Source: an uncultured Bacteroidales bacterium (GTDB lineage Bacteria; Bacteroidota; Bacteroidia; Bacteroidales; Muribaculaceae). Taken from it: a stretch of 48,930 bases of DNA. Positions 1 through 48,930 of this stretch are shown in pieces. Below the pieces are notes generated by a model. The model saw nothing but the letters and a program-made list of their open reading frames with translations. It had not been told where the DNA came from and did not search any database. Position 1 is the first letter of the stretch. The number at the start of each line of letters is the position of its first letter. The stretch spans positions 1 through 48,930 of the forward strand of contig CACYSG010000010.1 of the NCBI GenBank assembly GCA_902776955.1. The letters are read 5' to 3'. Position numbers and translations under genes: made by a program.

Positions 1-3
1 TTG

Positions 4-76
4 TAGAGAAACAGGGACTCGAACCCTGGTTTCCGCCGTGAGAGGGCGGCGTCCTAGACCACTAGACGATATCTCC
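4..76 (-). tRNA. tRNA-Glu (anticodon CTC)
   Basis: On the minus strand the sequence folds as a cloverleaf. It has a D-arm with GTCTAGTGGTCTAGGAC, an anticodon stem CCGCC/GGCGG closing the loop CTCTCAC (anticodon CTC, reading GAG), and a T-arm CAGGG-TTCGAGT-CCCTG. The acceptor stem pairs except for a probable T-T mismatch at pair 6 and a G-T at pair 1. CCA is not encoded. The D-arm and anticodon stem resemble other bacterial tRNA-Glu genes. Confidence 0.88.
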
Positions 77-277
77 GTCGAAAAGCGTTGCAAAATTACA
101 ACCAATTTTTGAACTGGCCAAATTTTTCCTTGATTTTTTTCTTAATAAATTCAAAAAACGCCATTTTTGACAAATTTCGGCATTTTTGGGCAATTTAAAA
201 GAGGGAGATTGAGATATATTTTGTAATTTAGCGGATTATTACTATTTTCACTATTTGTATATACTCATTAAATTATT

Positions 278-610
278 ATGGCAAGCAAAAGACAGACCAA
301 GAAAGCTATCCAGAATGCCTGTGGCGATATCGCAGGCGAGTGCATCTTTGCAGAATCCGCATTCGGCGAGAACAAGCGCGAGGAATGGGACAGCATCATC
401 ATCGACACTGCCCTGCTGCAGCAGGAGGCCGTAAACCGCGTGAACAACCGCTTCGGCAAGAAAGTGAAAGACTTTGCTAACCGCAAGGAGTACAACAAGG
501 CTCGCCGCGCCTTCTTCAAGCAGTGCGAGAAAGAGCTGAGCGAGTACTTCCGCAGCGAGGTGGAGAACATTGCCAAGCGCATGAACCAACTCATGCCCTC
601 GAACAAGTAA
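278..610 (+). CDS. Small conserved-looking protein of unknown function
   Basis: This 110-aa protein is strongly charged and largely helical by eye, with many Lys/Arg and Glu residues. It has no signal peptide, membrane segment or motif that I recognise, so it is probably a soluble cytoplasmic protein. The ATG at 278 opens the frame and the codon use matches the GC-richer genes downstream. It ends 24 bases before the acyltransferase gene on the same strand, so the two may share a transcript. A near-consensus -7 element (TATATTTTG, 215-223) lies upstream but its spacing to a TTG is poor. I do not assign a function. Confidence 0.75.
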   Translation: MASKRQTKKAIQNACGDIAGECIFAESAFGENKREEWDSIIIDTALLQQEAVNRVNNRFGKKVKDFANRKEYNKARRAFFKQCEKELSEYFRSEVENIAKRMNQLMPSNK

Positions 611-633
611 TATAGAAATCAGAGAAAAGCTGA

Positions 634-1179
634 ATGAACCTCTCGGCTTGGATATTGAAGAAAACCGGTTGGACCTTCAAGGTCAACCTTGAGATGCCGG
701 ACAAGTGCGTCATCGTCATCGCACCGCACACCAGCAACTGGGATTTCATCCTGGGCGAGCTGGGCATCCACTCGGTGGGCATGAAGGCGGGATTCCTGAT
801 GAAGGATACCTGGTTCTTTTTCCCGCTTGGTTATCTGCTCAAAGCGTTGGGCGGTATTCCCGTCAATCGCCGTAAGCATGGTAACCTCACCCAGTCTATC
901 GTAGAGGCCTTCAACACCACCCCGCGCCTGGCCATTGGCGTCACGCCCGAGGGTACCCGCAGCGCCAACCCCAACTGGCACAAGGGAGCTATCTTCATGG
1001 CACGCGATGCAGGCGTCCCGCTGGTGTTGGCCTACTTTGATTATAAAGATCGTGTTGTGTGCATCGACCGCGTGTTTGACCTCAGCGACGACGCCGAGGC
1101 CGACCTGGTGCGCATCAAGCAATACTACCAGCACTTCAACGCCAAGTATCCCGAGAAGTTCGTTACCGGACTCGAATAG
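634..1179 (+). CDS. PlsC-like 1-acyl-glycerol-3-phosphate acyltransferase family protein
   Basis: The 181-aa protein belongs to the glycerolipid/lysophospholipid acyltransferase family, whose members transfer an acyl chain to a hydroxyl of a (lyso)phospholipid at the inner membrane. The catalytic HX4D motif is seen as HTSNWD (residues 32-37). The GGIPVNR block follows at about 73-79 and the phosphate-binding PEGTRS motif at 105-110. It is short for PlsC (usually about 240 aa) and lacks the N-terminal membrane helix, which fits a minimal subfamily common in Bacteroidales. It stands 31 bases upstream of the nitrilase gene on the same strand. Substrate specificity cannot be read from the sequence. 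Confidence 0.88.
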   Translation: MNLSAWILKKTGWTFKVNLEMPDKCVIVIAPHTSNWDFILGELGIHSVGMKAGFLMKDTWFFFPLGYLLKALGGIPVNRRKHGNLTQSIVEAFNTTPRLAIGVTPEGTRSANPNWHKGAIFMARDAGVPLVLAYFDYKDRVVCIDRVFDLSDDAEADLVRIKQYYQHFNAKYPEKFVTGLE

Positions 1180-1210
1180 AAGCTTTTATCTTTTAACGCT
1201 TGACTGAAAG

Positions 1211-2011
1211 ATGATTTCCCGCAACCTGCGCGTCACGCTCATCGAGGACGATATCGTCTGGGGAGACCGCGACGCCAATTTCAAACAACTGGAGCGCAAC
1301 CTGCGCAATATGCCGGAGGATACCGACCTGGTCGTTCTGCCGGAACTCTTCACAACGGGTTTCATGACCGGCGACCGCGAGCAGGCTGCTGCCGTGGCCG
1401 AGTGGAACAGCGGCAACACGCTGGACACCTTGCGCCGACTCGCTGCACAATATCATGTGGGTATCATCGGCAGTTTCCTGGCCAATACCGCAGCACAGCT
1501 CTACAACCGTGCTTTCTTCATCGAGCCCAACGGTGACGAGACCTACTACGACAAGCGCCATCTGTTCTCGTTCGGCGGTGAGGACAAGGTTTTCAATCGC
1601 GGGTTGACGGCCGCTCCCATTGTGCGGTTCCGCGGTTTCAACATCAAGGTCGTGATCTGCTATGACCTGCGGTTCCCGGTATTCTGCCGCAACGTGAACA
1701 ACAACTATGACCTGCTTGTGGTCATTGCCAACTGGCCCAAATCGCGCGAGACGGTGTGGCGCACACTCCTGACCGCCAGGGCTATGGAAAACGAGTGCTA
1801 CGTGTGTGGCGTGAACCGCTGCGGTACCGATCCCGCCGGCGTAGAGTATCCCGAGGGCTCATCGCTCATCATCGACTTCAAGGGCAAAGTCATCGCTCAG
1901 CGCATGAACAGCCCGGTTATCACCGCGGACCTCTCGCCCGCCCTGTTGGCACAGTTCCGTGAGAAATTTCCCGCATGGCGTGATGCCGACAAGTTCTCTC
2001 TCGACATTTGA
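1211..2011 (+). CDS. Carbon-nitrogen hydrolase, omega-amidase (YafV/Nit2) type
   Basis: A 266-aa nitrilase-superfamily enzyme. The Glu-Lys-Cys catalytic triad is visible: E45 in LPELFTTGF, K115 in YYDKRHLFSF and C150 in VICYDLRFPVF. The DLRFPVF context and the length match the omega-amidase branch (E. coli YafV, eukaryotic Nit2), which hydrolyses alpha-keto acid amides such as alpha-ketoglutaramate or acts in repair of dead-end metabolites. The protein is cytoplasmic with no signal peptide. Its stop codon overlaps the next gene's TTG start, so the two are probably translationally coupled. The exact substrate is inferred from family resemblance only. Confidence 0.9.
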   Translation: MISRNLRVTLIEDDIVWGDRDANFKQLERNLRNMPEDTDLVVLPELFTTGFMTGDREQAAAVAEWNSGNTLDTLRRLAAQYHVGIIGSFLANTAAQLYNRAFFIEPNGDETYYDKRHLFSFGGEDKVFNRGLTAAPIVRFRGFNIKVVICYDLRFPVFCRNVNNNYDLLVVIANWPKSRETVWRTLLTARAMENECYVCGVNRCGTDPAGVEYPEGSSLIIDFKGKVIAQRMNSPVITADLSPALLAQFREKFPAWRDADKFSLDI

Positions 2012-3852
2012 GCAAAATCGTTGACATAGAGTTGCTGGCGCCCGCTCGTGACGCCGACATCGCTATCGCCGCCATCGACCATGGCGCCGATGCGGTGTAT
2101 ATGGGTGCATCCCATCACGGTGCGCGAGCCGACGCCACCAACAGCCTTGATGACGTGCGCCGCGCGTGCGACTATGCCCACCAGTTCGCGGCACGCATTT
2201 ATGCCACGGTCAACACGCTGGTTTATGACAACGAGCTCACCGAGGTCGAGCACCTCATTCACGATCTTTACAACATCGGCGTTGATGCCCTGATAGTCCA
2301 GGACCTGGGCATCCTGAGGCTTGACCTGCCGCCCATCGCCCTGTATGCCAGCACACAGTGTGACCTGCGCACACCCGAGAAGGCCCGTTTCCTTGAGGCC
2401 ATGGGCTTTTCGCAACTGGTGATGGCGCGCGAATTGACCCTTGAGGAGATCGCTGCCATACGCGCCGCCACCCATGTGCCGCTCGAGGCTTTTGTCCACG
2501 GGGCGTTGTGCGTGAGTTACAGTGGGCGATGTGCCATCAGTCAGGTGCTCAAGGGACGTAGTGCCAACCGCGGCGAATGTGCCCAGCTGTGCCGCCTGCC
2601 CTACGACCTCATTGACGGCAAGGGTCGCATCCTTGTTGAGGGCAAGCACCTGCTATCGTTGCGCGACATGGCTCTGCATGACCGGTTGGAGCAGATGATG
2701 AAAGCCGGTGTCTCGTCATTCAAAATCGAGGGACGACTCAAGGACGCAGCCTACGTCAAGAATGTCGTGGCCTATTACCGCCGTGCCATCGACAACGTCA
2801 TTGGCCGTCATCCCGACCAATATCGCCGTTCGTCCAGAGGAACTAGCGAACTGACTTTCGCACCCGCCCTCGATAAGAGTTTCAACCGCGGATTCACCCA
2901 CTATTTCCTTGACGGGCGGCATCCCGACGACGGCTTTTCAATGGCCTCGATCGAGACGCCCAAGTCACAAGGCGAACTGTTGGGACGGGCCGTGAGATGC
3001 CGTGGCAATCAACTCACCATCGATACCAACAAAACGCTGGCCAACGGTGACGGCCTGAGCTTTACTGATGCTCACGGTCAATTCTCGGGCGCTAGAGTGA
3101 ACCGCGCCTTGGGCGGCGGCACGGTGCTGTTGAGGGAAAATGTGGACATTCCACGCGGAACGGCTATTTTCCGAACCGCCGACAAGGCATTTAACGACCT
3201 GTTGTCCAAGGCCTCGGCCACCCGCACAATCCCGGTTGACGCCCTGTTGCGCTATTCAAACGGCATGCTCTCGCTCATGCTAGAGGACGAGAGCGGCAAC
3301 CGCGCCACCCATGCCTTGCCGTGCGAACTTCAACCCTCGACCAAGCCCCAGGGCGAGCGCCAACAGGCCGAACTCGCCAAATTGGGAGGTACCATCTATC
3401 GACTGGGTAACGCACAAGTGGCTGGTGGCATTTTCATTCCGGCTTCGTTGCTGGCGCGCTTGAGACGCGAGACCATCGAGTTGCTGGACCGCACCCGTCG
3501 CATCAACCGTCCTATCGACAAACGTCGCCGGGAAGATAAGACCGTACCCTATCCCGCCGCCACGCTCACGCCTGCCGACAATGTCGCCAACCGACTTGCC
3601 GACGCCGTTTACCGCGACCACGGTGTTGAAACCATCACGCCGGCCCTGGAGGCGGGAGCCGTTGTCAACGCCGATACCGTGCTCATGCACACCCGCTACT
3701 GCCTGCGGCGTCAACTCGGTGCATGTCTCAAGGCCCAGCACGCCACTACCCTGCCCCGCGATTTATTCCTCAAATCAGGTTCCACACTGCTCAAAGTCAC
3801 CTGTGACTGCAAGAATTGCGAGATGCGGCTCACACTCCCCTCAACGAAGTGA
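2008..3852 (+). CDS. U32 family peptidase-like protein (tRNA/rRNA hydroxylation or collagenase-like family)
   Basis: This 614-aa protein carries the U32 signature around residues 165-200 (FVHGALCVSYSGRC followed by SANRGECAQLCR). Upstream are an N-terminal TIM-barrel-like part (HGADAVYMGA) and the FKIEGRLK segment. U32 members such as TrhP and RlhA take part in tRNA or rRNA hydroxycytidine/hydroxyuridine formation, and others were described as collagenases. The long Bacteroidales form has a C-terminal extension ending in a Cys cluster (CDCKNCEM). The start is TTG at 2008, inside the stop of the preceding gene (TTGA, 4-base overlap). No in-frame ATG lies near, which supports coupled translation. 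Confidence 0.87.
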   Translation: MSKIVDIELLAPARDADIAIAAIDHGADAVYMGASHHGARADATNSLDDVRRACDYAHQFAARIYATVNTLVYDNELTEVEHLIHDLYNIGVDALIVQDLGILRLDLPPIALYASTQCDLRTPEKARFLEAMGFSQLVMARELTLEEIAAIRAATHVPLEAFVHGALCVSYSGRCAISQVLKGRSANRGECAQLCRLPYDLIDGKGRILVEGKHLLSLRDMALHDRLEQMMKAGVSSFKIEGRLKDAAYVKNVVAYYRRAIDNVIGRHPDQYRRSSRGTSELTFAPALDKSFNRGFTHYFLDGRHPDDGFSMASIETPKSQGELLGRAVRCRGNQLTIDTNKTLANGDGLSFTDAHGQFSGARVNRALGGGTVLLRENVDIPRGTAIFRTADKAFNDLLSKASATRTIPVDALLRYSNGMLSLMLEDESGNRATHALPCELQPSTKPQGERQQAELAKLGGTIYRLGNAQVAGGIFIPASLLARLRRETIELLDRTRRINRPIDKRRREDKTVPYPAATLTPADNVANRLADAVYRDHGVETITPALEAGAVVNADTVLMHTRYCLRRQLGACLKAQHATTLPRDLFLKSGSTLLKVTCDCKNCEMRLTLPSTK

Positions 3853-3911
3853 CCCACTTAGCCGAATCTGCATCAGTAATCACCGTAATCCCAACTATTA
3901 ATTTGTCACTA

Positions 3912-4442
3912 ATGAAAAAGTATTTGTTTACGCTCGTTGCCGTGATGACGATTTTGACCACACAAGCCCAATCCATCTGCGGCGCTTGGCGGTCAATGGA
4001 GCGCTACGAATTGCCTACTGGTCAAGAGATGGCCTCACTTAAAGGCGTTGTCAACTATATATTTAACCAGGACAACTCATATTATTGCATTATGGAGGTG
4101 CTTCTTGTCACCCAAGAAGAAGCCGTAACAGAGATGGTCTTTAACATCGGGGTCAAAGGTAGCTATGTCCTTGACGGTGACCAGTTAACGCTGACAACAG
4201 ACAAAAATTCCTTTAGCGTCGATCTGATCAACATCTCCAACGAATTGGGAAACGTTCCCGTAATTCCCAACATCAAAAAGGAGATTGAAAATCATTGGAG
4301 AGAGCAACTGAGGGGTTACTTAGTTAAGGCACAAGATACTGAGACCTACACCGTTAAGTGCAATGATTCTTCACTCGCGATGACCGACAAGAGCAAGAAA
4401 ACCGATACTTATAAGCGCTTAAAAAGCCGTCAAGAGAGATAG
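3912..4442 (+). CDS. Secreted protein of unknown function, lipocalin-like appearance
   Basis: The protein has 176 aa from the ATG at 3912. A longer frame reaches back to 3816 but overlaps the U32 gene, and the signal peptide (MKKYLFTLVAVMTILTTQAQ) begins exactly at 3912. The mature part starts SICGAW and alternates short beta-like segments with a GSYVLDGDQLTLTTDK stretch, as in small lipocalin-like Bacteroidota exported proteins. I do not recognise a specific family. Probable location is periplasm or outer surface. The gene ends 4 bases before the methyltransferase gene, so they are likely co-transcribed. Base composition is AT-richer than the genes before it, marking the start of the accessory stretch. 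Confidence 0.8.
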   Translation: MKKYLFTLVAVMTILTTQAQSICGAWRSMERYELPTGQEMASLKGVVNYIFNQDNSYYCIMEVLLVTQEEAVTEMVFNIGVKGSYVLDGDQLTLTTDKNSFSVDLINISNELGNVPVIPNIKKEIENHWREQLRGYLVKAQDTETYTVKCNDSSLAMTDKSKKTDTYKRLKSRQER

Positions 4443-4446
4443 GCTA

Positions 4447-5202
4447 ATGGATATAACGCAATCTTTCTACGATGATATGGCCACTCAATACGAGAAGCTT
4501 TTTCTTGATTGGCAATCCACGACTCGTGAGCAGGCTGCAATACTGGACAGGATTTTCAACGATAATGGTTTAGACAGAAAAGCCCATGTTCTTGACTGTG
4601 CATGCGGGATCGGAACACAGTCAATAGGGCTGGCAACCCTTGGCTATCAGGTGTCGGCATCAGACATCAGTGACGGAGAACTGTCTGAAGCAAGAGAAAG
4701 AGCAAAGAATAATGGTGTGCTGATTCGATTTGAACACGCAGATTTTCGCCACTTGTCAGAGGTGTTCCATGAACAGTTCGACATTGTGATTGCCATGGAC
4801 AATGCTTTGCCGCACATGCTAACAAGAACCGACCTGGAGTCGGCAATCAAGAGTATCCTGGGACGGACCAAAGATGGCGGTGTTTTCGTGGCCAGCATCC
4901 GTGACTATGACACCCTATTGGAGACAAAACCGTCACACTCCACCCCCTATATCCACAAGACAGATAAAGGCCAACGGATATCTTTTCAGACGTGGACATG
5001 GGAGGACGATAGCTATCACTTCGTCCAATACATCATTGATGATGAGGAAACGCTTCAAATAAAGAAATTCGAATGTGATTACAGAGCCATCCGTCAGGAT
5101 GAACTAACGCACTTGTGTATCGCCAACGGTTGTAGCGAGGTCATTTGGATGCCACCAGTGGATTCTGGCTTTTATCAGCCAATCGTCATTGCAAGGAAAT
5201 AG
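4447..5202 (+). CDS. Class I SAM-dependent methyltransferase
   Basis: A 251-aa Rossmann-fold methyltransferase. Motif I is HVLDCACGIGTQSIGLA (about residues 43-59), with the acidic residue of motif II in SASDISDGEL. The FDIVIAMDNALPHML segment corresponds to motifs IV/V. The family transfers a methyl group from S-adenosylmethionine to small molecules or proteins, and the acceptor cannot be told from the sequence. The start ATG follows the previous stop by 4 bases. The protein resembles glycine/sarcosine N-methyltransferase-like enzymes in general layout, but this is not enough for a substrate call. Confidence 0.85.
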   Translation: MDITQSFYDDMATQYEKLFLDWQSTTREQAAILDRIFNDNGLDRKAHVLDCACGIGTQSIGLATLGYQVSASDISDGELSEARERAKNNGVLIRFEHADFRHLSEVFHEQFDIVIAMDNALPHMLTRTDLESAIKSILGRTKDGGVFVASIRDYDTLLETKPSHSTPYIHKTDKGQRISFQTWTWEDDSYHFVQYIIDDEETLQIKKFECDYRAIRQDELTHLCIANGCSEVIWMPPVDSGFYQPIVIARK

Positions 5203-5274
5203 CTTAAATGCATCATATATACAGTTGATTAATCTATATTTTGCGCCCGATATCCTGTAAAAGCTGATTTAATG

Positions 5275-5425
5275 AGTGTTTAATGACAGATCCTGGCGGC
5301 GAAAACGTAAAATAATTAGACACTTTTGGACGAAAAGCCAAGTTGTCGTTCATTTTTATGGATTGCAACTTGTTGCTCATAATTATACTCTTTATCTTTG
5401 TCGCAAACAATAATAAGTCTGGATT
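5275..5425 (+). repeat. Promoter-bearing repeat, copy A
   Basis: About 150 bp immediately upstream of the membrane-protein gene align over their whole length with 6862-7013, which lies upstream of an unrelated secreted-protein gene. Shared blocks include GTGTTTAA, GCGAAAACGTAAAA, CACTTTT, CGAAAAG/TGAAAAG, AACTTGTT, TATCTTTGTCG and the start context TTATGAAAAAG. The similarity ends at the start codons. Confidence 0.7.
5370..5400 (+). promoter_or_regulatory. Bacteroidota-type promoter
   Basis: TTG at 5370-5372, a 20-nt spacer and TATCTTTG at 5393-5400 match the -33/-7 consensus (TTG / TAnnTTTG). The downstream ATG is at 5426, giving a leader of roughly 20 nt. It lies inside repeat copy A. Confidence 0.75.
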
Positions 5426-6007
5426 ATGAAAAAGAAAGAATTTGAAAATCTCAGCAAGGATGAACTCTTTGAAAAGATCAAGGCGGAATATGCCCGAAAA
5501 GCAAAAGATGATTTTGTTACTGGCATCATCTTATCTCTAATTTGGATACCAATAATCATTTGGGAATGTTATTCCTTCTTTACTAAGGGAGATCTAGTTT
5601 CCGTTGCTTATATATTTATTTTGGTGTTGCCTCTTCAAAGGATTCTATCCTCTCTACATGCTAAACAGATAATGAAGGCCGAAAATGCAGAGGTATTATT
5701 GAGTCGGTATGATGCCTACACAAAAAAACTTGGCAAATGCCTCCCATTAATTGCCATTCTAGCCCTGTTCCTGATCGGCTATATGATTTACAATATGATA
5801 ACACAGATCAACATCGAGAGGTTTGGAGCAGTCCTGTTCTGGCTGATAATAGTATTCCTTGTGTTGTGTTTTCTTGTGTTGTGTTTTCTCTTCTTGTTTA
5901 TGATGATGATTCTGAAAGGAAATAATGCTAAACGTATTGGTTGGAAAGATGCGGCAATCGAGCGCCTGCGTGAACTCGTCAATAATGATCAACAAGACAC
6001 CTTATAG
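5426..6007 (+). CDS. Four-helix membrane protein of unknown function
   Basis: The protein is 193 aa. A charged N-terminal helix (KKKEFENLSKDELFEKI) is followed by two membrane segments (about 32-50 and 58-75), a cytoplasmic-looking linker, and two more (about 108-126 and 134-162), then a short charged tail. No enzyme motif is visible. The fourth hydrophobic segment contains a perfect 15-bp tandem duplication (5858-5872 and 5873-5887), which repeats the residues LVLCF. It is transcribed from the promoter in repeat copy A and followed by a hairpin terminator, so it is monocistronic. Function unknown. Confidence 0.75.
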   Translation: MKKKEFENLSKDELFEKIKAEYARKAKDDFVTGIILSLIWIPIIIWECYSFFTKGDLVSVAYIFILVLPLQRILSSLHAKQIMKAENAEVLLSRYDAYTKKLGKCLPLIAILALFLIGYMIYNMITQINIERFGAVLFWLIIVFLVLCFLVLCFLFLFMMMILKGNNAKRIGWKDAAIERLRELVNNDQQDTL

Positions 6008-6031
6008 CGTTCCGATTCGTGCCCAGTAAAA

Positions 6032-6071
6032 AATGAAACGATTAAGAGGCATCTCTTAATCGTTTTCATTC
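6032..6071 (+). terminator. Hairpin terminator
   Basis: GAAACGATTAAGAG and CTCTTAATCGTTTTC form a long stem around a 4-nt loop just after the membrane-protein gene. It is followed by a T-containing tail and could work in both directions between convergent genes. Confidence 0.65.
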
Positions 6072-6150
6072 AACTTGTGGGAGTCTTTCTCCGCTGCGCT
6101 GCGAAAGCGACTTATAGACAGTTAATTAATCTTTATTTCTCGTTCGATTG

Positions 6151-6495
6151 TCATACGACCATTTCTGATTCTGCTTTCTCTTCAAGCGTCTTTCGGATAA
6201 AGGCATTGATGGTGAGGCCAGCTTGCTTGGCCAGCATGGCAATTCTGCGGTGGATGGCAGGCGTCAACCTCACATTCAGAGCGCCTGAATAACTCTTATC
6301 CGGTTCAATGCCCTCATCGGCGCAATAGGCGAGATAATCGTCCACGGCCTCATGAAATGCTTCGGTCAGTTCCTTGACGCTCTCGCCCTCAAAATTCACC
6401 AAACCGTTGATGCCCTCCACCTTGCCGTAGAAAACACCGTCCAGCTCGCTAAAAGCGACTGAGCCTAAATAGCCCTTATAACTCATTGTATTCAT
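6151..6495 (-). CDS. hicB: HicB-family antitoxin
   Basis: A 114-aa HicB-like protein. The N-terminal half has the partially degraded RNase H-like fold (KGYLGSVAFSELDGVFYGKV, GLVNFEGESVKELTEAFHEAV). The C-terminal half has a ribbon-helix-helix DNA-binding segment (NVRLTPAIHRRIAMLAKQAG). HicB neutralises the HicA mRNA interferase and represses its own operon. It lies 7 bases downstream of the broken hicA in the usual hicA-hicB order. The antitoxin frame is intact although the toxin is not. A palindromic operator overlaps the promoter upstream of hicA. Confidence 0.88.
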   Translation of the reverse strand: MNTMSYKGYLGSVAFSELDGVFYGKVEGINGLVNFEGESVKELTEAFHEAVDDYLAYCADEGIEPDKSYSGALNVRLTPAIHRRIAMLAKQAGLTINAFIRKTLEEKAESEMVV

Positions 6496-6502
6496 ATCTT
6501 AC

Positions 6503-6760
6503 TTATTTAATAAAGCCTGCTTCTTTCAATTCTTCCAATACTTGCTGCATAGCATATCGCTTGACGATGTTACCTGGATGTGGCTTGTGTAGCATGATGG
6601 GCCGTTTGTCTCCATTCTTGAAAATCACTCGAGAACCAGATGTGTGCCCTTTTCACCACGCACATAGCCATAACCAGCCAAGAGTTGCTGCATCTCATCG
6701 AATGTAAAATCCGATGGCATAGAGTAGAAATCGTTTTCTGAGTTTCTCTTTAGTACTCAT
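6503..6760 (-). pseudogene. hicA: HicA-family toxin, two frameshifts
   Basis: Read in three successive frames on the minus strand, this stretch encodes a full-length HicA-like RNA interferase. It starts MSTKEKLRKR, continues FYSMPSDFTFDEMQQLLAGY and then GYVRGEKG, and ends HTSGSRVIFKNGDKRP...LHKPHPGNIVKRYAMQQVLEELKEAGFIK. The family's substrate-loop block (TSGSR) and the HKPHPG block are both recognisable. One base too many in the run near 6731 and one too few near 6663 break the frame. Both lie at short homopolymers (T and A), so they are either real inactivating mutations or assembly errors. If real, no functional toxin is made. Confidence 0.78.
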
Positions 6761-6780
6761 GTCATTGCTTTTTGATGCCG

Positions 6781-6810
6781 CAAATGTAACTAAAAAATAG
6801 TTACCAACAA
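6781..6810 (-). promoter_or_regulatory. hicAB promoter with palindromic operator
   Basis: On the minus strand TTG (6808-6810), a 19-nt spacer and TACATTTG (6781-6788) form a consensus promoter 20 bases upstream of hicA. A 19-bp palindrome GTAACTA-N5-TAGTTAC (6786-6804) fills the spacer and touches the -7 box. This is where a HicB dimer would block RNA polymerase. Confidence 0.75.
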
Positions 6811-6861
6811 AATGCGGTCACAATAATCTTGCCAAATTCTCCAAAAAAGCAAATTGGGTGC

Positions 6862-7013
6862 GTGTTTAACGCCAGATGTCGTCTGCGAAAACGTAAAAAT
6901 TTTTGGCACTTTTTAGTGAAAAGTCGAGTTATTGTCCATAATTACGAACAATAACTTGTTTTTTATGCTGATATCCCATATCTTTGTCGGTAATAATATA
7001 ATTGGGTTTTATT
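6862..7013 (+). repeat. Promoter-bearing repeat, copy B
   Basis: Second copy of the ~150-bp upstream sequence described at 5275-5425. It carries a consensus promoter: TTG at 6956-6958, 20-nt spacer, TATCTTTG at 6979-6986. It directly precedes the secreted-protein gene at 7014. Confidence 0.7.
6956..6986 (+). promoter_or_regulatory. Bacteroidota-type promoter
   Basis: TTG at 6956-6958, a 20-nt spacer and TATCTTTG at 6979-6986. The same arrangement and spacing occur in repeat copy A. The gene starts at 7014. Confidence 0.75.
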
Positions 7014-7895
7014 ATGAAAAAGACATTTCTTATTGTAATGCTGGCGTTACTGGGTGTAACTCAAGCGATGGCACAGAGTGGAGACTATCTGCCAATTGTT
7101 CGTGAGGGCGTACAGTGGGTCAACGAGAAGGTTATAGTCAATAACGGTGATACAACCCGCTATTATTACAAATATGAGTTTTCAGGTAACGATTCTATTT
7201 GGTTCAAAGTCAACCATGCCCTCTATTACTACACTGGTGATAATCTTGATGTGGAGCGTGATAGCCTGATTGCTGGTCTGCGAGAAGGTCTTTATGGAAA
7301 TGATTTTGTCACATGTCTTAGAAATGACGCTCTCACGAAGAATGCGTGGGATGGCAGAGAAATGTTGCGATTTATAGCGTGGCATGATGGCGGTACTACT
7401 TTGCTCTACAGATTAGGCAACCACTCATGTGATGACTATTATTTACTGCTCAGTAATGGCTCGGAACCTTTTCTTACTAGTGACAACTTCATGGAAGTTG
7501 AGCCCATTTACATTGAGGGCATCGAATGTGAGCGTTACGCCTATATTGGTGAGCAAGGTGACACCCTAGCCTATGTGGTGGAAGGTATCGGCTTTGACAG
7601 TCGTGACATGGGAGACCTGCTGACGCCATTCACCTGTAAGCTAGACCTCACTGACGAGTATCAGGATTGGTGGGGGCTGAGCCATGTAGTCAAGGATGGC
7701 AAGATCATCTATAAGGGCATGCGTTATCGTGAGGATGGATTTGACGGCATCAACGCAGCTGTGGTTGACAAGGCGCGGCCGATGGATGATAATTACTACA
7801 ATCTGATGGGTCAGCCTGTGGGAAAGGTTGTGCCAACCACCCCTGGCATCTACATCTACCATGGCCAGAAGATTTGTGTCAGTCTGATTCGATGA
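7014..7895 (+). CDS. Secreted protein with T9SS-like C-terminal segment
   Basis: The protein has 293 aa from the ATG at 7014. An in-frame TTG at 7002 is less likely because the signal peptide (MKKTFLIVMLALLGVTQAMAQ) begins at 7014. The body has many Tyr/Trp/Asp residues and no motif that I recognise. The last ~30 residues (YYNLMGQPVGK...PGIYIYHGQK) resemble the C-terminal signal of Bacteroidota type IX-secreted proteins, in which a YNLMGQ-like start is followed by a GIYI strand. That suggests export across the outer membrane, though signals of this kind are variable. The gene is driven by the promoter in repeat copy B. Confidence 0.8.
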   Translation: MKKTFLIVMLALLGVTQAMAQSGDYLPIVREGVQWVNEKVIVNNGDTTRYYYKYEFSGNDSIWFKVNHALYYYTGDNLDVERDSLIAGLREGLYGNDFVTCLRNDALTKNAWDGREMLRFIAWHDGGTTLLYRLGNHSCDDYYLLLSNGSEPFLTSDNFMEVEPIYIEGIECERYAYIGEQGDTLAYVVEGIGFDSRDMGDLLTPFTCKLDLTDEYQDWWGLSHVVKDGKIIYKGMRYREDGFDGINAAVVDKARPMDDNYYNLMGQPVGKVVPTTPGIYIYHGQKICVSLIR

Positions 7896-7964
7896 TGCAT
7901 GTTTAAATTAAAAAAGTCGCAATCAATTGAGCAGGACCAGCACCTTGCCCATATAAATGAAAAA

Positions 7965-7990
7965 AGAAGCCCACAATGGACTTCTTTTTC
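7965..7990. terminator. Bidirectional-looking hairpin terminator
   Basis: AAAAAGAAGCCC and GGACTTCTTTTT pair around a 5-nt loop with A and T tracts on the two sides. It lies directly before the left att copy. The genuine tRNA-Ser 3' end at 9821 has a terminator in the equivalent position, so this one may have served the tRNA before the island integrated. Confidence 0.65.
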
Positions 7991-7991
7991 A

Positions 7992-8012
7992 TTTTGCGGA
8001 AAGGGAGGGATT
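7992..8012. repeat. Left attachment-site copy (tRNA-Ser 3' end)
   Basis: This 21-bp sequence is identical to 9816-9836, which covers the last 16 bases of the tRNA-Ser gene plus 5 flanking bases. It is followed here by unrelated sequence, so it is only the 3' end of the tRNA. Identical repeats of a tRNA 3' end at the far border of a segment are the mark of tyrosine-recombinase integration. Confidence 0.8.
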
Positions 8013-8093
8013 AAATACCCTGAAATTGTTCGGTAACGGCTATTGATAATCAGTGAGTTAGCATTCTGGAAAGGTGCTGAATTTAACTACTAT

Positions 8094-8111
8094 CGTCCGA
8101 AAAACGTCCGA
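8094..8111. repeat. Paired CGTCCG site, left end of island
   Basis: Two CGTCCGA words whose starts are 11 bp apart with an A-rich spacer. Near-identical pairs occur at 9644-9660 and 9745-9761 near the other end of the island. Confidence 0.6.
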
Positions 8112-8245
8112 CTTATTTACCACTTAACTACTTGAAGATAAACGTATTTTAACGCTTCATGTAGTCTTTTTTTCTGCATTTCTCAGTGAATTCTGTTTGC
8201 AAAAGTACTATTTTTAGGTCTGTTTTCAAAATAGTGGCATACGAA

Positions 8246-8277
8246 TTGCCATTATTACAGAAATATGTTTAACTTTG
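8246..8277 (+). promoter_or_regulatory. Promoter of the toxin-antitoxin operon
   Basis: TTG at 8246-8248, a 21-nt spacer and TAACTTTG at 8270-8277. The antitoxin ATG at 8307 is about 25 bases downstream of the expected start of transcription. Confidence 0.7.
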
Positions 8278-8306
8278 CACTTATAATTCAAATAAACAAA
8301 AAGACA

Positions 8307-8510
8307 ATGGCAACCTATACTATCACAGTGAATGAGCGTTCATCATGGGGTAAAGCTCTCATGAACTATCTCCATGCATTAGGAGTGATTGTGCAGCGTG
8401 TCCCCTCAAAATCCAAGAGCAGCTATATTCGTTCTCAAGAAGACAAAAAAGCGGGTCGCGTAGAATCCTTCGATTCATCCGAGGAAATGTTTGAATCATT
8501 AGGAATATAG
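8307..8510 (+). CDS. Antitoxin of a YafQ/RelE-type toxin-antitoxin pair
   Basis: The protein has 67 aa from the ATG at 8307. An upstream in-frame ATG at 8265 falls in the promoter and is rejected. The N-terminal part (TYTITVNERSSWGKALMNYL) looks like a small DNA-binding/dimerisation segment. The C-terminal part is charged and probably disordered until it binds the toxin (SQEDKKAGRVESFDSSEEMF). The call rests mostly on its position: it ends 2 bases before the toxin start, the normal antitoxin-first order. Its expected roles are toxin neutralisation and autoregulation. Confidence 0.78.
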   Translation: MATYTITVNERSSWGKALMNYLHALGVIVQRVPSKSKSSYIRSQEDKKAGRVESFDSSEEMFESLGI

Positions 8511-8512
8511 GT

Positions 8513-8785
8513 ATGTATAAGATTCGGATGACCAAGACTTTCCGCAAGGATACGGAACGTTGCCGCAAACGCGGTTACGACATGGAACTGCTCAAGACGG
8601 CAATTCGTTTACTTGAAGCAAGTGGCAAACTTCCCGAATCATATCGTCCCCACAAGTTGTCTGGCAACTATGGCGGATGTTGGGAATGTCACTTGAAGGC
8701 TGATTGGTTGATGATTTGGGAGCAAAACGATACAGAATTAACATTGCTTTTCACAGGCACCGGAACGCACTCAGATCTGTTTTAA
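8513..8785 (+). CDS. YafQ-family mRNA interferase toxin
   Basis: The 90-aa protein matches the YafQ branch of the RelE superfamily, which cleaves mRNA in the ribosomal A site. Family blocks are visible: KTFRKDTERCRKRG near the N terminus, YRPHKLSGNYGGCWECHLKADWLMIW in the middle (His and Asp corresponding to catalytic positions of YafQ), and the terminal GTHSDLF with the conserved His and Phe. Length is normal and the frame intact, so it is likely functional. It follows the antitoxin by 2 bases in the same operon. This pair may help keep the island in the population. Confidence 0.9.
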   Translation: MYKIRMTKTFRKDTERCRKRGYDMELLKTAIRLLEASGKLPESYRPHKLSGNYGGCWECHLKADWLMIWEQNDTELTLLFTGTGTHSDLF

Positions 8786-8794
8786 CTATATTGA

Positions 8795-8911
8795 TTGCGT
8801 ACTCCTTTGTTTACCGTCAACACTGTGGCTCGCGACAATGGCATAAAGCAGGCGCAGTACGAGTACCAGCGCATCATGAACAATAAATCACCGAGATCTA
8901 AGAGAAAATGA
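8795..8911 (+). pseudogene. Possible gene remnant (38 codons, no start)
   Basis: After a TGA at 8792-8794 a frame runs for 38 codons to a stop at 8909-8911. It reads like a natural protein tail (FTVNTVARDNGIKQAQYEYQ and then RIMNNK, with a basic end). There is no ATG or plausible start at its beginning and it abuts the toxin gene. It could be the 3' end of a gene lost by deletion. I do not recognise the family. Confidence 0.3.
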
Positions 8912-8993
8912 GTGTATAGCAAAGATTTTTGTTACCTTTGTGAAAATATATCCGACAATTAGTCAATAATTAATAACCATAATATATTTTACG

Positions 8994-9479
8994 ATGAAGA
9001 AGTTATTATCAATTATGCTATTATTAATTGCAGCTGTATTGTTTTCGTGCGGAGACAAAGAAGTGACTGACTATTACGAATTGGACTACAGGCCCGAACA
9101 CAGTTATTTGAGTGGTGGAATGGACGCTAATCTTAGCATCCAAGAACGGGGCTTTAACGAGCTTGGCTATAGCGAGAATGAGGCTGTTGCTCTTATGGAG
9201 CAGGAGTTTGCCGAAGAATTGGCAGAAGTGGCATCCATAACGAATGAGAACGAATACTCCGAATACGTTACACAGGAACAGGTTGATATGATAGTGGATG
9301 ACATTAAAAGTGAAGCTGCCATGTGGAAGCGTTGGCTTATCTGCGTCACCCATCCCAGCAAAGAAGACCCCAAAGATGCTGTAGAAAAAATAAAAAAAAG
9401 CTATAAGGAAGTTGTTCAGAAAGGAGAATATATGGATGGGAACTTCAAAGTTAAGATAATTCCCATAAAAGGAAATTAA
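8994..9479 (+). CDS. Small lipoprotein of unknown function
   Basis: The protein is 161 aa. A signal peptide (MKKLLSIMLLLIAAVLFSC) has a lipobox LFSC with the lipidated Cys at residue 19. The mature part is acidic and helical (SENEAVALMEQEFAEELAEV, TQEQVDMIVDDIKSEAAMWK) with no recognised domain. A -7-like element TACCTTTG lies at 8933-8940 without a clear TTG partner. The gene is AT-rich and lies inside the tRNA-Ser island as cargo. It will probably sit in the outer or inner membrane facing the periplasm. Function unknown. Confidence 0.8.
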   Translation: MKKLLSIMLLLIAAVLFSCGDKEVTDYYELDYRPEHSYLSGGMDANLSIQERGFNELGYSENEAVALMEQEFAEELAEVASITNENEYSEYVTQEQVDMIVDDIKSEAAMWKRWLICVTHPSKEDPKDAVEKIKKSYKEVVQKGEYMDGNFKVKIIPIKGN

Positions 9480-9643
9480 ACCTCGTCTTTTCAAGGTCTA
9501 ATCGGCTGGATTACTTTAGTTTGGTAAACCAACCGGTTTTCTTTATAATACTGACGATAAATGGAGAACAGGCAGTGCTGAAGAGGAGGTGTAATTGGAC
9601 TAAATAACTATTAGATGCTTTTCGCTGAGTCTTTGGAATTTTT

Positions 9644-9660
9644 CGTCCGAAAATCGTCCC
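9644..9660. repeat. Paired CGTCC site, right end of island (1)
   Basis: CGTCCGAAAAT followed by CGTCCC. The two words start 11 bp apart, as at 8094 and 9745. Confidence 0.6.
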
Positions 9661-9744
9661 AAAAGTATTAAGTTTAAGATAATACTAGTGGTATGATGAT
9701 CAGATAGTTAAGTGGGCAGTGGACGAGAAAAAAGAAAAATTTTT

Positions 9745-9761
9745 CGTCCGAAAATCGTCCG
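9745..9761. repeat. Paired CGTCCG site, right end of island (2)
   Basis: CGTCCGAAAAT followed by CGTCCG, 11-bp offset. Apart from the last base it is identical to 9644-9660, including the upstream T-run. Confidence 0.6.
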
Positions 9762-9779
9762 AGTAAATTTATAAAAATA

Positions 9780-9819
9780 GGGTTATTTGTCTGATAACCA
9801 AACAAATAACCCGTTTTTT
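9780..9819 (-). terminator. Terminator after tRNA-Ser
   Basis: GGGTTATTTGT (9780-9790) pairs perfectly with ACAAATAACCC (9802-9812). On the minus strand the hairpin follows the tRNA 3' end and is followed by TATTTTTAT. A T-run also lies on the plus-strand side. Confidence 0.75.
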
Positions 9820-9820
9820 G

Positions 9821-9906
9821 CGGAAAGGGAGGGATTCGAACCCACGGTACGCAAAGCGTACAACGGTTTTCGAGACCGCCCCGATCGACCACTCCGGCAC
9901 CTTTCC
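9821..9906 (-). tRNA. tRNA-Ser (anticodon CGA)
   Basis: The minus-strand sequence folds with acceptor stem GGAAAGG/CCTTTCC and discriminator G. The anticodon loop CTCGAAA gives anticodon CGA. A long variable arm (GTACGCTTTGCGTAC region) is typical of class II tRNA-Ser, and the T-arm is GTGGG-TTCGAAT-CCC. CCA is not encoded. Its last 16 bases are part of the 21-bp repeat that bounds the island, so this tRNA is the integration site. Confidence 0.93.
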
Positions 9907-9981
9907 TAGTCTTGCTCTCAAGATTTCTCCCTTAAAAGCGGGTGCAAAGTTATTGCAAATTTTCGACCCGACAAAATATTT

Positions 9982-10626
9982 TCACAGATTTTTTAATCCG
10001 TCGATGATTTCCAATGGATTATCGGCACCGAAAACGTAACTGCCGGCAACAAGTATGTCGGCTCCGGCCTGAGCTAGTTGGGCTCCTGTGACGTCGTTGA
10101 CACCGCCGTCAATCTCGATTAATGCGTTTGAACCGTTAAGGGTGATGAGTTGGCGCAGCTCGCGCACCTTGTTGAGGGTCTGCACGATAAACTTCTGGCC
10201 TCCGAAACCGGGATTAACAGACATGAGCAACACGAGATCCACGTCACAGATGATATCCTTCAACATCGACACGGGAGTGGCGGGATTCAGCGAAACGCCT
10301 GCCAGCATGCCCGCGTCATGGATCTGCTGCATTACCCTATTCAGATGGATGCAGGCTTCTTGATGAACGGTCATGATGCGCGCACCGCAGTCTCGCACCT
10401 CGGGGATGAACTTCTGGGGCTCGACAATCATCAAGTGAACGTCGAGGGGCTTTTTACACAGGCGTTGAACGTGTTTGATGACGGGAAAGCCGAAGGATAT
10501 GTTGGGCACGAACACGCCGTCCATGACATCAAGGTGCAACAGGTCGGCATTGCTGCGGTTGATCATGTCGATGTCTTTGGCCAGGTTGCCAAAGTCGGCT
10601 GATAGCAGTGAGGGAGAAACTTTCAT
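9982..10626 (-). CDS. rpe: Ribulose-phosphate 3-epimerase
   Basis: This 214-aa TIM-barrel enzyme interconverts ribulose 5-phosphate and xylulose 5-phosphate in the pentose phosphate pathway. Diagnostic blocks are SPSLLSADFGNL at the N terminus, LHLDVMDGVFVPNISFG (metal-binding and catalytic Asp), the flexible loop LLMSVNPGFGGQKF, and EIDGGVN with the second catalytic Asp. Length is normal. It is the last gene of a minus-strand run after dedA, separated from it by a heptamer repeat tract. Confidence 0.96.
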   Translation of the reverse strand: MKVSPSLLSADFGNLAKDIDMINRSNADLLHLDVMDGVFVPNISFGFPVIKHVQRLCKKPLDVHLMIVEPQKFIPEVRDCGARIMTVHQEACIHLNRVMQQIHDAGMLAGVSLNPATPVSMLKDIICDVDLVLLMSVNPGFGGQKFIVQTLNKVRELRQLITLNGSNALIEIDGGVNDVTGAQLAQAGADILVAGSYVFGADNPLEIIDGLKNL

Positions 10627-10630
10627 ATTT

Positions 10631-10700
10631 TAGATTGTAGACGTTAGACGTTAGATTTTAGACGTTAGACGTTGGACGTTAGACTTTAGACTTTAGATGA
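10631..10700. repeat. Heptamer minisatellite (TAGAnnT), 10 units
   Basis: The 70 bases divide into ten 7-bp units of the form TAGACGT, TAGACTT, TAGATTT, TAGATTG, TGGACGT and TAGATGA without gaps. The tract lies between dedA and rpe and runs into the last codons and stop of dedA. The same unit family occurs at 40731-40767. Confidence 0.85.
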
Positions 10701-11411
10701 GGGGCGCTTGCGGAGGGCTTGGTAGGCCAGGAAGAGGACGATGAAGATGGCAAGCGCATAGCCGGCCCACGAGAGGTAACGGTTGTAGTGCTCGAGCTGT
10801 GCAAGCAGTTCCTCTTCGGGGAAATGGAGGCTGAGCCAGTAGCCGAGGGCCGCGAGGACGATGTTCCAGATTCCGGCGCCCATCGTGGTGAACAGGGCAA
10901 AGGTGCCGAAGTTCATGCGGGACAGGCCGGCAGGGATGGAGATGAGCTGGCGGATGGCGGGAATCAGTCGGCCCAGGAAGGTCGAGATAGCGCCGTGGCG
11001 GTCAAAGTAGGCCTCGGCCTTCTGTACCTTCTCGGCATCGATGAGGCACATGTGCCCCACCCTGCTGTTGGCAAAGGCATAGACCACGGGGCGCCCGATG
11101 AGGAGCGAGAGCACGTAGTTGATGACGGCTCCAATGAGTGCTCCCAGGGTTGCGATGATAACAATCATGATGATGTTCATGTCGCCGTTACGGGCAGCGA
11201 AATAGGCAGCCGGGGGTATCACCACCTCGCTCGGGAAGGGGATGAACGAACTCTCGATGGCCATCAACAACAGGATTGTGCCATAGGTCAGGTGCTCCTT
11301 GTACCAGTTGTAGATGGTCAGGATGTCATGCGGCATAAACTTGAGGATGGCTACCGCGGCGGCAAGCAGCACGACAAGTATAATAATGAGTTGTATCGTA
11401 TCTTTTTTCAT
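10686..11411 (-). CDS. DedA family membrane protein
   Basis: The protein has 241 aa from the ATG at 11411. A longer frame to 11495 overlaps trkH and lacks sense as an N terminus. It is a DedA/SNARE-associated (VTT) domain protein with the signatures ESSFIPFPSEVVIPPAAYFAA, FDRHGAISTFLGRLIPAIRQ and ISIPAGLSRMNFGTF. About five hydrophobic segments are visible. DedA proteins are inner-membrane transporters or scramblases connected with lipid carrier recycling (polyprenyl phosphate or phosphatidylethanolamine) and membrane potential. The gene follows trkH by 19 bases. Its last codons (SSKV-stop) lie inside the heptamer repeat tract. Confidence 0.9.
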   Translation of the reverse strand: MKKDTIQLIIILVVLLAAAVAILKFMPHDILTIYNWYKEHLTYGTILLLMAIESSFIPFPSEVVIPPAAYFAARNGDMNIIMIVIIATLGALIGAVINYVLSLLIGRPVVYAFANSRVGHMCLIDAEKVQKAEAYFDRHGAISTFLGRLIPAIRQLISIPAGLSRMNFGTFALFTTMGAGIWNIVLAALGYWLSLHFPEEELLAQLEHYNRYLSWAGYALAIFIVLFLAYQALRKRPSSKV

Positions 11412-11430
11412 ATCCAGTGCAAAAACGCTA

Positions 11431-12915
11431 TTAATCCTTTTTCCAGAAGGAGCGGGTGAAGATAACAAGGACGGTGAACAATTCCAGACGGCCAATCATC
11501 ATCTCAAAGGCCAGTACCCATTTGGCACCGGGATGCAGGGCCACCCAGGAGCCGCCCGAACCCGTAACGCCGTGCCCGATACCCACGTTGCTGATGGCAG
11601 ACATTGACGTGTACATCGCGTCAAACACGGGTATGCCGTAGAAAGTGAGGTACAGCGCCACGATCATGATGATGCAGATATAGACCGTGAAAAAGGTGTT
11701 CACCTTGCTCACGACATGATTGGGCACGGGTTTGCCGTCGATGTGGACAGCTCGTACCGAGTTGGTATGCAGCACGCGGTAGAATTCGTTGGCTGTGTGC
11801 TTGAGCAACACAATCAGGCGGTCCATCTTGGCGCCGCCCGATGTTGAACCCGCCATGCCGCCAAAGAACATCATCACCATCAGCACGACGGTGACAAATT
11901 CGCCACTGTTCTCGTAGTCAAAGGTCGAGAATCCCGTCGAAGTGATGGCCGATAATGTGTCAAAAGCGCTATAAATCAACCGATCCCCATGCTCTTCCAG
12001 GAAGCCCATATAAATCATATAGATAAAGATGCCTACCGTGGTGATTAAGGTTGTCATGCAGTACCAACGCAGGGTGTTGTTGTGCCTGATGAACTTGAAA
12101 TTGCCGCGAATGGTGGCGGCGATAACCGAGAAACTGACACCTCCGATAAACATGAAGATGATCACCACGATGAACACATAGCTCGACTGCCAATAGTCAA
12201 GGCCGATGTTCTTGGTGGAATAGCCGCCAGTGGATGTGGTCGTCATGGCGTGGCAGACGGCATCGAACCAGTCCATGGGCCCGAGGAAGAGCAATAACGT
12301 GAGCAGTCCAGTCAGGGCGATGTAGATGAGCCATAGGTCCTTAGCGGTCTGGCTTACCCGCGGGCGCAAGCGCTCGTGGGTGATGCCCGTCACCTCGGAA
12401 TTGAACAGCGCGATACCACCTTTCTGGTTCAACATGGGGATGACGGCAAGGGTGAACAGGATGATTCCCATGCCGCCAATCCACTGGGTCATCGCACGCC
12501 AGAACAGCACACCATGAGGGATTTCCTCCACATAGCGGATGACCGATGATCCCGTGGTCGTGAAGCCTGCCATGGTCTCAAAGAAGGCGTCGGTCACGTT
12601 GTTGAACGTCTCAGAGAACAGGTAGGGCAACATGCCGAACACCGAGAAGAACACCCATACAATGGCCGTGAGCATCAGTCCCTCGCGCTTGTGCATCGAC
12701 TTGCTGTGGGGCTTGATGCCGAATGCCATGGCGGCTCCTGTTGCCGCAGTGATCAAAGTGCTGTAAATGAAGGCACGCAGCGACGACGGCTCGTCAAAAT
12801 ACCATGATATGGCCAACGGCAACAGCATGAAGGCAGCCTCGATGAGCAACAGCCACCCCTGCATGCGCAGCACAATCGCAAAGTTGATATTTTGATTGGA
12901 GCGTTTCTTCATCAC
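11431..12915 (-). CDS. trkH: Trk-type potassium uptake channel subunit
   Basis: This 494-aa integral membrane protein is the ion-conducting TrkH/KtrB subunit. The P-loop filter segments with glycines are visible: ETMAGFTTTGSSVI (first filter), HAMTTTSTGGYSTKN (second), SAITSTGFSTFD (third) and SAISNVGIGHGV (fourth). The GGMAGSTSGGAKMDR segment follows the third repeat. Its start overlaps the trkA stop by 4 bases, so the two are translationally coupled and will form the complex TrkH-TrkA at the inner membrane for K+ import. Length is normal. Confidence 0.95.
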   Translation of the reverse strand: MMKKRSNQNINFAIVLRMQGWLLLIEAAFMLLPLAISWYFDEPSSLRAFIYSTLITAATGAAMAFGIKPHSKSMHKREGLMLTAIVWVFFSVFGMLPYLFSETFNNVTDAFFETMAGFTTTGSSVIRYVEEIPHGVLFWRAMTQWIGGMGIILFTLAVIPMLNQKGGIALFNSEVTGITHERLRPRVSQTAKDLWLIYIALTGLLTLLLFLGPMDWFDAVCHAMTTTSTGGYSTKNIGLDYWQSSYVFIVVIIFMFIGGVSFSVIAATIRGNFKFIRHNNTLRWYCMTTLITTVGIFIYMIYMGFLEEHGDRLIYSAFDTLSAITSTGFSTFDYENSGEFVTVVLMVMMFFGGMAGSTSGGAKMDRLIVLLKHTANEFYRVLHTNSVRAVHIDGKPVPNHVVSKVNTFFTVYICIIMIVALYLTFYGIPVFDAMYTSMSAISNVGIGHGVTGSGGSWVALHPGAKWVLAFEMMIGRLELFTVLVIFTRSFWKKD

Positions 12916-14243
12916 GAGAAATATTTATCAAGTTTGTGGATCGCTCCCTGGAGGCAGAAGACCACGACGTGGTCGCCCGGCTGGATGCGCGTGTTACCGT
13001 CAACGAGTTGACCCTTACCGTCACGCACAAGTCCCGCAATGGTGAAGTCGCGGCTCAGTTTCAGGTCTTTGACATCGGACTTGGTGACGCGGTCGCCCTC
13101 CTCGACGATGACCTCGGCAACCTCGGCATCAGCGAGAGCCAGACAACGGGCGTTGTCCTCGTCGGCGTCAATCATGATTTGGTAGATACGGCTCGACGCC
13201 AGCAGTTTCTTGTTGACGATGGTACCGATGTTGAGCGCCTCGGCCTCGTTGATAAACTGGATGTCCTCGACCTGGGCGATGGTCTTGGGCACACCATTGG
13301 TCTTGGCTATCATACAAGCCATCATGTTGACGGCGCTGTTCTCGCCCAGCGCGATAAAGGCGTCGTAGTAGCTCACGCTCTCCTCCTCGCTCAACTCCGA
13401 GTCGCTGAAATCGCCTTGCACCAGTTTGCAGTTCGGATAGCGTTGTGACAACTCGTCGCACCGTTGCATGTCGGACTCAATGACCTTGATGTCAACGCTC
13501 TTGCCCAGTTTCTTGATGAGTTGCTCGGCAATGTCGTTACCGCCCACGATGAGCACATTATCGACTTCGGTCTGTTGCTTGCCACACACATCACGCACCT
13601 CATCGATGTGGTCTCGTGTGGTTGCGACATAGATGATGTCGTTTTCCAGCACGCGGTCATCACCGCGGGGGATGATGATTTCCCTGTTTCGTTTGATGGC
13701 CGACACATGCAGGAAGTGGCTGATGTTGGAGACATCCCTGAGCAGCTGGTTGACGATGCGCGCATTGGAACGAATCTTTACACCCACCACAATCAGCTCG
13801 CCGTCAAACAGTTCAAACCAGTTGCGCGCCCATGTGCGCTTCAACGCTCTGGTAATCTCCTTGGCGGCCAGCATCTCGGGATAGATGAGGTGGTCGATGC
13901 CCAGCTTGGAGATGTGTTCACGCCACTTGGGGTTAAAGAACTCGTCATTGTCAACGCGAGCAACAGTTTTCTTAGCCCCCAGACGCTTAGCCATCGAGCA
14001 AGCAAGAATGTTGCGTGCCTCGCTCTTGGTCACCGCAATAAACAGGTCGCAGTAACCTGTCTTGATTGCATTCAGGTCGCTGAACGAGATGGCGCTGCCT
14101 TGATGAGTGAGCAGGTTGTAGTTCTCGAGCGGCTCGAGTTTCTTGTTATCAACGTCCATGACGATGATATCCTGCTCCTCGTTGCTGAGCATCTTGGCTA
14201 GATGGGTCCCGACTTCGCCTGCACCGGCAATAACGATTCTCAT
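12912..14243 (-). CDS. trkA: Trk system potassium uptake regulatory subunit
   Basis: A 443-aa cytoplasmic protein with two RCK (N and C) units. The first nucleotide-binding Rossmann motif is VIAGAGEVGTHLAKML at the N terminus and the second begins VLIVGGNDIAEQLIKKL near residue 230. Each is followed by a TrkA-C-type domain (ELFDGELIVVGVKI; EVAEVIVEEGDRVT). TrkA gates TrkH in response to NAD(H) and ATP/ADP. It lies 12 bases after dxs and overlaps trkH by 4 bases. The dxs-trkA-trkH order suggests one operon. Confidence 0.95.
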   Translation of the reverse strand: MRIVIAGAGEVGTHLAKMLSNEEQDIIVMDVDNKKLEPLENYNLLTHQGSAISFSDLNAIKTGYCDLFIAVTKSEARNILACSMAKRLGAKKTVARVDNDEFFNPKWREHISKLGIDHLIYPEMLAAKEITRALKRTWARNWFELFDGELIVVGVKIRSNARIVNQLLRDVSNISHFLHVSAIKRNREIIIPRGDDRVLENDIIYVATTRDHIDEVRDVCGKQQTEVDNVLIVGGNDIAEQLIKKLGKSVDIKVIESDMQRCDELSQRYPNCKLVQGDFSDSELSEEESVSYYDAFIALGENSAVNMMACMIAKTNGVPKTIAQVEDIQFINEAEALNIGTIVNKKLLASSRIYQIMIDADEDNARCLALADAEVAEVIVEEGDRVTKSDVKDLKLSRDFTIAGLVRDGKGQLVDGNTRIQPGDHVVVFCLQGAIHKLDKYFS

Positions 14244-14255
14244 AATTCCTTATTT

Positions 14256-16181
14256 TTAATCTCCCTGGTTATTCTTCAGTAACTCCTCGATCGCTCTCTC
14301 AAGCGAGGCAGGGTCCATACCGCAGCGCTCGTAGAGCTCTGCCACGGTTCCCTGATGCACAAATTCGTCTTGTACGCCCAGCATGCGCAGGCGCAAGTGG
14401 CAATCGTTGCGTGTCATCCACTCGGCAACAGCCGATCCCAGTCCACCCACGACGGTGCCGTCCTCGATGGTGATGATGGCATGGTAGCGCTTTGCGACTT
14501 CGTTGAGTATCTCCTCGTCGATAGGCTTGAGGAAGATCATGTCGTAGTGTCCCACCTTGATGCCACGTTCGGCCAAGCGATTGGTCACCTCAATGACCTC
14601 GTTGCCGATATGGCCGATGCTCAATACCGCTACACCTTCGCCCTGGCGCATGCAGCGTCCGCGCCCTACGGGCAACGCCTGCATCTCGTTATGCCAATCG
14701 GCGATAACGCCCTTGCCGCGCGGATAGCGAATGGCAAACGGCCCCATACCGTCCAACTGGGCAGTGTACAGGAGGTTGCGCAGGTCATGCTCGTTGATGG
14801 GAGAAGCCACCGTCATGCCGGGGATGCAACGCAGGTAGGCAAGGTCAAACAAGCCGTGATGGGTCACACCGTCCTCACCGACGATACCGCCACGGTCGAT
14901 GCAGAAGGTCACCGGCAGACCCTGGATAGCCACATCGTGGATAATCGAGTCATAGCCACGCTGCAGGAACGTGCTGTAGATGGCGCAATAGGGGTGCATG
15001 CCGTCCTTAGCCAGGCCTCCGGCAAAAGTCACCGCGTGTCCCTCGCTGATGCCCACGTCAAAGGCACGGCGGGGCATGGCATCGAGCAGCATCGACATCG
15101 ACGTGCCGCTAGGCATGGCGGCAGTAATGCCGACGATTTTATCATTTTTCTCGGCCAACTCGACAAGCGTCTTTCCGAAAACGTCCTGATACTTGATGGG
15201 ACCGCCCTTGCCGCCCTTGGAGCGCTCGCCCGTTTCCTCGTCAAACTTACCGGGAGCGTGCCATGTGGCAGGATCGGCCTCGGCGGGAGCGAAGCCCTTG
15301 CCCTTGACGGTGCGCAGGTGCACCAGCTTGGGGCCGGTCATGTCCTTGATCTCCCTGAAAATCTTCACCAGCCTTTTCACGTCATGGCCGTCATACAGGC
15401 CGAAGTAACGGATGTTCAGACCCTCGAAGATGTTCTGCTGTCCCGAGAACAGCGACTTCAACGCGTTGCTGAAGCGCATAATCAGGCCCTTGCGGTTATC
15501 GTTGATGACATTGTGGCGGCGCAGGAACTGATAAATCTTGTAACGGAACTTGTTGTAGCGGTGAGACGTGTGCAGGTCGCTCATGTAAGAGCTCAGCGCG
15601 CCCACGTTGGCGTCGATGGCCATATCGTTGTCGTTGAGGACGATAATCAGGTTGTTGGGGTTGGTCGTGGCATTGTTGATACCTTCAAATGCCAAGCCGC
15701 CGCTGATGCTCGCATCGCCAATAATGGCGACCACTTTGCGGTCCTGATTATGCTGCAGCTCGGCCGCGATAGCCATACCCAGGGCTGCCGAGATGGAGTT
15801 GGAGGCGTGGCCAGCCGTGAAGGTGTCGTATTCGCTCTCGGCAGGATTGGGAAAGCCGCTGAGGCCGTCAAGCTTGCGGTTATCGTCAAACTGGTCGCGA
15901 CGTCCCGTCAGGATCTTATGGGCATAGGCCTGATGTCCCACGTCCCATACCAAGCGGTCATCCGGTGTGTTAAACACATAGTGCAGGGCCACGACGATTT
16001 CGACGGCGCCCATGCTTGAAGCGAAGTGCCCGGGGTTGCTCGATAGCTCGTGTATCATGTATTGCCTCAACTCGTCACACACCTGAGGTAACTGGTCAAT
16101 GTCCAGTTTTCTCAAGTCTGACGGGCTGTCGATTGTAGCCAGTAGCGGGCAATGTTCTTTTATATAGGGTTTTGTCGTCAT
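14256..16181 (-). CDS. dxs: 1-deoxy-D-xylulose-5-phosphate synthase
   Basis: This 641-aa thiamine-diphosphate enzyme condenses pyruvate and glyceraldehyde 3-phosphate, the first step of the MEP isoprenoid pathway. Visible parts are the N-terminal [15 protein letters not shown] block, the TPP-binding stretch GDASISGG...[16 protein letters not shown], and the transketolase pyrimidine domain ([13 protein letters not shown]). A C-terminal domain ([28 protein letters not shown]) follows. The Ala in GDAS replaces the usual Gly of the GDG motif, a form common in Bacteroidota. The start overlaps the stop of the small upstream gene (ATGA), giving coupled translation. Confidence 0.96.
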
Positions 16182-16354
16182 GATTTCTTGCGAACGTACT
16201 TCTTATACAACGGGACAAACACGATGATACCCGACGCCACGATGGTGAATACCAGCATGAAGTCGACTTTTGCAGCCCTGGATATGAGAATCCAGCACAA
16301 TCCCACCCACAACAGCAGGATACACACAAACCGTATCATATTACCTGTAGTCAT
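16178..16354 (-). CDS. Small two-helix membrane protein upstream of dxs
   Basis: The protein has 58 aa from the ATG at 16354. The in-frame ATG at 16384 lies inside the -7 element and is not used. Two hydrophobic segments (about residues 7-25 and 32-51) and a basic tail (KKYVRKKS) suggest an inner-membrane hairpin with its C terminus inside. It overlaps the dxs start by 4 bases, so it is the first gene of the dxs-trk operon. I know no function. Its overlap with dxs suggests real translation. Confidence 0.7.
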
Positions 16355-16381
16355 TGTCCCTATGATATAATGTATAACTTG

Positions 16382-16389
16382 CAAAGATA
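16382..16389 (-). promoter_or_regulatory. -7 element of the dxs operon
   Basis: TATCTTTG on the minus strand, 27 bases upstream of the ATG at 16354. A TTG at the standard distance is not evident. Confidence 0.5.
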
Positions 16390-16496
16390 AGCATTATTTG
16401 CGAAACAAGGATGTTTTGCGCCCTTTTTAGTGCTTTTTTTGACTTTAGATTCTATAAATGTATCTGTTCGGTGAAAATCCATCTGTAACACCTCAC

Positions 16497-16802
16497 GCTA
16501 AGGCGCAAAGCCGCTAATATATTGAAGTGATTAGGATTGCTCGCAAGAAATCAAACAAAATTTATATTTAACAATAATTCTTAGCGTCTTTCTATATTAC
16601 ACGTTCCACCAGTGAGAGCACGGGTGCCATCAGCAGGGACGGTTCTAATGATGCGGTAAGCGAAGCGACGCTATCAGTTAGAACCGTCACAATGATGCAC
16701 CGCCCTCGCCGCTGTCACCATAACCAGAAAAACTCACAAGTGTAATTACCATCACTTCTCTGCTTTAACGGCGGACTTTGCTTAGCGGCTTTGCGCCTTA
16801 GC
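16497..16802. repeat. Non-coding element with 21-bp terminal inverted repeats
   Basis: Positions 16497-16517 and 16782-16802 are perfect inverted copies (21 bp) reading GCTAAGGCGCAAAGCCGCTA plus one A. Between them is a second inverted pair: GACGGTTCTAA (16638-16648) and TTAGAACCGTC (16678-16688), extended by GTGC-C-ATCA / TGATGCAC. No ORF of note is present. The layout fits a small non-autonomous element or a long structured RNA. No clear target duplication was found. It fills most of the gap between dxs and the protease genes. Confidence 0.6.
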
Positions 16803-16840
16803 ATGGGGTCAAACGGCTAAATAGTTACCAATAAATGGGC

Positions 16841-16874
16841 AAAAAAAGAGACGCCATTTCGCGTCTCTTTTTTT
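16841..16874. terminator. Strong bidirectional terminator
   Basis: AAAAAAAGAGACGC and GCGTCTCTTTTTTT form a perfect stem around a 6-nt loop. It lies 44 bases after the stop of the minus-strand protease gene. Confidence 0.85.
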
Positions 16875-16917
16875 CTTGATCACGCGCGCCGCTTTCAGCG
16901 CGTATGAGCCATGATGG

Positions 16918-18309
16918 TTATTCCTGATTCAGGACTTGAGCAATCAACAGGGTGACATCGGTAATGTTGGTCACGCCGTCATTGTTCATATCGGCGTTCT
17001 CGATGGGATTGTCAGTCTGGTTGTTGAGCAGCGAATTGATGAGGATCGTGACGTCGGTAACGTTAACGATACCATCAAAGTTCATGTCGCCCAGAGGATA
17101 TTGTTCATCGCCGGGGATTACATAGCCCTCATAGGGGATCAAGTCGATGATCATGAACAGAGCGTCGTTGAACTCCATGTACTCGTTCTGGACAGTGACA
17201 TTGAAAGCACGATGCTCGAACCAACCATCGCCGCGGCCATACCAGCCCCAGCTCACGTGGTACAGACCATCGGCGTCCACACCGTCAACGACGAAGGCGT
17301 GACCGAGCGACCAGTCCTCACAGGAGTAAGGCAGGGGATGACCCTTGGCAAGTTCCTCGTTCATGATGGCAGTCCACTGCTCGTCGGTATAGTCGGTCTT
17401 GTTCCAGGTCTCACGGCTGGGCCATGCCTCGATACCCAGGAGCTTAGCGTCCTCACTGTAACCCAGGCTGAGGAAACCGTTCTTCTGCTTGAGCACGTTG
17501 CTGCCGCTGCCGTCGGGCGAGAAGTTCATCTGGCACGACTGTGAGCAGTAGCGGCACAGCCAAGCAACCTCCTGCTTCTCGTCATCGGTGACACCTTCAA
17601 CGTAGCCAAGTTTACCGTCAACCCACTCGGCATACTGGTTGCGAACCAGACTCCAGTTAATGGTTCGTGCGGGCAAAGAGGGCACATAGCTGTAGTTATA
17701 GGAGTTGGGATAGCTAGCAAGGGCAGGCATCTCGGTGGGATACTTCCAGTAATTGACAACCTGAGCCATAGCCAGACCGGCACAACCTACCGACGAAGTC
17801 TCGCCGTTATAGACAGGGCACTGATAGTTGAACGGACCCTGCTGTGCCCAGTTGACCGACTTGAGCAGCGGTTCAACGGCCTCGACACGCTTGGGAGCCT
17901 TGGGACGGGTTTCGCCCTTATAAGCCTTGAGGGCCTCGATTTGGGTCTTGTAGCGGCCGATGTAAGCCTTCATGCTCTGGGGCATGTTGTTCATGTCGAT
18001 GCTGCCGTTGTCACCGTAGGCCAGCACGTGATTGGCGCGGTCGTCACCAGCGATGATTACCCAACCGCCACCATCGATGTTGAATACATAGTAGTCGTTG
18101 CCCTCGACCTTGGAGGCCTCGGCATGGGCAAGCTTGATGTCGGCCGTAGCAGGAGCCCTGAAGGTACCTGCCATAGCGGCATGTTGCTTAACGAAGTCAT
18201 TAGCGATGGCACGAGCCGCTGTCTGGTCAATCTCACCAGCACTAGCGCCGAACGAGGTCATGGCAGCTGCCATGAGGATGCCGGCACCAAACATTTTCAT
18301 CATGTTCAT
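16918..18309 (-). CDS. Secreted C10 (SpeB/streptopain-like) cysteine protease with dockerin-like repeats
   Basis: The protein is 463 aa. The signal peptide is followed by a propeptide (IANDFVKQHAAMAG...VFNIDGGGWVIIAGDDRANHVLAYGDNG), typical of the Spi/C10 inhibitory domain. The catalytic Cys is C176 (SVGCAGLAMAQVV) and the catalytic His is H337 (GHAFVVDGVD), with the WGWYGRGDGW block after it. The family motif is normally GCxATAMAQ, so Leu for Thr is unusual. The C terminus carries two Ca-binding-type repeats (GDMNFDGIVNVTDVTILINS at 407-426; ADMNNDGVTNITDVTLLIAQ at 439-458), as in dockerin type I. It has its own -7 element (TATCTTTG, 18380-18387) and a terminator, so it is transcribed apart from its two upstream paralogs. 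Confidence 0.92.
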   Translation of the reverse strand: MNMMKMFGAGILMAAAMTSFGASAGEIDQTAARAIANDFVKQHAAMAGTFRAPATADIKLAHAEASKVEGNDYYVFNIDGGGWVIIAGDDRANHVLAYGDNGSIDMNNMPQSMKAYIGRYKTQIEALKAYKGETRPKAPKRVEAVEPLLKSVNWAQQGPFNYQCPVYNGETSSVGCAGLAMAQVVNYWKYPTEMPALASYPNSYNYSYVPSLPARTINWSLVRNQYAEWVDGKLGYVEGVTDDEKQEVAWLCRYCSQSCQMNFSPDGSGSNVLKQKNGFLSLGYSEDAKLLGIEAWPSRETWNKTDYTDEQWTAIMNEELAKGHPLPYSCEDWSLGHAFVVDGVDADGLYHVSWGWYGRGDGWFEHRAFNVTVQNEYMEFNDALFMIIDLIPYEGYVIPGDEQYPLGDMNFDGIVNVTDVTILINSLLNNQTDNPIENADMNNDGVTNITDVTLLIAQVLNQE

Positions 18310-18379
18310 AGTTGTTTTGTAAGTTAATTAGAATATAATAAGCTAATAAATCTATAATCACAAGTTTTTTATCACGCGA

Positions 18380-18387
18380 CAAAGATA
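18380..18387 (-). promoter_or_regulatory. -7 element upstream of the C10 protease gene
   Basis: TATCTTTG on the minus strand, about 70 bases upstream of the ATG at 18309. No TTG at standard spacing, so only half a consensus is seen. Confidence 0.45.
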
Positions 18388-18478
18388 TAAAATATTTCTT
18401 ATTTTCATGCATTTTTCACAAAAAAAACGACTTATCTCATTCAAATACACCGAATGGCATAAACCAACAATGCATTAA

Positions 18479-18522
18479 GACGGTTCTTTGGACTCCAAAA
18501 TTTGAGTTCCCAAAGAACCGTC
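18479..18522 (-). terminator. Long hairpin after the second protease gene
   Basis: GACGGTTCTTTGG (18479-18491) pairs perfectly with CCAAAGAACCGTC (18510-18522), and the loop contains a further ACTC/GAGT pair. It follows the minus-strand protease gene ending at 18590. It lacks a strong T-run, so it may end or stabilise the transcript. Confidence 0.5.
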
Positions 18523-18589
18523 CTCTATAGAACTTTGATTCTCAACCTGTTTTAAAAGAGGTCAGGCATGTCGTCAAGTGACACTTGAA

Positions 18590-20251
18590 CTAGTCTTGAT
18601 TGAGAATGTAGTTGATCAGCATTGTTGCATCGGTAATCGTCAGTGGCGTGTTGTCGTCGTTCGTCATTCGGTTGACAATCTCAGTCACGTCGCTCACGGT
18701 GAACGGTGCGTTATACTTGGCAACATGGCCTACCACCTGCAATAGCCCCTCACCCTTGGTCACAAGAGTGGGATTGGTGTTGCTCGTGGTGTAGTAATAC
18801 AGCCCCAGGTTATAGGCACCCGTCTCGAGAGATTCGGGCAAAGTGATATTGCCATTAACGGTAGAGCCTTGAACGAACGAATTCTTATTGATGCTCACAG
18901 CGTTGCCCAAGCAGATGCGCTCACCGTTCATATCAACGAGGCCGAACTGCAGGTTGAACGAGTTGTAAGAGGTCCTGAACGTAAAGTCAAGCGCTCTGGT
19001 ACTCAGGTCCTCGCCCAACACGAGGAGGTCGCTGGCGGCATCAAGCTCCACAGGATTGATGATACAATAGACGGGAGGCTCCACACCGGTAAGCATCTCG
19101 TGATAGGCACTGAAGTTCAGCTCACTGCCATCGCGATGAATCATCCTCAATGACGTCGACAAATACCAGCCGTCACATGTGCCATACCAACCCAGGTTGA
19201 AGTGGAAATAGCCATCGCTGTTATAGCCATCGCAGATAAACGCGTGTCCCGCATCATTGGGATCGTCGGCCGAATAAAGGATGGGGCGACCGGCATCAAG
19301 CTCAGTCTTCATCATCGACTCCCACTGGCTGGTGGTATAGGAGCTCCACCAACCATCTTTGCTCACATCCTTGGCATTGGAGCTGTAACCGAAATTCTTC
19401 ATGGCGCTCAACTGGCTCGAAACCTGAGCTCCGCTGCCGTTGGGGCTGTAAGCCATCTTTGACGCTTGACCACAATAGCGTGAGAGCTTCGCAACTTCCT
19501 GGGCCTGTTCGTCGGTATAGACATCCTGGACGAGCATGCTGTTATCCCAATCCCAATGGCAATAGGAAGGCAGCATCTTGGAGTAGTCGAATGTCGTGGC
19601 AGGCAAGGCGGGAACGTTGCCGTAACCTGAGCTGTAGAACGAGGACATCGCACTGCACGAGGTGGGATACTGCCAGTAGTACATCACCTGGGCCATTGCC
19701 GTGGCGATGCAGCCCACGACGCAGTACTCGCCGTTCTTCATCGGACACTGCAGGCAATAGGGCAACTCCTGACCCCAAGTCGTCTTGATGAGCGGCTCGA
19801 CACCCACCGTAGCCGCGAGTTTAGGCTCGACAATCACCAGGTCATCGGCGGTATAGGACAGCAAGAATTCCATCTCCTGCTTATAGCCGTTAAGCAAGCC
19901 TTGCAGGCCGTAAGGCAGATGGTTGAAATCCAGGGAGCCCTTGTCGCTGTAACCCAACACCCTTGCCGCACGGTCCTCACCAGCAACAATAATAAAACCT
20001 CCACCCTTGATGTTGAAGGCATAATAATCGTTGGCTCCTACCACTGCGGCCGAGGGCTCGGCATGGACGAGCGAGAGGTCACCCATGGCGGGTGCATTCA
20101 ACATTCCGTTCTTAGCGGTAACATGATGTTTCAGAAAAGTTGAGGCAACGCCTTTGGCGGCATTGGCATCGACACTGGCGGCGTTCACTTGCAATGCAGT
20201 CACTGCAAGAGTCGCTAACATTGATAATTTAAAGAATTTCTTGGTCTTCAT
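18590..20251 (-). CDS. Secreted C10 cysteine protease, paralog 2
   Basis: A 553-aa paralog. The signal peptide (MKTKKFFKLSMLATLAVTAL) and propeptide are followed by the catalytic Cys C181 in VVGCIATAMAQVM (exact family motif) and His H336 in GHAFICDGYN, then LGWYGTCDGWY. A beta-rich domain of about 130 residues follows the catalytic part, absent from the 463-aa paralog. The last ~40 residues (PFTVSDVTEIVNRM, LTITDATMLINYIL) keep the helix part of dockerin repeats but have lost the Asp/Asn calcium loops. It starts 35 bases after the stop of the third paralog, so these two are co-transcribed. Peptide target unknown. Confidence 0.92.
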   Translation of the reverse strand: MKTKKFFKLSMLATLAVTALQVNAASVDANAAKGVASTFLKHHVTAKNGMLNAPAMGDLSLVHAEPSAAVVGANDYYAFNIKGGGFIIVAGEDRAARVLGYSDKGSLDFNHLPYGLQGLLNGYKQEMEFLLSYTADDLVIVEPKLAATVGVEPLIKTTWGQELPYCLQCPMKNGEYCVVGCIATAMAQVMYYWQYPTSCSAMSSFYSSGYGNVPALPATTFDYSKMLPSYCHWDWDNSMLVQDVYTDEQAQEVAKLSRYCGQASKMAYSPNGSGAQVSSQLSAMKNFGYSSNAKDVSKDGWWSSYTTSQWESMMKTELDAGRPILYSADDPNDAGHAFICDGYNSDGYFHFNLGWYGTCDGWYLSTSLRMIHRDGSELNFSAYHEMLTGVEPPVYCIINPVELDAASDLLVLGEDLSTRALDFTFRTSYNSFNLQFGLVDMNGERICLGNAVSINKNSFVQGSTVNGNITLPESLETGAYNLGLYYYTTSNTNPTLVTKGEGLLQVVGHVAKYNAPFTVSDVTEIVNRMTNDDNTPLTITDATMLINYILNQD

Positions 20252-20286
20252 AGTGCTTTTGTGTTTTAAGGAATATAATGAATAAA

Positions 20287-21960
20287 TTAAATACCGAGGA
20301 GATATTCGATCAGTGTGGTCACGTCGGTGATGGTGAGCGTCGAGTCAGAGCCGTCGAGCATCTTGGCCACCAGTTCGGTCACATCGGTGATGGTGAACGG
20401 AGCATTGTACTTGGCCAGCCTGCCGACAACCTCCAGTTTACCGGCCTCAACATTCTGGACGGGAACAAGCTGGGTCGGGGTGTTCAGGTAATAGTACAAC
20501 GCCATGTTATAGGTGCCGCTTTGCAGGGTTGTGGGCAAGGTGAGCGCTCCTAACACGTTGCTGCCCTGCTCAAAGCGTACACGGCTCAGGGTGAAGGCGT
20601 TGCTCTGGGTTACCACGTTGTCCTGGTCATCGGTGAGGGCGAACACGAGGCGCACCGTCTGATAACTGGTTCTGAGGGTAACATTATTGGCCTGGGGAGC
20701 CATGTTGTCACCCAAAATCATCACCTGGTCATTGGCTGAGATGGACTCGACGGCAAGTTCGATGTAGTTGGGAGGAGTAATGCCGGTGAGCATCTCGTGA
20801 CCGGAATTGAACTTCAGTTCGTCGCCGTCACGATGGGTCATGTTCAAGGCCGTGGACAAATACCAACCATCGCAGGTGCCGTACCAGCCGAAGTTGAAGT
20901 GGAAGTAATTATCATTGTTATAGCCGTCGCAGATAAACGCGTGTCCGCCGGCAGCCGGGTCATTGGCTGCATACAGGATGGGGCGCCCAGCGTTGAGCTC
21001 GGCCTTCATCATGGCCTCCCACTCGCTGGTTGTGTAGTTTGAACTCCACCAACCGCTCTTGGTCACATACTGGGCGTTGGAGCTGTATCCAAACTGTTTC
21101 ATCGCGGCGAGCTGGTCGCTGGTGTAGGCACCGCTGCCCTCAGGGCTGTATCCCATCTCCACGGCCTGTCCGCAGTAGCGTGAGAGCTTGGCCACTTCCT
21201 GGGCCTGCTCGTCGGTGTATAAGTCCTGTACGAGTTGGCTGTACTCATAGTCCCAGTGACAATAGGAAGGAAGCATCTTGGAGTAGTCAAACGTCGTTGC
21301 GGGCAGGGCCTGTAAAGTAGTATGTATATCATAGCAATAATAGGAAGATACGCCATTGCACGATGTGGGGTACTCCCAGAATTTCATGACCTGAGCCATC
21401 GCCGTGGCGACACAGCCTACAACACAGTATTCGTTCTGATAAACGGGGCACTGCAGGCAGTAGGGCAACTCTTGGCCCCAATTGGTCGAGATGAGCGGTT
21501 CCACACCAATGACCTTCTGTAATGATGTATTGGCATGGACGGGAACAAGGTCATCTCCCTTATAGGTCTGGAGATATTCAATTTCGCGCTTATAGCTGTC
21601 GAGCAGGCCCTTGAGATTGTAGGGCAGATTGTTGAAATCCAGATGCCCCTGTTCGCTATAGCCCAGCACGCGGGCGGCACGATCTTCACCCGAGATGATG
21701 ATGAATCCCCCACCCTTCACGTTGAAGGCATAGTAGTCATTGGCCCCGTTCACCTGGCTGGAGGCTTCAACATAGGCCAATTGGATCTCGGAAAGACGTG
21801 TAGCATTAAATCTTCCTTGATGAGAAGCGGAGTGAGCTGTGATAAAATCACCTGCCATAACACGAGCGGTGGCCACGTCAACGTTAGCCGAACGGGCCTG
21901 CAATGAGCACATAGCCACCATTGCAAGCGCACAAATAAAGGATAACTTCCTGTTAATCAT
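20287..21960 (-). CDS. Secreted C10 cysteine protease, paralog 3
   Basis: A 557-aa paralog, closest to the 553-aa one throughout (shared blocks DYYAFN, GGGFII, GEDRAARVLGYS, LPSYCHWD, EQAQEVAKLSRYCGQA). The catalytic Cys is C183 (VVGCVATAMAQVM) and His is H340 (GHAFICDGYN). It has the same post-catalytic beta-rich domain and the same degenerate dockerin-like end (PFTITDVTELVAKM, LTITDVTTLIEYLL). It is the first gene of the two-gene operon and begins with a signal peptide rich in Ala/Leu. A -7-like element TATTTTTG lies at 22028-22035. It is likely secreted as an inactive precursor. Confidence 0.92.
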   Translation of the reverse strand: MINRKLSFICALAMVAMCSLQARSANVDVATARVMAGDFITAHSASHQGRFNATRLSEIQLAYVEASSQVNGANDYYAFNVKGGGFIIISGEDRAARVLGYSEQGHLDFNNLPYNLKGLLDSYKREIEYLQTYKGDDLVPVHANTSLQKVIGVEPLISTNWGQELPYCLQCPVYQNEYCVVGCVATAMAQVMKFWEYPTSCNGVSSYYCYDIHTTLQALPATTFDYSKMLPSYCHWDYEYSQLVQDLYTDEQAQEVAKLSRYCGQAVEMGYSPEGSGAYTSDQLAAMKQFGYSSNAQYVTKSGWWSSNYTTSEWEAMMKAELNAGRPILYAANDPAAGGHAFICDGYNNDNYFHFNFGWYGTCDGWYLSTALNMTHRDGDELKFNSGHEMLTGITPPNYIELAVESISANDQVMILGDNMAPQANNVTLRTSYQTVRLVFALTDDQDNVVTQSNAFTLSRVRFEQGSNVLGALTLPTTLQSGTYNMALYYYLNTPTQLVPVQNVEAGKLEVVGRLAKYNAPFTITDVTELVAKMLDGSDSTLTITDVTTLIEYLLGI

Positions 21961-22264
21961 AATTTTAATGTTGATTATAAATGATTTTACGTTAATATTT
22001 GTTCAAAAACAAGCCGTTAATGGATGACAAAAATAATACAAAAATGAAAATAAGTAATAAATTATAACTAAAAAAATATCAATTTCCACTTTACTGCTCT
22101 CTCTGGGTCAAACAATCGGCACAACCCGAAGGGATGACAATAAAATGTCGCAACCCGATGCCAAAAAATTATTTTTAGTTAAGAAAGAAAAAAAACGTCC
22201 GATTTGCGATTGTAAACCGATTTTATTTTGTAACTTTACCGCCCAAATTTAATGTAATACCAAA
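21961..22264. other. Divergent intergenic region between protease operon and ftsK
   Basis: About 300 AT-rich bases without a gene. On the minus strand a TATTTTTG (22028-22035) may serve the protease operon. On the plus strand the ftsK promoter is at 22210-22238. Confidence 0.55.
22210..22238 (+). promoter_or_regulatory. ftsK promoter
   Basis: TTG at 22210-22212, an 18-nt spacer and TAACTTTA at 22231-22238 (one mismatch to TAnnTTTG, spacer a little short). The ftsK ATG is 26 bases downstream. Confidence 0.5.
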
Positions 22265-24757
22265 ATGGGCAAAAGTCAAGTCAACAACAATAAGAGAACA
22301 GAGGACGACCAGAGCATTTACAACCCCGACATTAGCGGTGTCAAGCGTACTGATGATTACTTGAGACGGCAGGAAGCCGAACAGGCGATGGCCGAGGAGA
22401 ACGTCAAGTGGTGGCAACGATACATGGGATTTGTCCAGAACGGCAATTTCAAGCTGTTCATGGGCATCGTAATGCTCTTTGTGGGCATATATCTGCTGAT
22501 ATCGTTCCTGTCGTTCTTCCTCTCGTCGGGGATGAGCGACCAGGACCGCATCGTTAACTACTCGATGATCGAGAACGCCCGCGTGCCGGACCAGATCCGT
22601 AACGCTGGTGCCGCTGTCGGCGCTTCGCTGAGTGATTTCTTTATCTCGAGCGGCGTCGGCGTTGCAGCGTTTATCATTGTGGTATGGTTCATTGTGTTGG
22701 GAATGAGGCTATTGCGCAAGCAGCGCACGCACTTTTTTCACTATACGTTAATCTGCCTGTTCAGCCTGTTCACCTTTTCTATAGTTGTGGGGGCAGCGAC
22801 CTATTTTGTCAAACCCTTCACGTTCTTCCCCTTGGGTGGCTACTTCGGTTTCTACGCCAACAAGTGGCTGCTGGGGCTGGTGGGTGTTTACGGCATGGTA
22901 GCGGTAAATATCCTCATCCTAATGCTGTGGGTATTCCTTACCTACAAGACCTTAACGGCCCTGTATAAGCAAGTGCGCCAAAGCATCGAGAAGACCCGTG
23001 GACACGGCAAGGAGGACGCCGAGCGCGTGGTTAACCAGCAGGGCCAGTCGGCCTTCCTGGGTGGTGAGCAGCAGGTGCATGAAGAGCCTAAAGAAGAAGA
23101 GTCGGCACGCCCATCAATCATGCAGCGCCGACGCAAGCAGCGTAAAGGTCAGGCCGAAGACGTGTCTTCAAACGACGCTCCTGCCCACCTCAAGCCCATC
23201 AAGGCGAGCACCGACGTGAGCAACCCTCACGACCCCACTGGCGAATACCGCCACTACCGTTTCCCCACCCTGGACTTGCTGCAAGACATCCGCATGAATC
23301 CCAACAGCGTGGACAAGCAGGAACAGGACGAGAACAAGGAGCGCATTCGCGACACCTTGAGCAAATACGGCATCGAGATCAAGGAAATCATGGTTCATGT
23401 GGGACCGACGGTGACCCTGTTTGAGATTGTACCGCAGGATGGCGTGCGCGTCAACAAGATTCGCGGACTCGAGGATGACATCGCCTTGAGCCTTGCAGCC
23501 CTGGGTATCCGCATCATCGCGCCCATGCCCGGCAAGGGAACCATCGGCATCGAGGTGCCCAACCGCGACCCGCAGGTCGTGCCCATGCGCGAGGTGCTTG
23601 GTTCCAAGGCCTTCCAGGAGAGCCGTGCCAAGTTGCCGATGTGCCTGGGTTGCACCGTGAGCAACGAGGTGTTTATCGCCGACTTGACTAAGATGCCGCA
23701 CCTGCTGGTTGCCGGTGCGACCGGTAAAGGTAAATCGGTCGGTTTGAACGCCATCATCACATCATTACTATATAAGAAGGGCCCGTCGGAGCTGAAGTTT
23801 GTCCTCGTCGATCCCAAGCGCGTCGAGTTCAGCGTGTATGCCGACCTGGAGAAATACTACTTCGCCAAGGCTCCCGGTGAGGAAAAAGCCATCATCACCG
23901 ACACCGACCGCGTCATCAAGACCCTCAACTGCCTCGTTCAAGAGATGGAAGACCGCTACCGCGTGTTTGAGGAAGTAAGGGTACGCAACGTGAGCGACTA
24001 TAATGAAATGTGGCGCCGTGAACTGCGAGAGGTGCGCGACGAGCATGGTGAGAAGAAATACCAGTACATGCCCTACATCGTGGGCATTATCGACGAGTTC
24101 AGCGACATGATCATGACCGCAGGCAAGGAGGTCGAGACCCCGCTCGTGCGCATCGCCCAGAAGGCCCGCGCCGTGGGTATCCACATGATCATCGCCACCC
24201 AACGCCCGTCGTCTAAGGTCATCACCGGTCTGATTAAGGGTAACTTCCCGGGCCGCATCGCCTTCGCCGTAGCCCAGCGCATTGATAGCCAGATCATCAT
24301 CGACCGTACGGGAGCCCAGCAGCTCATCGGCCGCGGAGACATGCTGTTCCAAATCGACGGCGAGCTGACGCGCCTGCAGTGCCCGTTTGTCGACACGCCC
24401 GATATTGTGCGCATCTGTGACTTCATCAAGGAGCAGGAGGACAACGACCGTGATATCAACCATGAGGAGCCTTACATGCTGCCCGAGTACGTCGGTAAGG
24501 ACGAGGGAGGCGGCAGTGACGCCAACGTGGGCAACGTCAAGGACCGCGACCCGCTGTTTGAGGAAGCCGTGCGATTTGTTGTCATGGGCAACACCGCCAG
24601 CACGTCATCGCTGCAGCGCCGTTACGAGATTGGCTACAACCGAGCCGGTCGCCTGATGGACCAGATGGAGCATGCCGGAATTGTTGGCCCTGCTCAGGGC
24701 AGCAAGCCGCGTCAAGTGCTTGTCAGTCCCATGGACATTGACCAACTTTTCCCTTAA
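22265..24757 (+). CDS. ftsK: DNA translocase FtsK/SpoIIIE
   Basis: An 830-aa septal DNA pump that clears and resolves chromosome dimers at division. Four hydrophobic segments lie in the first ~235 residues, then a charged linker, then the alpha/beta motor. The Walker A is GATGKGKSVGLN (about 485-496; the usual GTTGSGKS has Ala and Lys here) and the Walker B is GIIDEFSDMIM (about 606). The C-terminal winged-helix gamma domain, which reads the polar DNA motif, is present (about 762-830: ASTSSLQRRYEIGYNRAGRL). Length is normal for Bacteroidota. A terminator follows directly. Confidence 0.96.
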   Translation: MGKSQVNNNKRTEDDQSIYNPDISGVKRTDDYLRRQEAEQAMAEENVKWWQRYMGFVQNGNFKLFMGIVMLFVGIYLLISFLSFFLSSGMSDQDRIVNYSMIENARVPDQIRNAGAAVGASLSDFFISSGVGVAAFIIVVWFIVLGMRLLRKQRTHFFHYTLICLFSLFTFSIVVGAATYFVKPFTFFPLGGYFGFYANKWLLGLVGVYGMVAVNILILMLWVFLTYKTLTALYKQVRQSIEKTRGHGKEDAERVVNQQGQSAFLGGEQQVHEEPKEEESARPSIMQRRRKQRKGQAEDVSSNDAPAHLKPIKASTDVSNPHDPTGEYRHYRFPTLDLLQDIRMNPNSVDKQEQDENKERIRDTLSKYGIEIKEIMVHVGPTVTLFEIVPQDGVRVNKIRGLEDDIALSLAALGIRIIAPMPGKGTIGIEVPNRDPQVVPMREVLGSKAFQESRAKLPMCLGCTVSNEVFIADLTKMPHLLVAGATGKGKSVGLNAIITSLLYKKGPSELKFVLVDPKRVEFSVYADLEKYYFAKAPGEEKAIITDTDRVIKTLNCLVQEMEDRYRVFEEVRVRNVSDYNEMWRRELREVRDEHGEKKYQYMPYIVGIIDEFSDMIMTAGKEVETPLVRIAQKARAVGIHMIIATQRPSSKVITGLIKGNFPGRIAFAVAQRIDSQIIIDRTGAQQLIGRGDMLFQIDGELTRLQCPFVDTPDIVRICDFIKEQEDNDRDINHEEPYMLPEYVGKDEGGGSDANVGNVKDRDPLFEEAVRFVVMGNTASTSSLQRRYEIGYNRAGRLMDQMEHAGIVGPAQGSKPRQVLVSPMDIDQLFP

Positions 24758-24767
24758 AATGATTCAC

Positions 24768-24792
24768 AGGGTGCCTAAATTGGCACCCTTTT
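24768..24792 (+). terminator. ftsK terminator
   Basis: GGGTGCC and GGCACCC pair around TAAATT and are followed by TTTTT, 11 bases after the ftsK stop. Confidence 0.9.
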
Positions 24793-24832
24793 TGCAGCAT
24801 AGAGTCATTGTAATCACCGAAATATTTAAGTC

Positions 24833-25444
24833 ATGACAATGAAGAGAATTTTTATAGTATTCATTACCACGCTGGCGGCTATTGTCGCCCTGGCTCAGAC
24901 GCCAAGCGCTATTCTTGATAAATGTGTAGCGGCCATCAATGCCGGTGGAGGCGTTACCGCCAATTACACCATCACCTCGGCCCAAGGCACGAGCAACGGC
25001 ACCATCGCCATGCAAGGATCTAAGTTCCGCATCATCTCCCCCGAGGCAAAAAGCTGGTTTGACGGCAAGACGCAATGGTCATGGTCTCCTGTCACGGGAG
25101 AGGTCAACATCACATCTCCCACTGCCGACGAGCTGCAGATGACCAACCCCCTGGCTGCCGCCAGTCACTTCAAGGCGAACTTCAACATGAAGAAGGCCAA
25201 GGCCCAAACGCCAAAGACTAAGGTCATCAAGCTCACGCCCAAGAAAAAAGACAACATCAAGACGCTGTGGCTGTACTTTGACGAAAACACCTCGTTGCTG
25301 AGGACCGCCCGCTTCGAGATGAACGATAAAACGGTTTACACCATCAAAATCACCAATTACAAGCACAAGTCGCTGCCTGCATCGACTTTCACCTTCGATA
25401 AATCGCAGGTTCCCGCCGGCACACAGGTCGTGGACTTGAGGTGA
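24833..25444 (+). CDS. LolA-like outer membrane lipoprotein carrier
   Basis: A 203-aa secreted protein of the LolA/DUF6263-like fold. The signal peptide (MKRIFIVFITTLAAIVALAQ) starts at the second Met of MTM (ATG 24839 is an alternative start). The mature part alternates beta-strands as in LolA: NYTITSAQGTSNGTIAMQGS, SWFDGKTQWSWSP, TLWLYFDENTSLLRTARFEM. LolA shuttles lipoproteins through the periplasm to the outer membrane. The ftsK-lolA neighbourhood is common in Bacteroidota. The terminator between them suggests separate transcription, though I saw no consensus promoter. Confidence 0.8.
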   Translation: MTMKRIFIVFITTLAAIVALAQTPSAILDKCVAAINAGGGVTANYTITSAQGTSNGTIAMQGSKFRIISPEAKSWFDGKTQWSWSPVTGEVNITSPTADELQMTNPLAAASHFKANFNMKKAKAQTPKTKVIKLTPKKKDNIKTLWLYFDENTSLLRTARFEMNDKTVYTIKITNYKHKSLPASTFTFDKSQVPAGTQVVDLR

Positions 25445-25582
25445 TCAGGCATCAGAAATTGGCAAGCATATCAAGGTTGTGTCATAATTGTGACTCGCTA
25501 ATATAACCATGCCCGCAGGGTGGTTACAGTTTAAGAAGTTGAATGATGACACACAACCACTTGAAAATTAAATAACCGAACG

Positions 25583-26488
25583 ATGATACAGTATTTTGTG
25601 GGACCCCTAGTGGGTGCCGTAATCGGATATATCACCAACGATATCGCCATCAGGATGTTGTTCAGGCCGCATCAGGCCAAATACATCATGGGCATCCACG
25701 TGCCCTTTACTCCCGGCATCATTCCCAAGGAGAAAAGCCGTATCGCAACCGCCATCGGCAAAGCCATCAGCGACAATCTGATAAACCGCGAGGTGCTCGA
25801 GAAGAGCCTGCTGAGCGATGACATGCTCACCAAGATCGGCAATGCCATCGACGAATTTGTCTCTACCCAGAGCCATAATGACGAGACCATTGAGCAGTTT
25901 GCCGGGCATTACCTTCCCCAAGAGGATATCGACGCCATGCGCGAAGACGTCACCAGTGGCATTGTCAAAATGCTCACCAGCAAACTCGAGGATAGCCACT
26001 TGGGCGAAAATATCGCCCGTATGGCTACCGAGCACGTTATGGAGAAGACGCGCAACAGCCTGGCCGGCCGATTGGGAGCCGACATGCTGCTGCAACCCGT
26101 CGCACAACTTGTCGAGGGTTTCCTGGCCAAGCACATCAACGAAATCCTGAAGAATAATTCACGGCAGATGGTTACGGGACTTGTCAAGGAGGAGTCCGAA
26201 CATCTCACGAGCATGACCATGAGCCAGCTCATTGCGGGCCATGAGGAGCAGGTGACCCAGGCAAGAAGCGGCATCCTGAGTGCCTATCGCGTCATCATCA
26301 CCGAGCATCTGCCGCGCATCCTTCAGGATATCGACATCAGCGCCATCGTCGAGCAGCGCATCAACGATATGGACATGGAAGAGGCCGAGGCCATCATCCT
26401 CGACGTGATGAAAAAGGAGCTACGCGCCATCGTCTGGCTAGGTGCCCTGCTGGGTTCCATCATGGGTACCCTTACTGCCATCTTCTGA
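25583..26488 (+). CDS. DUF445 family membrane protein
   Basis: A 301-aa protein with the DUF445 N-terminal signature GPLVGAVIGYITNDIAIRML-FRP and GIHVPFTPGIIPKEKSRIA. A long, mostly helical charged middle follows, and the C-terminal hydrophobic segment (AIVWLGALLGSIMGTLTAIF) would anchor it. Relatives in Bacillus (YheB) are membrane-associated with roles not well defined. Upstream, 25473-25560 contains an imperfect inverted repeat, GGTTGTGTCAT against ATGACACACAACC, that could form a leader structure. Nothing in the sequence shows a catalytic site. Confidence 0.85.
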   Translation: MIQYFVGPLVGAVIGYITNDIAIRMLFRPHQAKYIMGIHVPFTPGIIPKEKSRIATAIGKAISDNLINREVLEKSLLSDDMLTKIGNAIDEFVSTQSHNDETIEQFAGHYLPQEDIDAMREDVTSGIVKMLTSKLEDSHLGENIARMATEHVMEKTRNSLAGRLGADMLLQPVAQLVEGFLAKHINEILKNNSRQMVTGLVKEESEHLTSMTMSQLIAGHEEQVTQARSGILSAYRVIITEHLPRILQDIDISAIVEQRINDMDMEEAEAIILDVMKKELRAIVWLGALLGSIMGTLTAIF

Positions 26489-26497
26489 GAAACAGCA

Positions 26498-26698
26498 GTT
26501 AGATTAACGTGAGTTCAACGAAATTAAAGTACTGATGCTCAATGCTTCTAGTCTGTAGAGACGCAAAATTTTGCGTCTCAAGGGTAGCATAATGGTAATT
26601 TTACCGATTGGAGACGCAAAATTTTGCGTCTCTACAGGTCTCAGATGGCAAACTCATTGATATCTAAAGTATACTTTCGTCGAACTCATGTTAGATTA
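26498..26698. mobile_element. MITE-like element with 9-bp target duplication
   Basis: GTTAGATTA is repeated directly at 26498-26506 and 26690-26698. Inside, the ends are imperfect inverted repeats (GTGAGTTCAACGAAA against ATGAGTTCGACGAAA). Within it lies a perfect 27-bp inverted pair (26553-26579 and 26611-26637), each arm containing a 22-bp palindrome with GAGACGCAAAA/TTTTGCGTCTC. It has no coding capacity. This is the layout of a non-autonomous transposable element. Confidence 0.7.
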
Positions 26699-26699
26699 T

Positions 26700-26737
26700 A
26701 ACAATGCAGGCGGCCTTAACGGGTCGCCTGCATTGTT
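26700..26737 (-). terminator. korAB terminator
   Basis: AACAATGCAGGCG and CGCCTGCATTGTT form a 13-bp perfect stem 23 bases after the korB stop on the minus strand. It abuts the MITE-like element's right end. Confidence 0.8.
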
Positions 26738-26759
26738 ATTGGATAAGTCGTGATGACTG

Positions 26760-27794
26760 TTACTCGACTTGCCAGGTGTCACCAGCCATGATGACGTCAC
26801 GCAGGCAGGTAAAGCCATGTAAAGCCTTGGCTTGCTCAACCTGCTCGGCAACGGAGGTCTCATAGGTGGGAGCCTCAACGGCGCGGATGACACCGAGGGC
26901 CACGGGAAGATCGGTACCGTCCATCTTGGCCAGCATCTGGTGGAGGAAGTTGCTCTCGCAGTGTGCGTCGTGAACGAGCACGTCGTCGATGGTGTAACCG
27001 TCCTCGCCGATGGTTACGGCCTTAAGGCCGAAGCCGTCCTGCACGAGTCCACGATTATTGTCCTTGCCGAAGATCATCTTCTCGCCATGAACGAGGTGGA
27101 TGGTGCGGTCGGCACGGTACTCACGATCGGTGATATTGCGATGAATGCCGTTGTTGAAGATCATGCAGTTTTGCAGAATCTCAACCACCGAGCAACCCTT
27201 GTGGGCAGCAGCGGCCATCATCACTTCCTGGCTGATGTTCAGTTCCACGTCAATGCTGCGGGCGAAGAAAGTGCCGCGAGCGCCGAAGGTCAATTCAGCG
27301 GGCACAAAGGGATCCTCGGTCGTTCCGTAGGGCGACGACTTGGACTTGAAGCCACGGGCGCTGGTCGGAGAGAACTGACCTTTGGTCAGGCCGTAAATAC
27401 GGTTGTTGAGCAACAACAGGTTGACGTCGATATTGCGGCGCACCTCATGGATAAAGTGGTTGCCACCGATGGCCAGACAGTCACCATCACCCGAAATCTG
27501 CCATACGGTCATGTCGGGATTGGCGGTCTTGAAACCCGTTGCGACAGCACCGCCACGTCCGTGGATGGTGTGGAAGGCATAGGTGCGGGTGTAATAAGGC
27601 AGACGCGAACTGCAACCGATACCCGAAATGACGGCGGTCTCCTCGGGAGCGATATTGAGCTGTGCCATCGCCTTGAGCAAAACATTAAGCACTGCGTGGT
27701 CACCGCAACCGGGGCACCAGCGGACGGGCTGATTGTTCTTGTAATCAAGCGGCTTGCGAGCCGTGGTCTCGATATTGTTATTGTTCTTTTCCAT
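26760..27794 (-). CDS. korB: 2-oxoacid:ferredoxin oxidoreductase, beta subunit
   Basis: A 344-aa thiamine-diphosphate subunit of 2-oxoglutarate (or related 2-oxoacid) ferredoxin oxidoreductase, which oxidatively decarboxylates the acid to acyl-CoA and reduces ferredoxin. The TPP motif is GDGDCLAIGGNHFIHEVRRN followed by NNRIYGLTKGQFSPTS. Iron-sulfur ligands are in WCPGCGDHAVL and GIGCSSRLPYY, plus a later Cys in the CSVVEILQNC block. Its ATG overlaps the korA stop by one base (TAATG), so the subunits are co-translated. The precise 2-oxoacid is inferred from likeness to KorB. Confidence 0.93.
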   Translation of the reverse strand: MEKNNNNIETTARKPLDYKNNQPVRWCPGCGDHAVLNVLLKAMAQLNIAPEETAVISGIGCSSRLPYYTRTYAFHTIHGRGGAVATGFKTANPDMTVWQISGDGDCLAIGGNHFIHEVRRNIDVNLLLLNNRIYGLTKGQFSPTSARGFKSKSSPYGTTEDPFVPAELTFGARGTFFARSIDVELNISQEVMMAAAAHKGCSVVEILQNCMIFNNGIHRNITDREYRADRTIHLVHGEKMIFGKDNNRGLVQDGFGLKAVTIGEDGYTIDDVLVHDAHCESNFLHQMLAKMDGTDLPVALGVIRAVEAPTYETSVAEQVEQAKALHGFTCLRDVIMAGDTWQVE

Positions 27795-29653
27795 TAGAAT
27801 TCCTCCTCCATCAAAATGTTTTTAACTCCGTCGATGATTTCCTGAACCAGGAACGGCTGGCCCTGCACCTTGTTGATGTGGCAGATGTTCAGGTTAGGAA
27901 TCTTGCTCTGCAGGTAAGCGGCCAATTGACCGGTGTTCAACTCGGCCACGATCACCGTCTTGAAGCGGCTGAGCAGCTCGGCGGTGTTCTTGGGCAGCGG
28001 GTTGATGTAGCGGATGTGGGTCATGGCGATGCGCACACCCTCGTCGTTCAAGCGGTTCACGGCGTCAAGGATGTGACCATAGGTACTACCCCATCCCAGG
28101 ATGATGGTATCGGCGCCGGAGTCGCCCTTTAGCTTGAGCTCGGGGATATCGTTGGCGACGTTGGCAATCTTCATGCGGCGTGTCTCGACCATGTGAGCAT
28201 GGTTGATGGGGTCGTTGCTGAGGACGCCCAGGTTATAGTCCTTCTCAAGGCCGCCGACAACATGCTCCAAACCGGGCGTGCCGGGGATGGCCCAATAGCG
28301 GATGCCCAGAGCGTTGCGCATGAACGGAGTCCACGTGGGCTTCAAGGCCTCGGGGACATAGTTGGGCTTGATGGCGGGATATTCACCCTCCTCGGGTACT
28401 CGCCATGCCGATGAACCGTTAGCGATAAAGGCGTCGGTCAAGAGGATGACAGGCGTCATGTGCTCGATAGCGATGCGTGCTGCCTGGAAGGCCATCTTGA
28501 AGCAATCGGTGGGCGACGCCGCGGCGAGCACAACGAGAGGGCTCTCACCGCTACGGCCGTAGAGTGCCTGATTCAAGTCGGTCTGCTCGGTCTTGGTGGG
28601 AAGACCGGTCGAGGGGCCGCCACGCTGCACGTCAACGAGCACGAGCGGGAGCTCGGCCATCACTGCCAGACCCAGGGCCTCGCTCTTGAGCGCAAGACCA
28701 GGACCCGAAGTCGTTGTCACTGCCAGGTGTCCGGCAAAAGCGGCGCCGACAGCCGAACAGATGCCACCGATCTCATCTTCCATCTGGATGGCTTTCACAC
28801 CCAGGTCGCGGCGCTTGGCCAGCTCGTGAAGAATGTCGGTAGCGGGAGTAATGGGGTATGAACCCAGGAACAAGGGACGACCGCTCATCTCCGAGGCCAT
28901 AATCAGACCCCAAGCGGTGGCCTTGTTGCCGCTGACGTCGGTATAGGTGCCAGGGCGTACGTCATCGCTCTGGATACGGTAGGTCGATACCGTGGCGTGG
29001 ATATTGTGTCCATAGTTGTAACCACCCTTGATGACCAGCTCGTTGGCGGCATAAACGTCGGGCTTCTCGGCGAACTTGGCCTTGAGGAACTTCAACGGAG
29101 CCTCCATGGGACGGTTGAAGAGCCAGCAGACGAGACCCAACGCGAACATGTTGCGGCACTTGAGCTGGGCCTTCAGGTCCATGCCGGTGTCCTTGAGTGC
29201 CTCCTTGACCATCGTGGTGATGGGCGCCTCGATGACCTGTGCCTTGAGGTTCAGCTCCTCATAGGGGTCGTCGGTCGTGTAGAGCGCCTTGTCGAGTCCG
29301 GCCTGGGTAAATGTGTCGATGTCAACAATCGCGGCACCACCCTTACGCAAGAACTGGGCATTCATCTTGAGGGCTGCGGGATTCATTGCCACGAGCACAT
29401 CACACTCGTCACCGGGCGTGTGCACACCATGACCGATGTGAACCTGGAAACCAGACACACCACCCAAGGAGCCTTGCGGGGCACGTACCTCGGCGGGATA
29501 ATCGGGGAACGTGGAAATGCGGTCGCCGAGTCCCGCACTGACGTTAGAGAAAATGTTGCCAGCCAGCTGCATACCATCGCCGCTATCGCCTGAAAAGCGC
29601 ACGACAATGCTCTGCCGGAACTGGACTTTTGCTTTTTCTGCTTTTTCTGCCAT
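27794..29653 (-). CDS. korA: 2-oxoacid:ferredoxin oxidoreductase, fused gamma-alpha subunit
   Basis: The protein has 619 aa from ATG 29653 (MAEKAEKAKVQFRQS). The longer frame to 29710 overlaps the promoter. The N-terminal ~190 residues are the gamma domain (RFSGDSGDGMQLAGNIF, GGVSGFQVHIG). The rest is the alpha subunit with the pyrimidine-binding and CoA regions (GSYPITPATDILHELAKR, TTSGPGLALKSEALGLAVM, VDVQRGGPSTGLPTKTEQ). This gamma-alpha fusion is standard for the Bacteroidota enzyme. The gene is monocistronic with korB. The enzyme feeds acyl-CoA to carbon metabolism in anaerobes and can run in reverse. Confidence 0.94.
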   Translation of the reverse strand: MAEKAEKAKVQFRQSIVVRFSGDSGDGMQLAGNIFSNVSAGLGDRISTFPDYPAEVRAPQGSLGGVSGFQVHIGHGVHTPGDECDVLVAMNPAALKMNAQFLRKGGAAIVDIDTFTQAGLDKALYTTDDPYEELNLKAQVIEAPITTMVKEALKDTGMDLKAQLKCRNMFALGLVCWLFNRPMEAPLKFLKAKFAEKPDVYAANELVIKGGYNYGHNIHATVSTYRIQSDDVRPGTYTDVSGNKATAWGLIMASEMSGRPLFLGSYPITPATDILHELAKRRDLGVKAIQMEDEIGGICSAVGAAFAGHLAVTTTSGPGLALKSEALGLAVMAELPLVLVDVQRGGPSTGLPTKTEQTDLNQALYGRSGESPLVVLAAASPTDCFKMAFQAARIAIEHMTPVILLTDAFIANGSSAWRVPEEGEYPAIKPNYVPEALKPTWTPFMRNALGIRYWAIPGTPGLEHVVGGLEKDYNLGVLSNDPINHAHMVETRRMKIANVANDIPELKLKGDSGADTIILGWGSTYGHILDAVNRLNDEGVRIAMTHIRYINPLPKNTAELLSRFKTVIVAELNTGQLAAYLQSKIPNLNICHINKVQGQPFLVQEIIDGVKNILMEEEF

Positions 29654-29699
29654 GTCTTTGTAAATACTATAGTAAATACCGTGTTTTGAAAAACTTCGG

Positions 29700-29707
29700 C
29701 AAAAGTA
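29700..29707 (-). promoter_or_regulatory. korA -7 element
   Basis: TACTTTTG on the minus strand, 46 bases upstream of the ATG at 29653. It places the ATG at 29710 outside the transcript and so supports the shorter start. Confidence 0.55.
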
Positions 29708-29936
29708 CAACTTATTTCTTTACCAGCATCCATTTCTTGAATATTTTGTGAATATTATTAACTTAACGAAGCCACATCGTGTTGTCATGGCGGAAAATCA
29801 TGAAGGAAAGCCGTCCATAGGAAGTCATTGTGTCTCTCAAAGTCCATATAAAAACCATCAGGGAGTGTATTCACGAAATAATGATGAAAAACAGTAAGAG
29901 TAAACGGCATTTTTTTAATATTTTTATTGGTAAAAC

Positions 29937-29967
29937 TTGCTTAATCTAAAGATTGTGGTTAATTTTG
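29937..29967 (+). promoter_or_regulatory. Promoter of the SusE/F-like gene
   Basis: TTG at 29937-29939, a 20-nt spacer and TAATTTTG at 29960-29967, an exact consensus. The gene starts at 30068, leaving a leader of about 95 nt. Confidence 0.75.
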
Positions 29968-30067
29968 CAAGTTGTAGTTAGTGTTTTCTAGAAAGACGCA
30001 AACTGCAAAATGATGCGACAAATACTTACAGTTTATTCATATTATTAATTTTATTAACTAAGTGTCT

Positions 30068-32236
30068 ATGAAGAAATTATTTACTTTATTCTCAATGATG
30101 TTGATGCTTGCTTTCTCATCGCAGGCACAATATTACATCGTGGGTAATGCTCCTTTTGGAGACTGGAATCCCGGCGGTGGCGTCGAGATGACACTGAACG
30201 CTGATGGTACGTACAGTTACACTGCTACCATCAACGGTTCGGTATGGTTTGTGTTTGCCAGTGGCTTGGACTCCAACTGGGATACGTTCAATGCCAATTA
30301 TCGCCTCGGCCCCGCTGGCTCTGACTTAGAGGTTGGTGTTAACACCTGGTATGACACCCCCAATGGCGGTGACAAGTCGTACAAGTTCACCGGTGGGGGT
30401 GAGTATGTTTTCACCTTCAATCCGTTCATCAAGAAATTCAAGATTGATGGTTATGTTCCTCCCTTCGTTCTCGAGAGCTGCACCGTGGCCGGTATTCCGA
30501 CAAGCGTATTCGGCACCGAGTGGGACCAGAACAACACCGACAACGACATGCTCGAGCAGGCTGACGGCACCTACATTCTGCAGAAGTTCGGTTGCGAACT
30601 TGGCGCAGGTACCGAGGTACAGTTCAAGATTGTGGGCAACCACGACTGGGGCTCAGCTTGGCCCAACGAAAACGTTGTCATTCCCATCGAGGAGAGTGGT
30701 CTGTATGACTGCACCTTCACCTTCAACCCCGAGGACAAGAGTGTTGGCTACGAGCTGAGAAGTTCTGGCAGCTTTGACGTCATCACTGGCGAGTTGTACA
30801 TCCTGGGTGAGGTGAACGGTAATGGCTGGGATCCCAGCAATGGTGTGAAGATGGACACCGAGGACGGTAACATCTTTACCGCCGAGATCACCACTGCAGG
30901 CGAGAACATCGACGAGGTCGACGGCAACGGCTACAGCTTCTTCTCATTCACGACCAAGCTGGCCGAGACTCCTGACGCATGGTCGAGCATCGCTGCTTAC
31001 CGCCTGGGCGCCCTCGAGGATGGCTTCCCCCTGACCGAGGACATGTTTGGCGTAGAGCTCGGCATGGGCAACTTCGGTTCGACCTACAGCTTCAAGGTTC
31101 CTGCCGGCACCTACAAGTTGACGGTTGACGTTGAGAACAAGATGATGATGATCGAGGCTGCTGGTGAGCCCATTGAACCCGAGGAGGGTTACAAGATCGA
31201 GAAGATCTGGGAGATCACCGACCTCTCGTTCCTGACCACCAACGACGCACGTCAGGGCTTCGGTATGAACGGCAAGTTCTATATCAACAACAAGGCCACT
31301 CAGACCGTGAACGTTATCGGCAAGAACGGCCTGACCGAGACCACCTATCCTGGCGGTACCAACTGCGGTATCACCCGTGATGAGGCTGGTAACCTGGTTA
31401 TCAGCAATGCTGCCTTCCCCAGCCCTTGGGAGAATGCCACCATCAAGGTCATCAACCCCGAGACCAACGAGATGAAGGAATACACTGTTCCTGCCGAGTG
31501 CACCATCGAAGGTCGCTGCGACTTCCTTGGCTTCGCCCAGGGTAACCTCATGGAGGACGGTGTTCTTTACCTGACCGGTGCCACCAACAACGGTGTATCC
31601 ATCATGACTATCAGCGGTGGTGAGGTTAATACCGACGAGTGCTATGCTGCACCTTGCGACGGTCTGTCACCCACCAGCTCGACCGTGATCAACTTCTTCA
31701 CCAACCTGGCCGGTGAGGAGGCTCTGCTCTACGTGACCCGCAACGCTGTTCCCGTCAAGCTTGCTGCCGATGGTGACGGCTTTGTTGCCACTCCCGTCGT
31801 GCTGCCCGGTAAGGGTGCCTGCAACGGTATCTTCCCGTTCGTTTGGGACGAGAAGGAGCTGTACATCTATCCTCAGGAGCCCAACTACCAGAACGGCTTT
31901 GCTATCGCCGAGGACGGTGCCGAGGAGCCCATCGTGGTTGTTCCCACCTCTGTTGCCGCTAACGCTAACGGTTTCCAGTGCGACTGGCTGAATGCCGAGG
32001 TTGACCAGGCCGGTGTTACCATCTATCAGTACTATCCTGGTGGCAACATCACCGTTTACCGCCTGACCAACAACACCGGTGGTATTGAGGAACTCATCTC
32101 TGACACCAACAAGGTTATTGCTGGCGTTCGCTACTACAACATCATGGGTCAGGAGATGACCGAGATCAACGGTCTGACCATCGTTGTTACCACCTACACC
32201 GACGGTAGCCACAGCGCTGTGAAGGTTTTCAAATAA
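30068..32236 (+). CDS. Secreted SusE/SusF-like multi-domain protein with T9SS-like tail
   Basis: The protein has 722 aa from ATG 30068; a GTG at 30062 is possible but the signal peptide (MKKLFTLFSMMLMLAFSSQAQ) starts here. Two modules look like SusE/F-type starch-binding domains: YYIVGNAPFGDWNPGGGVEM (about 22-130) and ELYILGEVNGNGWDPSNGV (about 240-365). A second, partial copy lies between. From about 375 to 680 there is a different, repetitive beta-rich region (ITDLSFLTTNDARQGFGMNG, VLYLTGATNNGV) resembling a propeller. The end (RYYNIMGQEM...TTYTDGSHSAVKVFK) resembles a type IX secretion tail. No SusC/SusD genes are nearby. A glycan or protein ligand is inferred from the modules only. Confidence 0.75.
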   Translation: MKKLFTLFSMMLMLAFSSQAQYYIVGNAPFGDWNPGGGVEMTLNADGTYSYTATINGSVWFVFASGLDSNWDTFNANYRLGPAGSDLEVGVNTWYDTPNGGDKSYKFTGGGEYVFTFNPFIKKFKIDGYVPPFVLESCTVAGIPTSVFGTEWDQNNTDNDMLEQADGTYILQKFGCELGAGTEVQFKIVGNHDWGSAWPNENVVIPIEESGLYDCTFTFNPEDKSVGYELRSSGSFDVITGELYILGEVNGNGWDPSNGVKMDTEDGNIFTAEITTAGENIDEVDGNGYSFFSFTTKLAETPDAWSSIAAYRLGALEDGFPLTEDMFGVELGMGNFGSTYSFKVPAGTYKLTVDVENKMMMIEAAGEPIEPEEGYKIEKIWEITDLSFLTTNDARQGFGMNGKFYINNKATQTVNVIGKNGLTETTYPGGTNCGITRDEAGNLVISNAAFPSPWENATIKVINPETNEMKEYTVPAECTIEGRCDFLGFAQGNLMEDGVLYLTGATNNGVSIMTISGGEVNTDECYAAPCDGLSPTSSTVINFFTNLAGEEALLYVTRNAVPVKLAADGDGFVATPVVLPGKGACNGIFPFVWDEKELYIYPQEPNYQNGFAIAEDGAEEPIVVVPTSVAANANGFQCDWLNAEVDQAGVTIYQYYPGGNITVYRLTNNTGGIEELISDTNKVIAGVRYYNIMGQEMTEINGLTIVVTTYTDGSHSAVKVFK

Positions 32237-32285
32237 GCCATAAGCTATAGAGCTATTAGGCTTTAGAACCTTCAAAGCCAACAAA

Positions 32286-32319
32286 CACGGGGCGATGCCA
32301 ATTGCGGCATTGCCCCGTT
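32286..32319 (+). terminator. Terminator
   Basis: ACGGGGC and GCCCCGT enclose an inner GATGCC/GGCATT-containing stem-loop about 50 bases after the SusE/F-like gene. The downstream tail TTGCTTGTATCC is a weak T-run. Confidence 0.6.
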
Positions 32320-32357
32320 GCTTGTATCCTAACTTATTATGGGTTGGATTTACGGCA

Positions 32358-34268
32358 TCATTTCACGGTACGGTAAGTGTCGTCGTCAAGGTGCTCGACA
32401 AAGCCTTCGTCCACTAGGAACGAGAGCATGCTGATGACCTCGTCGCGTGGGAATGACAGGGTGCTGAGGAACTCCTCAAGGCGCCTGGGACGCAAGCCCG
32501 CCATGTAGAGAATGCCCTGCTGCACGTCCTCGGGCTGATGGTCGGCGCGTTTGCGACGGTCTATGCACAGGTCGCAGTGGCCACAATCATCGTCGGCCCG
32601 CTCGCCGAAGTATCCCAGCAGCATGCGCTCGCGGCAACCGTTGTCGCTGTAGGCATAGTTGATGATGGCCTCGATGCGGTCGGTCATGCGTTGGCGCAGG
32701 TCTTCATAGACGGCACGGGGAATGAGCACATGCTTGGGCTCCTCGCGGGATGTGGTATATATAATATAAGGTGTGCGTTTGCGGGGAACGTAATGGAGGA
32801 TGTGCATCCTGGTGAGCTCAAGCAGTGAATTATAGATGGTTTCCTGGTCAAGCCCCGTCCTGAAGGCGATCACATCCTCGTTGATGAAAACGTAGTCGGC
32901 AAACAGGCCGGTATATAACCTGAGGATGGCTTGCAGCACCTGGTCGGCACCGGGGGTAGTCGTGTCCAAGTCGTAAAGCTGTTCCTTCTTGGCCAGAATC
33001 ATCACGCGGGACTGGGTCTCGATTTCCTCGACGAACTCGATGTAGCCCGCCTGGGTGAGAATCTTCAAGGCGTTGTGGGTGGGCAACACCGGGAGGTCAA
33101 AAGTGCGGCAGAAGAGGTTGAAGTTGAAATCATACATGCGCTGGTAGCCCTCGCCAATGCTCACCTCGAGAAAATTACCCACTCGCTCATAGACGCTGCG
33201 GATGAAATCCTTGTCGGGGAACGCCTCGGTGACGTGGCGACGCAGGGTGCGCTGGTCGGTGTGCTTGACCAGCAGCACGGCATAGGAGCGCTTGCCGTCA
33301 CGGCCTGCCCTACCCGCTTCCTGGTAATACTCCTCAAGCGAATTCGGCACATCAACATGAACCACCAGCCGCACGTCGGGCTTGTCGATACCCATGCCGA
33401 AGGCGTTAGTGGCCACCATCACGCGGCACTCATCACTGGTCCACTTGTTCTGCTTGTCCTCCTTGTCCTCGACATAGAGTCCGGCATGATAATAATCGGC
33501 ATGTATGCCCGAGCGGTTGAGTTCATCGCTGATCTGCTTGGTGCGCTTGCGGGACCGCACATAGACTATCGCCGTTCCAGGAACCGAGCGCAGGATGTGA
33601 ATCAGCTCAGTGATTTTTTCCTCGGTAGGACGTACGACATAGGTCAAATTGTCTCGTGCAAAGCTCATCGACAGCACGTTGGGCGCCTTGAAGGCCAGAC
33701 ACCGCTGGATGTCCTCGACCACTACAGGCGTGGCTGTTGCCGTCAACGCCAACACAGGAACCGACGGAAAAAGCTTGCGCACTTTGACAATCTGCAGGAA
33801 TGAAGGGCGGAAATCGTATCCCCACTGCGAGATGCAGTGAGCCTCATCAACGACGATAAGGCTGACAGGCATCTGGCGCAACCGCTCCAGGAACGATTGC
33901 GATTGAAGACGCTCGGGAGAGACGTAGAGGAACTTGCAGTTGCCGTAGAGGCATTTCTCGTAGGTGCGATTCACCTCGGCACGCGTCAATCCAGCATAGA
34001 GGTAGGTCGCCTTGATGCCTAGGGAGCGCAGGCGGTCCACCTGGTCCTTCATCAGCGAAATGATGGGCGTGACAACAAGGGCCATCCCGTCGATCGCCAT
34101 TGTGGGAACCTGAAAAGTAATGGATTTGCCGCCGCCCGTGGGCATCAGCCCCAGCGTATCTCGTCCGTCAAGAACCGACTCGATGATATCCTGTTGCAGG
34201 GGCCTGAACGCGTCATACCCCCAATATTTCTTGAGGATATCAAGAATCGGCCTGCCCGGACTCGGCAT
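32358..34268 (-). CDS. recQ: RecQ family ATP-dependent DNA helicase
   Basis: A 636-aa superfamily 2 helicase that unwinds 3'-tailed DNA in recombination and fork repair. Walker A is PTGGGKS (43-49), the DEAH box is DEAHCISQWGYDFRPS (141-156), motif VI is in YYQEAGRAGRDGK, and the zinc-binding domain begins at C545 (CRERMLLGYFG...CGHCDLC). A winged-helix segment follows (ILYMAGLRPRRLEEFLSTLS). An HRDC domain is not evident. The start lies inside the end of recJ (29-base overlap), so the two are co-translated. RecJ and RecQ work together in RecF-pathway repair, which fits the pairing. Confidence 0.93.
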   Translation of the reverse strand: MPSPGRPILDILKKYWGYDAFRPLQQDIIESVLDGRDTLGLMPTGGGKSITFQVPTMAIDGMALVVTPIISLMKDQVDRLRSLGIKATYLYAGLTRAEVNRTYEKCLYGNCKFLYVSPERLQSQSFLERLRQMPVSLIVVDEAHCISQWGYDFRPSFLQIVKVRKLFPSVPVLALTATATPVVVEDIQRCLAFKAPNVLSMSFARDNLTYVVRPTEEKITELIHILRSVPGTAIVYVRSRKRTKQISDELNRSGIHADYYHAGLYVEDKEDKQNKWTSDECRVMVATNAFGMGIDKPDVRLVVHVDVPNSLEEYYQEAGRAGRDGKRSYAVLLVKHTDQRTLRRHVTEAFPDKDFIRSVYERVGNFLEVSIGEGYQRMYDFNFNLFCRTFDLPVLPTHNALKILTQAGYIEFVEEIETQSRVMILAKKEQLYDLDTTTPGADQVLQAILRLYTGLFADYVFINEDVIAFRTGLDQETIYNSLLELTRMHILHYVPRKRTPYIIYTTSREEPKHVLIPRAVYEDLRQRMTDRIEAIINYAYSDNGCRERMLLGYFGERADDDCGHCDLCIDRRKRADHQPEDVQQGILYMAGLRPRRLEEFLSTLSFPRDEVISMLSFLVDEGFVEHLDDDTYRTVK

Positions 34269-35997
34269 CGTCGTGCAGTTTTATCGCTTTGACCATGAGC
34301 TGTAACGTCGTGCTGGCACGATGACGGGTCTCCTCGATCGTGTAGCAGATGTCCACAGGCTTACCTGCCTTGAGCGCCTCGTTGAAGCCGGCCATACCAA
34401 ACGCGATGGCATTGTTCATCGTGTTGCCGTACTCGTCCTTGAGATCCAGCTTGATGTGCTCCATCTTTTTGCCGACGACCTTGCTGGTGCCCACGTCATA
34501 GACCTTGCGCGTCACAAACAACGGCTTGTTGTTGCCTGGCCCATAGGGGTTGAGCATGCGCAGGTAGCGCAAGAAAGCGCCGTTGATGTCGCTGAACTTG
34601 AGTTCGCAGTCGATATCCATGGCCGGAGTCACCTGTTCGTCCTGGATGTGCTCTTCGACATAGGCCGTGAGGCGACGACGGAATTCAGGTATATTTTCCT
34701 CCTTGATCGACAGACCGACCGCATTGGTGTGGCCACCGAAGGTCTCAAGCAGGTCGCGGCAGGACTTAATCGCCGTATAGACGTCAAATCCGCGTACCGA
34801 CCTCGACGAGCCGGTAGCGATGCCATCGGCATAATAGGTGAGCACTACCGACGGGCGGAAGTACAACTCGGCGAGTCGTGCGGCGACAATGCCGATGACT
34901 CCCTTGTGCCAGTTGCGGTCATAAATCACGATAGGTTTCTTGCCGTCAAGCACCTGGGCGTGGCTCTCAATGATCTCGTTGGCCTCGACAGTGACTTGGC
35001 TGTCCAGCTCCTTGCGGTTGCTGTTATACTGGTCGATGCGCTTGGAAATCTCCATCGCGCTCTGCATGTTGCGTGACACCAGCAGCTCTACCGACTCCTG
35101 GCCCGACTCCATGCGGCCCGACGCGTTGATGCGCGGCCCGATCTTAAAGATGATGTCGTTGATGGTGAGTTCGTGACGGTTCAAGCCGCAGGTACGGATA
35201 ATGCTTCGCAAGCCCACATTGGGATTGTTGTTCAAGCGCCGCAGCCCGTAGAACATCATCACGCGGTTCTCGCCCGTGAGCGGGACGATATCGGCGGCGA
35301 TGCTGACGGCCACCAGGTCAAGCAGCGCGTCAAGGTTATACATCGAACCGAGGCCGTTGCTCTTGGAGAACGCTTGCATGAACTTGAAGCCCACACCACA
35401 GCCCGACAGCCCCTTGTAGGGGTATGTGTCGTCAACGAGCTTGGGATTCAGGATTGCCGCCGCATCAGGCAGGACATCATCGGGGACATGGTGGTCACAC
35501 ACGATGAAGTCTATGCCCTTCTCCTTGGCATAGGCGATTTCGTCAACTGCCTTGATACCGCAGTCGAGCACTATGATCAGACTCACTCCGATAGACTCGG
35601 CGTAATCGATGCTCTGCAACGAAATTCCATACCCGTCGTCGTCTCGCGTCGGGATATAGTACACCAGATCGGAGTAAATGTTCAGAAGATACTTATACAC
35701 GAGCGCTACCGCCGTGGTGCCGTCCACGTCGTAGTCTCCATATACCATGATCTTCTCTTTTGCCCCTAACGCGTGATTCAATCTGGCCACTGCCTTGTCC
35801 ATGTTCTTCATCAAGAACGGATCGTGCAGTTGTTGGAGCGACGGGTAGAGGAAGTCGTGGACGGCATCCGCGTCTTTCAAGCCCCTGAGCACCAACAACC
35901 GAGCGATAGCGGGGCAGTTGGGGAACTGGGCCGCCAGCTGCTCCATGGCAATGCGTTCGTCGGATGTTAGAGGTAAGTAATTCCATTTACTTATCAT
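34240..35997 (-). CDS. recJ: Single-stranded-DNA-specific exonuclease RecJ
   Basis: A 585-aa DHH phosphoesterase that degrades 5'-ended single-stranded DNA. Catalytic metal-binding motifs are VYGDYDVDGTTAVAL (motif I), IVLDCGIK (motif II), CDHHVPDD (DHH, motif III) and GPRINASGRMES (motif IV). The DHHA1 domain has the GGHTNAVGLSI block, and the OB-fold C terminus reads KLDLKDEYGNTMNNAIAFG. It is the first gene of a two-gene operon with recQ. A consensus promoter lies 170 bases upstream. Length is normal. Confidence 0.95.
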   Translation of the reverse strand: MISKWNYLPLTSDERIAMEQLAAQFPNCPAIARLLVLRGLKDADAVHDFLYPSLQQLHDPFLMKNMDKAVARLNHALGAKEKIMVYGDYDVDGTTAVALVYKYLLNIYSDLVYYIPTRDDDGYGISLQSIDYAESIGVSLIIVLDCGIKAVDEIAYAKEKGIDFIVCDHHVPDDVLPDAAAILNPKLVDDTYPYKGLSGCGVGFKFMQAFSKSNGLGSMYNLDALLDLVAVSIAADIVPLTGENRVMMFYGLRRLNNNPNVGLRSIIRTCGLNRHELTINDIIFKIGPRINASGRMESGQESVELLVSRNMQSAMEISKRIDQYNSNRKELDSQVTVEANEIIESHAQVLDGKKPIVIYDRNWHKGVIGIVAARLAELYFRPSVVLTYYADGIATGSSRSVRGFDVYTAIKSCRDLLETFGGHTNAVGLSIKEENIPEFRRRLTAYVEEHIQDEQVTPAMDIDCELKFSDINGAFLRYLRMLNPYGPGNNKPLFVTRKVYDVGTSKVVGKKMEHIKLDLKDEYGNTMNNAIAFGMAGFNEALKAGKPVDICYTIEETRHRASTTLQLMVKAIKLHDDAESGQADS

Positions 35998-36429
35998 TTA
36001 TGTTAGTTTTTTTAATATGCAAAAACAGGGGCTCACTACCGCGGAGCAATGAGCTAGTGGAGAAATATATCTATAAGTCTGGTTGACAATCAATTGAAGC
36101 ACCGGTTTTCAAGAAGCCCCATCAACAGGATGCCACCGATCGCCTCTAGTCACCCATTTTACTGCCACAAAATTACTGCAAAATACACATTTTTACAATA
36201 CTATTCCTATCAAATTCATCAACTTTTAATCGTTATTAGCATTATTTAACAGGCGTCCTGCGATTTCCTGTGTCTCCGGGAAATAGAGCGCAGAGAACAA
36301 TATTTGTAAAGTATTAGTTTAATATAGATATGATAACTAGCTAATAGTTAATGAGTTCAATTTAATAATCAATTTTGAGCCATGTTTCAAGACGGAATTG
36401 AATGGAAATGGCTTCAGCGGGGAGATAGT
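35998..36429. other. Intergenic leader region of recJ
   Basis: No gene is visible. The minus-strand promoter at 36168-36198 leaves about 165 nt of untranslated leader before recJ, with a short inverted pair (GCTCA / TGAGC, 36031-36052). Nothing is recognised between 36200 and 36400. Confidence 0.5.
36168..36198 (-). promoter_or_regulatory. recJ-recQ promoter
   Basis: On the minus strand TTG (36196-36198), a 20-nt spacer and TAATTTTG (36168-36175), an exact consensus. It is the only consensus promoter found upstream of recJ. Confidence 0.7.
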
Positions 36430-36550
36430 GGCCCCCTTCGGGGCCCATAGAGAGGGGGCCTTACTCCCCAGGCCACACGAGGCCTGCGGCCTGTGCGCCC
36501 TGGGGTTGCCTCGATTCAAGGCCGCTGGCCTTGTCGTGGTCTTCGACCAC
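36430..36550. other. Cluster of four perfect short-loop hairpins
   Basis: Within 121 bp of GC-rich sequence are four hairpins. They are GGCCCC-CTTC-GGGGCC (36430-36445), the nested CCCCAGG...AGGCC-TGC-GGCCT...CCTGGGG (36466-36505), CAAGGCC-GCT-GGCCTTG (36517-36533) and GTGGTC-TTC-GACCAC (36536-36550). A 70-codon open frame crosses it, but its residues come from the palindromes and it is not a credible gene. Confidence 0.6.
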
Positions 36551-36644
36551 TATAGCCCTAACTTTTATCGGGTGAGCGGTGATAGCAGCTGCGTGGGACA
36601 AAAAAAATGACCGCCAATCGATTACTCGATCAGCGGCCATCGTT

Positions 36645-36719
36645 TGGAGGTCGCTAGCGGATTCGAACCGCTGTGCCCGGTTTTGCAGACCGATGACTAA
36701 ACCACTCATCCAAGCGACC
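36645..36719 (-). tRNA. tRNA-Cys (anticodon GCA)
   Basis: On the minus strand the acceptor stem is GGTCGCT/AGCGACC with discriminator T (U73, as expected for Cys) and an encoded CCA. The anticodon loop CTGCAAA gives GCA. The T-arm is AGCGG-TTCGAAT-CCGCT. Confidence 0.94.
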
Positions 36720-36747
36720 TTTCGTGATTAGCGGTGCAAAATTACTG

Positions 36748-36954
36748 CTATTTTTCGACCTGTGCAACTTTATCGGCACATTTTTTTGCAGAAATTTTAT
36801 CGCGCTTCTGGCAGACGTCCTGTAATTTGCAGCCTACACAGGCATTTAGCGTCGTTTTTTCGCCACGGCTCGTGGATGATATCATCCGCGCCACGGCAAT
36901 AATCGCAGCTATTACAATGATGGCAACAATGATATATTGAACCGTCTCACTCAT
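36748..36954 (-). CDS. Small Cys-rich membrane protein
   Basis: The protein has 68 aa from the second Met of MMSETV (ATG 36954, one codon inside the longest frame). One transmembrane helix (VQYIIVAIIVIAAIIAVARM) is followed by a short basic linker and a Cys cluster (CVGCKLQDVCQ, then KKC). It resembles in layout the FeoB-associated Cys-rich proteins, but no feo gene is near and the Cys spacing differs, so that is only a possibility. It lies 21 bases after topB's stop on the same strand. Function unknown. Confidence 0.6.
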   Translation of the reverse strand: MSETVQYIIVAIIVIAAIIAVARMISSTSRGEKTTLNACVGCKLQDVCQKRDKISAKKCADKVAQVEK

Positions 36955-36975
36955 CATTCATCTACTATTTGGATA

Positions 36976-39060
36976 CTATTTGGACGATTTGAATTTCTTT
37001 TTTACCATCGAAGACAACTTAGCCGGCGTTAAATCGGCCGGATATTCCTCAAACGACAGTATCGTGTGGCAACCGTTCCTGTATTCACTGCAGCCATAGG
37101 CGGTCTTGCCCTTGACCAGGTGACCCTTACCGCAAACGGGGCACGGAATCTCAACGATGCTCTTGATTCGCGGGGCCCGTTGCTTCTTGGGCTTGCCTTC
37201 TCCGCCCGTCGCCGGGGATTTTGGTTTTGACGGCTTACCCTGCTCAACAGCAATGCTGCCGCTACTGTTGTCACGCAACACATTGAGCACGATCTCCCCA
37301 ATCATTTTCTTGAGTTCGTCAATGAACTGGACTGGGCTATACTCTCCCCTCTCAATTTCGCGCAATTTTTTCTCCCACAGACCCGTGAGTGACGCACTCT
37401 TGAGCAATGGTTCATGTATGGTGTCAATGAGTTGGATTCCCGCCATGGTCGGGGCGAGACTCTTGCGCTCCTTGCGAATATAGCGACGCTTGAACAACGT
37501 CTCGATGATGGCGGCACGTGTCGATGGGCGGCCAATGCCGTTTTCCTTCATCGCGTCGCGCAGTTCCTCATCATCTACGGTCTTGCCGGCAGTCTCCATT
37601 GCGCGCAGCAGGGTTCCTTCGGTATAAGGTTTGGGAGGCTGAGTCGTTCGCTTGAGCACCGACGGCTCGTGAGGTCCGCTCTCCCCTTTCTCGAAGTGCG
37701 GCATCACGCCATTGTCCTCATCTTCAGCCTTTTCCTTGCTATCCTCGTCGTTAGCCTTATCACCCGGTTTGTTGTACAGGTCACGCCAGCCCGGCTTGAG
37801 GATTTCCTTGCCCGTAGCCTTGAAGCCATATTCGCCCACCTGGGCCAGCACTGTCGTCGTATTAAACTCGCAGTCAGGGTAAAACGCCGCGATAAAACGG
37901 ATCGCGATGAGGTGATAGACCCGTTTCTCGTCTTGTGTCATCGCCACGGTGGCGGGATTGACGTTGGTGGGGATGATCGCGTGGTGGTCGGTCACCTTGC
38001 TGTTGTCAAACACCTTCTTGCTCTTGGGCAACTTGCTCAGCGCCAGCACGGGAGCCGTCAGATTGGCATAAGGCGCCATAGCCTGCATGATGCCGGGTAT
38101 CTGCGGATAAATATCGTCGCTCAGGTAGGTGGTGTCCACGCGAGGATAGGTCGTCACCTTTTTCTCATAGAGCGACTGAATGGTGCGCAAGGCCTCGTCG
38201 GCCGACATGCCGAACTTCTTGTTACACTCCACCTGAAGGCTCGTCAAGTCGAACAGCCGCGGAGGAGTCTCACGCCCTTTCTTGGTCTCCACAGAGGTCA
38301 CCTCGAGGGGTAACTGCTTGATTTGCTCAACAATATCGGCAGCTTCTCCCTCGGTCTTGAAGCGGCCTCGTGTGCTGTTGAAGGTCACCCCGCGGTACTT
38401 GGTCTTGAGTTCCCAATAATTCTCGGGGACAAAGTTATCGATTTCGCGCTGGCGGGCAACAATCATGGCCAGTGTCGGCGTCTGCACACGGCCCACCGAC
38501 AGCACGTCTCGCGAGCGCGAATACTTTAATGTATATAGGCGGGTGGCGTTCATGCCGAGTACCCAGTCACCAATGGCGCGGGACAGCCCTGCGAAATAGA
38601 GGTTGTCAAAGTCTTTGGCGTCCCTTAGTTCTTGAAATCCCTTGCGGATGCTCTCGTCGGTCAACGACGAAATCCACAAGCGCTTGACCGGCTTGTCGCA
38701 TCCGGCTTTCTGGTAAACCCAGCGTTGAATGAGCTCGCCCTCCTGGCCGGCATCACCACAGTTGATCACCTCGTCTGCACCAGCGATGAGCGTCTTTATA
38801 ACATTAAACTGTCGCTTTATACCTTCATCGTCTTTTAGCTTAATACCAAAACGTTGCGGTATCATCGGTAATTGTCCGAGGCTCCACCATTTCCATTGGT
38901 CGGTATAGTCGTTTGGCTCTTTGAGCTCGCACAAATGCCCAAAAGTCCAGGTCACCTGATACCCATTGCCCTCGAAGTAGCCCTCGTGCCTGTCATTGGC
39001 ACCAAGCAGGCGGGCGATGTCGCGGGCGACACTGGGTTTCTCGGTAACGCAGAGCTTCAT
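36976..39060 (-). CDS. topB: DNA topoisomerase III
   Basis: A 694-aa type IA topoisomerase. The TOPRIM domain starts LCVTEKPSVARDIARLLG and includes the acidic stretch NCGDAGQEGELIQRWVY. The strand-cleaving Tyr is in TYPRVDTTYLSD (about residue 305). SVGRVQTPTLAMIVARQREI is the conserved gate region. The C terminus has a Cys-rich zinc-type finger (CPVCGKGHLVKGKTAYGC) as in TopB/TraE forms, after a basic linker. It relaxes and decatenates DNA, often acting with RecQ, whose gene lies nearby though not adjacent. Length is normal for chromosomal forms. Confidence 0.94.
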   Translation of the reverse strand: MKLCVTEKPSVARDIARLLGANDRHEGYFEGNGYQVTWTFGHLCELKEPNDYTDQWKWWSLGQLPMIPQRFGIKLKDDEGIKRQFNVIKTLIAGADEVINCGDAGQEGELIQRWVYQKAGCDKPVKRLWISSLTDESIRKGFQELRDAKDFDNLYFAGLSRAIGDWVLGMNATRLYTLKYSRSRDVLSVGRVQTPTLAMIVARQREIDNFVPENYWELKTKYRGVTFNSTRGRFKTEGEAADIVEQIKQLPLEVTSVETKKGRETPPRLFDLTSLQVECNKKFGMSADEALRTIQSLYEKKVTTYPRVDTTYLSDDIYPQIPGIMQAMAPYANLTAPVLALSKLPKSKKVFDNSKVTDHHAIIPTNVNPATVAMTQDEKRVYHLIAIRFIAAFYPDCEFNTTTVLAQVGEYGFKATGKEILKPGWRDLYNKPGDKANDEDSKEKAEDEDNGVMPHFEKGESGPHEPSVLKRTTQPPKPYTEGTLLRAMETAGKTVDDEELRDAMKENGIGRPSTRAAIIETLFKRRYIRKERKSLAPTMAGIQLIDTIHEPLLKSASLTGLWEKKLREIERGEYSPVQFIDELKKMIGEIVLNVLRDNSSGSIAVEQGKPSKPKSPATGGEGKPKKQRAPRIKSIVEIPCPVCGKGHLVKGKTAYGCSEYRNGCHTILSFEEYPADLTPAKLSSMVKKKFKSSK

Positions 39061-39139
39061 TTAGTTAGGAGTAAGAATTTAATAGTTAATAGTTTTTATA
39101 TTAATTGATTAAATTATTAATTTTAAAGTGATGGTTTAA

Positions 39140-39937
39140 TTATTCGCCGAGTTTTTGTGCCTTGGCTTCGTTCCAGAGTTCGTCCATCTCGGCAAGGGTG
39201 AGTTCGTTCACGTGACGGCCTTGCTCGTTGGCCTTCTGCTCGATGTAGTTGAAGCGGGCGATGAATTTGCGGTTAGTACGTTCCAGGGCATTATCGGGAC
39301 GCACGTTGTAGAGTCGCGCTGCATTGACCATCGAGAAGAACAGGTCGCCGAACTCTTTCTCGCGGTCCACCTCGCTACCCTTCTTCAACTCGGCCTCTAC
39401 CTCGCCTAATTCCTCACGCACCTTGTCCCAGACGTCCTCGCGCTGCTGCCAGTCAAATCCCACATTAGCGGCCTTTTCCTGCACACGCTCGGCCTTGATG
39501 AGCGACGGGAGGCTGCGCGGCACGCCGCTGAGCACCATCTTGTTACCGTCTTTCTCGCTCATCTTGAGCAGTTCCCAATTCTTCAGCACCTGAGCGGCGT
39601 TGTCGGCCTTCTCCTCGCCGAAGACGTGGGGATGACGGTAAATAAGCTTGTCGCACAGGGCATCGCACACGTCGGCGATGTCAAATTTGCCTTTCTCGTC
39701 ACCGATTTTGGCATAGAAGACGATATGTAACAGCACATCGCCCAGTTCCTTGCGTATCTTATCATCATCCTCGCCCATGATGGCATCGGCGAGTTCCATG
39801 GTTTCCTCGATGGTGTTAGGTCGCAAGCTCTCGTTGGTCTGTTTGCGGTCCCAGGGGCACTTCACACGCAGCTCGTCCAGGATGTCGAGCAGGCGTCCGA
39901 AGGCTTCCAGTTTCTTTTCTCTGCTATTGTTAGGCAT
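39140..39937 (-). CDS. mazG: Nucleoside triphosphate pyrophosphohydrolase
   Basis: The protein has 265 aa from ATG 39937 (MPNNSREKKLEAFGRLLDIL). A longer frame to 40012 crosses the -7 element and is rejected. It is an all-alpha NTP pyrophosphatase with the MazG signature CPWDRKQTNESLRPNTIEET and metal-binding KELGDVLLHIVFYAKI. A second MazG-like segment follows in the C-terminal half (EELGEVEAEL, EKEFGDLFFSMVNAARLY), as in the two-domain form. It hydrolyses (d)NTPs to NMP and PPi and so cleans the nucleotide pool. The -7 element is TAATTTTG at 39967-39974, minus strand. Confidence 0.94.
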   Translation of the reverse strand: MPNNSREKKLEAFGRLLDILDELRVKCPWDRKQTNESLRPNTIEETMELADAIMGEDDDKIRKELGDVLLHIVFYAKIGDEKGKFDIADVCDALCDKLIYRHPHVFGEEKADNAAQVLKNWELLKMSEKDGNKMVLSGVPRSLPSLIKAERVQEKAANVGFDWQQREDVWDKVREELGEVEAELKKGSEVDREKEFGDLFFSMVNAARLYNVRPDNALERTNRKFIARFNYIEQKANEQGRHVNELTLAEMDELWNEAKAQKLGE

Positions 39938-40005
39938 TACACGGTGATTTATATTGTTTGGATGTGCAAAATTACAAAAAAGATGTGTAAGTCGAGTGTA
40001 AAAAT

Positions 40006-40036
40006 TTGGCATTTCGCTCGTCTTTCAGTAATTTTG
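40006..40036 (+). promoter_or_regulatory. Promoter of the B3/B4 gene
   Basis: TTG at 40006-40008, a 20-nt spacer and TAATTTTG at 40029-40036, an exact consensus 27 bases before the ATG at 40064. Confidence 0.72.
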
Positions 40037-40063
40037 CACCGCAAAAGTAATGTGTAGATAGCA

Positions 40064-40726
40064 ATGATTGACATCAACATCGACCCGAGGATCCAGGAAG
40101 TGTGCCCCGAGTTGCACATCGGTATGATTCATGCTCACGTCGTCAACGGTCCGACCTGCGATGAACTGTGGGGCGAAATCGAGTGTGCAGCCGAGGAAAT
40201 CAAGCAACGCTATGAGCTGTTGGAAATCAACCAGCGGCCCGCCATTGCCGGCACCCGGCACCTGTACCGCACGCTGGGTAAGGATCCCAGCCGTTATCGT
40301 GTGGCGAGCGAGGCGCTGTGCCGCCGCCTCATCCGCGGATTGGGCATCTACCGGCTGACAACCCTCATCGATGTCGTCAACCTGGTGTCCATCAAGAGCG
40401 GATATGCCATCAGCGGACTTGACGCAGACCGTATCGTGGGCGACACGCTCACGCTGAGCGTCGGCACGTCAGACGACGAGTATCACGGCATCGGGCGCGG
40501 CCTGCTCAACATCGAGGGGATGCCCTGTTACCGCGATGCACAAGGGCCTATCGCCACGCCGACGAGTGACGAGGAACGCACCAAGTTCACCGAAGATACT
40601 GTCAATGTGCAGATTAACATCAACGCCTTCTCTCCCGAGATGCCGATCAATGAAGCTGTCGACTGGATGGTGGAGCTATTGAAAAAGTACGCTCACGCCA
40701 GTGAAGTGGAAACGAGAATCGTATGA
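40064..40726 (+). CDS. B3/B4 tRNA-binding domain protein
   Basis: This 220-aa protein is a free-standing B3/B4 domain, the tRNA-editing module of phenylalanyl-tRNA synthetase beta. The blocks AGTRHLYRTLGKDPSRYRVASEAL-CRR, YRLTTLIDVVNLVSIKSGYAISGLDAD and GRGLLNIEGMPCYRDAQGPIATPTSD are those of stand-alone B3/4 proteins, thought to hydrolyse mischarged tRNA or act as small-molecule binders. The protein is cytoplasmic with no signal peptide. It is separated from the YciO/Sua5-like gene by a heptamer repeat tract. Confidence 0.88.
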   Translation: MIDINIDPRIQEVCPELHIGMIHAHVVNGPTCDELWGEIECAAEEIKQRYELLEINQRPAIAGTRHLYRTLGKDPSRYRVASEALCRRLIRGLGIYRLTTLIDVVNLVSIKSGYAISGLDADRIVGDTLTLSVGTSDDEYHGIGRGLLNIEGMPCYRDAQGPIATPTSDEERTKFTEDTVNVQININAFSPEMPINEAVDWMVELLKKYAHASEVETRIV

Positions 40727-40730
40727 TACG

Positions 40731-40767
40731 AGTTTAGAGTTTAGAGTTTAGAGTTTAGAGAGTTTAG
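40731..40767. repeat. Heptamer minisatellite (AGTTTAG), about 5 units
   Basis: Four perfect 7-bp units AGTTTAG (40731-40758) are followed by AG and one more unit (40761-40767). In another phase the unit is TAGAGTT, so it has the same TAGAnnT form as the tract at 10631-10700. It lies between two genes, 5 bases after the first one's stop. Confidence 0.85.
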
Positions 40768-40793
40768 AGGGTTAAGTATAGATATATTTAGCA

Positions 40794-41399
40794 ATGGAAG
40801 TTTTACAGATTTTAGAGAACAATATTAATCAGCGTCATATCGATCAGGTGGTTGAGACGCTCAAGGACGGCGGAATCATCATCTATCCTACCGACACTGT
40901 CTATGCGCTAGGATGCGACGCGATGAACAATCAAGCCATTGAGCGCATCTGCTCGCTCAAGGAGATGAAGTCGGCAAAGACCAATCTGTCGATCATCTGT
41001 GACGATATCTCGCAAGTGGCCCAATATGCCAAATTTGATAACGTACAGTTCCGCATGATGAAGGCCAACCTGCCCGGCCCGTTCACCTTCATCTTCCCGG
41101 CGTTGTCCAAACTGCCCAAGGCGTTCAAGGGCCGTCGCACCGTGGGAATCCGTATTCCTGACAACCAGATTACCCTGGCCATCGTGCGCACGCTGGGAGG
41201 TCCCATCCTGACCACCTCGGTTCCCGGTGATGACGAGGATTACCGTTGTGAGCCCGGACTGATGGCCGAAGCCTTTGAGTCTCAAGTGGATACCGTGATT
41301 GATGCCGGGCGTGGCCAACTCATGCCCTCGACCATCGTTGACTGCACTGGTAGCACTCCCGAGATCACCCGTCAAGGCCGTGGAGAATTAATTCTTTGA
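40794..41399 (+). CDS. Sua5/YciO/YrdC family protein (L-threonylcarbamoyladenylate synthase-like)
   Basis: A 201-aa YrdC-domain protein. The nucleotide-binding part begins DGGIIIYPTDTVYALGCDA. The middle (MKANLPGPFTFIFPALSKLP, GRRTVGIRIPDNQITLAIV, PSTIVDCTGSTPEI) matches the YciO branch more than Sua5/TsaC, since the usual KR-x(4)-PL block after the N-terminal motif is SAKTNLSIIC here. TsaC makes threonylcarbamoyl-AMP for tRNA t6A, and the role of YciO-type proteins is less defined. It lies 67 bases after the B3/B4 gene, perhaps as an operon of translation-quality functions. Confidence 0.85.
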   Translation: MEVLQILENNINQRHIDQVVETLKDGGIIIYPTDTVYALGCDAMNNQAIERICSLKEMKSAKTNLSIICDDISQVAQYAKFDNVQFRMMKANLPGPFTFIFPALSKLPKAFKGRRTVGIRIPDNQITLAIVRTLGGPILTTSVPGDDEDYRCEPGLMAEAFESQVDTVIDAGRGQLMPSTIVDCTGSTPEITRQGRGELIL

Positions 41400-41436
41400 A
41401 TTCCAAGCTTTTAGAAATCATTTAATATACAAGATA

Positions 41437-41901
41437 ATGATCAAGAGATTTATTTTGTGCATGGCAGCACTGCTAGTGCTGGCTGCATGTAACAACAAGA
41501 GCGAACAGAACAACGCCCAGCCTGCTGACGCCAACGAGGCCACCCAGAGCGAAATGCCCGCTGCAAGCACTGACGATGCAGGTCAATCTGGCTGGCTCAA
41601 GCAGACCACCCTCTTGGGCTCCAAGCCAATGGTCGTCGACTTCTATGCCACATGGTGCGGGCCCTGCAAGCAGCTGGCCCCTATCCTTGAAGAGATTGAG
41701 CAGAATCACAAGGGCCAAGTCATCTTCAAGCGCATCGATGTTGACCAGGAACCCGACCTGGCGAGCCAATTCAGGGTTGAGGCCATTCCCATGCTGATGT
41801 TCGTCACTCCCAAGGGCGAATACCAGACCATGGTAGGCTATCAAGAGGCCGCGGCCATCGAAGCCAAGATTGCCGAACTGCTCACGCGCAGCGCCCAGTA
41901 A
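41437..41901 (+). CDS. Thioredoxin-fold lipoprotein
   Basis: The protein is 154 aa. The signal peptide ends in a lipobox LAAC with the lipidated Cys at residue 18. A low-complexity Asn/Glu/Ala linker follows, then a thioredoxin domain with the redox motif WCGPC (CGPC 74-77), the VDFYATWCGPCKQL block and the cis-Pro loop VEAIPMLMF. It should sit in the membrane facing the periplasm and reduce or form disulfides there, perhaps in cytochrome c or envelope maturation (inference). It is 37 bases downstream of the YciO-like gene. Confidence 0.9.
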   Translation: MIKRFILCMAALLVLAACNNKSEQNNAQPADANEATQSEMPAASTDDAGQSGWLKQTTLLGSKPMVVDFYATWCGPCKQLAPILEEIEQNHKGQVIFKRIDVDQEPDLASQFRVEAIPMLMFVTPKGEYQTMVGYQEAAAIEAKIAELLTRSAQ

Positions 41902-41913
41902 GTTCACAAAATG

Positions 41914-41952
41914 AGGGCAAAAAGTATTATTTAGTGTCTTATTTTGCCCTTC
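41914..41952 (+). terminator. Terminator after the thioredoxin lipoprotein gene
   Basis: AGGGCAAAA and TTTTGCCCT pair over a 20-nt loop, followed by TCTCTAT. It separates the thioredoxin gene from the lpx promoter. Confidence 0.6.
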
Positions 41953-41977
41953 TCTATATAATGAACAGGCGATAAAG

Positions 41978-42008
41978 TTGTGGTATTGTGTTTTTTTTGC
42001 GAACTTTG
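41978..42008 (+). promoter_or_regulatory. Promoter of the lpx cluster
   Basis: TTG at 41978-41980, a 20-nt spacer and GAACTTTG at 42001-42008 (one mismatch to TAnnTTTG). The lpxD ATG is 44 bases downstream. Confidence 0.65.
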
Positions 42009-42051
42009 CGCCCGATTTTGAAATAACGACTAGTCAATATATAACTACATC

Positions 42052-43068
42052 ATGGAAATTACTGCACAACAACTTGCAGCAATGGTTAACGGCACGGTTG
42101 ACGGTGACGCCACCGCCGTTATCAACAATTACGCAAAAATCGAGGAAGCGACTCCCGGGTGCCTGACCTTCCTCGCCAATCCCAAATACACCCACTTCAT
42201 CTACACGACCGAGGCCTCGGCTGTGCTTGTTCGCAAGGATTTTGTTGCCGAACAGGAGGTTAAGGCCACGCTTATCCGTGTTGATGACCCCTATCAGACG
42301 CTTGCCGACCTGCTGAACTTCGTCAACAGCCAACGTCCCGAGAAGCGCGGCGTGGAACAGCCCATCCACCTGGGCCAGGGCACTACCCTGCCCGATGATG
42401 TGTATGTCGGCGCGTTTGCCTACATCGGTGACGGCGTGACCATCGGCAAGAATGTCAAAATTTACCCTCAGGTGTACGTTGGCGACGGTGTGACGCTGGG
42501 CGACGACGTCATCCTGTATCCCGGCGTGAAGATTTACCACGGCTGCCGCATCGGCAACCGCTGCATCGTTCAGGGCGGCGCCATCATCGGCGGCGACGGA
42601 TTCGGATTTGCTCCTAAGGAGGATGGCTCCTACGAGAAAATTTCCCAAGTGGGTATCGTGATCCTCGAGGACGATGTCGAGGTGGGTGCCAACACGACCA
42701 TCGACCGTGCCACCATGGGTGCGACCGTTGTCAAGAAGGGCGCGAAACTCGATAACCTCATCCAGATCGCCCATAATGTCGAGGTCGGTGAGTGCACCGT
42801 CATGGCAGCCCAGGTGGGCGTTGCCGGTTCGACCAAGATCGGCAAATACAACATGGTTGGTGGCCAGGTCGGCTTTGCCGGCCACATCACCGTGGGTGAC
42901 AAGAACGGAATCGGCGCACAGACCGGTGTCGACAACAGCATCGGCAGCAACGGCAAGTGGCTGGGTGCTCCGGTACAGCCCGCAATGGAGTTTGCACGCC
43001 AGGTCGTTTACCTGAAGCGTCTGGGCGAGATGTACAGCGACATCAAGGAATTGAAGAAAAAGCTTTAG
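42052..43068 (+). CDS. lpxD: UDP-3-O-(3-hydroxyacyl)glucosamine N-acyltransferase
   Basis: This 338-aa enzyme adds the second acyl chain (N-linked) in lipid A synthesis. The N-terminal uridine-binding part ([40 protein letters not shown]) precedes a long left-handed beta helix made of hexapeptide repeats. The catalytic His is in [15 protein letters not shown]. The order [11 protein letters not shown] is characteristic of LpxD. It is the first gene of the cluster and 53 bases before lpxC/fabZ. Length is normal. Confidence 0.96.
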
Positions 43069-43121
43069 TTATCCGTTTATTGGGACTTTGAGGTCAAAAC
43101 CAGCAACTGAAAACTGAAACA

Positions 43122-44516
43122 ATGAAACAAAAAACATTGAAAAACGCCTTTACCGTGACCGGTAAAGGACTGCATACGGGTCAAATCTCAACCGCGACGT
43201 TCAAGCCTGCTGAGGTGAACACGGGTTATGTGTTCAAGCGCATGGATTTGGAGGGTCAACCCACCATCCAAGCCCTCGCCGAGCATGTCGTTGAGACCAC
43301 TCGTGGCACCGTCATTGCCAGCAAGAGCAATAAGGAAGCCCGCGTGAGCACCATCGAGCACGCCATGGCCGCGCTCTATGCCGCCGGCATCGACAACTGC
43401 CTTATCGAGGTGAATTGCGGCGAGGTGCCCATCCTCGACGGCAGTGCCATCATCTGGTGCAACGAGATTGAGAAGGCCGGCATCGTCGAGCAGGAGGCCG
43501 AGAAAGAGTACTATGTTGTGAAACAGCGCATCAAGGTCGTTGACAAGGAGACCGGCTCGTCGCTCATCGTCCTGCCCGACGACGATCTGTCAATCGACTG
43601 TATGATTGAATTTGACTCTCCCGTGCTTGGCAATCAGTTCGCCTCATTGACCGACATCCGCCAATTCAAGGACCAGATTGCCGGCAGCCGAACCTTTGTG
43701 TTCGTCCGTGAGGTGCAGCCGCTTATCCAACTCAACCTCATCAAGGGTGGCGACCTGGACAACGCCATCGTCATCTATGACTCGCCGATGAAACAGGAAG
43801 ACCTGGATCACATGGCCGATGTCATGAATGTGCCCCACAAACCAGCTACCGAGTTGGGTTATCTCAACAATAAGCCCCTGACGTTCAAGAATGAGCCCGC
43901 ACGCCACAAACTGCTGGACGTGCTTGGCGATTTGGCATTGATTGGACGTCCGTTGAAGGGCCGCATTGTTGCCACCCGTCCCGGTCATACCATCAACACA
44001 CAGCTGTCCAAGAAGATCCGTCAAGAGTTACGCTACCAGAATGTTCAGGCCCCCATCTACGACCCGAACAAGGAGCCCCTCTATGACATCAACCAGATAC
44101 GCTCCATGCTGCCTCACCGTTACCCGATGCTCATGGTGGACAAAATCATCGAGAAAGGCAAGAAGCACATTGTGGGCATCAAGAATGTGACGGCCAACGA
44201 GCCGTTCTTCCAGGGGCATTTCCCCAACGAGCCCATCATGCCCGGTGTGCTGCAGGTCGAGGCGATGGCCCAAGTGGGTGGCATTCTCGTGCTGAGCAGT
44301 GTGGATGACCCCGAGAACTATTCGACCTATTTCCTCAAGATCGACAACGTCAAATTCCGCCACAAGGTGGTTCCCGGCGACACACTCATCTTCCACCTGT
44401 CGCTGATGACCCCCATCCGCCGCGGCACAGCCATCATGAAGGGATACGCCTTTGTGGGCGAGAAAATCGTGACCGAGGCCGAGTTCATGGCACAGATCGT
44501 CAAGAATCCCGATTAA
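43122..44516 (+). CDS. lpxC/fabZ: Bifunctional LpxC-FabZ: UDP-3-O-acyl-GlcNAc deacetylase / 3-hydroxyacyl-ACP dehydratase
   Basis: The protein is 464 aa. Residues 1 to about 305 are LpxC, the zinc deacetylase that commits to lipid A. They include the zinc His in [30 protein letters not shown], and [20 protein letters not shown] with the second ligand and Asp. Residues about 315-464 are FabZ with [23 protein letters not shown] (catalytic His and Glu). The fusion is the normal arrangement in Bacteroidota and joins lipid A and fatty acid synthesis, which compete for the same 3-hydroxyacyl-ACP pool. It lies between lpxD and lpxA. Confidence 0.97.
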
Positions 44517-44555
44517 CTAACGCAAAACATTCAACACTAAATAGTCAACATTATA

Positions 44556-45329
44556 ATGAGTATCCATCAATATGCCGTAGTCCATCCCGATGCCAAAATC
44601 GGCAAGGACGTTCAGATAGGCCCGTTCGTGACCATTGACGCCAATGTGGAAATCGGCGACGGAACCATCATCGACAGCGGCGCCGTTGTGCGCAGCGGAG
44701 CCCGCATCGGCAAGAACTGCCACATTCACGCCAACGCAGTAGTTAGCGACATCCCCCAGGACCTGAAATTCCACGGAGAGGACACCGTGGCCATCGTCGG
44801 CGACAACACGGTCATCCGCGAGTTTGTCACCATCCATCGAGGCACAGCATCCAAGGGCAAGACCGTCGTGGGCAGCAACTGCCTGATCATGGCCTATTGC
44901 CATGTGGCCCATGACTGTGTGGTGGGTAACCATGTCATCATGTCAAACGCATCCCAGCTGGCCGGAGAAGTTGTGACCGGCGACTGGGCCATCATCGGTG
45001 GCGGAGCGTTGGTTCATCAGTTCACCCAGATCGGTTGCCATGTGATGATTCAAGGAGGCGCATTGGTCAACAAGGACATCCCGCCCTACTGCATGGCGGC
45101 ACGCTATCCCATTGCCTATGAGGGCGTAAACAAGGTGGGGCTGCACCGTCGCGGCTACACCAGCGAGCAGATTGACGCCATTGCCGACGTTTACCGCACG
45201 ATCTATGACTCGGGCTTGAACGTCACGCAATCGCTTGAAGAGGCATCCAAACTGCCGGCCAGCCCCGAACGTGATGAAATCATCTCGTTTGTTCGCGCGA
45301 GCAAGCGCGGTATCGTCCGCAAGCCGTAA
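44556..45329 (+). CDS. lpxA: Acyl-ACP:UDP-N-acetylglucosamine O-acyltransferase
   Basis: This 257-aa enzyme does the first step of lipid A synthesis. The N-terminal left-handed beta helix shows the I/V-G-x4 hexapeptide rhythm (AKIGKDVQIGPFVTIDANVE, GTIIDSGAVVRSGARIG). The catalytic His is in AYCHVAHDCVVGNHVIMSN. The C-terminal helical cap has the KVGLHRRGYTSEQIDAIADV segment. It ends the lpxD-lpxC/fabZ-lpxA run. A bidirectional terminator follows. Length is normal. Confidence 0.97.
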   Translation: MSIHQYAVVHPDAKIGKDVQIGPFVTIDANVEIGDGTIIDSGAVVRSGARIGKNCHIHANAVVSDIPQDLKFHGEDTVAIVGDNTVIREFVTIHRGTASKGKTVVGSNCLIMAYCHVAHDCVVGNHVIMSNASQLAGEVVTGDWAIIGGGALVHQFTQIGCHVMIQGGALVNKDIPPYCMAARYPIAYEGVNKVGLHRRGYTSEQIDAIADVYRTIYDSGLNVTQSLEEASKLPASPERDEIISFVRASKRGIVRKP

Positions 45330-45352
45330 CATCCCGCGTTACAATAATTATC

Positions 45353-45403
45353 AAGACAAGCCCCTTGTTTGACTTTTATGTGCAAACAAGGGGCTTGTCT
45401 TTC
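45353..45403. terminator. Bidirectional terminator
   Basis: AAGACAAGCCCCTTGTTTG (45353-45371) and its inverted copy (45383-45401) form a 19-bp stem around an 11-nt loop. It lies between the convergent lpxA (plus) and TPR protein (minus) genes. Confidence 0.9.
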
Positions 45404-45421
45404 CAGTCTCTTCAATCACCG

Positions 45422-46666
45422 TCAACGGGCTGACTCGATGGCTTGCAGCTTGTCGGCCTCACCCAGCTTATAGTAGATGTCGCGCAGGGCGTTAACCAAT
45501 TCCACATTGTCAGGATTCAAAGCGTAAGACTTCTCGAAATAAGGCAGAGCCTCACGATACATGGGGTTGACCAGATTGGCCAACTTCTTGCCATAGAGGT
45601 TGCTGTTCTGACGGGTTTCCATCGCTTTGTTATAGAAATAGCGTCCCACATTGAACTGTCCGGCGGCATTGCTGTCATTGAGTTCGATGCATCGCTGGTA
45701 ATAAGGGAATGCCTCAAAGATGTTCTGCTGATTCTCGATGACCAACCCCTTGAGGTTAAACAACTCATCATCGGCAGGGCTCACCTCGATCGCCTCGTCG
45801 ATGAGGTCATTGGCCCCTGAATAATCCTCACGGTTGATGTAATCGTTGATCAGGATACGGATATATTGGGGATCGCTCGTGCCGAACTTGAGAAAAGCAT
45901 CCCAAGCGAGCTTCACCACCTCTTCCTCGTTGCCCAGGTCACTCAGGCACACCAGCGCATAGTCGTAGGCTTCCTTGCGGTTGTAGCCCGAGTGACGCGC
46001 GATGCTGAACAGGCGCACCGCGTCGATCGTGTCGGCCCTTTGCCATGCGGCGATACCCTGGTAATAGCGCACCTCGGCGACGATGCTGTCGGGCTTGAGC
46101 CATCGCGGGTTATCGATGCGTGCCGCCATCTGGCAATAATAATCCCAAGCCTTGTATGCGCCATCCCAATCCTTCACATTGTATAACTCGCTGCCCACGA
46201 TGCGGTAATTGTCATGATGCTCAAGCATGCGGCTGATGATCTCCTTGCTGTATTTAGTCTTCACCTTGGGCCGCTTGGTCTTCTTGTCGATGGAGGGTTG
46301 ACCCTTCTTGTCCAGGATGGGGACGGTATCCAGTTCCAGGGCTTTGATGCCGTAGTCATAGGCATCGATGAGCGCATGTCCCATCGCCTTGACGTCAATT
46401 TTCTTGCCCACACGGCGATTGTCCATGAACTTGTCATACTGTTCGACCTTGATGCGGTTGGCCAGCGCCCACGTTTCGGCCCGTCCGCTGGTCTCCTCGT
46501 TGGTGAGCGCGGGTTTGAACCTGTTGAAGGCCTTGTTGTAGCTATCTACCGTCATCGTCAATCCGCTGATGTCCTTTTTGGCTTGCGCTATCAGCGAGTG
46601 CTGGGCCGATAAGCTCAAGGATATCAGGGAGATGCAGGCTAATACTATAATTGTTTTCTTGTTCAC
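45422..46666 (-). CDS. Secreted tetratricopeptide repeat protein
   Basis: A 414-aa protein with a signal peptide (MNKKTIIVLACISLISLSLSA), so it acts in the periplasm or outer membrane. Helix-turn-helix pairs with TPR-like spacing are visible: ELYNVKDWDGAYKAWDYYCQ, YYQGIAAWQRADTIDAVRLF, NIFEAFPYYQRCIELNDSNA and ALPYFEKSYALNPDNVELVN. TPRs bind other proteins, and I cannot say which. The start is GTG at 46666, with no ATG nearby. The promoter at 46693-46723 is an exact consensus. Confidence 0.85.
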   Translation of the reverse strand: MNKKTIIVLACISLISLSLSAQHSLIAQAKKDISGLTMTVDSYNKAFNRFKPALTNEETSGRAETWALANRIKVEQYDKFMDNRRVGKKIDVKAMGHALIDAYDYGIKALELDTVPILDKKGQPSIDKKTKRPKVKTKYSKEIISRMLEHHDNYRIVGSELYNVKDWDGAYKAWDYYCQMAARIDNPRWLKPDSIVAEVRYYQGIAAWQRADTIDAVRLFSIARHSGYNRKEAYDYALVCLSDLGNEEEVVKLAWDAFLKFGTSDPQYIRILINDYINREDYSGANDLIDEAIEVSPADDELFNLKGLVIENQQNIFEAFPYYQRCIELNDSNAAGQFNVGRYFYNKAMETRQNSNLYGKKLANLVNPMYREALPYFEKSYALNPDNVELVNALRDIYYKLGEADKLQAIESAR

Positions 46667-46692
46667 GAAATTATCCTATTTAAAAACCGCTG

Positions 46693-46723
46693 CAAAATTA
46701 CTCTTTTTTCCTTTTTCCCGCAA
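46693..46723 (-). promoter_or_regulatory. Promoter of the TPR gene
   Basis: On the minus strand TTG (46721-46723), a 20-nt spacer and TAATTTTG (46693-46700), an exact consensus 26 bases before the GTG start. Confidence 0.75.
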
Positions 46724-46783
46724 ATCTTTCCTAAAACAGGCATGCCTGGCAGTCATGTTCCCATGTAAACCCGTTCAAACAAA

Positions 46784-46812
46784 TAAAAAAAGCTGCCCTT
46801 GTGAGGCAGCCC
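46784..46812 (-). terminator. Terminator after sigma factor copy 1
   Basis: On the minus strand GCTGCC pairs with GGCAGC around a 7-nt loop, followed by a run of T. It is about 30 bases after the sigma gene's stop. Confidence 0.85.
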
Positions 46813-46842
46813 AAATATTTTTCTCAAAAAAAGTATAACATA

Positions 46843-47670
46843 TCAGCCCAAATAGGCCTTGAGCAGTTTGCTCTTCTGCCCCTTCAGGCGACGGATGGCT
46901 TTTTCCTTGATCTGGCGCACACGCTCGCGCGTCAGGTCAAATTTTGCACCAATCTCCTCAAGGGTCATCTCCTGGCAACCGATGCCGAAGAACATCTTGA
47001 GGATGTCACGTTCGCGGGGACTGAGCTGGTCCAACGCACGGTTTACCTCCTTGGCGAGCGACTCCTGGTTAAGCGTCGAGTCGGCCATGGGAGAATCGTT
47101 GTTAGGCAGCACATCGAGCAAGCTGTTGTCCTCACCCTCGACAAAGGGGGCGTCGACCGAGACGTGGCGACCAGACACCTTCATGGTATCGCTGATCTTG
47201 TCCACAGGAATGTCGAGACGTTCGGCAAGTTCCTCGGCCGAAGGACGGCGCTCATGCTCCTGCTCAAACCTGGACTGAGCCTTACTGATCTTGTTGATCG
47301 AGCCCACCTGGTTGAGTGGCAACCTGACGATACGAGATTGTTCAGCAAGGGCCTGGAGGATGGATTGACGAATCCACCACACTGCATAGGAGATAAACTT
47401 GAAGCCACGTGTCTCGTCGAATTTCTGCGCTGCCTTGATGAGGCCCAGATTTCCCTCGTCGATCAAGTCGGGAAGACTCAATCCCTGGTTCTGATACTGC
47501 TTTGCGACAGAAACGACAAAGCGCAAGTGGTCGCCTTGACGGATGCGCTGTGCCAACTCGACTTCCTCATCCACCGTAATGAGTTCCTTACGGCCGATTT
47601 CCTGAAGGTATTTGTCGAGGGACGCGCTCTCGCGATTAGTAATGGATTTTGTAATTTTAAGTTGTCTCAT
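46843..47670 (-). CDS. Primary-type sigma-70 factor with a 10-residue in-frame deletion
   Basis: A 275-aa protein. It starts like Bacteroidota RpoD ([20 protein letters not shown]) and has region 2 ([20 protein letters not shown]), the canonical region 3.0 ([20 protein letters not shown]) and a region 4.2 helix-turn-helix ([20 protein letters not shown]). At residue 48, GD is followed by [13 protein letters not shown], while its neighbour has [18 protein letters not shown]. Ten residues covering the end of region 1.2 and start of region 2.1 are missing. The junction codon is at 47527-47529, a clean 30-nt loss. The gene has a consensus promoter and its own terminator. It could be a specialised or impaired sigma. 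Confidence 0.9.
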
Positions 47671-47695
47671 CTAACTAGTGTAGAGTTTAAGCGTG

Positions 47696-47726
47696 CAAAG
47701 ATACAACAATTCCCTGGAATCTCCAA
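47696..47726 (-). promoter_or_regulatory. Promoter of sigma factor copy 1
   Basis: On the minus strand TTG (47724-47726), a 20-nt spacer and TATCTTTG (47696-47703), an exact consensus 25 bases before the ATG at 47670. Confidence 0.8.
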
Positions 47727-47864
47727 GCAATCGTTCAAAAAATGTAGAAAATTTCAATTTTCGTGTGCTCTAAGCGAGCTATCCGGCACAAAAAAGCCTT
47801 AAATTTCCCTCTTTGGGGCAGGTGAATGCATCACAATGGGGCCTGTGACATGAAGCCGCAGTCG

Positions 47865-48722
47865 TCACCCCAAATAGGAGACGAGCAGACTGCTGCGGCC
47901 ACCCTTGAGACGGCGGATGGCCTTCTCCTTGATTTGGCGCACGCGTTCACGGGTCAGGTTGAAGTGAGCACCGATTTCCTCGAGTGTCATTTCCTGACAA
48001 CCGATGCCGAAGAACATCTTCACGATTTCGCGCTCACGAGGATGGAGCTGCTCGAGCACGCGGTCAATCTCCCGGGAGAGAGATTCATAGTTCAAGCCCG
48101 AATCGGCCAGCGGCGAGTCGTTATTGGGCAGGACATCCAGCAGGCTGTTGTCCTCACCCTCGACAAAGGGAGCGTCGACCGATACCGCGCGGGTGTTGAT
48201 TTTCATCGCCTCGGCGACCTTGTCCATCGGCAGGTCCAGCTCTTCGGCCAACTCCTCGACCGAGGCCCTGCGCTCATGGAGCTGCTCAAATCGCGACTGC
48301 GCCTTATTGGTCTTGTTGATCAGTCCCGTCTGGTTGAGAGGCACCCTGACCGGGCTGGACTGCTCGGCGATAGCCTGGAGAATGGACTGACGAATCCACC
48401 ACACCGCATAGGAGATGAACTTGAAGCCACGAGTCTCGTCAAACTTCTGTGCAGCCTTGATCAGCCCGATGTTGCCCTCGTCAATCAGATCCGAGAGGCT
48501 GAGTCCCTGGTTCTGATACTGCTTGGCCACCGAAACGACAAACCTCAAGTTGGCCATGACGAGTTTCTCGAGGGCGGCCTGGTCACCCTCGCGAATGCGC
48601 TGTGCCAGTTCCACCTCCTCGTCGACGGTGATGAGTTCCTGTCGTCCGATTTCCTGCAGGTACTTATCGAGCGATGCGCTCTCGCGGTTGGTAATTGATT
48701 TTGTGATTTTGAGTTGTCTCAT
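47865..48722 (-). CDS. Primary-type sigma-70 factor, full length, diverged paralog
   Basis: A 285-aa protein whose first 45 residues are almost identical to those of its neighbour. It keeps the segment [11 protein letters not shown] and a normal region 2.1-2.3. After region 2.3 it departs from the standard: [20 protein letters not shown] replaces [20 protein letters not shown] (region 2.4/3.0), and [20 protein letters not shown] replaces [20 protein letters not shown]. Region 4.2 ([20 protein letters not shown]) remains standard. No consensus promoter is seen upstream of 48722. It lies 194 bases upstream of the other copy on the same strand, so the pair is a tandem duplication. Confidence 0.9.
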
Positions 48723-48838
48723 ATTCTATATGCTAATCTATTCTATCGTAATTGTGTGCCCGTGGCAGTCTAATTAATCATGAATAATGTAAAAAATCAC
48801 AGCAAAAATTATGCCAAAATCCCGAAAAAATCAGGCAT

Positions 48839-48901
48839 AAGGTTCATTTTGCAGGATGAAAATCACACATAGTGGTTCTAAGGTTCAATTTGCAGGATGA
48901 A
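48839..48901. repeat. Two near-identical 22-bp direct repeats
   Basis: AAGGTTCA-T/A-TTTGCAGGATGAA occurs at 48839-48860 and 48880-48901 with one mismatch, 41 bp apart. An inverted pair TTATGCC / GGCATAA (48809-48840) lies just before. The window ends 29 bases later, so more copies could follow. Confidence 0.6.
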
Positions 48902-48930
48902 TTTTCGCACCGGGTTTTGCATAACGGGTA

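Follow-up and report, generated by a model that had tools for sequence, protein, structure and literature searches.

The 48,930-nucleotide stretch of a Muribaculaceae draft genome analysed here (the window; contig C10 of a 3.23 Mb assembly in 123 contigs, 89.7% complete) carries close to its end two primary-type sigma factor genes in tandem, and the copy that looks like the standard one lacks a short segment at the junction of regions 1.2 and 2.1. This raises the question of whether the two genes divide the work of a primary sigma factor between them, and whether the gap has a part in it. We consider it likely that the locus holds an old tandem pair with divided roles, a housekeeping sigma factor and an RpoS-like twin fed by RpoN, and that the gap stands outside this design.

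The tandem locus

The following features were assigned at the end of the window.

46843..47670, minus strand: canonical primary (sigmaABfr/RpoD-type) sigma gene, short form, 275 aa (open reading frame; Pfam regions 1.2, 2, 3 and 4)
47526..47530, minus strand: junction of the 30-nt gap, with the H48 codon at 47527-47529, 11 residues being replaced by one (pattern match 47513-47535)
47696..47703, minus strand: -7 box TATCTTTG of the housekeeping promoter predicted for the canonical copy, starting 33 nt before its ATG (motif)
47724..47727, minus strand: -33 element CTTG, 20 nt before the -7 box and 57 nt upstream of the ATG (motif)
47865..48722, minus strand: tandem twin (285 aa), diverged from the primary sigma gene; it keeps the segment and is changed in region 3.0
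48801..48816, minus strand: predicted sigma-54 (RpoN) -24/-12 site TGGCATAATTTTTGCT, 94 nt upstream of the twin ATG and reading towards the twin (motif)
48833..48930, no strand: repeat of 98-99 bp at the contig end, which also forms the start of contigs C1, C66 and C77 in this assembly

Both open reading frames of the tandem primary-type pair that the initial annotation had proposed were found, with the twin as upstream and the canonical short form as downstream copy. A sigma-region-2 search of the 89.7% complete assembly, run as the proposed check for a third primary-type sigma gene, found none; the remaining seven matches lie in open frames of 158-198 aa and are thus of ECF size. The statement that Bacteroidota usually carry one such gene proved too strong, as 14 of 24 Bacteroidales genomes from other families (G037-G060) have two or more RpoD-like matches.

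The repeat at the contig end is identical to the starts of the three other contigs and contains TTCATCCTGCAAA twice, 41 bp apart. It is a dispersed repeat and breaks the assembly just upstream of the twin. The sigma gene or pair is preceded by an htrA-like gene, always of one family, in all 17 loci compared, which include named Bacteroidales (Parabacteroides and Muribaculum, for example), and the one htrA-like protein scanned with Pfam has trypsin and PDZ domains. The best htrA-type match in the source assembly stops 253 nt short of the end of contig C50, a position that would be compatible with the same gene order across the assembly gap.

The downstream copy resembles sigmaABfr, described as the RpoD-like primary sigma factor of Bacteroidota in the accessible part of PMC7366714, in that it comprises regions 1.2 to 4 with no room for region 1.1 and has a housekeeping -33/-7 promoter. 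Unlike sigmaABfr, the copy in the window is 10 residues shorter at the 1.2/2.1 junction, a twin adjoins the gene in part of the genus, and the gene or the twin carries a predicted sigma-54 site. Two RpoD-like genes in one Bacteroidota genome are also known from Dokdonia (Flavobacteriia), where second RpoD homologs were described; a tandem arrangement and a sigma-54 promoter, as found here, are not mentioned in the accessible part of that paper (PMC3587595). In the titles and abstract openings listed by searches of open-licence literature no tandem or RpoN-driven primary sigma factor of Bacteroidota is named.

The 30-nt gap in the downstream copy

Apart from the gap, the canonical short copy reaches up to 100% (rounded) amino acid identity to full-length orthologs of 285 aa. 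Its four Pfam regions are matched in order and all above cut-off, region 1.2 from residue 17 on; owing to the gap, the match to region 2 starts only at position 4 of the profile. The junction reads GD-H-LRFVV, where relatives mostly have GD-QAALDKLV[S/N]AN-LRFVV and the neighbouring gene in the window also keeps the segment. Comparison with the neighbour and the relatives thereby confirmed what had been noted from the window alone, namely the loss of exactly 30 nt, i.e., of net 10 residues, with the frame intact. The assignment of the segment to the 1.2/2.1 junction was borne out by the Pfam limits on the full-length ortholog L080, in which residues 17-49 are assigned to region 1.2 and region 2 starts at residue 54. 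The lost segment therefore spans this junction and comprises the linker together with the first part of region 2.1, and the short copy lacks the intact junction helix of sigmaABfr/RpoD.

An alignment with RpoD sequences had been suggested as a check. Among the other canonical genes of the genus compared (fragments below 270 aa were left out), 82 of 82 retain the segment. Residues A50, L54, V55, A57 and N58, which the short copy has lost, are present in all 82, and A50, L54 and N58 also in 26 of 26 twins. The three PDB sigma factor alignments that were printed cross the stretch ungapped. A degenerate pattern search that detects only the exact form GDHLRFVV found the junction in one of 397 family genomes, which is the source genome itself. 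A conserved short sigma form is therefore rejected, and the idea that relatives might grow with the short form as their sole primary sigma factor found no example among these 397 genomes. Recombination between the two copies was rejected as the origin of the gap as well, since the twin keeps the segment and has only 77% DNA identity to the canonical gene. The closest relative, G019, has CCAA repeats here, but recombination between them would delete 29 nt instead of 30. The flanks of the gap have a microhomology of about one base.

Outside the gap, the short copy differs from the G026 gene by 80 synonymous and one nonsynonymous differences and from the G019 gene by 70 and three, where the boundary codon is counted as nonsynonymous and is the site of the single such difference to G026. 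Up to 10 nonsynonymous differences were found to less close canonical genes (G114). Because the differences to close relatives are almost only synonymous, the constraint on the canonical copy either held until very recently or holds even now. AlphaFold2, run with nearly the same alignment for both proteins (40 and 39 rows), gave a pLDDT of about 40-47 over residues 31-120 of the short form and of about 60-76 over most of the matching stretch of a full-length ortholog. As both models are poor (pTM 0.29 and 0.33), this drop over regions 1.2-2 speaks at most weakly for damage by the gap.

The gap may thus have arisen by a very recent deletion or during assembly, or it may be a variant that the cell tolerates; a recent mutation and an error look the same so far. 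We give about an even chance to an error in the assembly or its consensus, or else a minor strain variant, with the working canonical sigma factor at full length. The gap is confined to a single draft assembly (123 contigs), it removes residues that are invariant in the canonical genes compared, the rest of the gene has the constraint of a working gene, and runs of N break these genes in two relatives, G028 and G063. However, the gap is clean, exactly 30 nt long and in frame, short-read assemblers seldom create such gaps away from repeats, and the two copies share only short exact stretches around the junction.

That the gap is real and recent and made the short sigma factor inactive or impaired, so that the intact twin keeps the strain alive, appears rather unlikely to us. 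The lower pLDDT of the short form would fit such damage, and the twin is intact with a conserved region 2.3-2.4 and 4.2 helix, but the frame is kept and the poor models make the structural comparison a weak one. In addition, the twin has no housekeeping -33/-7 pair and could therefore carry vegetative growth only if RpoN were constantly active. The initial annotation had considered that the gap is real and tolerated, giving a functional short primary sigma factor with an altered core or discriminator interface. This must be called very unlikely: the segment is present in all other canonical genes compared and ungapped in the PDB sequences, and no other family genome has the junction, although the gap is in frame, the only nonsynonymous difference to G026 lies at the boundary codon and the housekeeping promoter is intact. 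For the altered sigma factor competing with its neighbour that was suggested in the same place, the kept frame still speaks, whereas the conservation of the lost residues and, weakly, the lower AlphaFold2 confidence speak against it.

Since it is private to one assembly, the gap cannot define a two-sigma system and would be a side event, either very recent or an assembly error, and probably harmful to the protein if real. If confirmed by reads, it would offer a rare natural test of the region 1.2/2.1 helix.

Divergence and distribution of the twin

According to alignment, tree and Pfam matches the twin is derived from a primary sigma factor and has kept all regions. The window twin is 83% identical to the short canonical copy and differs from it at region 3.0, in agreement with the changed promoter-recognition residues first ascribed to it. 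With region limits that were partly set by ourselves, its divergence amounts to 33% in region 3.0, 36% in region 3.1 and 42% in the C-terminal tail, with 4% in region 2.3-2.4 and 0% in the 4.2 helix; for the clade of 11 twins to which it belongs, the corresponding values against the canonical consensus are 37%, 39%, 34%, 5% and 10%. Position 123, which we take to be R448 of E. coli sigma70, is R in at least 98% of the canonical genes; within the 11-member clade it is S in the window twin, N in six and R in four. The other 15 twins diverge more and more evenly (59% in region 3.1, 59% in the tail, 44% at the positions of the lost segment, 41% in region 3.0), and this high divergence nearly everywhere suggests that relaxed constraint also contributes in twins outside the window's clade.

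In a protein tree of 55 rows, 25 of the 26 twins are placed apart from the canonical genes. The twin of the window and ten others group together in a single clade (SH-aLRT 95), and other twin clades correspond to clades of canonical genes. The dN/dS values are 0.03-0.15 for twin pairs and 0.002-0.03 for canonical pairs; twins evolve faster than the primary gene and are under purifying selection. The possibility of a pseudogene was discarded because dN/dS is well below 1 and the frames are full-length, and gene conversion that keeps the twin young because the dS between twin and canonical gene is about 1.0-1.5 in the three genomes computed.

The twin shares the regions that read the -10 and -35 elements with the primary sigma factor, one of the properties of a group-2 (RpoS-like) sigma factor. 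RpoS of Proteobacteria is likewise an alternative vegetative-type sigma factor, thought to stem from an ancient duplication of RpoD (PMC7527412, accessible part). Unlike RpoS, the twin would be of independent origin, still stands in tandem with its parent, is found in part of one genus and has an RpoN-type promoter by prediction.

The search of the genus, for which mostly draft assemblies were available, matched 89 of 101 genomes, the other 12 being without any match. Of the 101, 26 contain a full-length twin; in G087 a further twin is truncated where the contig ends. All but one of the 26 lie on the same strand as the canonical gene at a distance of 119-979 nt, 22 of them upstream and three downstream (G004, G022 and G063). 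For the 26th, that of G061, a retrieved stretch of 3.9 kb contained no canonical gene. In the tree it groups with an outside sequence, on a branch that is long and has weak support, so that it is perhaps not a genuine twin. When upstream stretches of up to 1,400 nt were searched for a relic of the twin, 60 of 61 had none and the single match was the cut twin of G087. With G087 moved, 60 genus genomes are without a twin upstream of the canonical gene over the same length. Judged by this distribution in draft genomes only, the twin would be dispensable. Among 80 named loci, at least three of which lie within the genus, one has two adjacent sigma genes. In this locus, L087 of the Muribaculaceae MAG NALB_7823_26, a divergent sigma gene (1918-2775) stands directly before rpoD; no sigma-54 site was found in 300 nt before it.

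On the tree of the canonical genes, presence of the twin needs 14 changes. The main twin subclades match canonical clades, which favours an old tandem pair with repeated loss, while exchange of the whole locus by recombination would also be possible. As the duplicate still lies beside its parent and close relatives differ in whether they have it, the steps of promoter partition and of change in regions 3.0/3.1 should be directly comparable.

Other sigma-like sequences were encountered in these searches. Fifteen sequences from the other-family genomes with several RpoD-like matches, primary copies included, were placed in a tree; 14 group apart from the tandem twins and the fifteenth joins G061 on its long, weak branch. 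Short open reading frames of about 115-200 aa, some with a stop, represent truncated sigma-like genes that resemble only about the first 130 residues of a primary sigma factor (35-49% identity). They were found at G019:C53:12209, G009:C24:30122, G032:C25:118705, G002:C210:10163 and C11:10097 and further in G093:C16, G095:C8, G102:C5, G114:C26 and G004:C395; a text-pattern scan of some of these loci picked up none.

Promoters of the pair and the predicted link to RpoN

The consensus promoter that had been assigned to the canonical copy was recovered as the motif CTTG-N20-TATCTTTG, with boxes starting 57 and 33 nt from the ATG. The -7 consensus TAnnTTTG lies within 250 nt upstream of 49 of 50 canonical genes, at 31-47 nt from the ATG. 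It occurs before three of 26 twins, at 85, 145 and 204 nt, and never at the canonical position. The complete -33/-7 pair is present before 45 of 50 canonical genes versus 0 of 26 twins.

In place of this pair, a sigma-54 site that scores at least 10 of 12 with GG-N10-GC precedes 25 of the 26 twins, with TGGCA-N6/7-TTGC in 24 of 26; in a shuffle control (dinucleotide model, same stretches) 36 of 5,200 reached score 10. The site in the window has the lowest score of the 25, i.e., 10 of 12, and the contig ends 114 nt upstream of it. No site was found for the G089 twin, and G090 has only an imperfect one 213 nt upstream. Antisense sites were counted in one of 111 cases. The three downstream twins also have a sigma-54 site before the twin, and no such site was found before the canonical gene in the two of these genomes with enough upstream sequence. 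It is most improbable that the GG-N10-GC sites are due to chance or to other transcripts and that the twin is a decaying duplicate outside RpoN control. Its fast evolution and its patchy presence, with 14 changes on the canonical-gene tree, would agree with decay, but the frequency of the site relative to the shuffles, its near restriction to the sense strand, and full-length frames with a dN/dS well below 1 do not.

In the preferred explanation, that of divided roles, the downstream copy would be the housekeeping sigma factor, transcribed from its own sigmaABfr-type promoter. The upstream twin would be transcribed from the sigma-54 promoter and thus be made when RpoN and an enhancer-binding protein are active. 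With region 2.3-2.4, which reads the -10 element, and the 4.2 helix conserved but regions 3.0/3.1 changed, it would probably read an overlapping but shifted set of promoters and act as an RpoS-like alternative sigma factor fed by RpoN. The sequences directly show the gene pair, its divergence and selection pattern, the promoter motifs with their distribution, rpoN and one strong match to a sigma-54 activator; from them we infer the activity of the promoters, the induction of the twin by stress, its altered choice of promoters and the fate of the short copy. The split of roles that the initial annotation had raised as a possibility is thus backed by the differing promoter types throughout the genus and by the divergence of the twin in regions 3.0/3.1; the gap lends it no support.

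Sigma-54 sites also occur before canonical genes. When 300 nt upstream were scanned (at least 150 nt available), a site was found in 35 of 60 genomes without a twin versus one of 25 with a twin (Fisher p = 1.6e-6, a value that overstates independence as the genomes are related). Of these 35 sites, 23 lie within 100 nt of the ATG, most at 77-82 nt and just upstream of the housekeeping promoter, while the other 12 are farther away than 100 nt and possibly do not act on the sigma gene. The 25 twin-less genomes without a site belong chiefly to one clade of 14. The 80 named loci gave three sense matches, two of them in the genus and one weak without TTGC, and one antisense match. When TTGC was required, 24 of 83 canonical genes have a twin, 34 have a sigma-54 site and 25 have neither, G087 being counted among the latter. 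In one half of the midpoint-rooted canonical tree 19 rows have a twin, 31 a site and two neither, so that 50 of 52 fit one of the two states; in the other half (31 rows) five have a twin, three a site and 23 neither, i.e., eight fit, and the clade of 14 has neither. Tentatively, the RpoN promoter might change hands, being owned by the twin when present and inherited by the primary gene when the twin is lost. This is quite possible, though we would not rely on it. With 50 of 52 genomes in one tree half in either state, each RpoN response would then add a primary-type sigma factor, in the form of a dedicated RpoS-like twin or of additional housekeeping sigma factor.

In 12 members of a clade that has neither twin nor sigma-54 site (G001, G010, G011, G072, G078, G081, G094, G096, G104, G109, G111 and G122) a common TTAA..TTAAACTTTT-like stretch with a downstream CATC was seen by eye before rpoD, which may be another second promoter, perhaps ECF-like.

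A second, stress-type promoter on the primary sigma gene is known from E. coli rpoD, which has a heat-shock (sigma32) promoter. Unlike there, the predicted site here is of the sigma-54 type and precedes the twin where a twin exists. A sigma-54 promoter before a sigma70-family gene, for which an activator is needed, is described for the RpoN-RpoS cascade of Borrelia burgdorferi (PMC3037356, accessible part). The arrangement predicted here from motifs would be analogous, but in Bacteroidota the gene under RpoN would be the primary sigma gene's own tandem duplicate.

The source assembly has one rpoN (Sigma54_DBD at C5:69084) and one strong match to sigma-54 activators (C7:78602, E 5.5e-66). Four weaker matches are probably other AAA+ proteins; the activator family was also matched in all 14 control genomes, and weak matches mean little. 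The pattern TGGCAYN5TTGC occurs 83 times in the genome versus 15 times for the reversed pattern. Of the 83 sites, 20 were taken by eye for their T-rich spacers, and 18 of these have an open reading frame within 300 nt (the longest downstream one was used). Seventeen frames were scanned; seven had no Pfam match at 1e-5 and ten had one: LemA, thioredoxin, NUDIX/NrtR, P-type ATPase, glycosyltransferase, AAA-like, Lnb, Bax1-I, ClpS and zinc metallopeptidase. According to the accessible part of PMC12316311, sigma-54 controls GrpE and GroES in Bacteroides thetaiotaomicron, chaperone and protease genes of Bacteroidota are under sigma-54 with proteases enriched, and COG0568 sigma genes are in general associated with predicted sigma-54 sites. 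Together with the genes behind the sites found here, this makes a role of the twin in proteostasis or envelope stress plausible. The tandem locus also suggests an RpoN-fed primary-type sigma factor in a genus with rumen members. In the window itself, a further sigma-54-type site, TGGCACCCTTTTTGC, lies at 24781-24795 on the plus strand, 37 nt before a LolA-type gene that begins at 24833.
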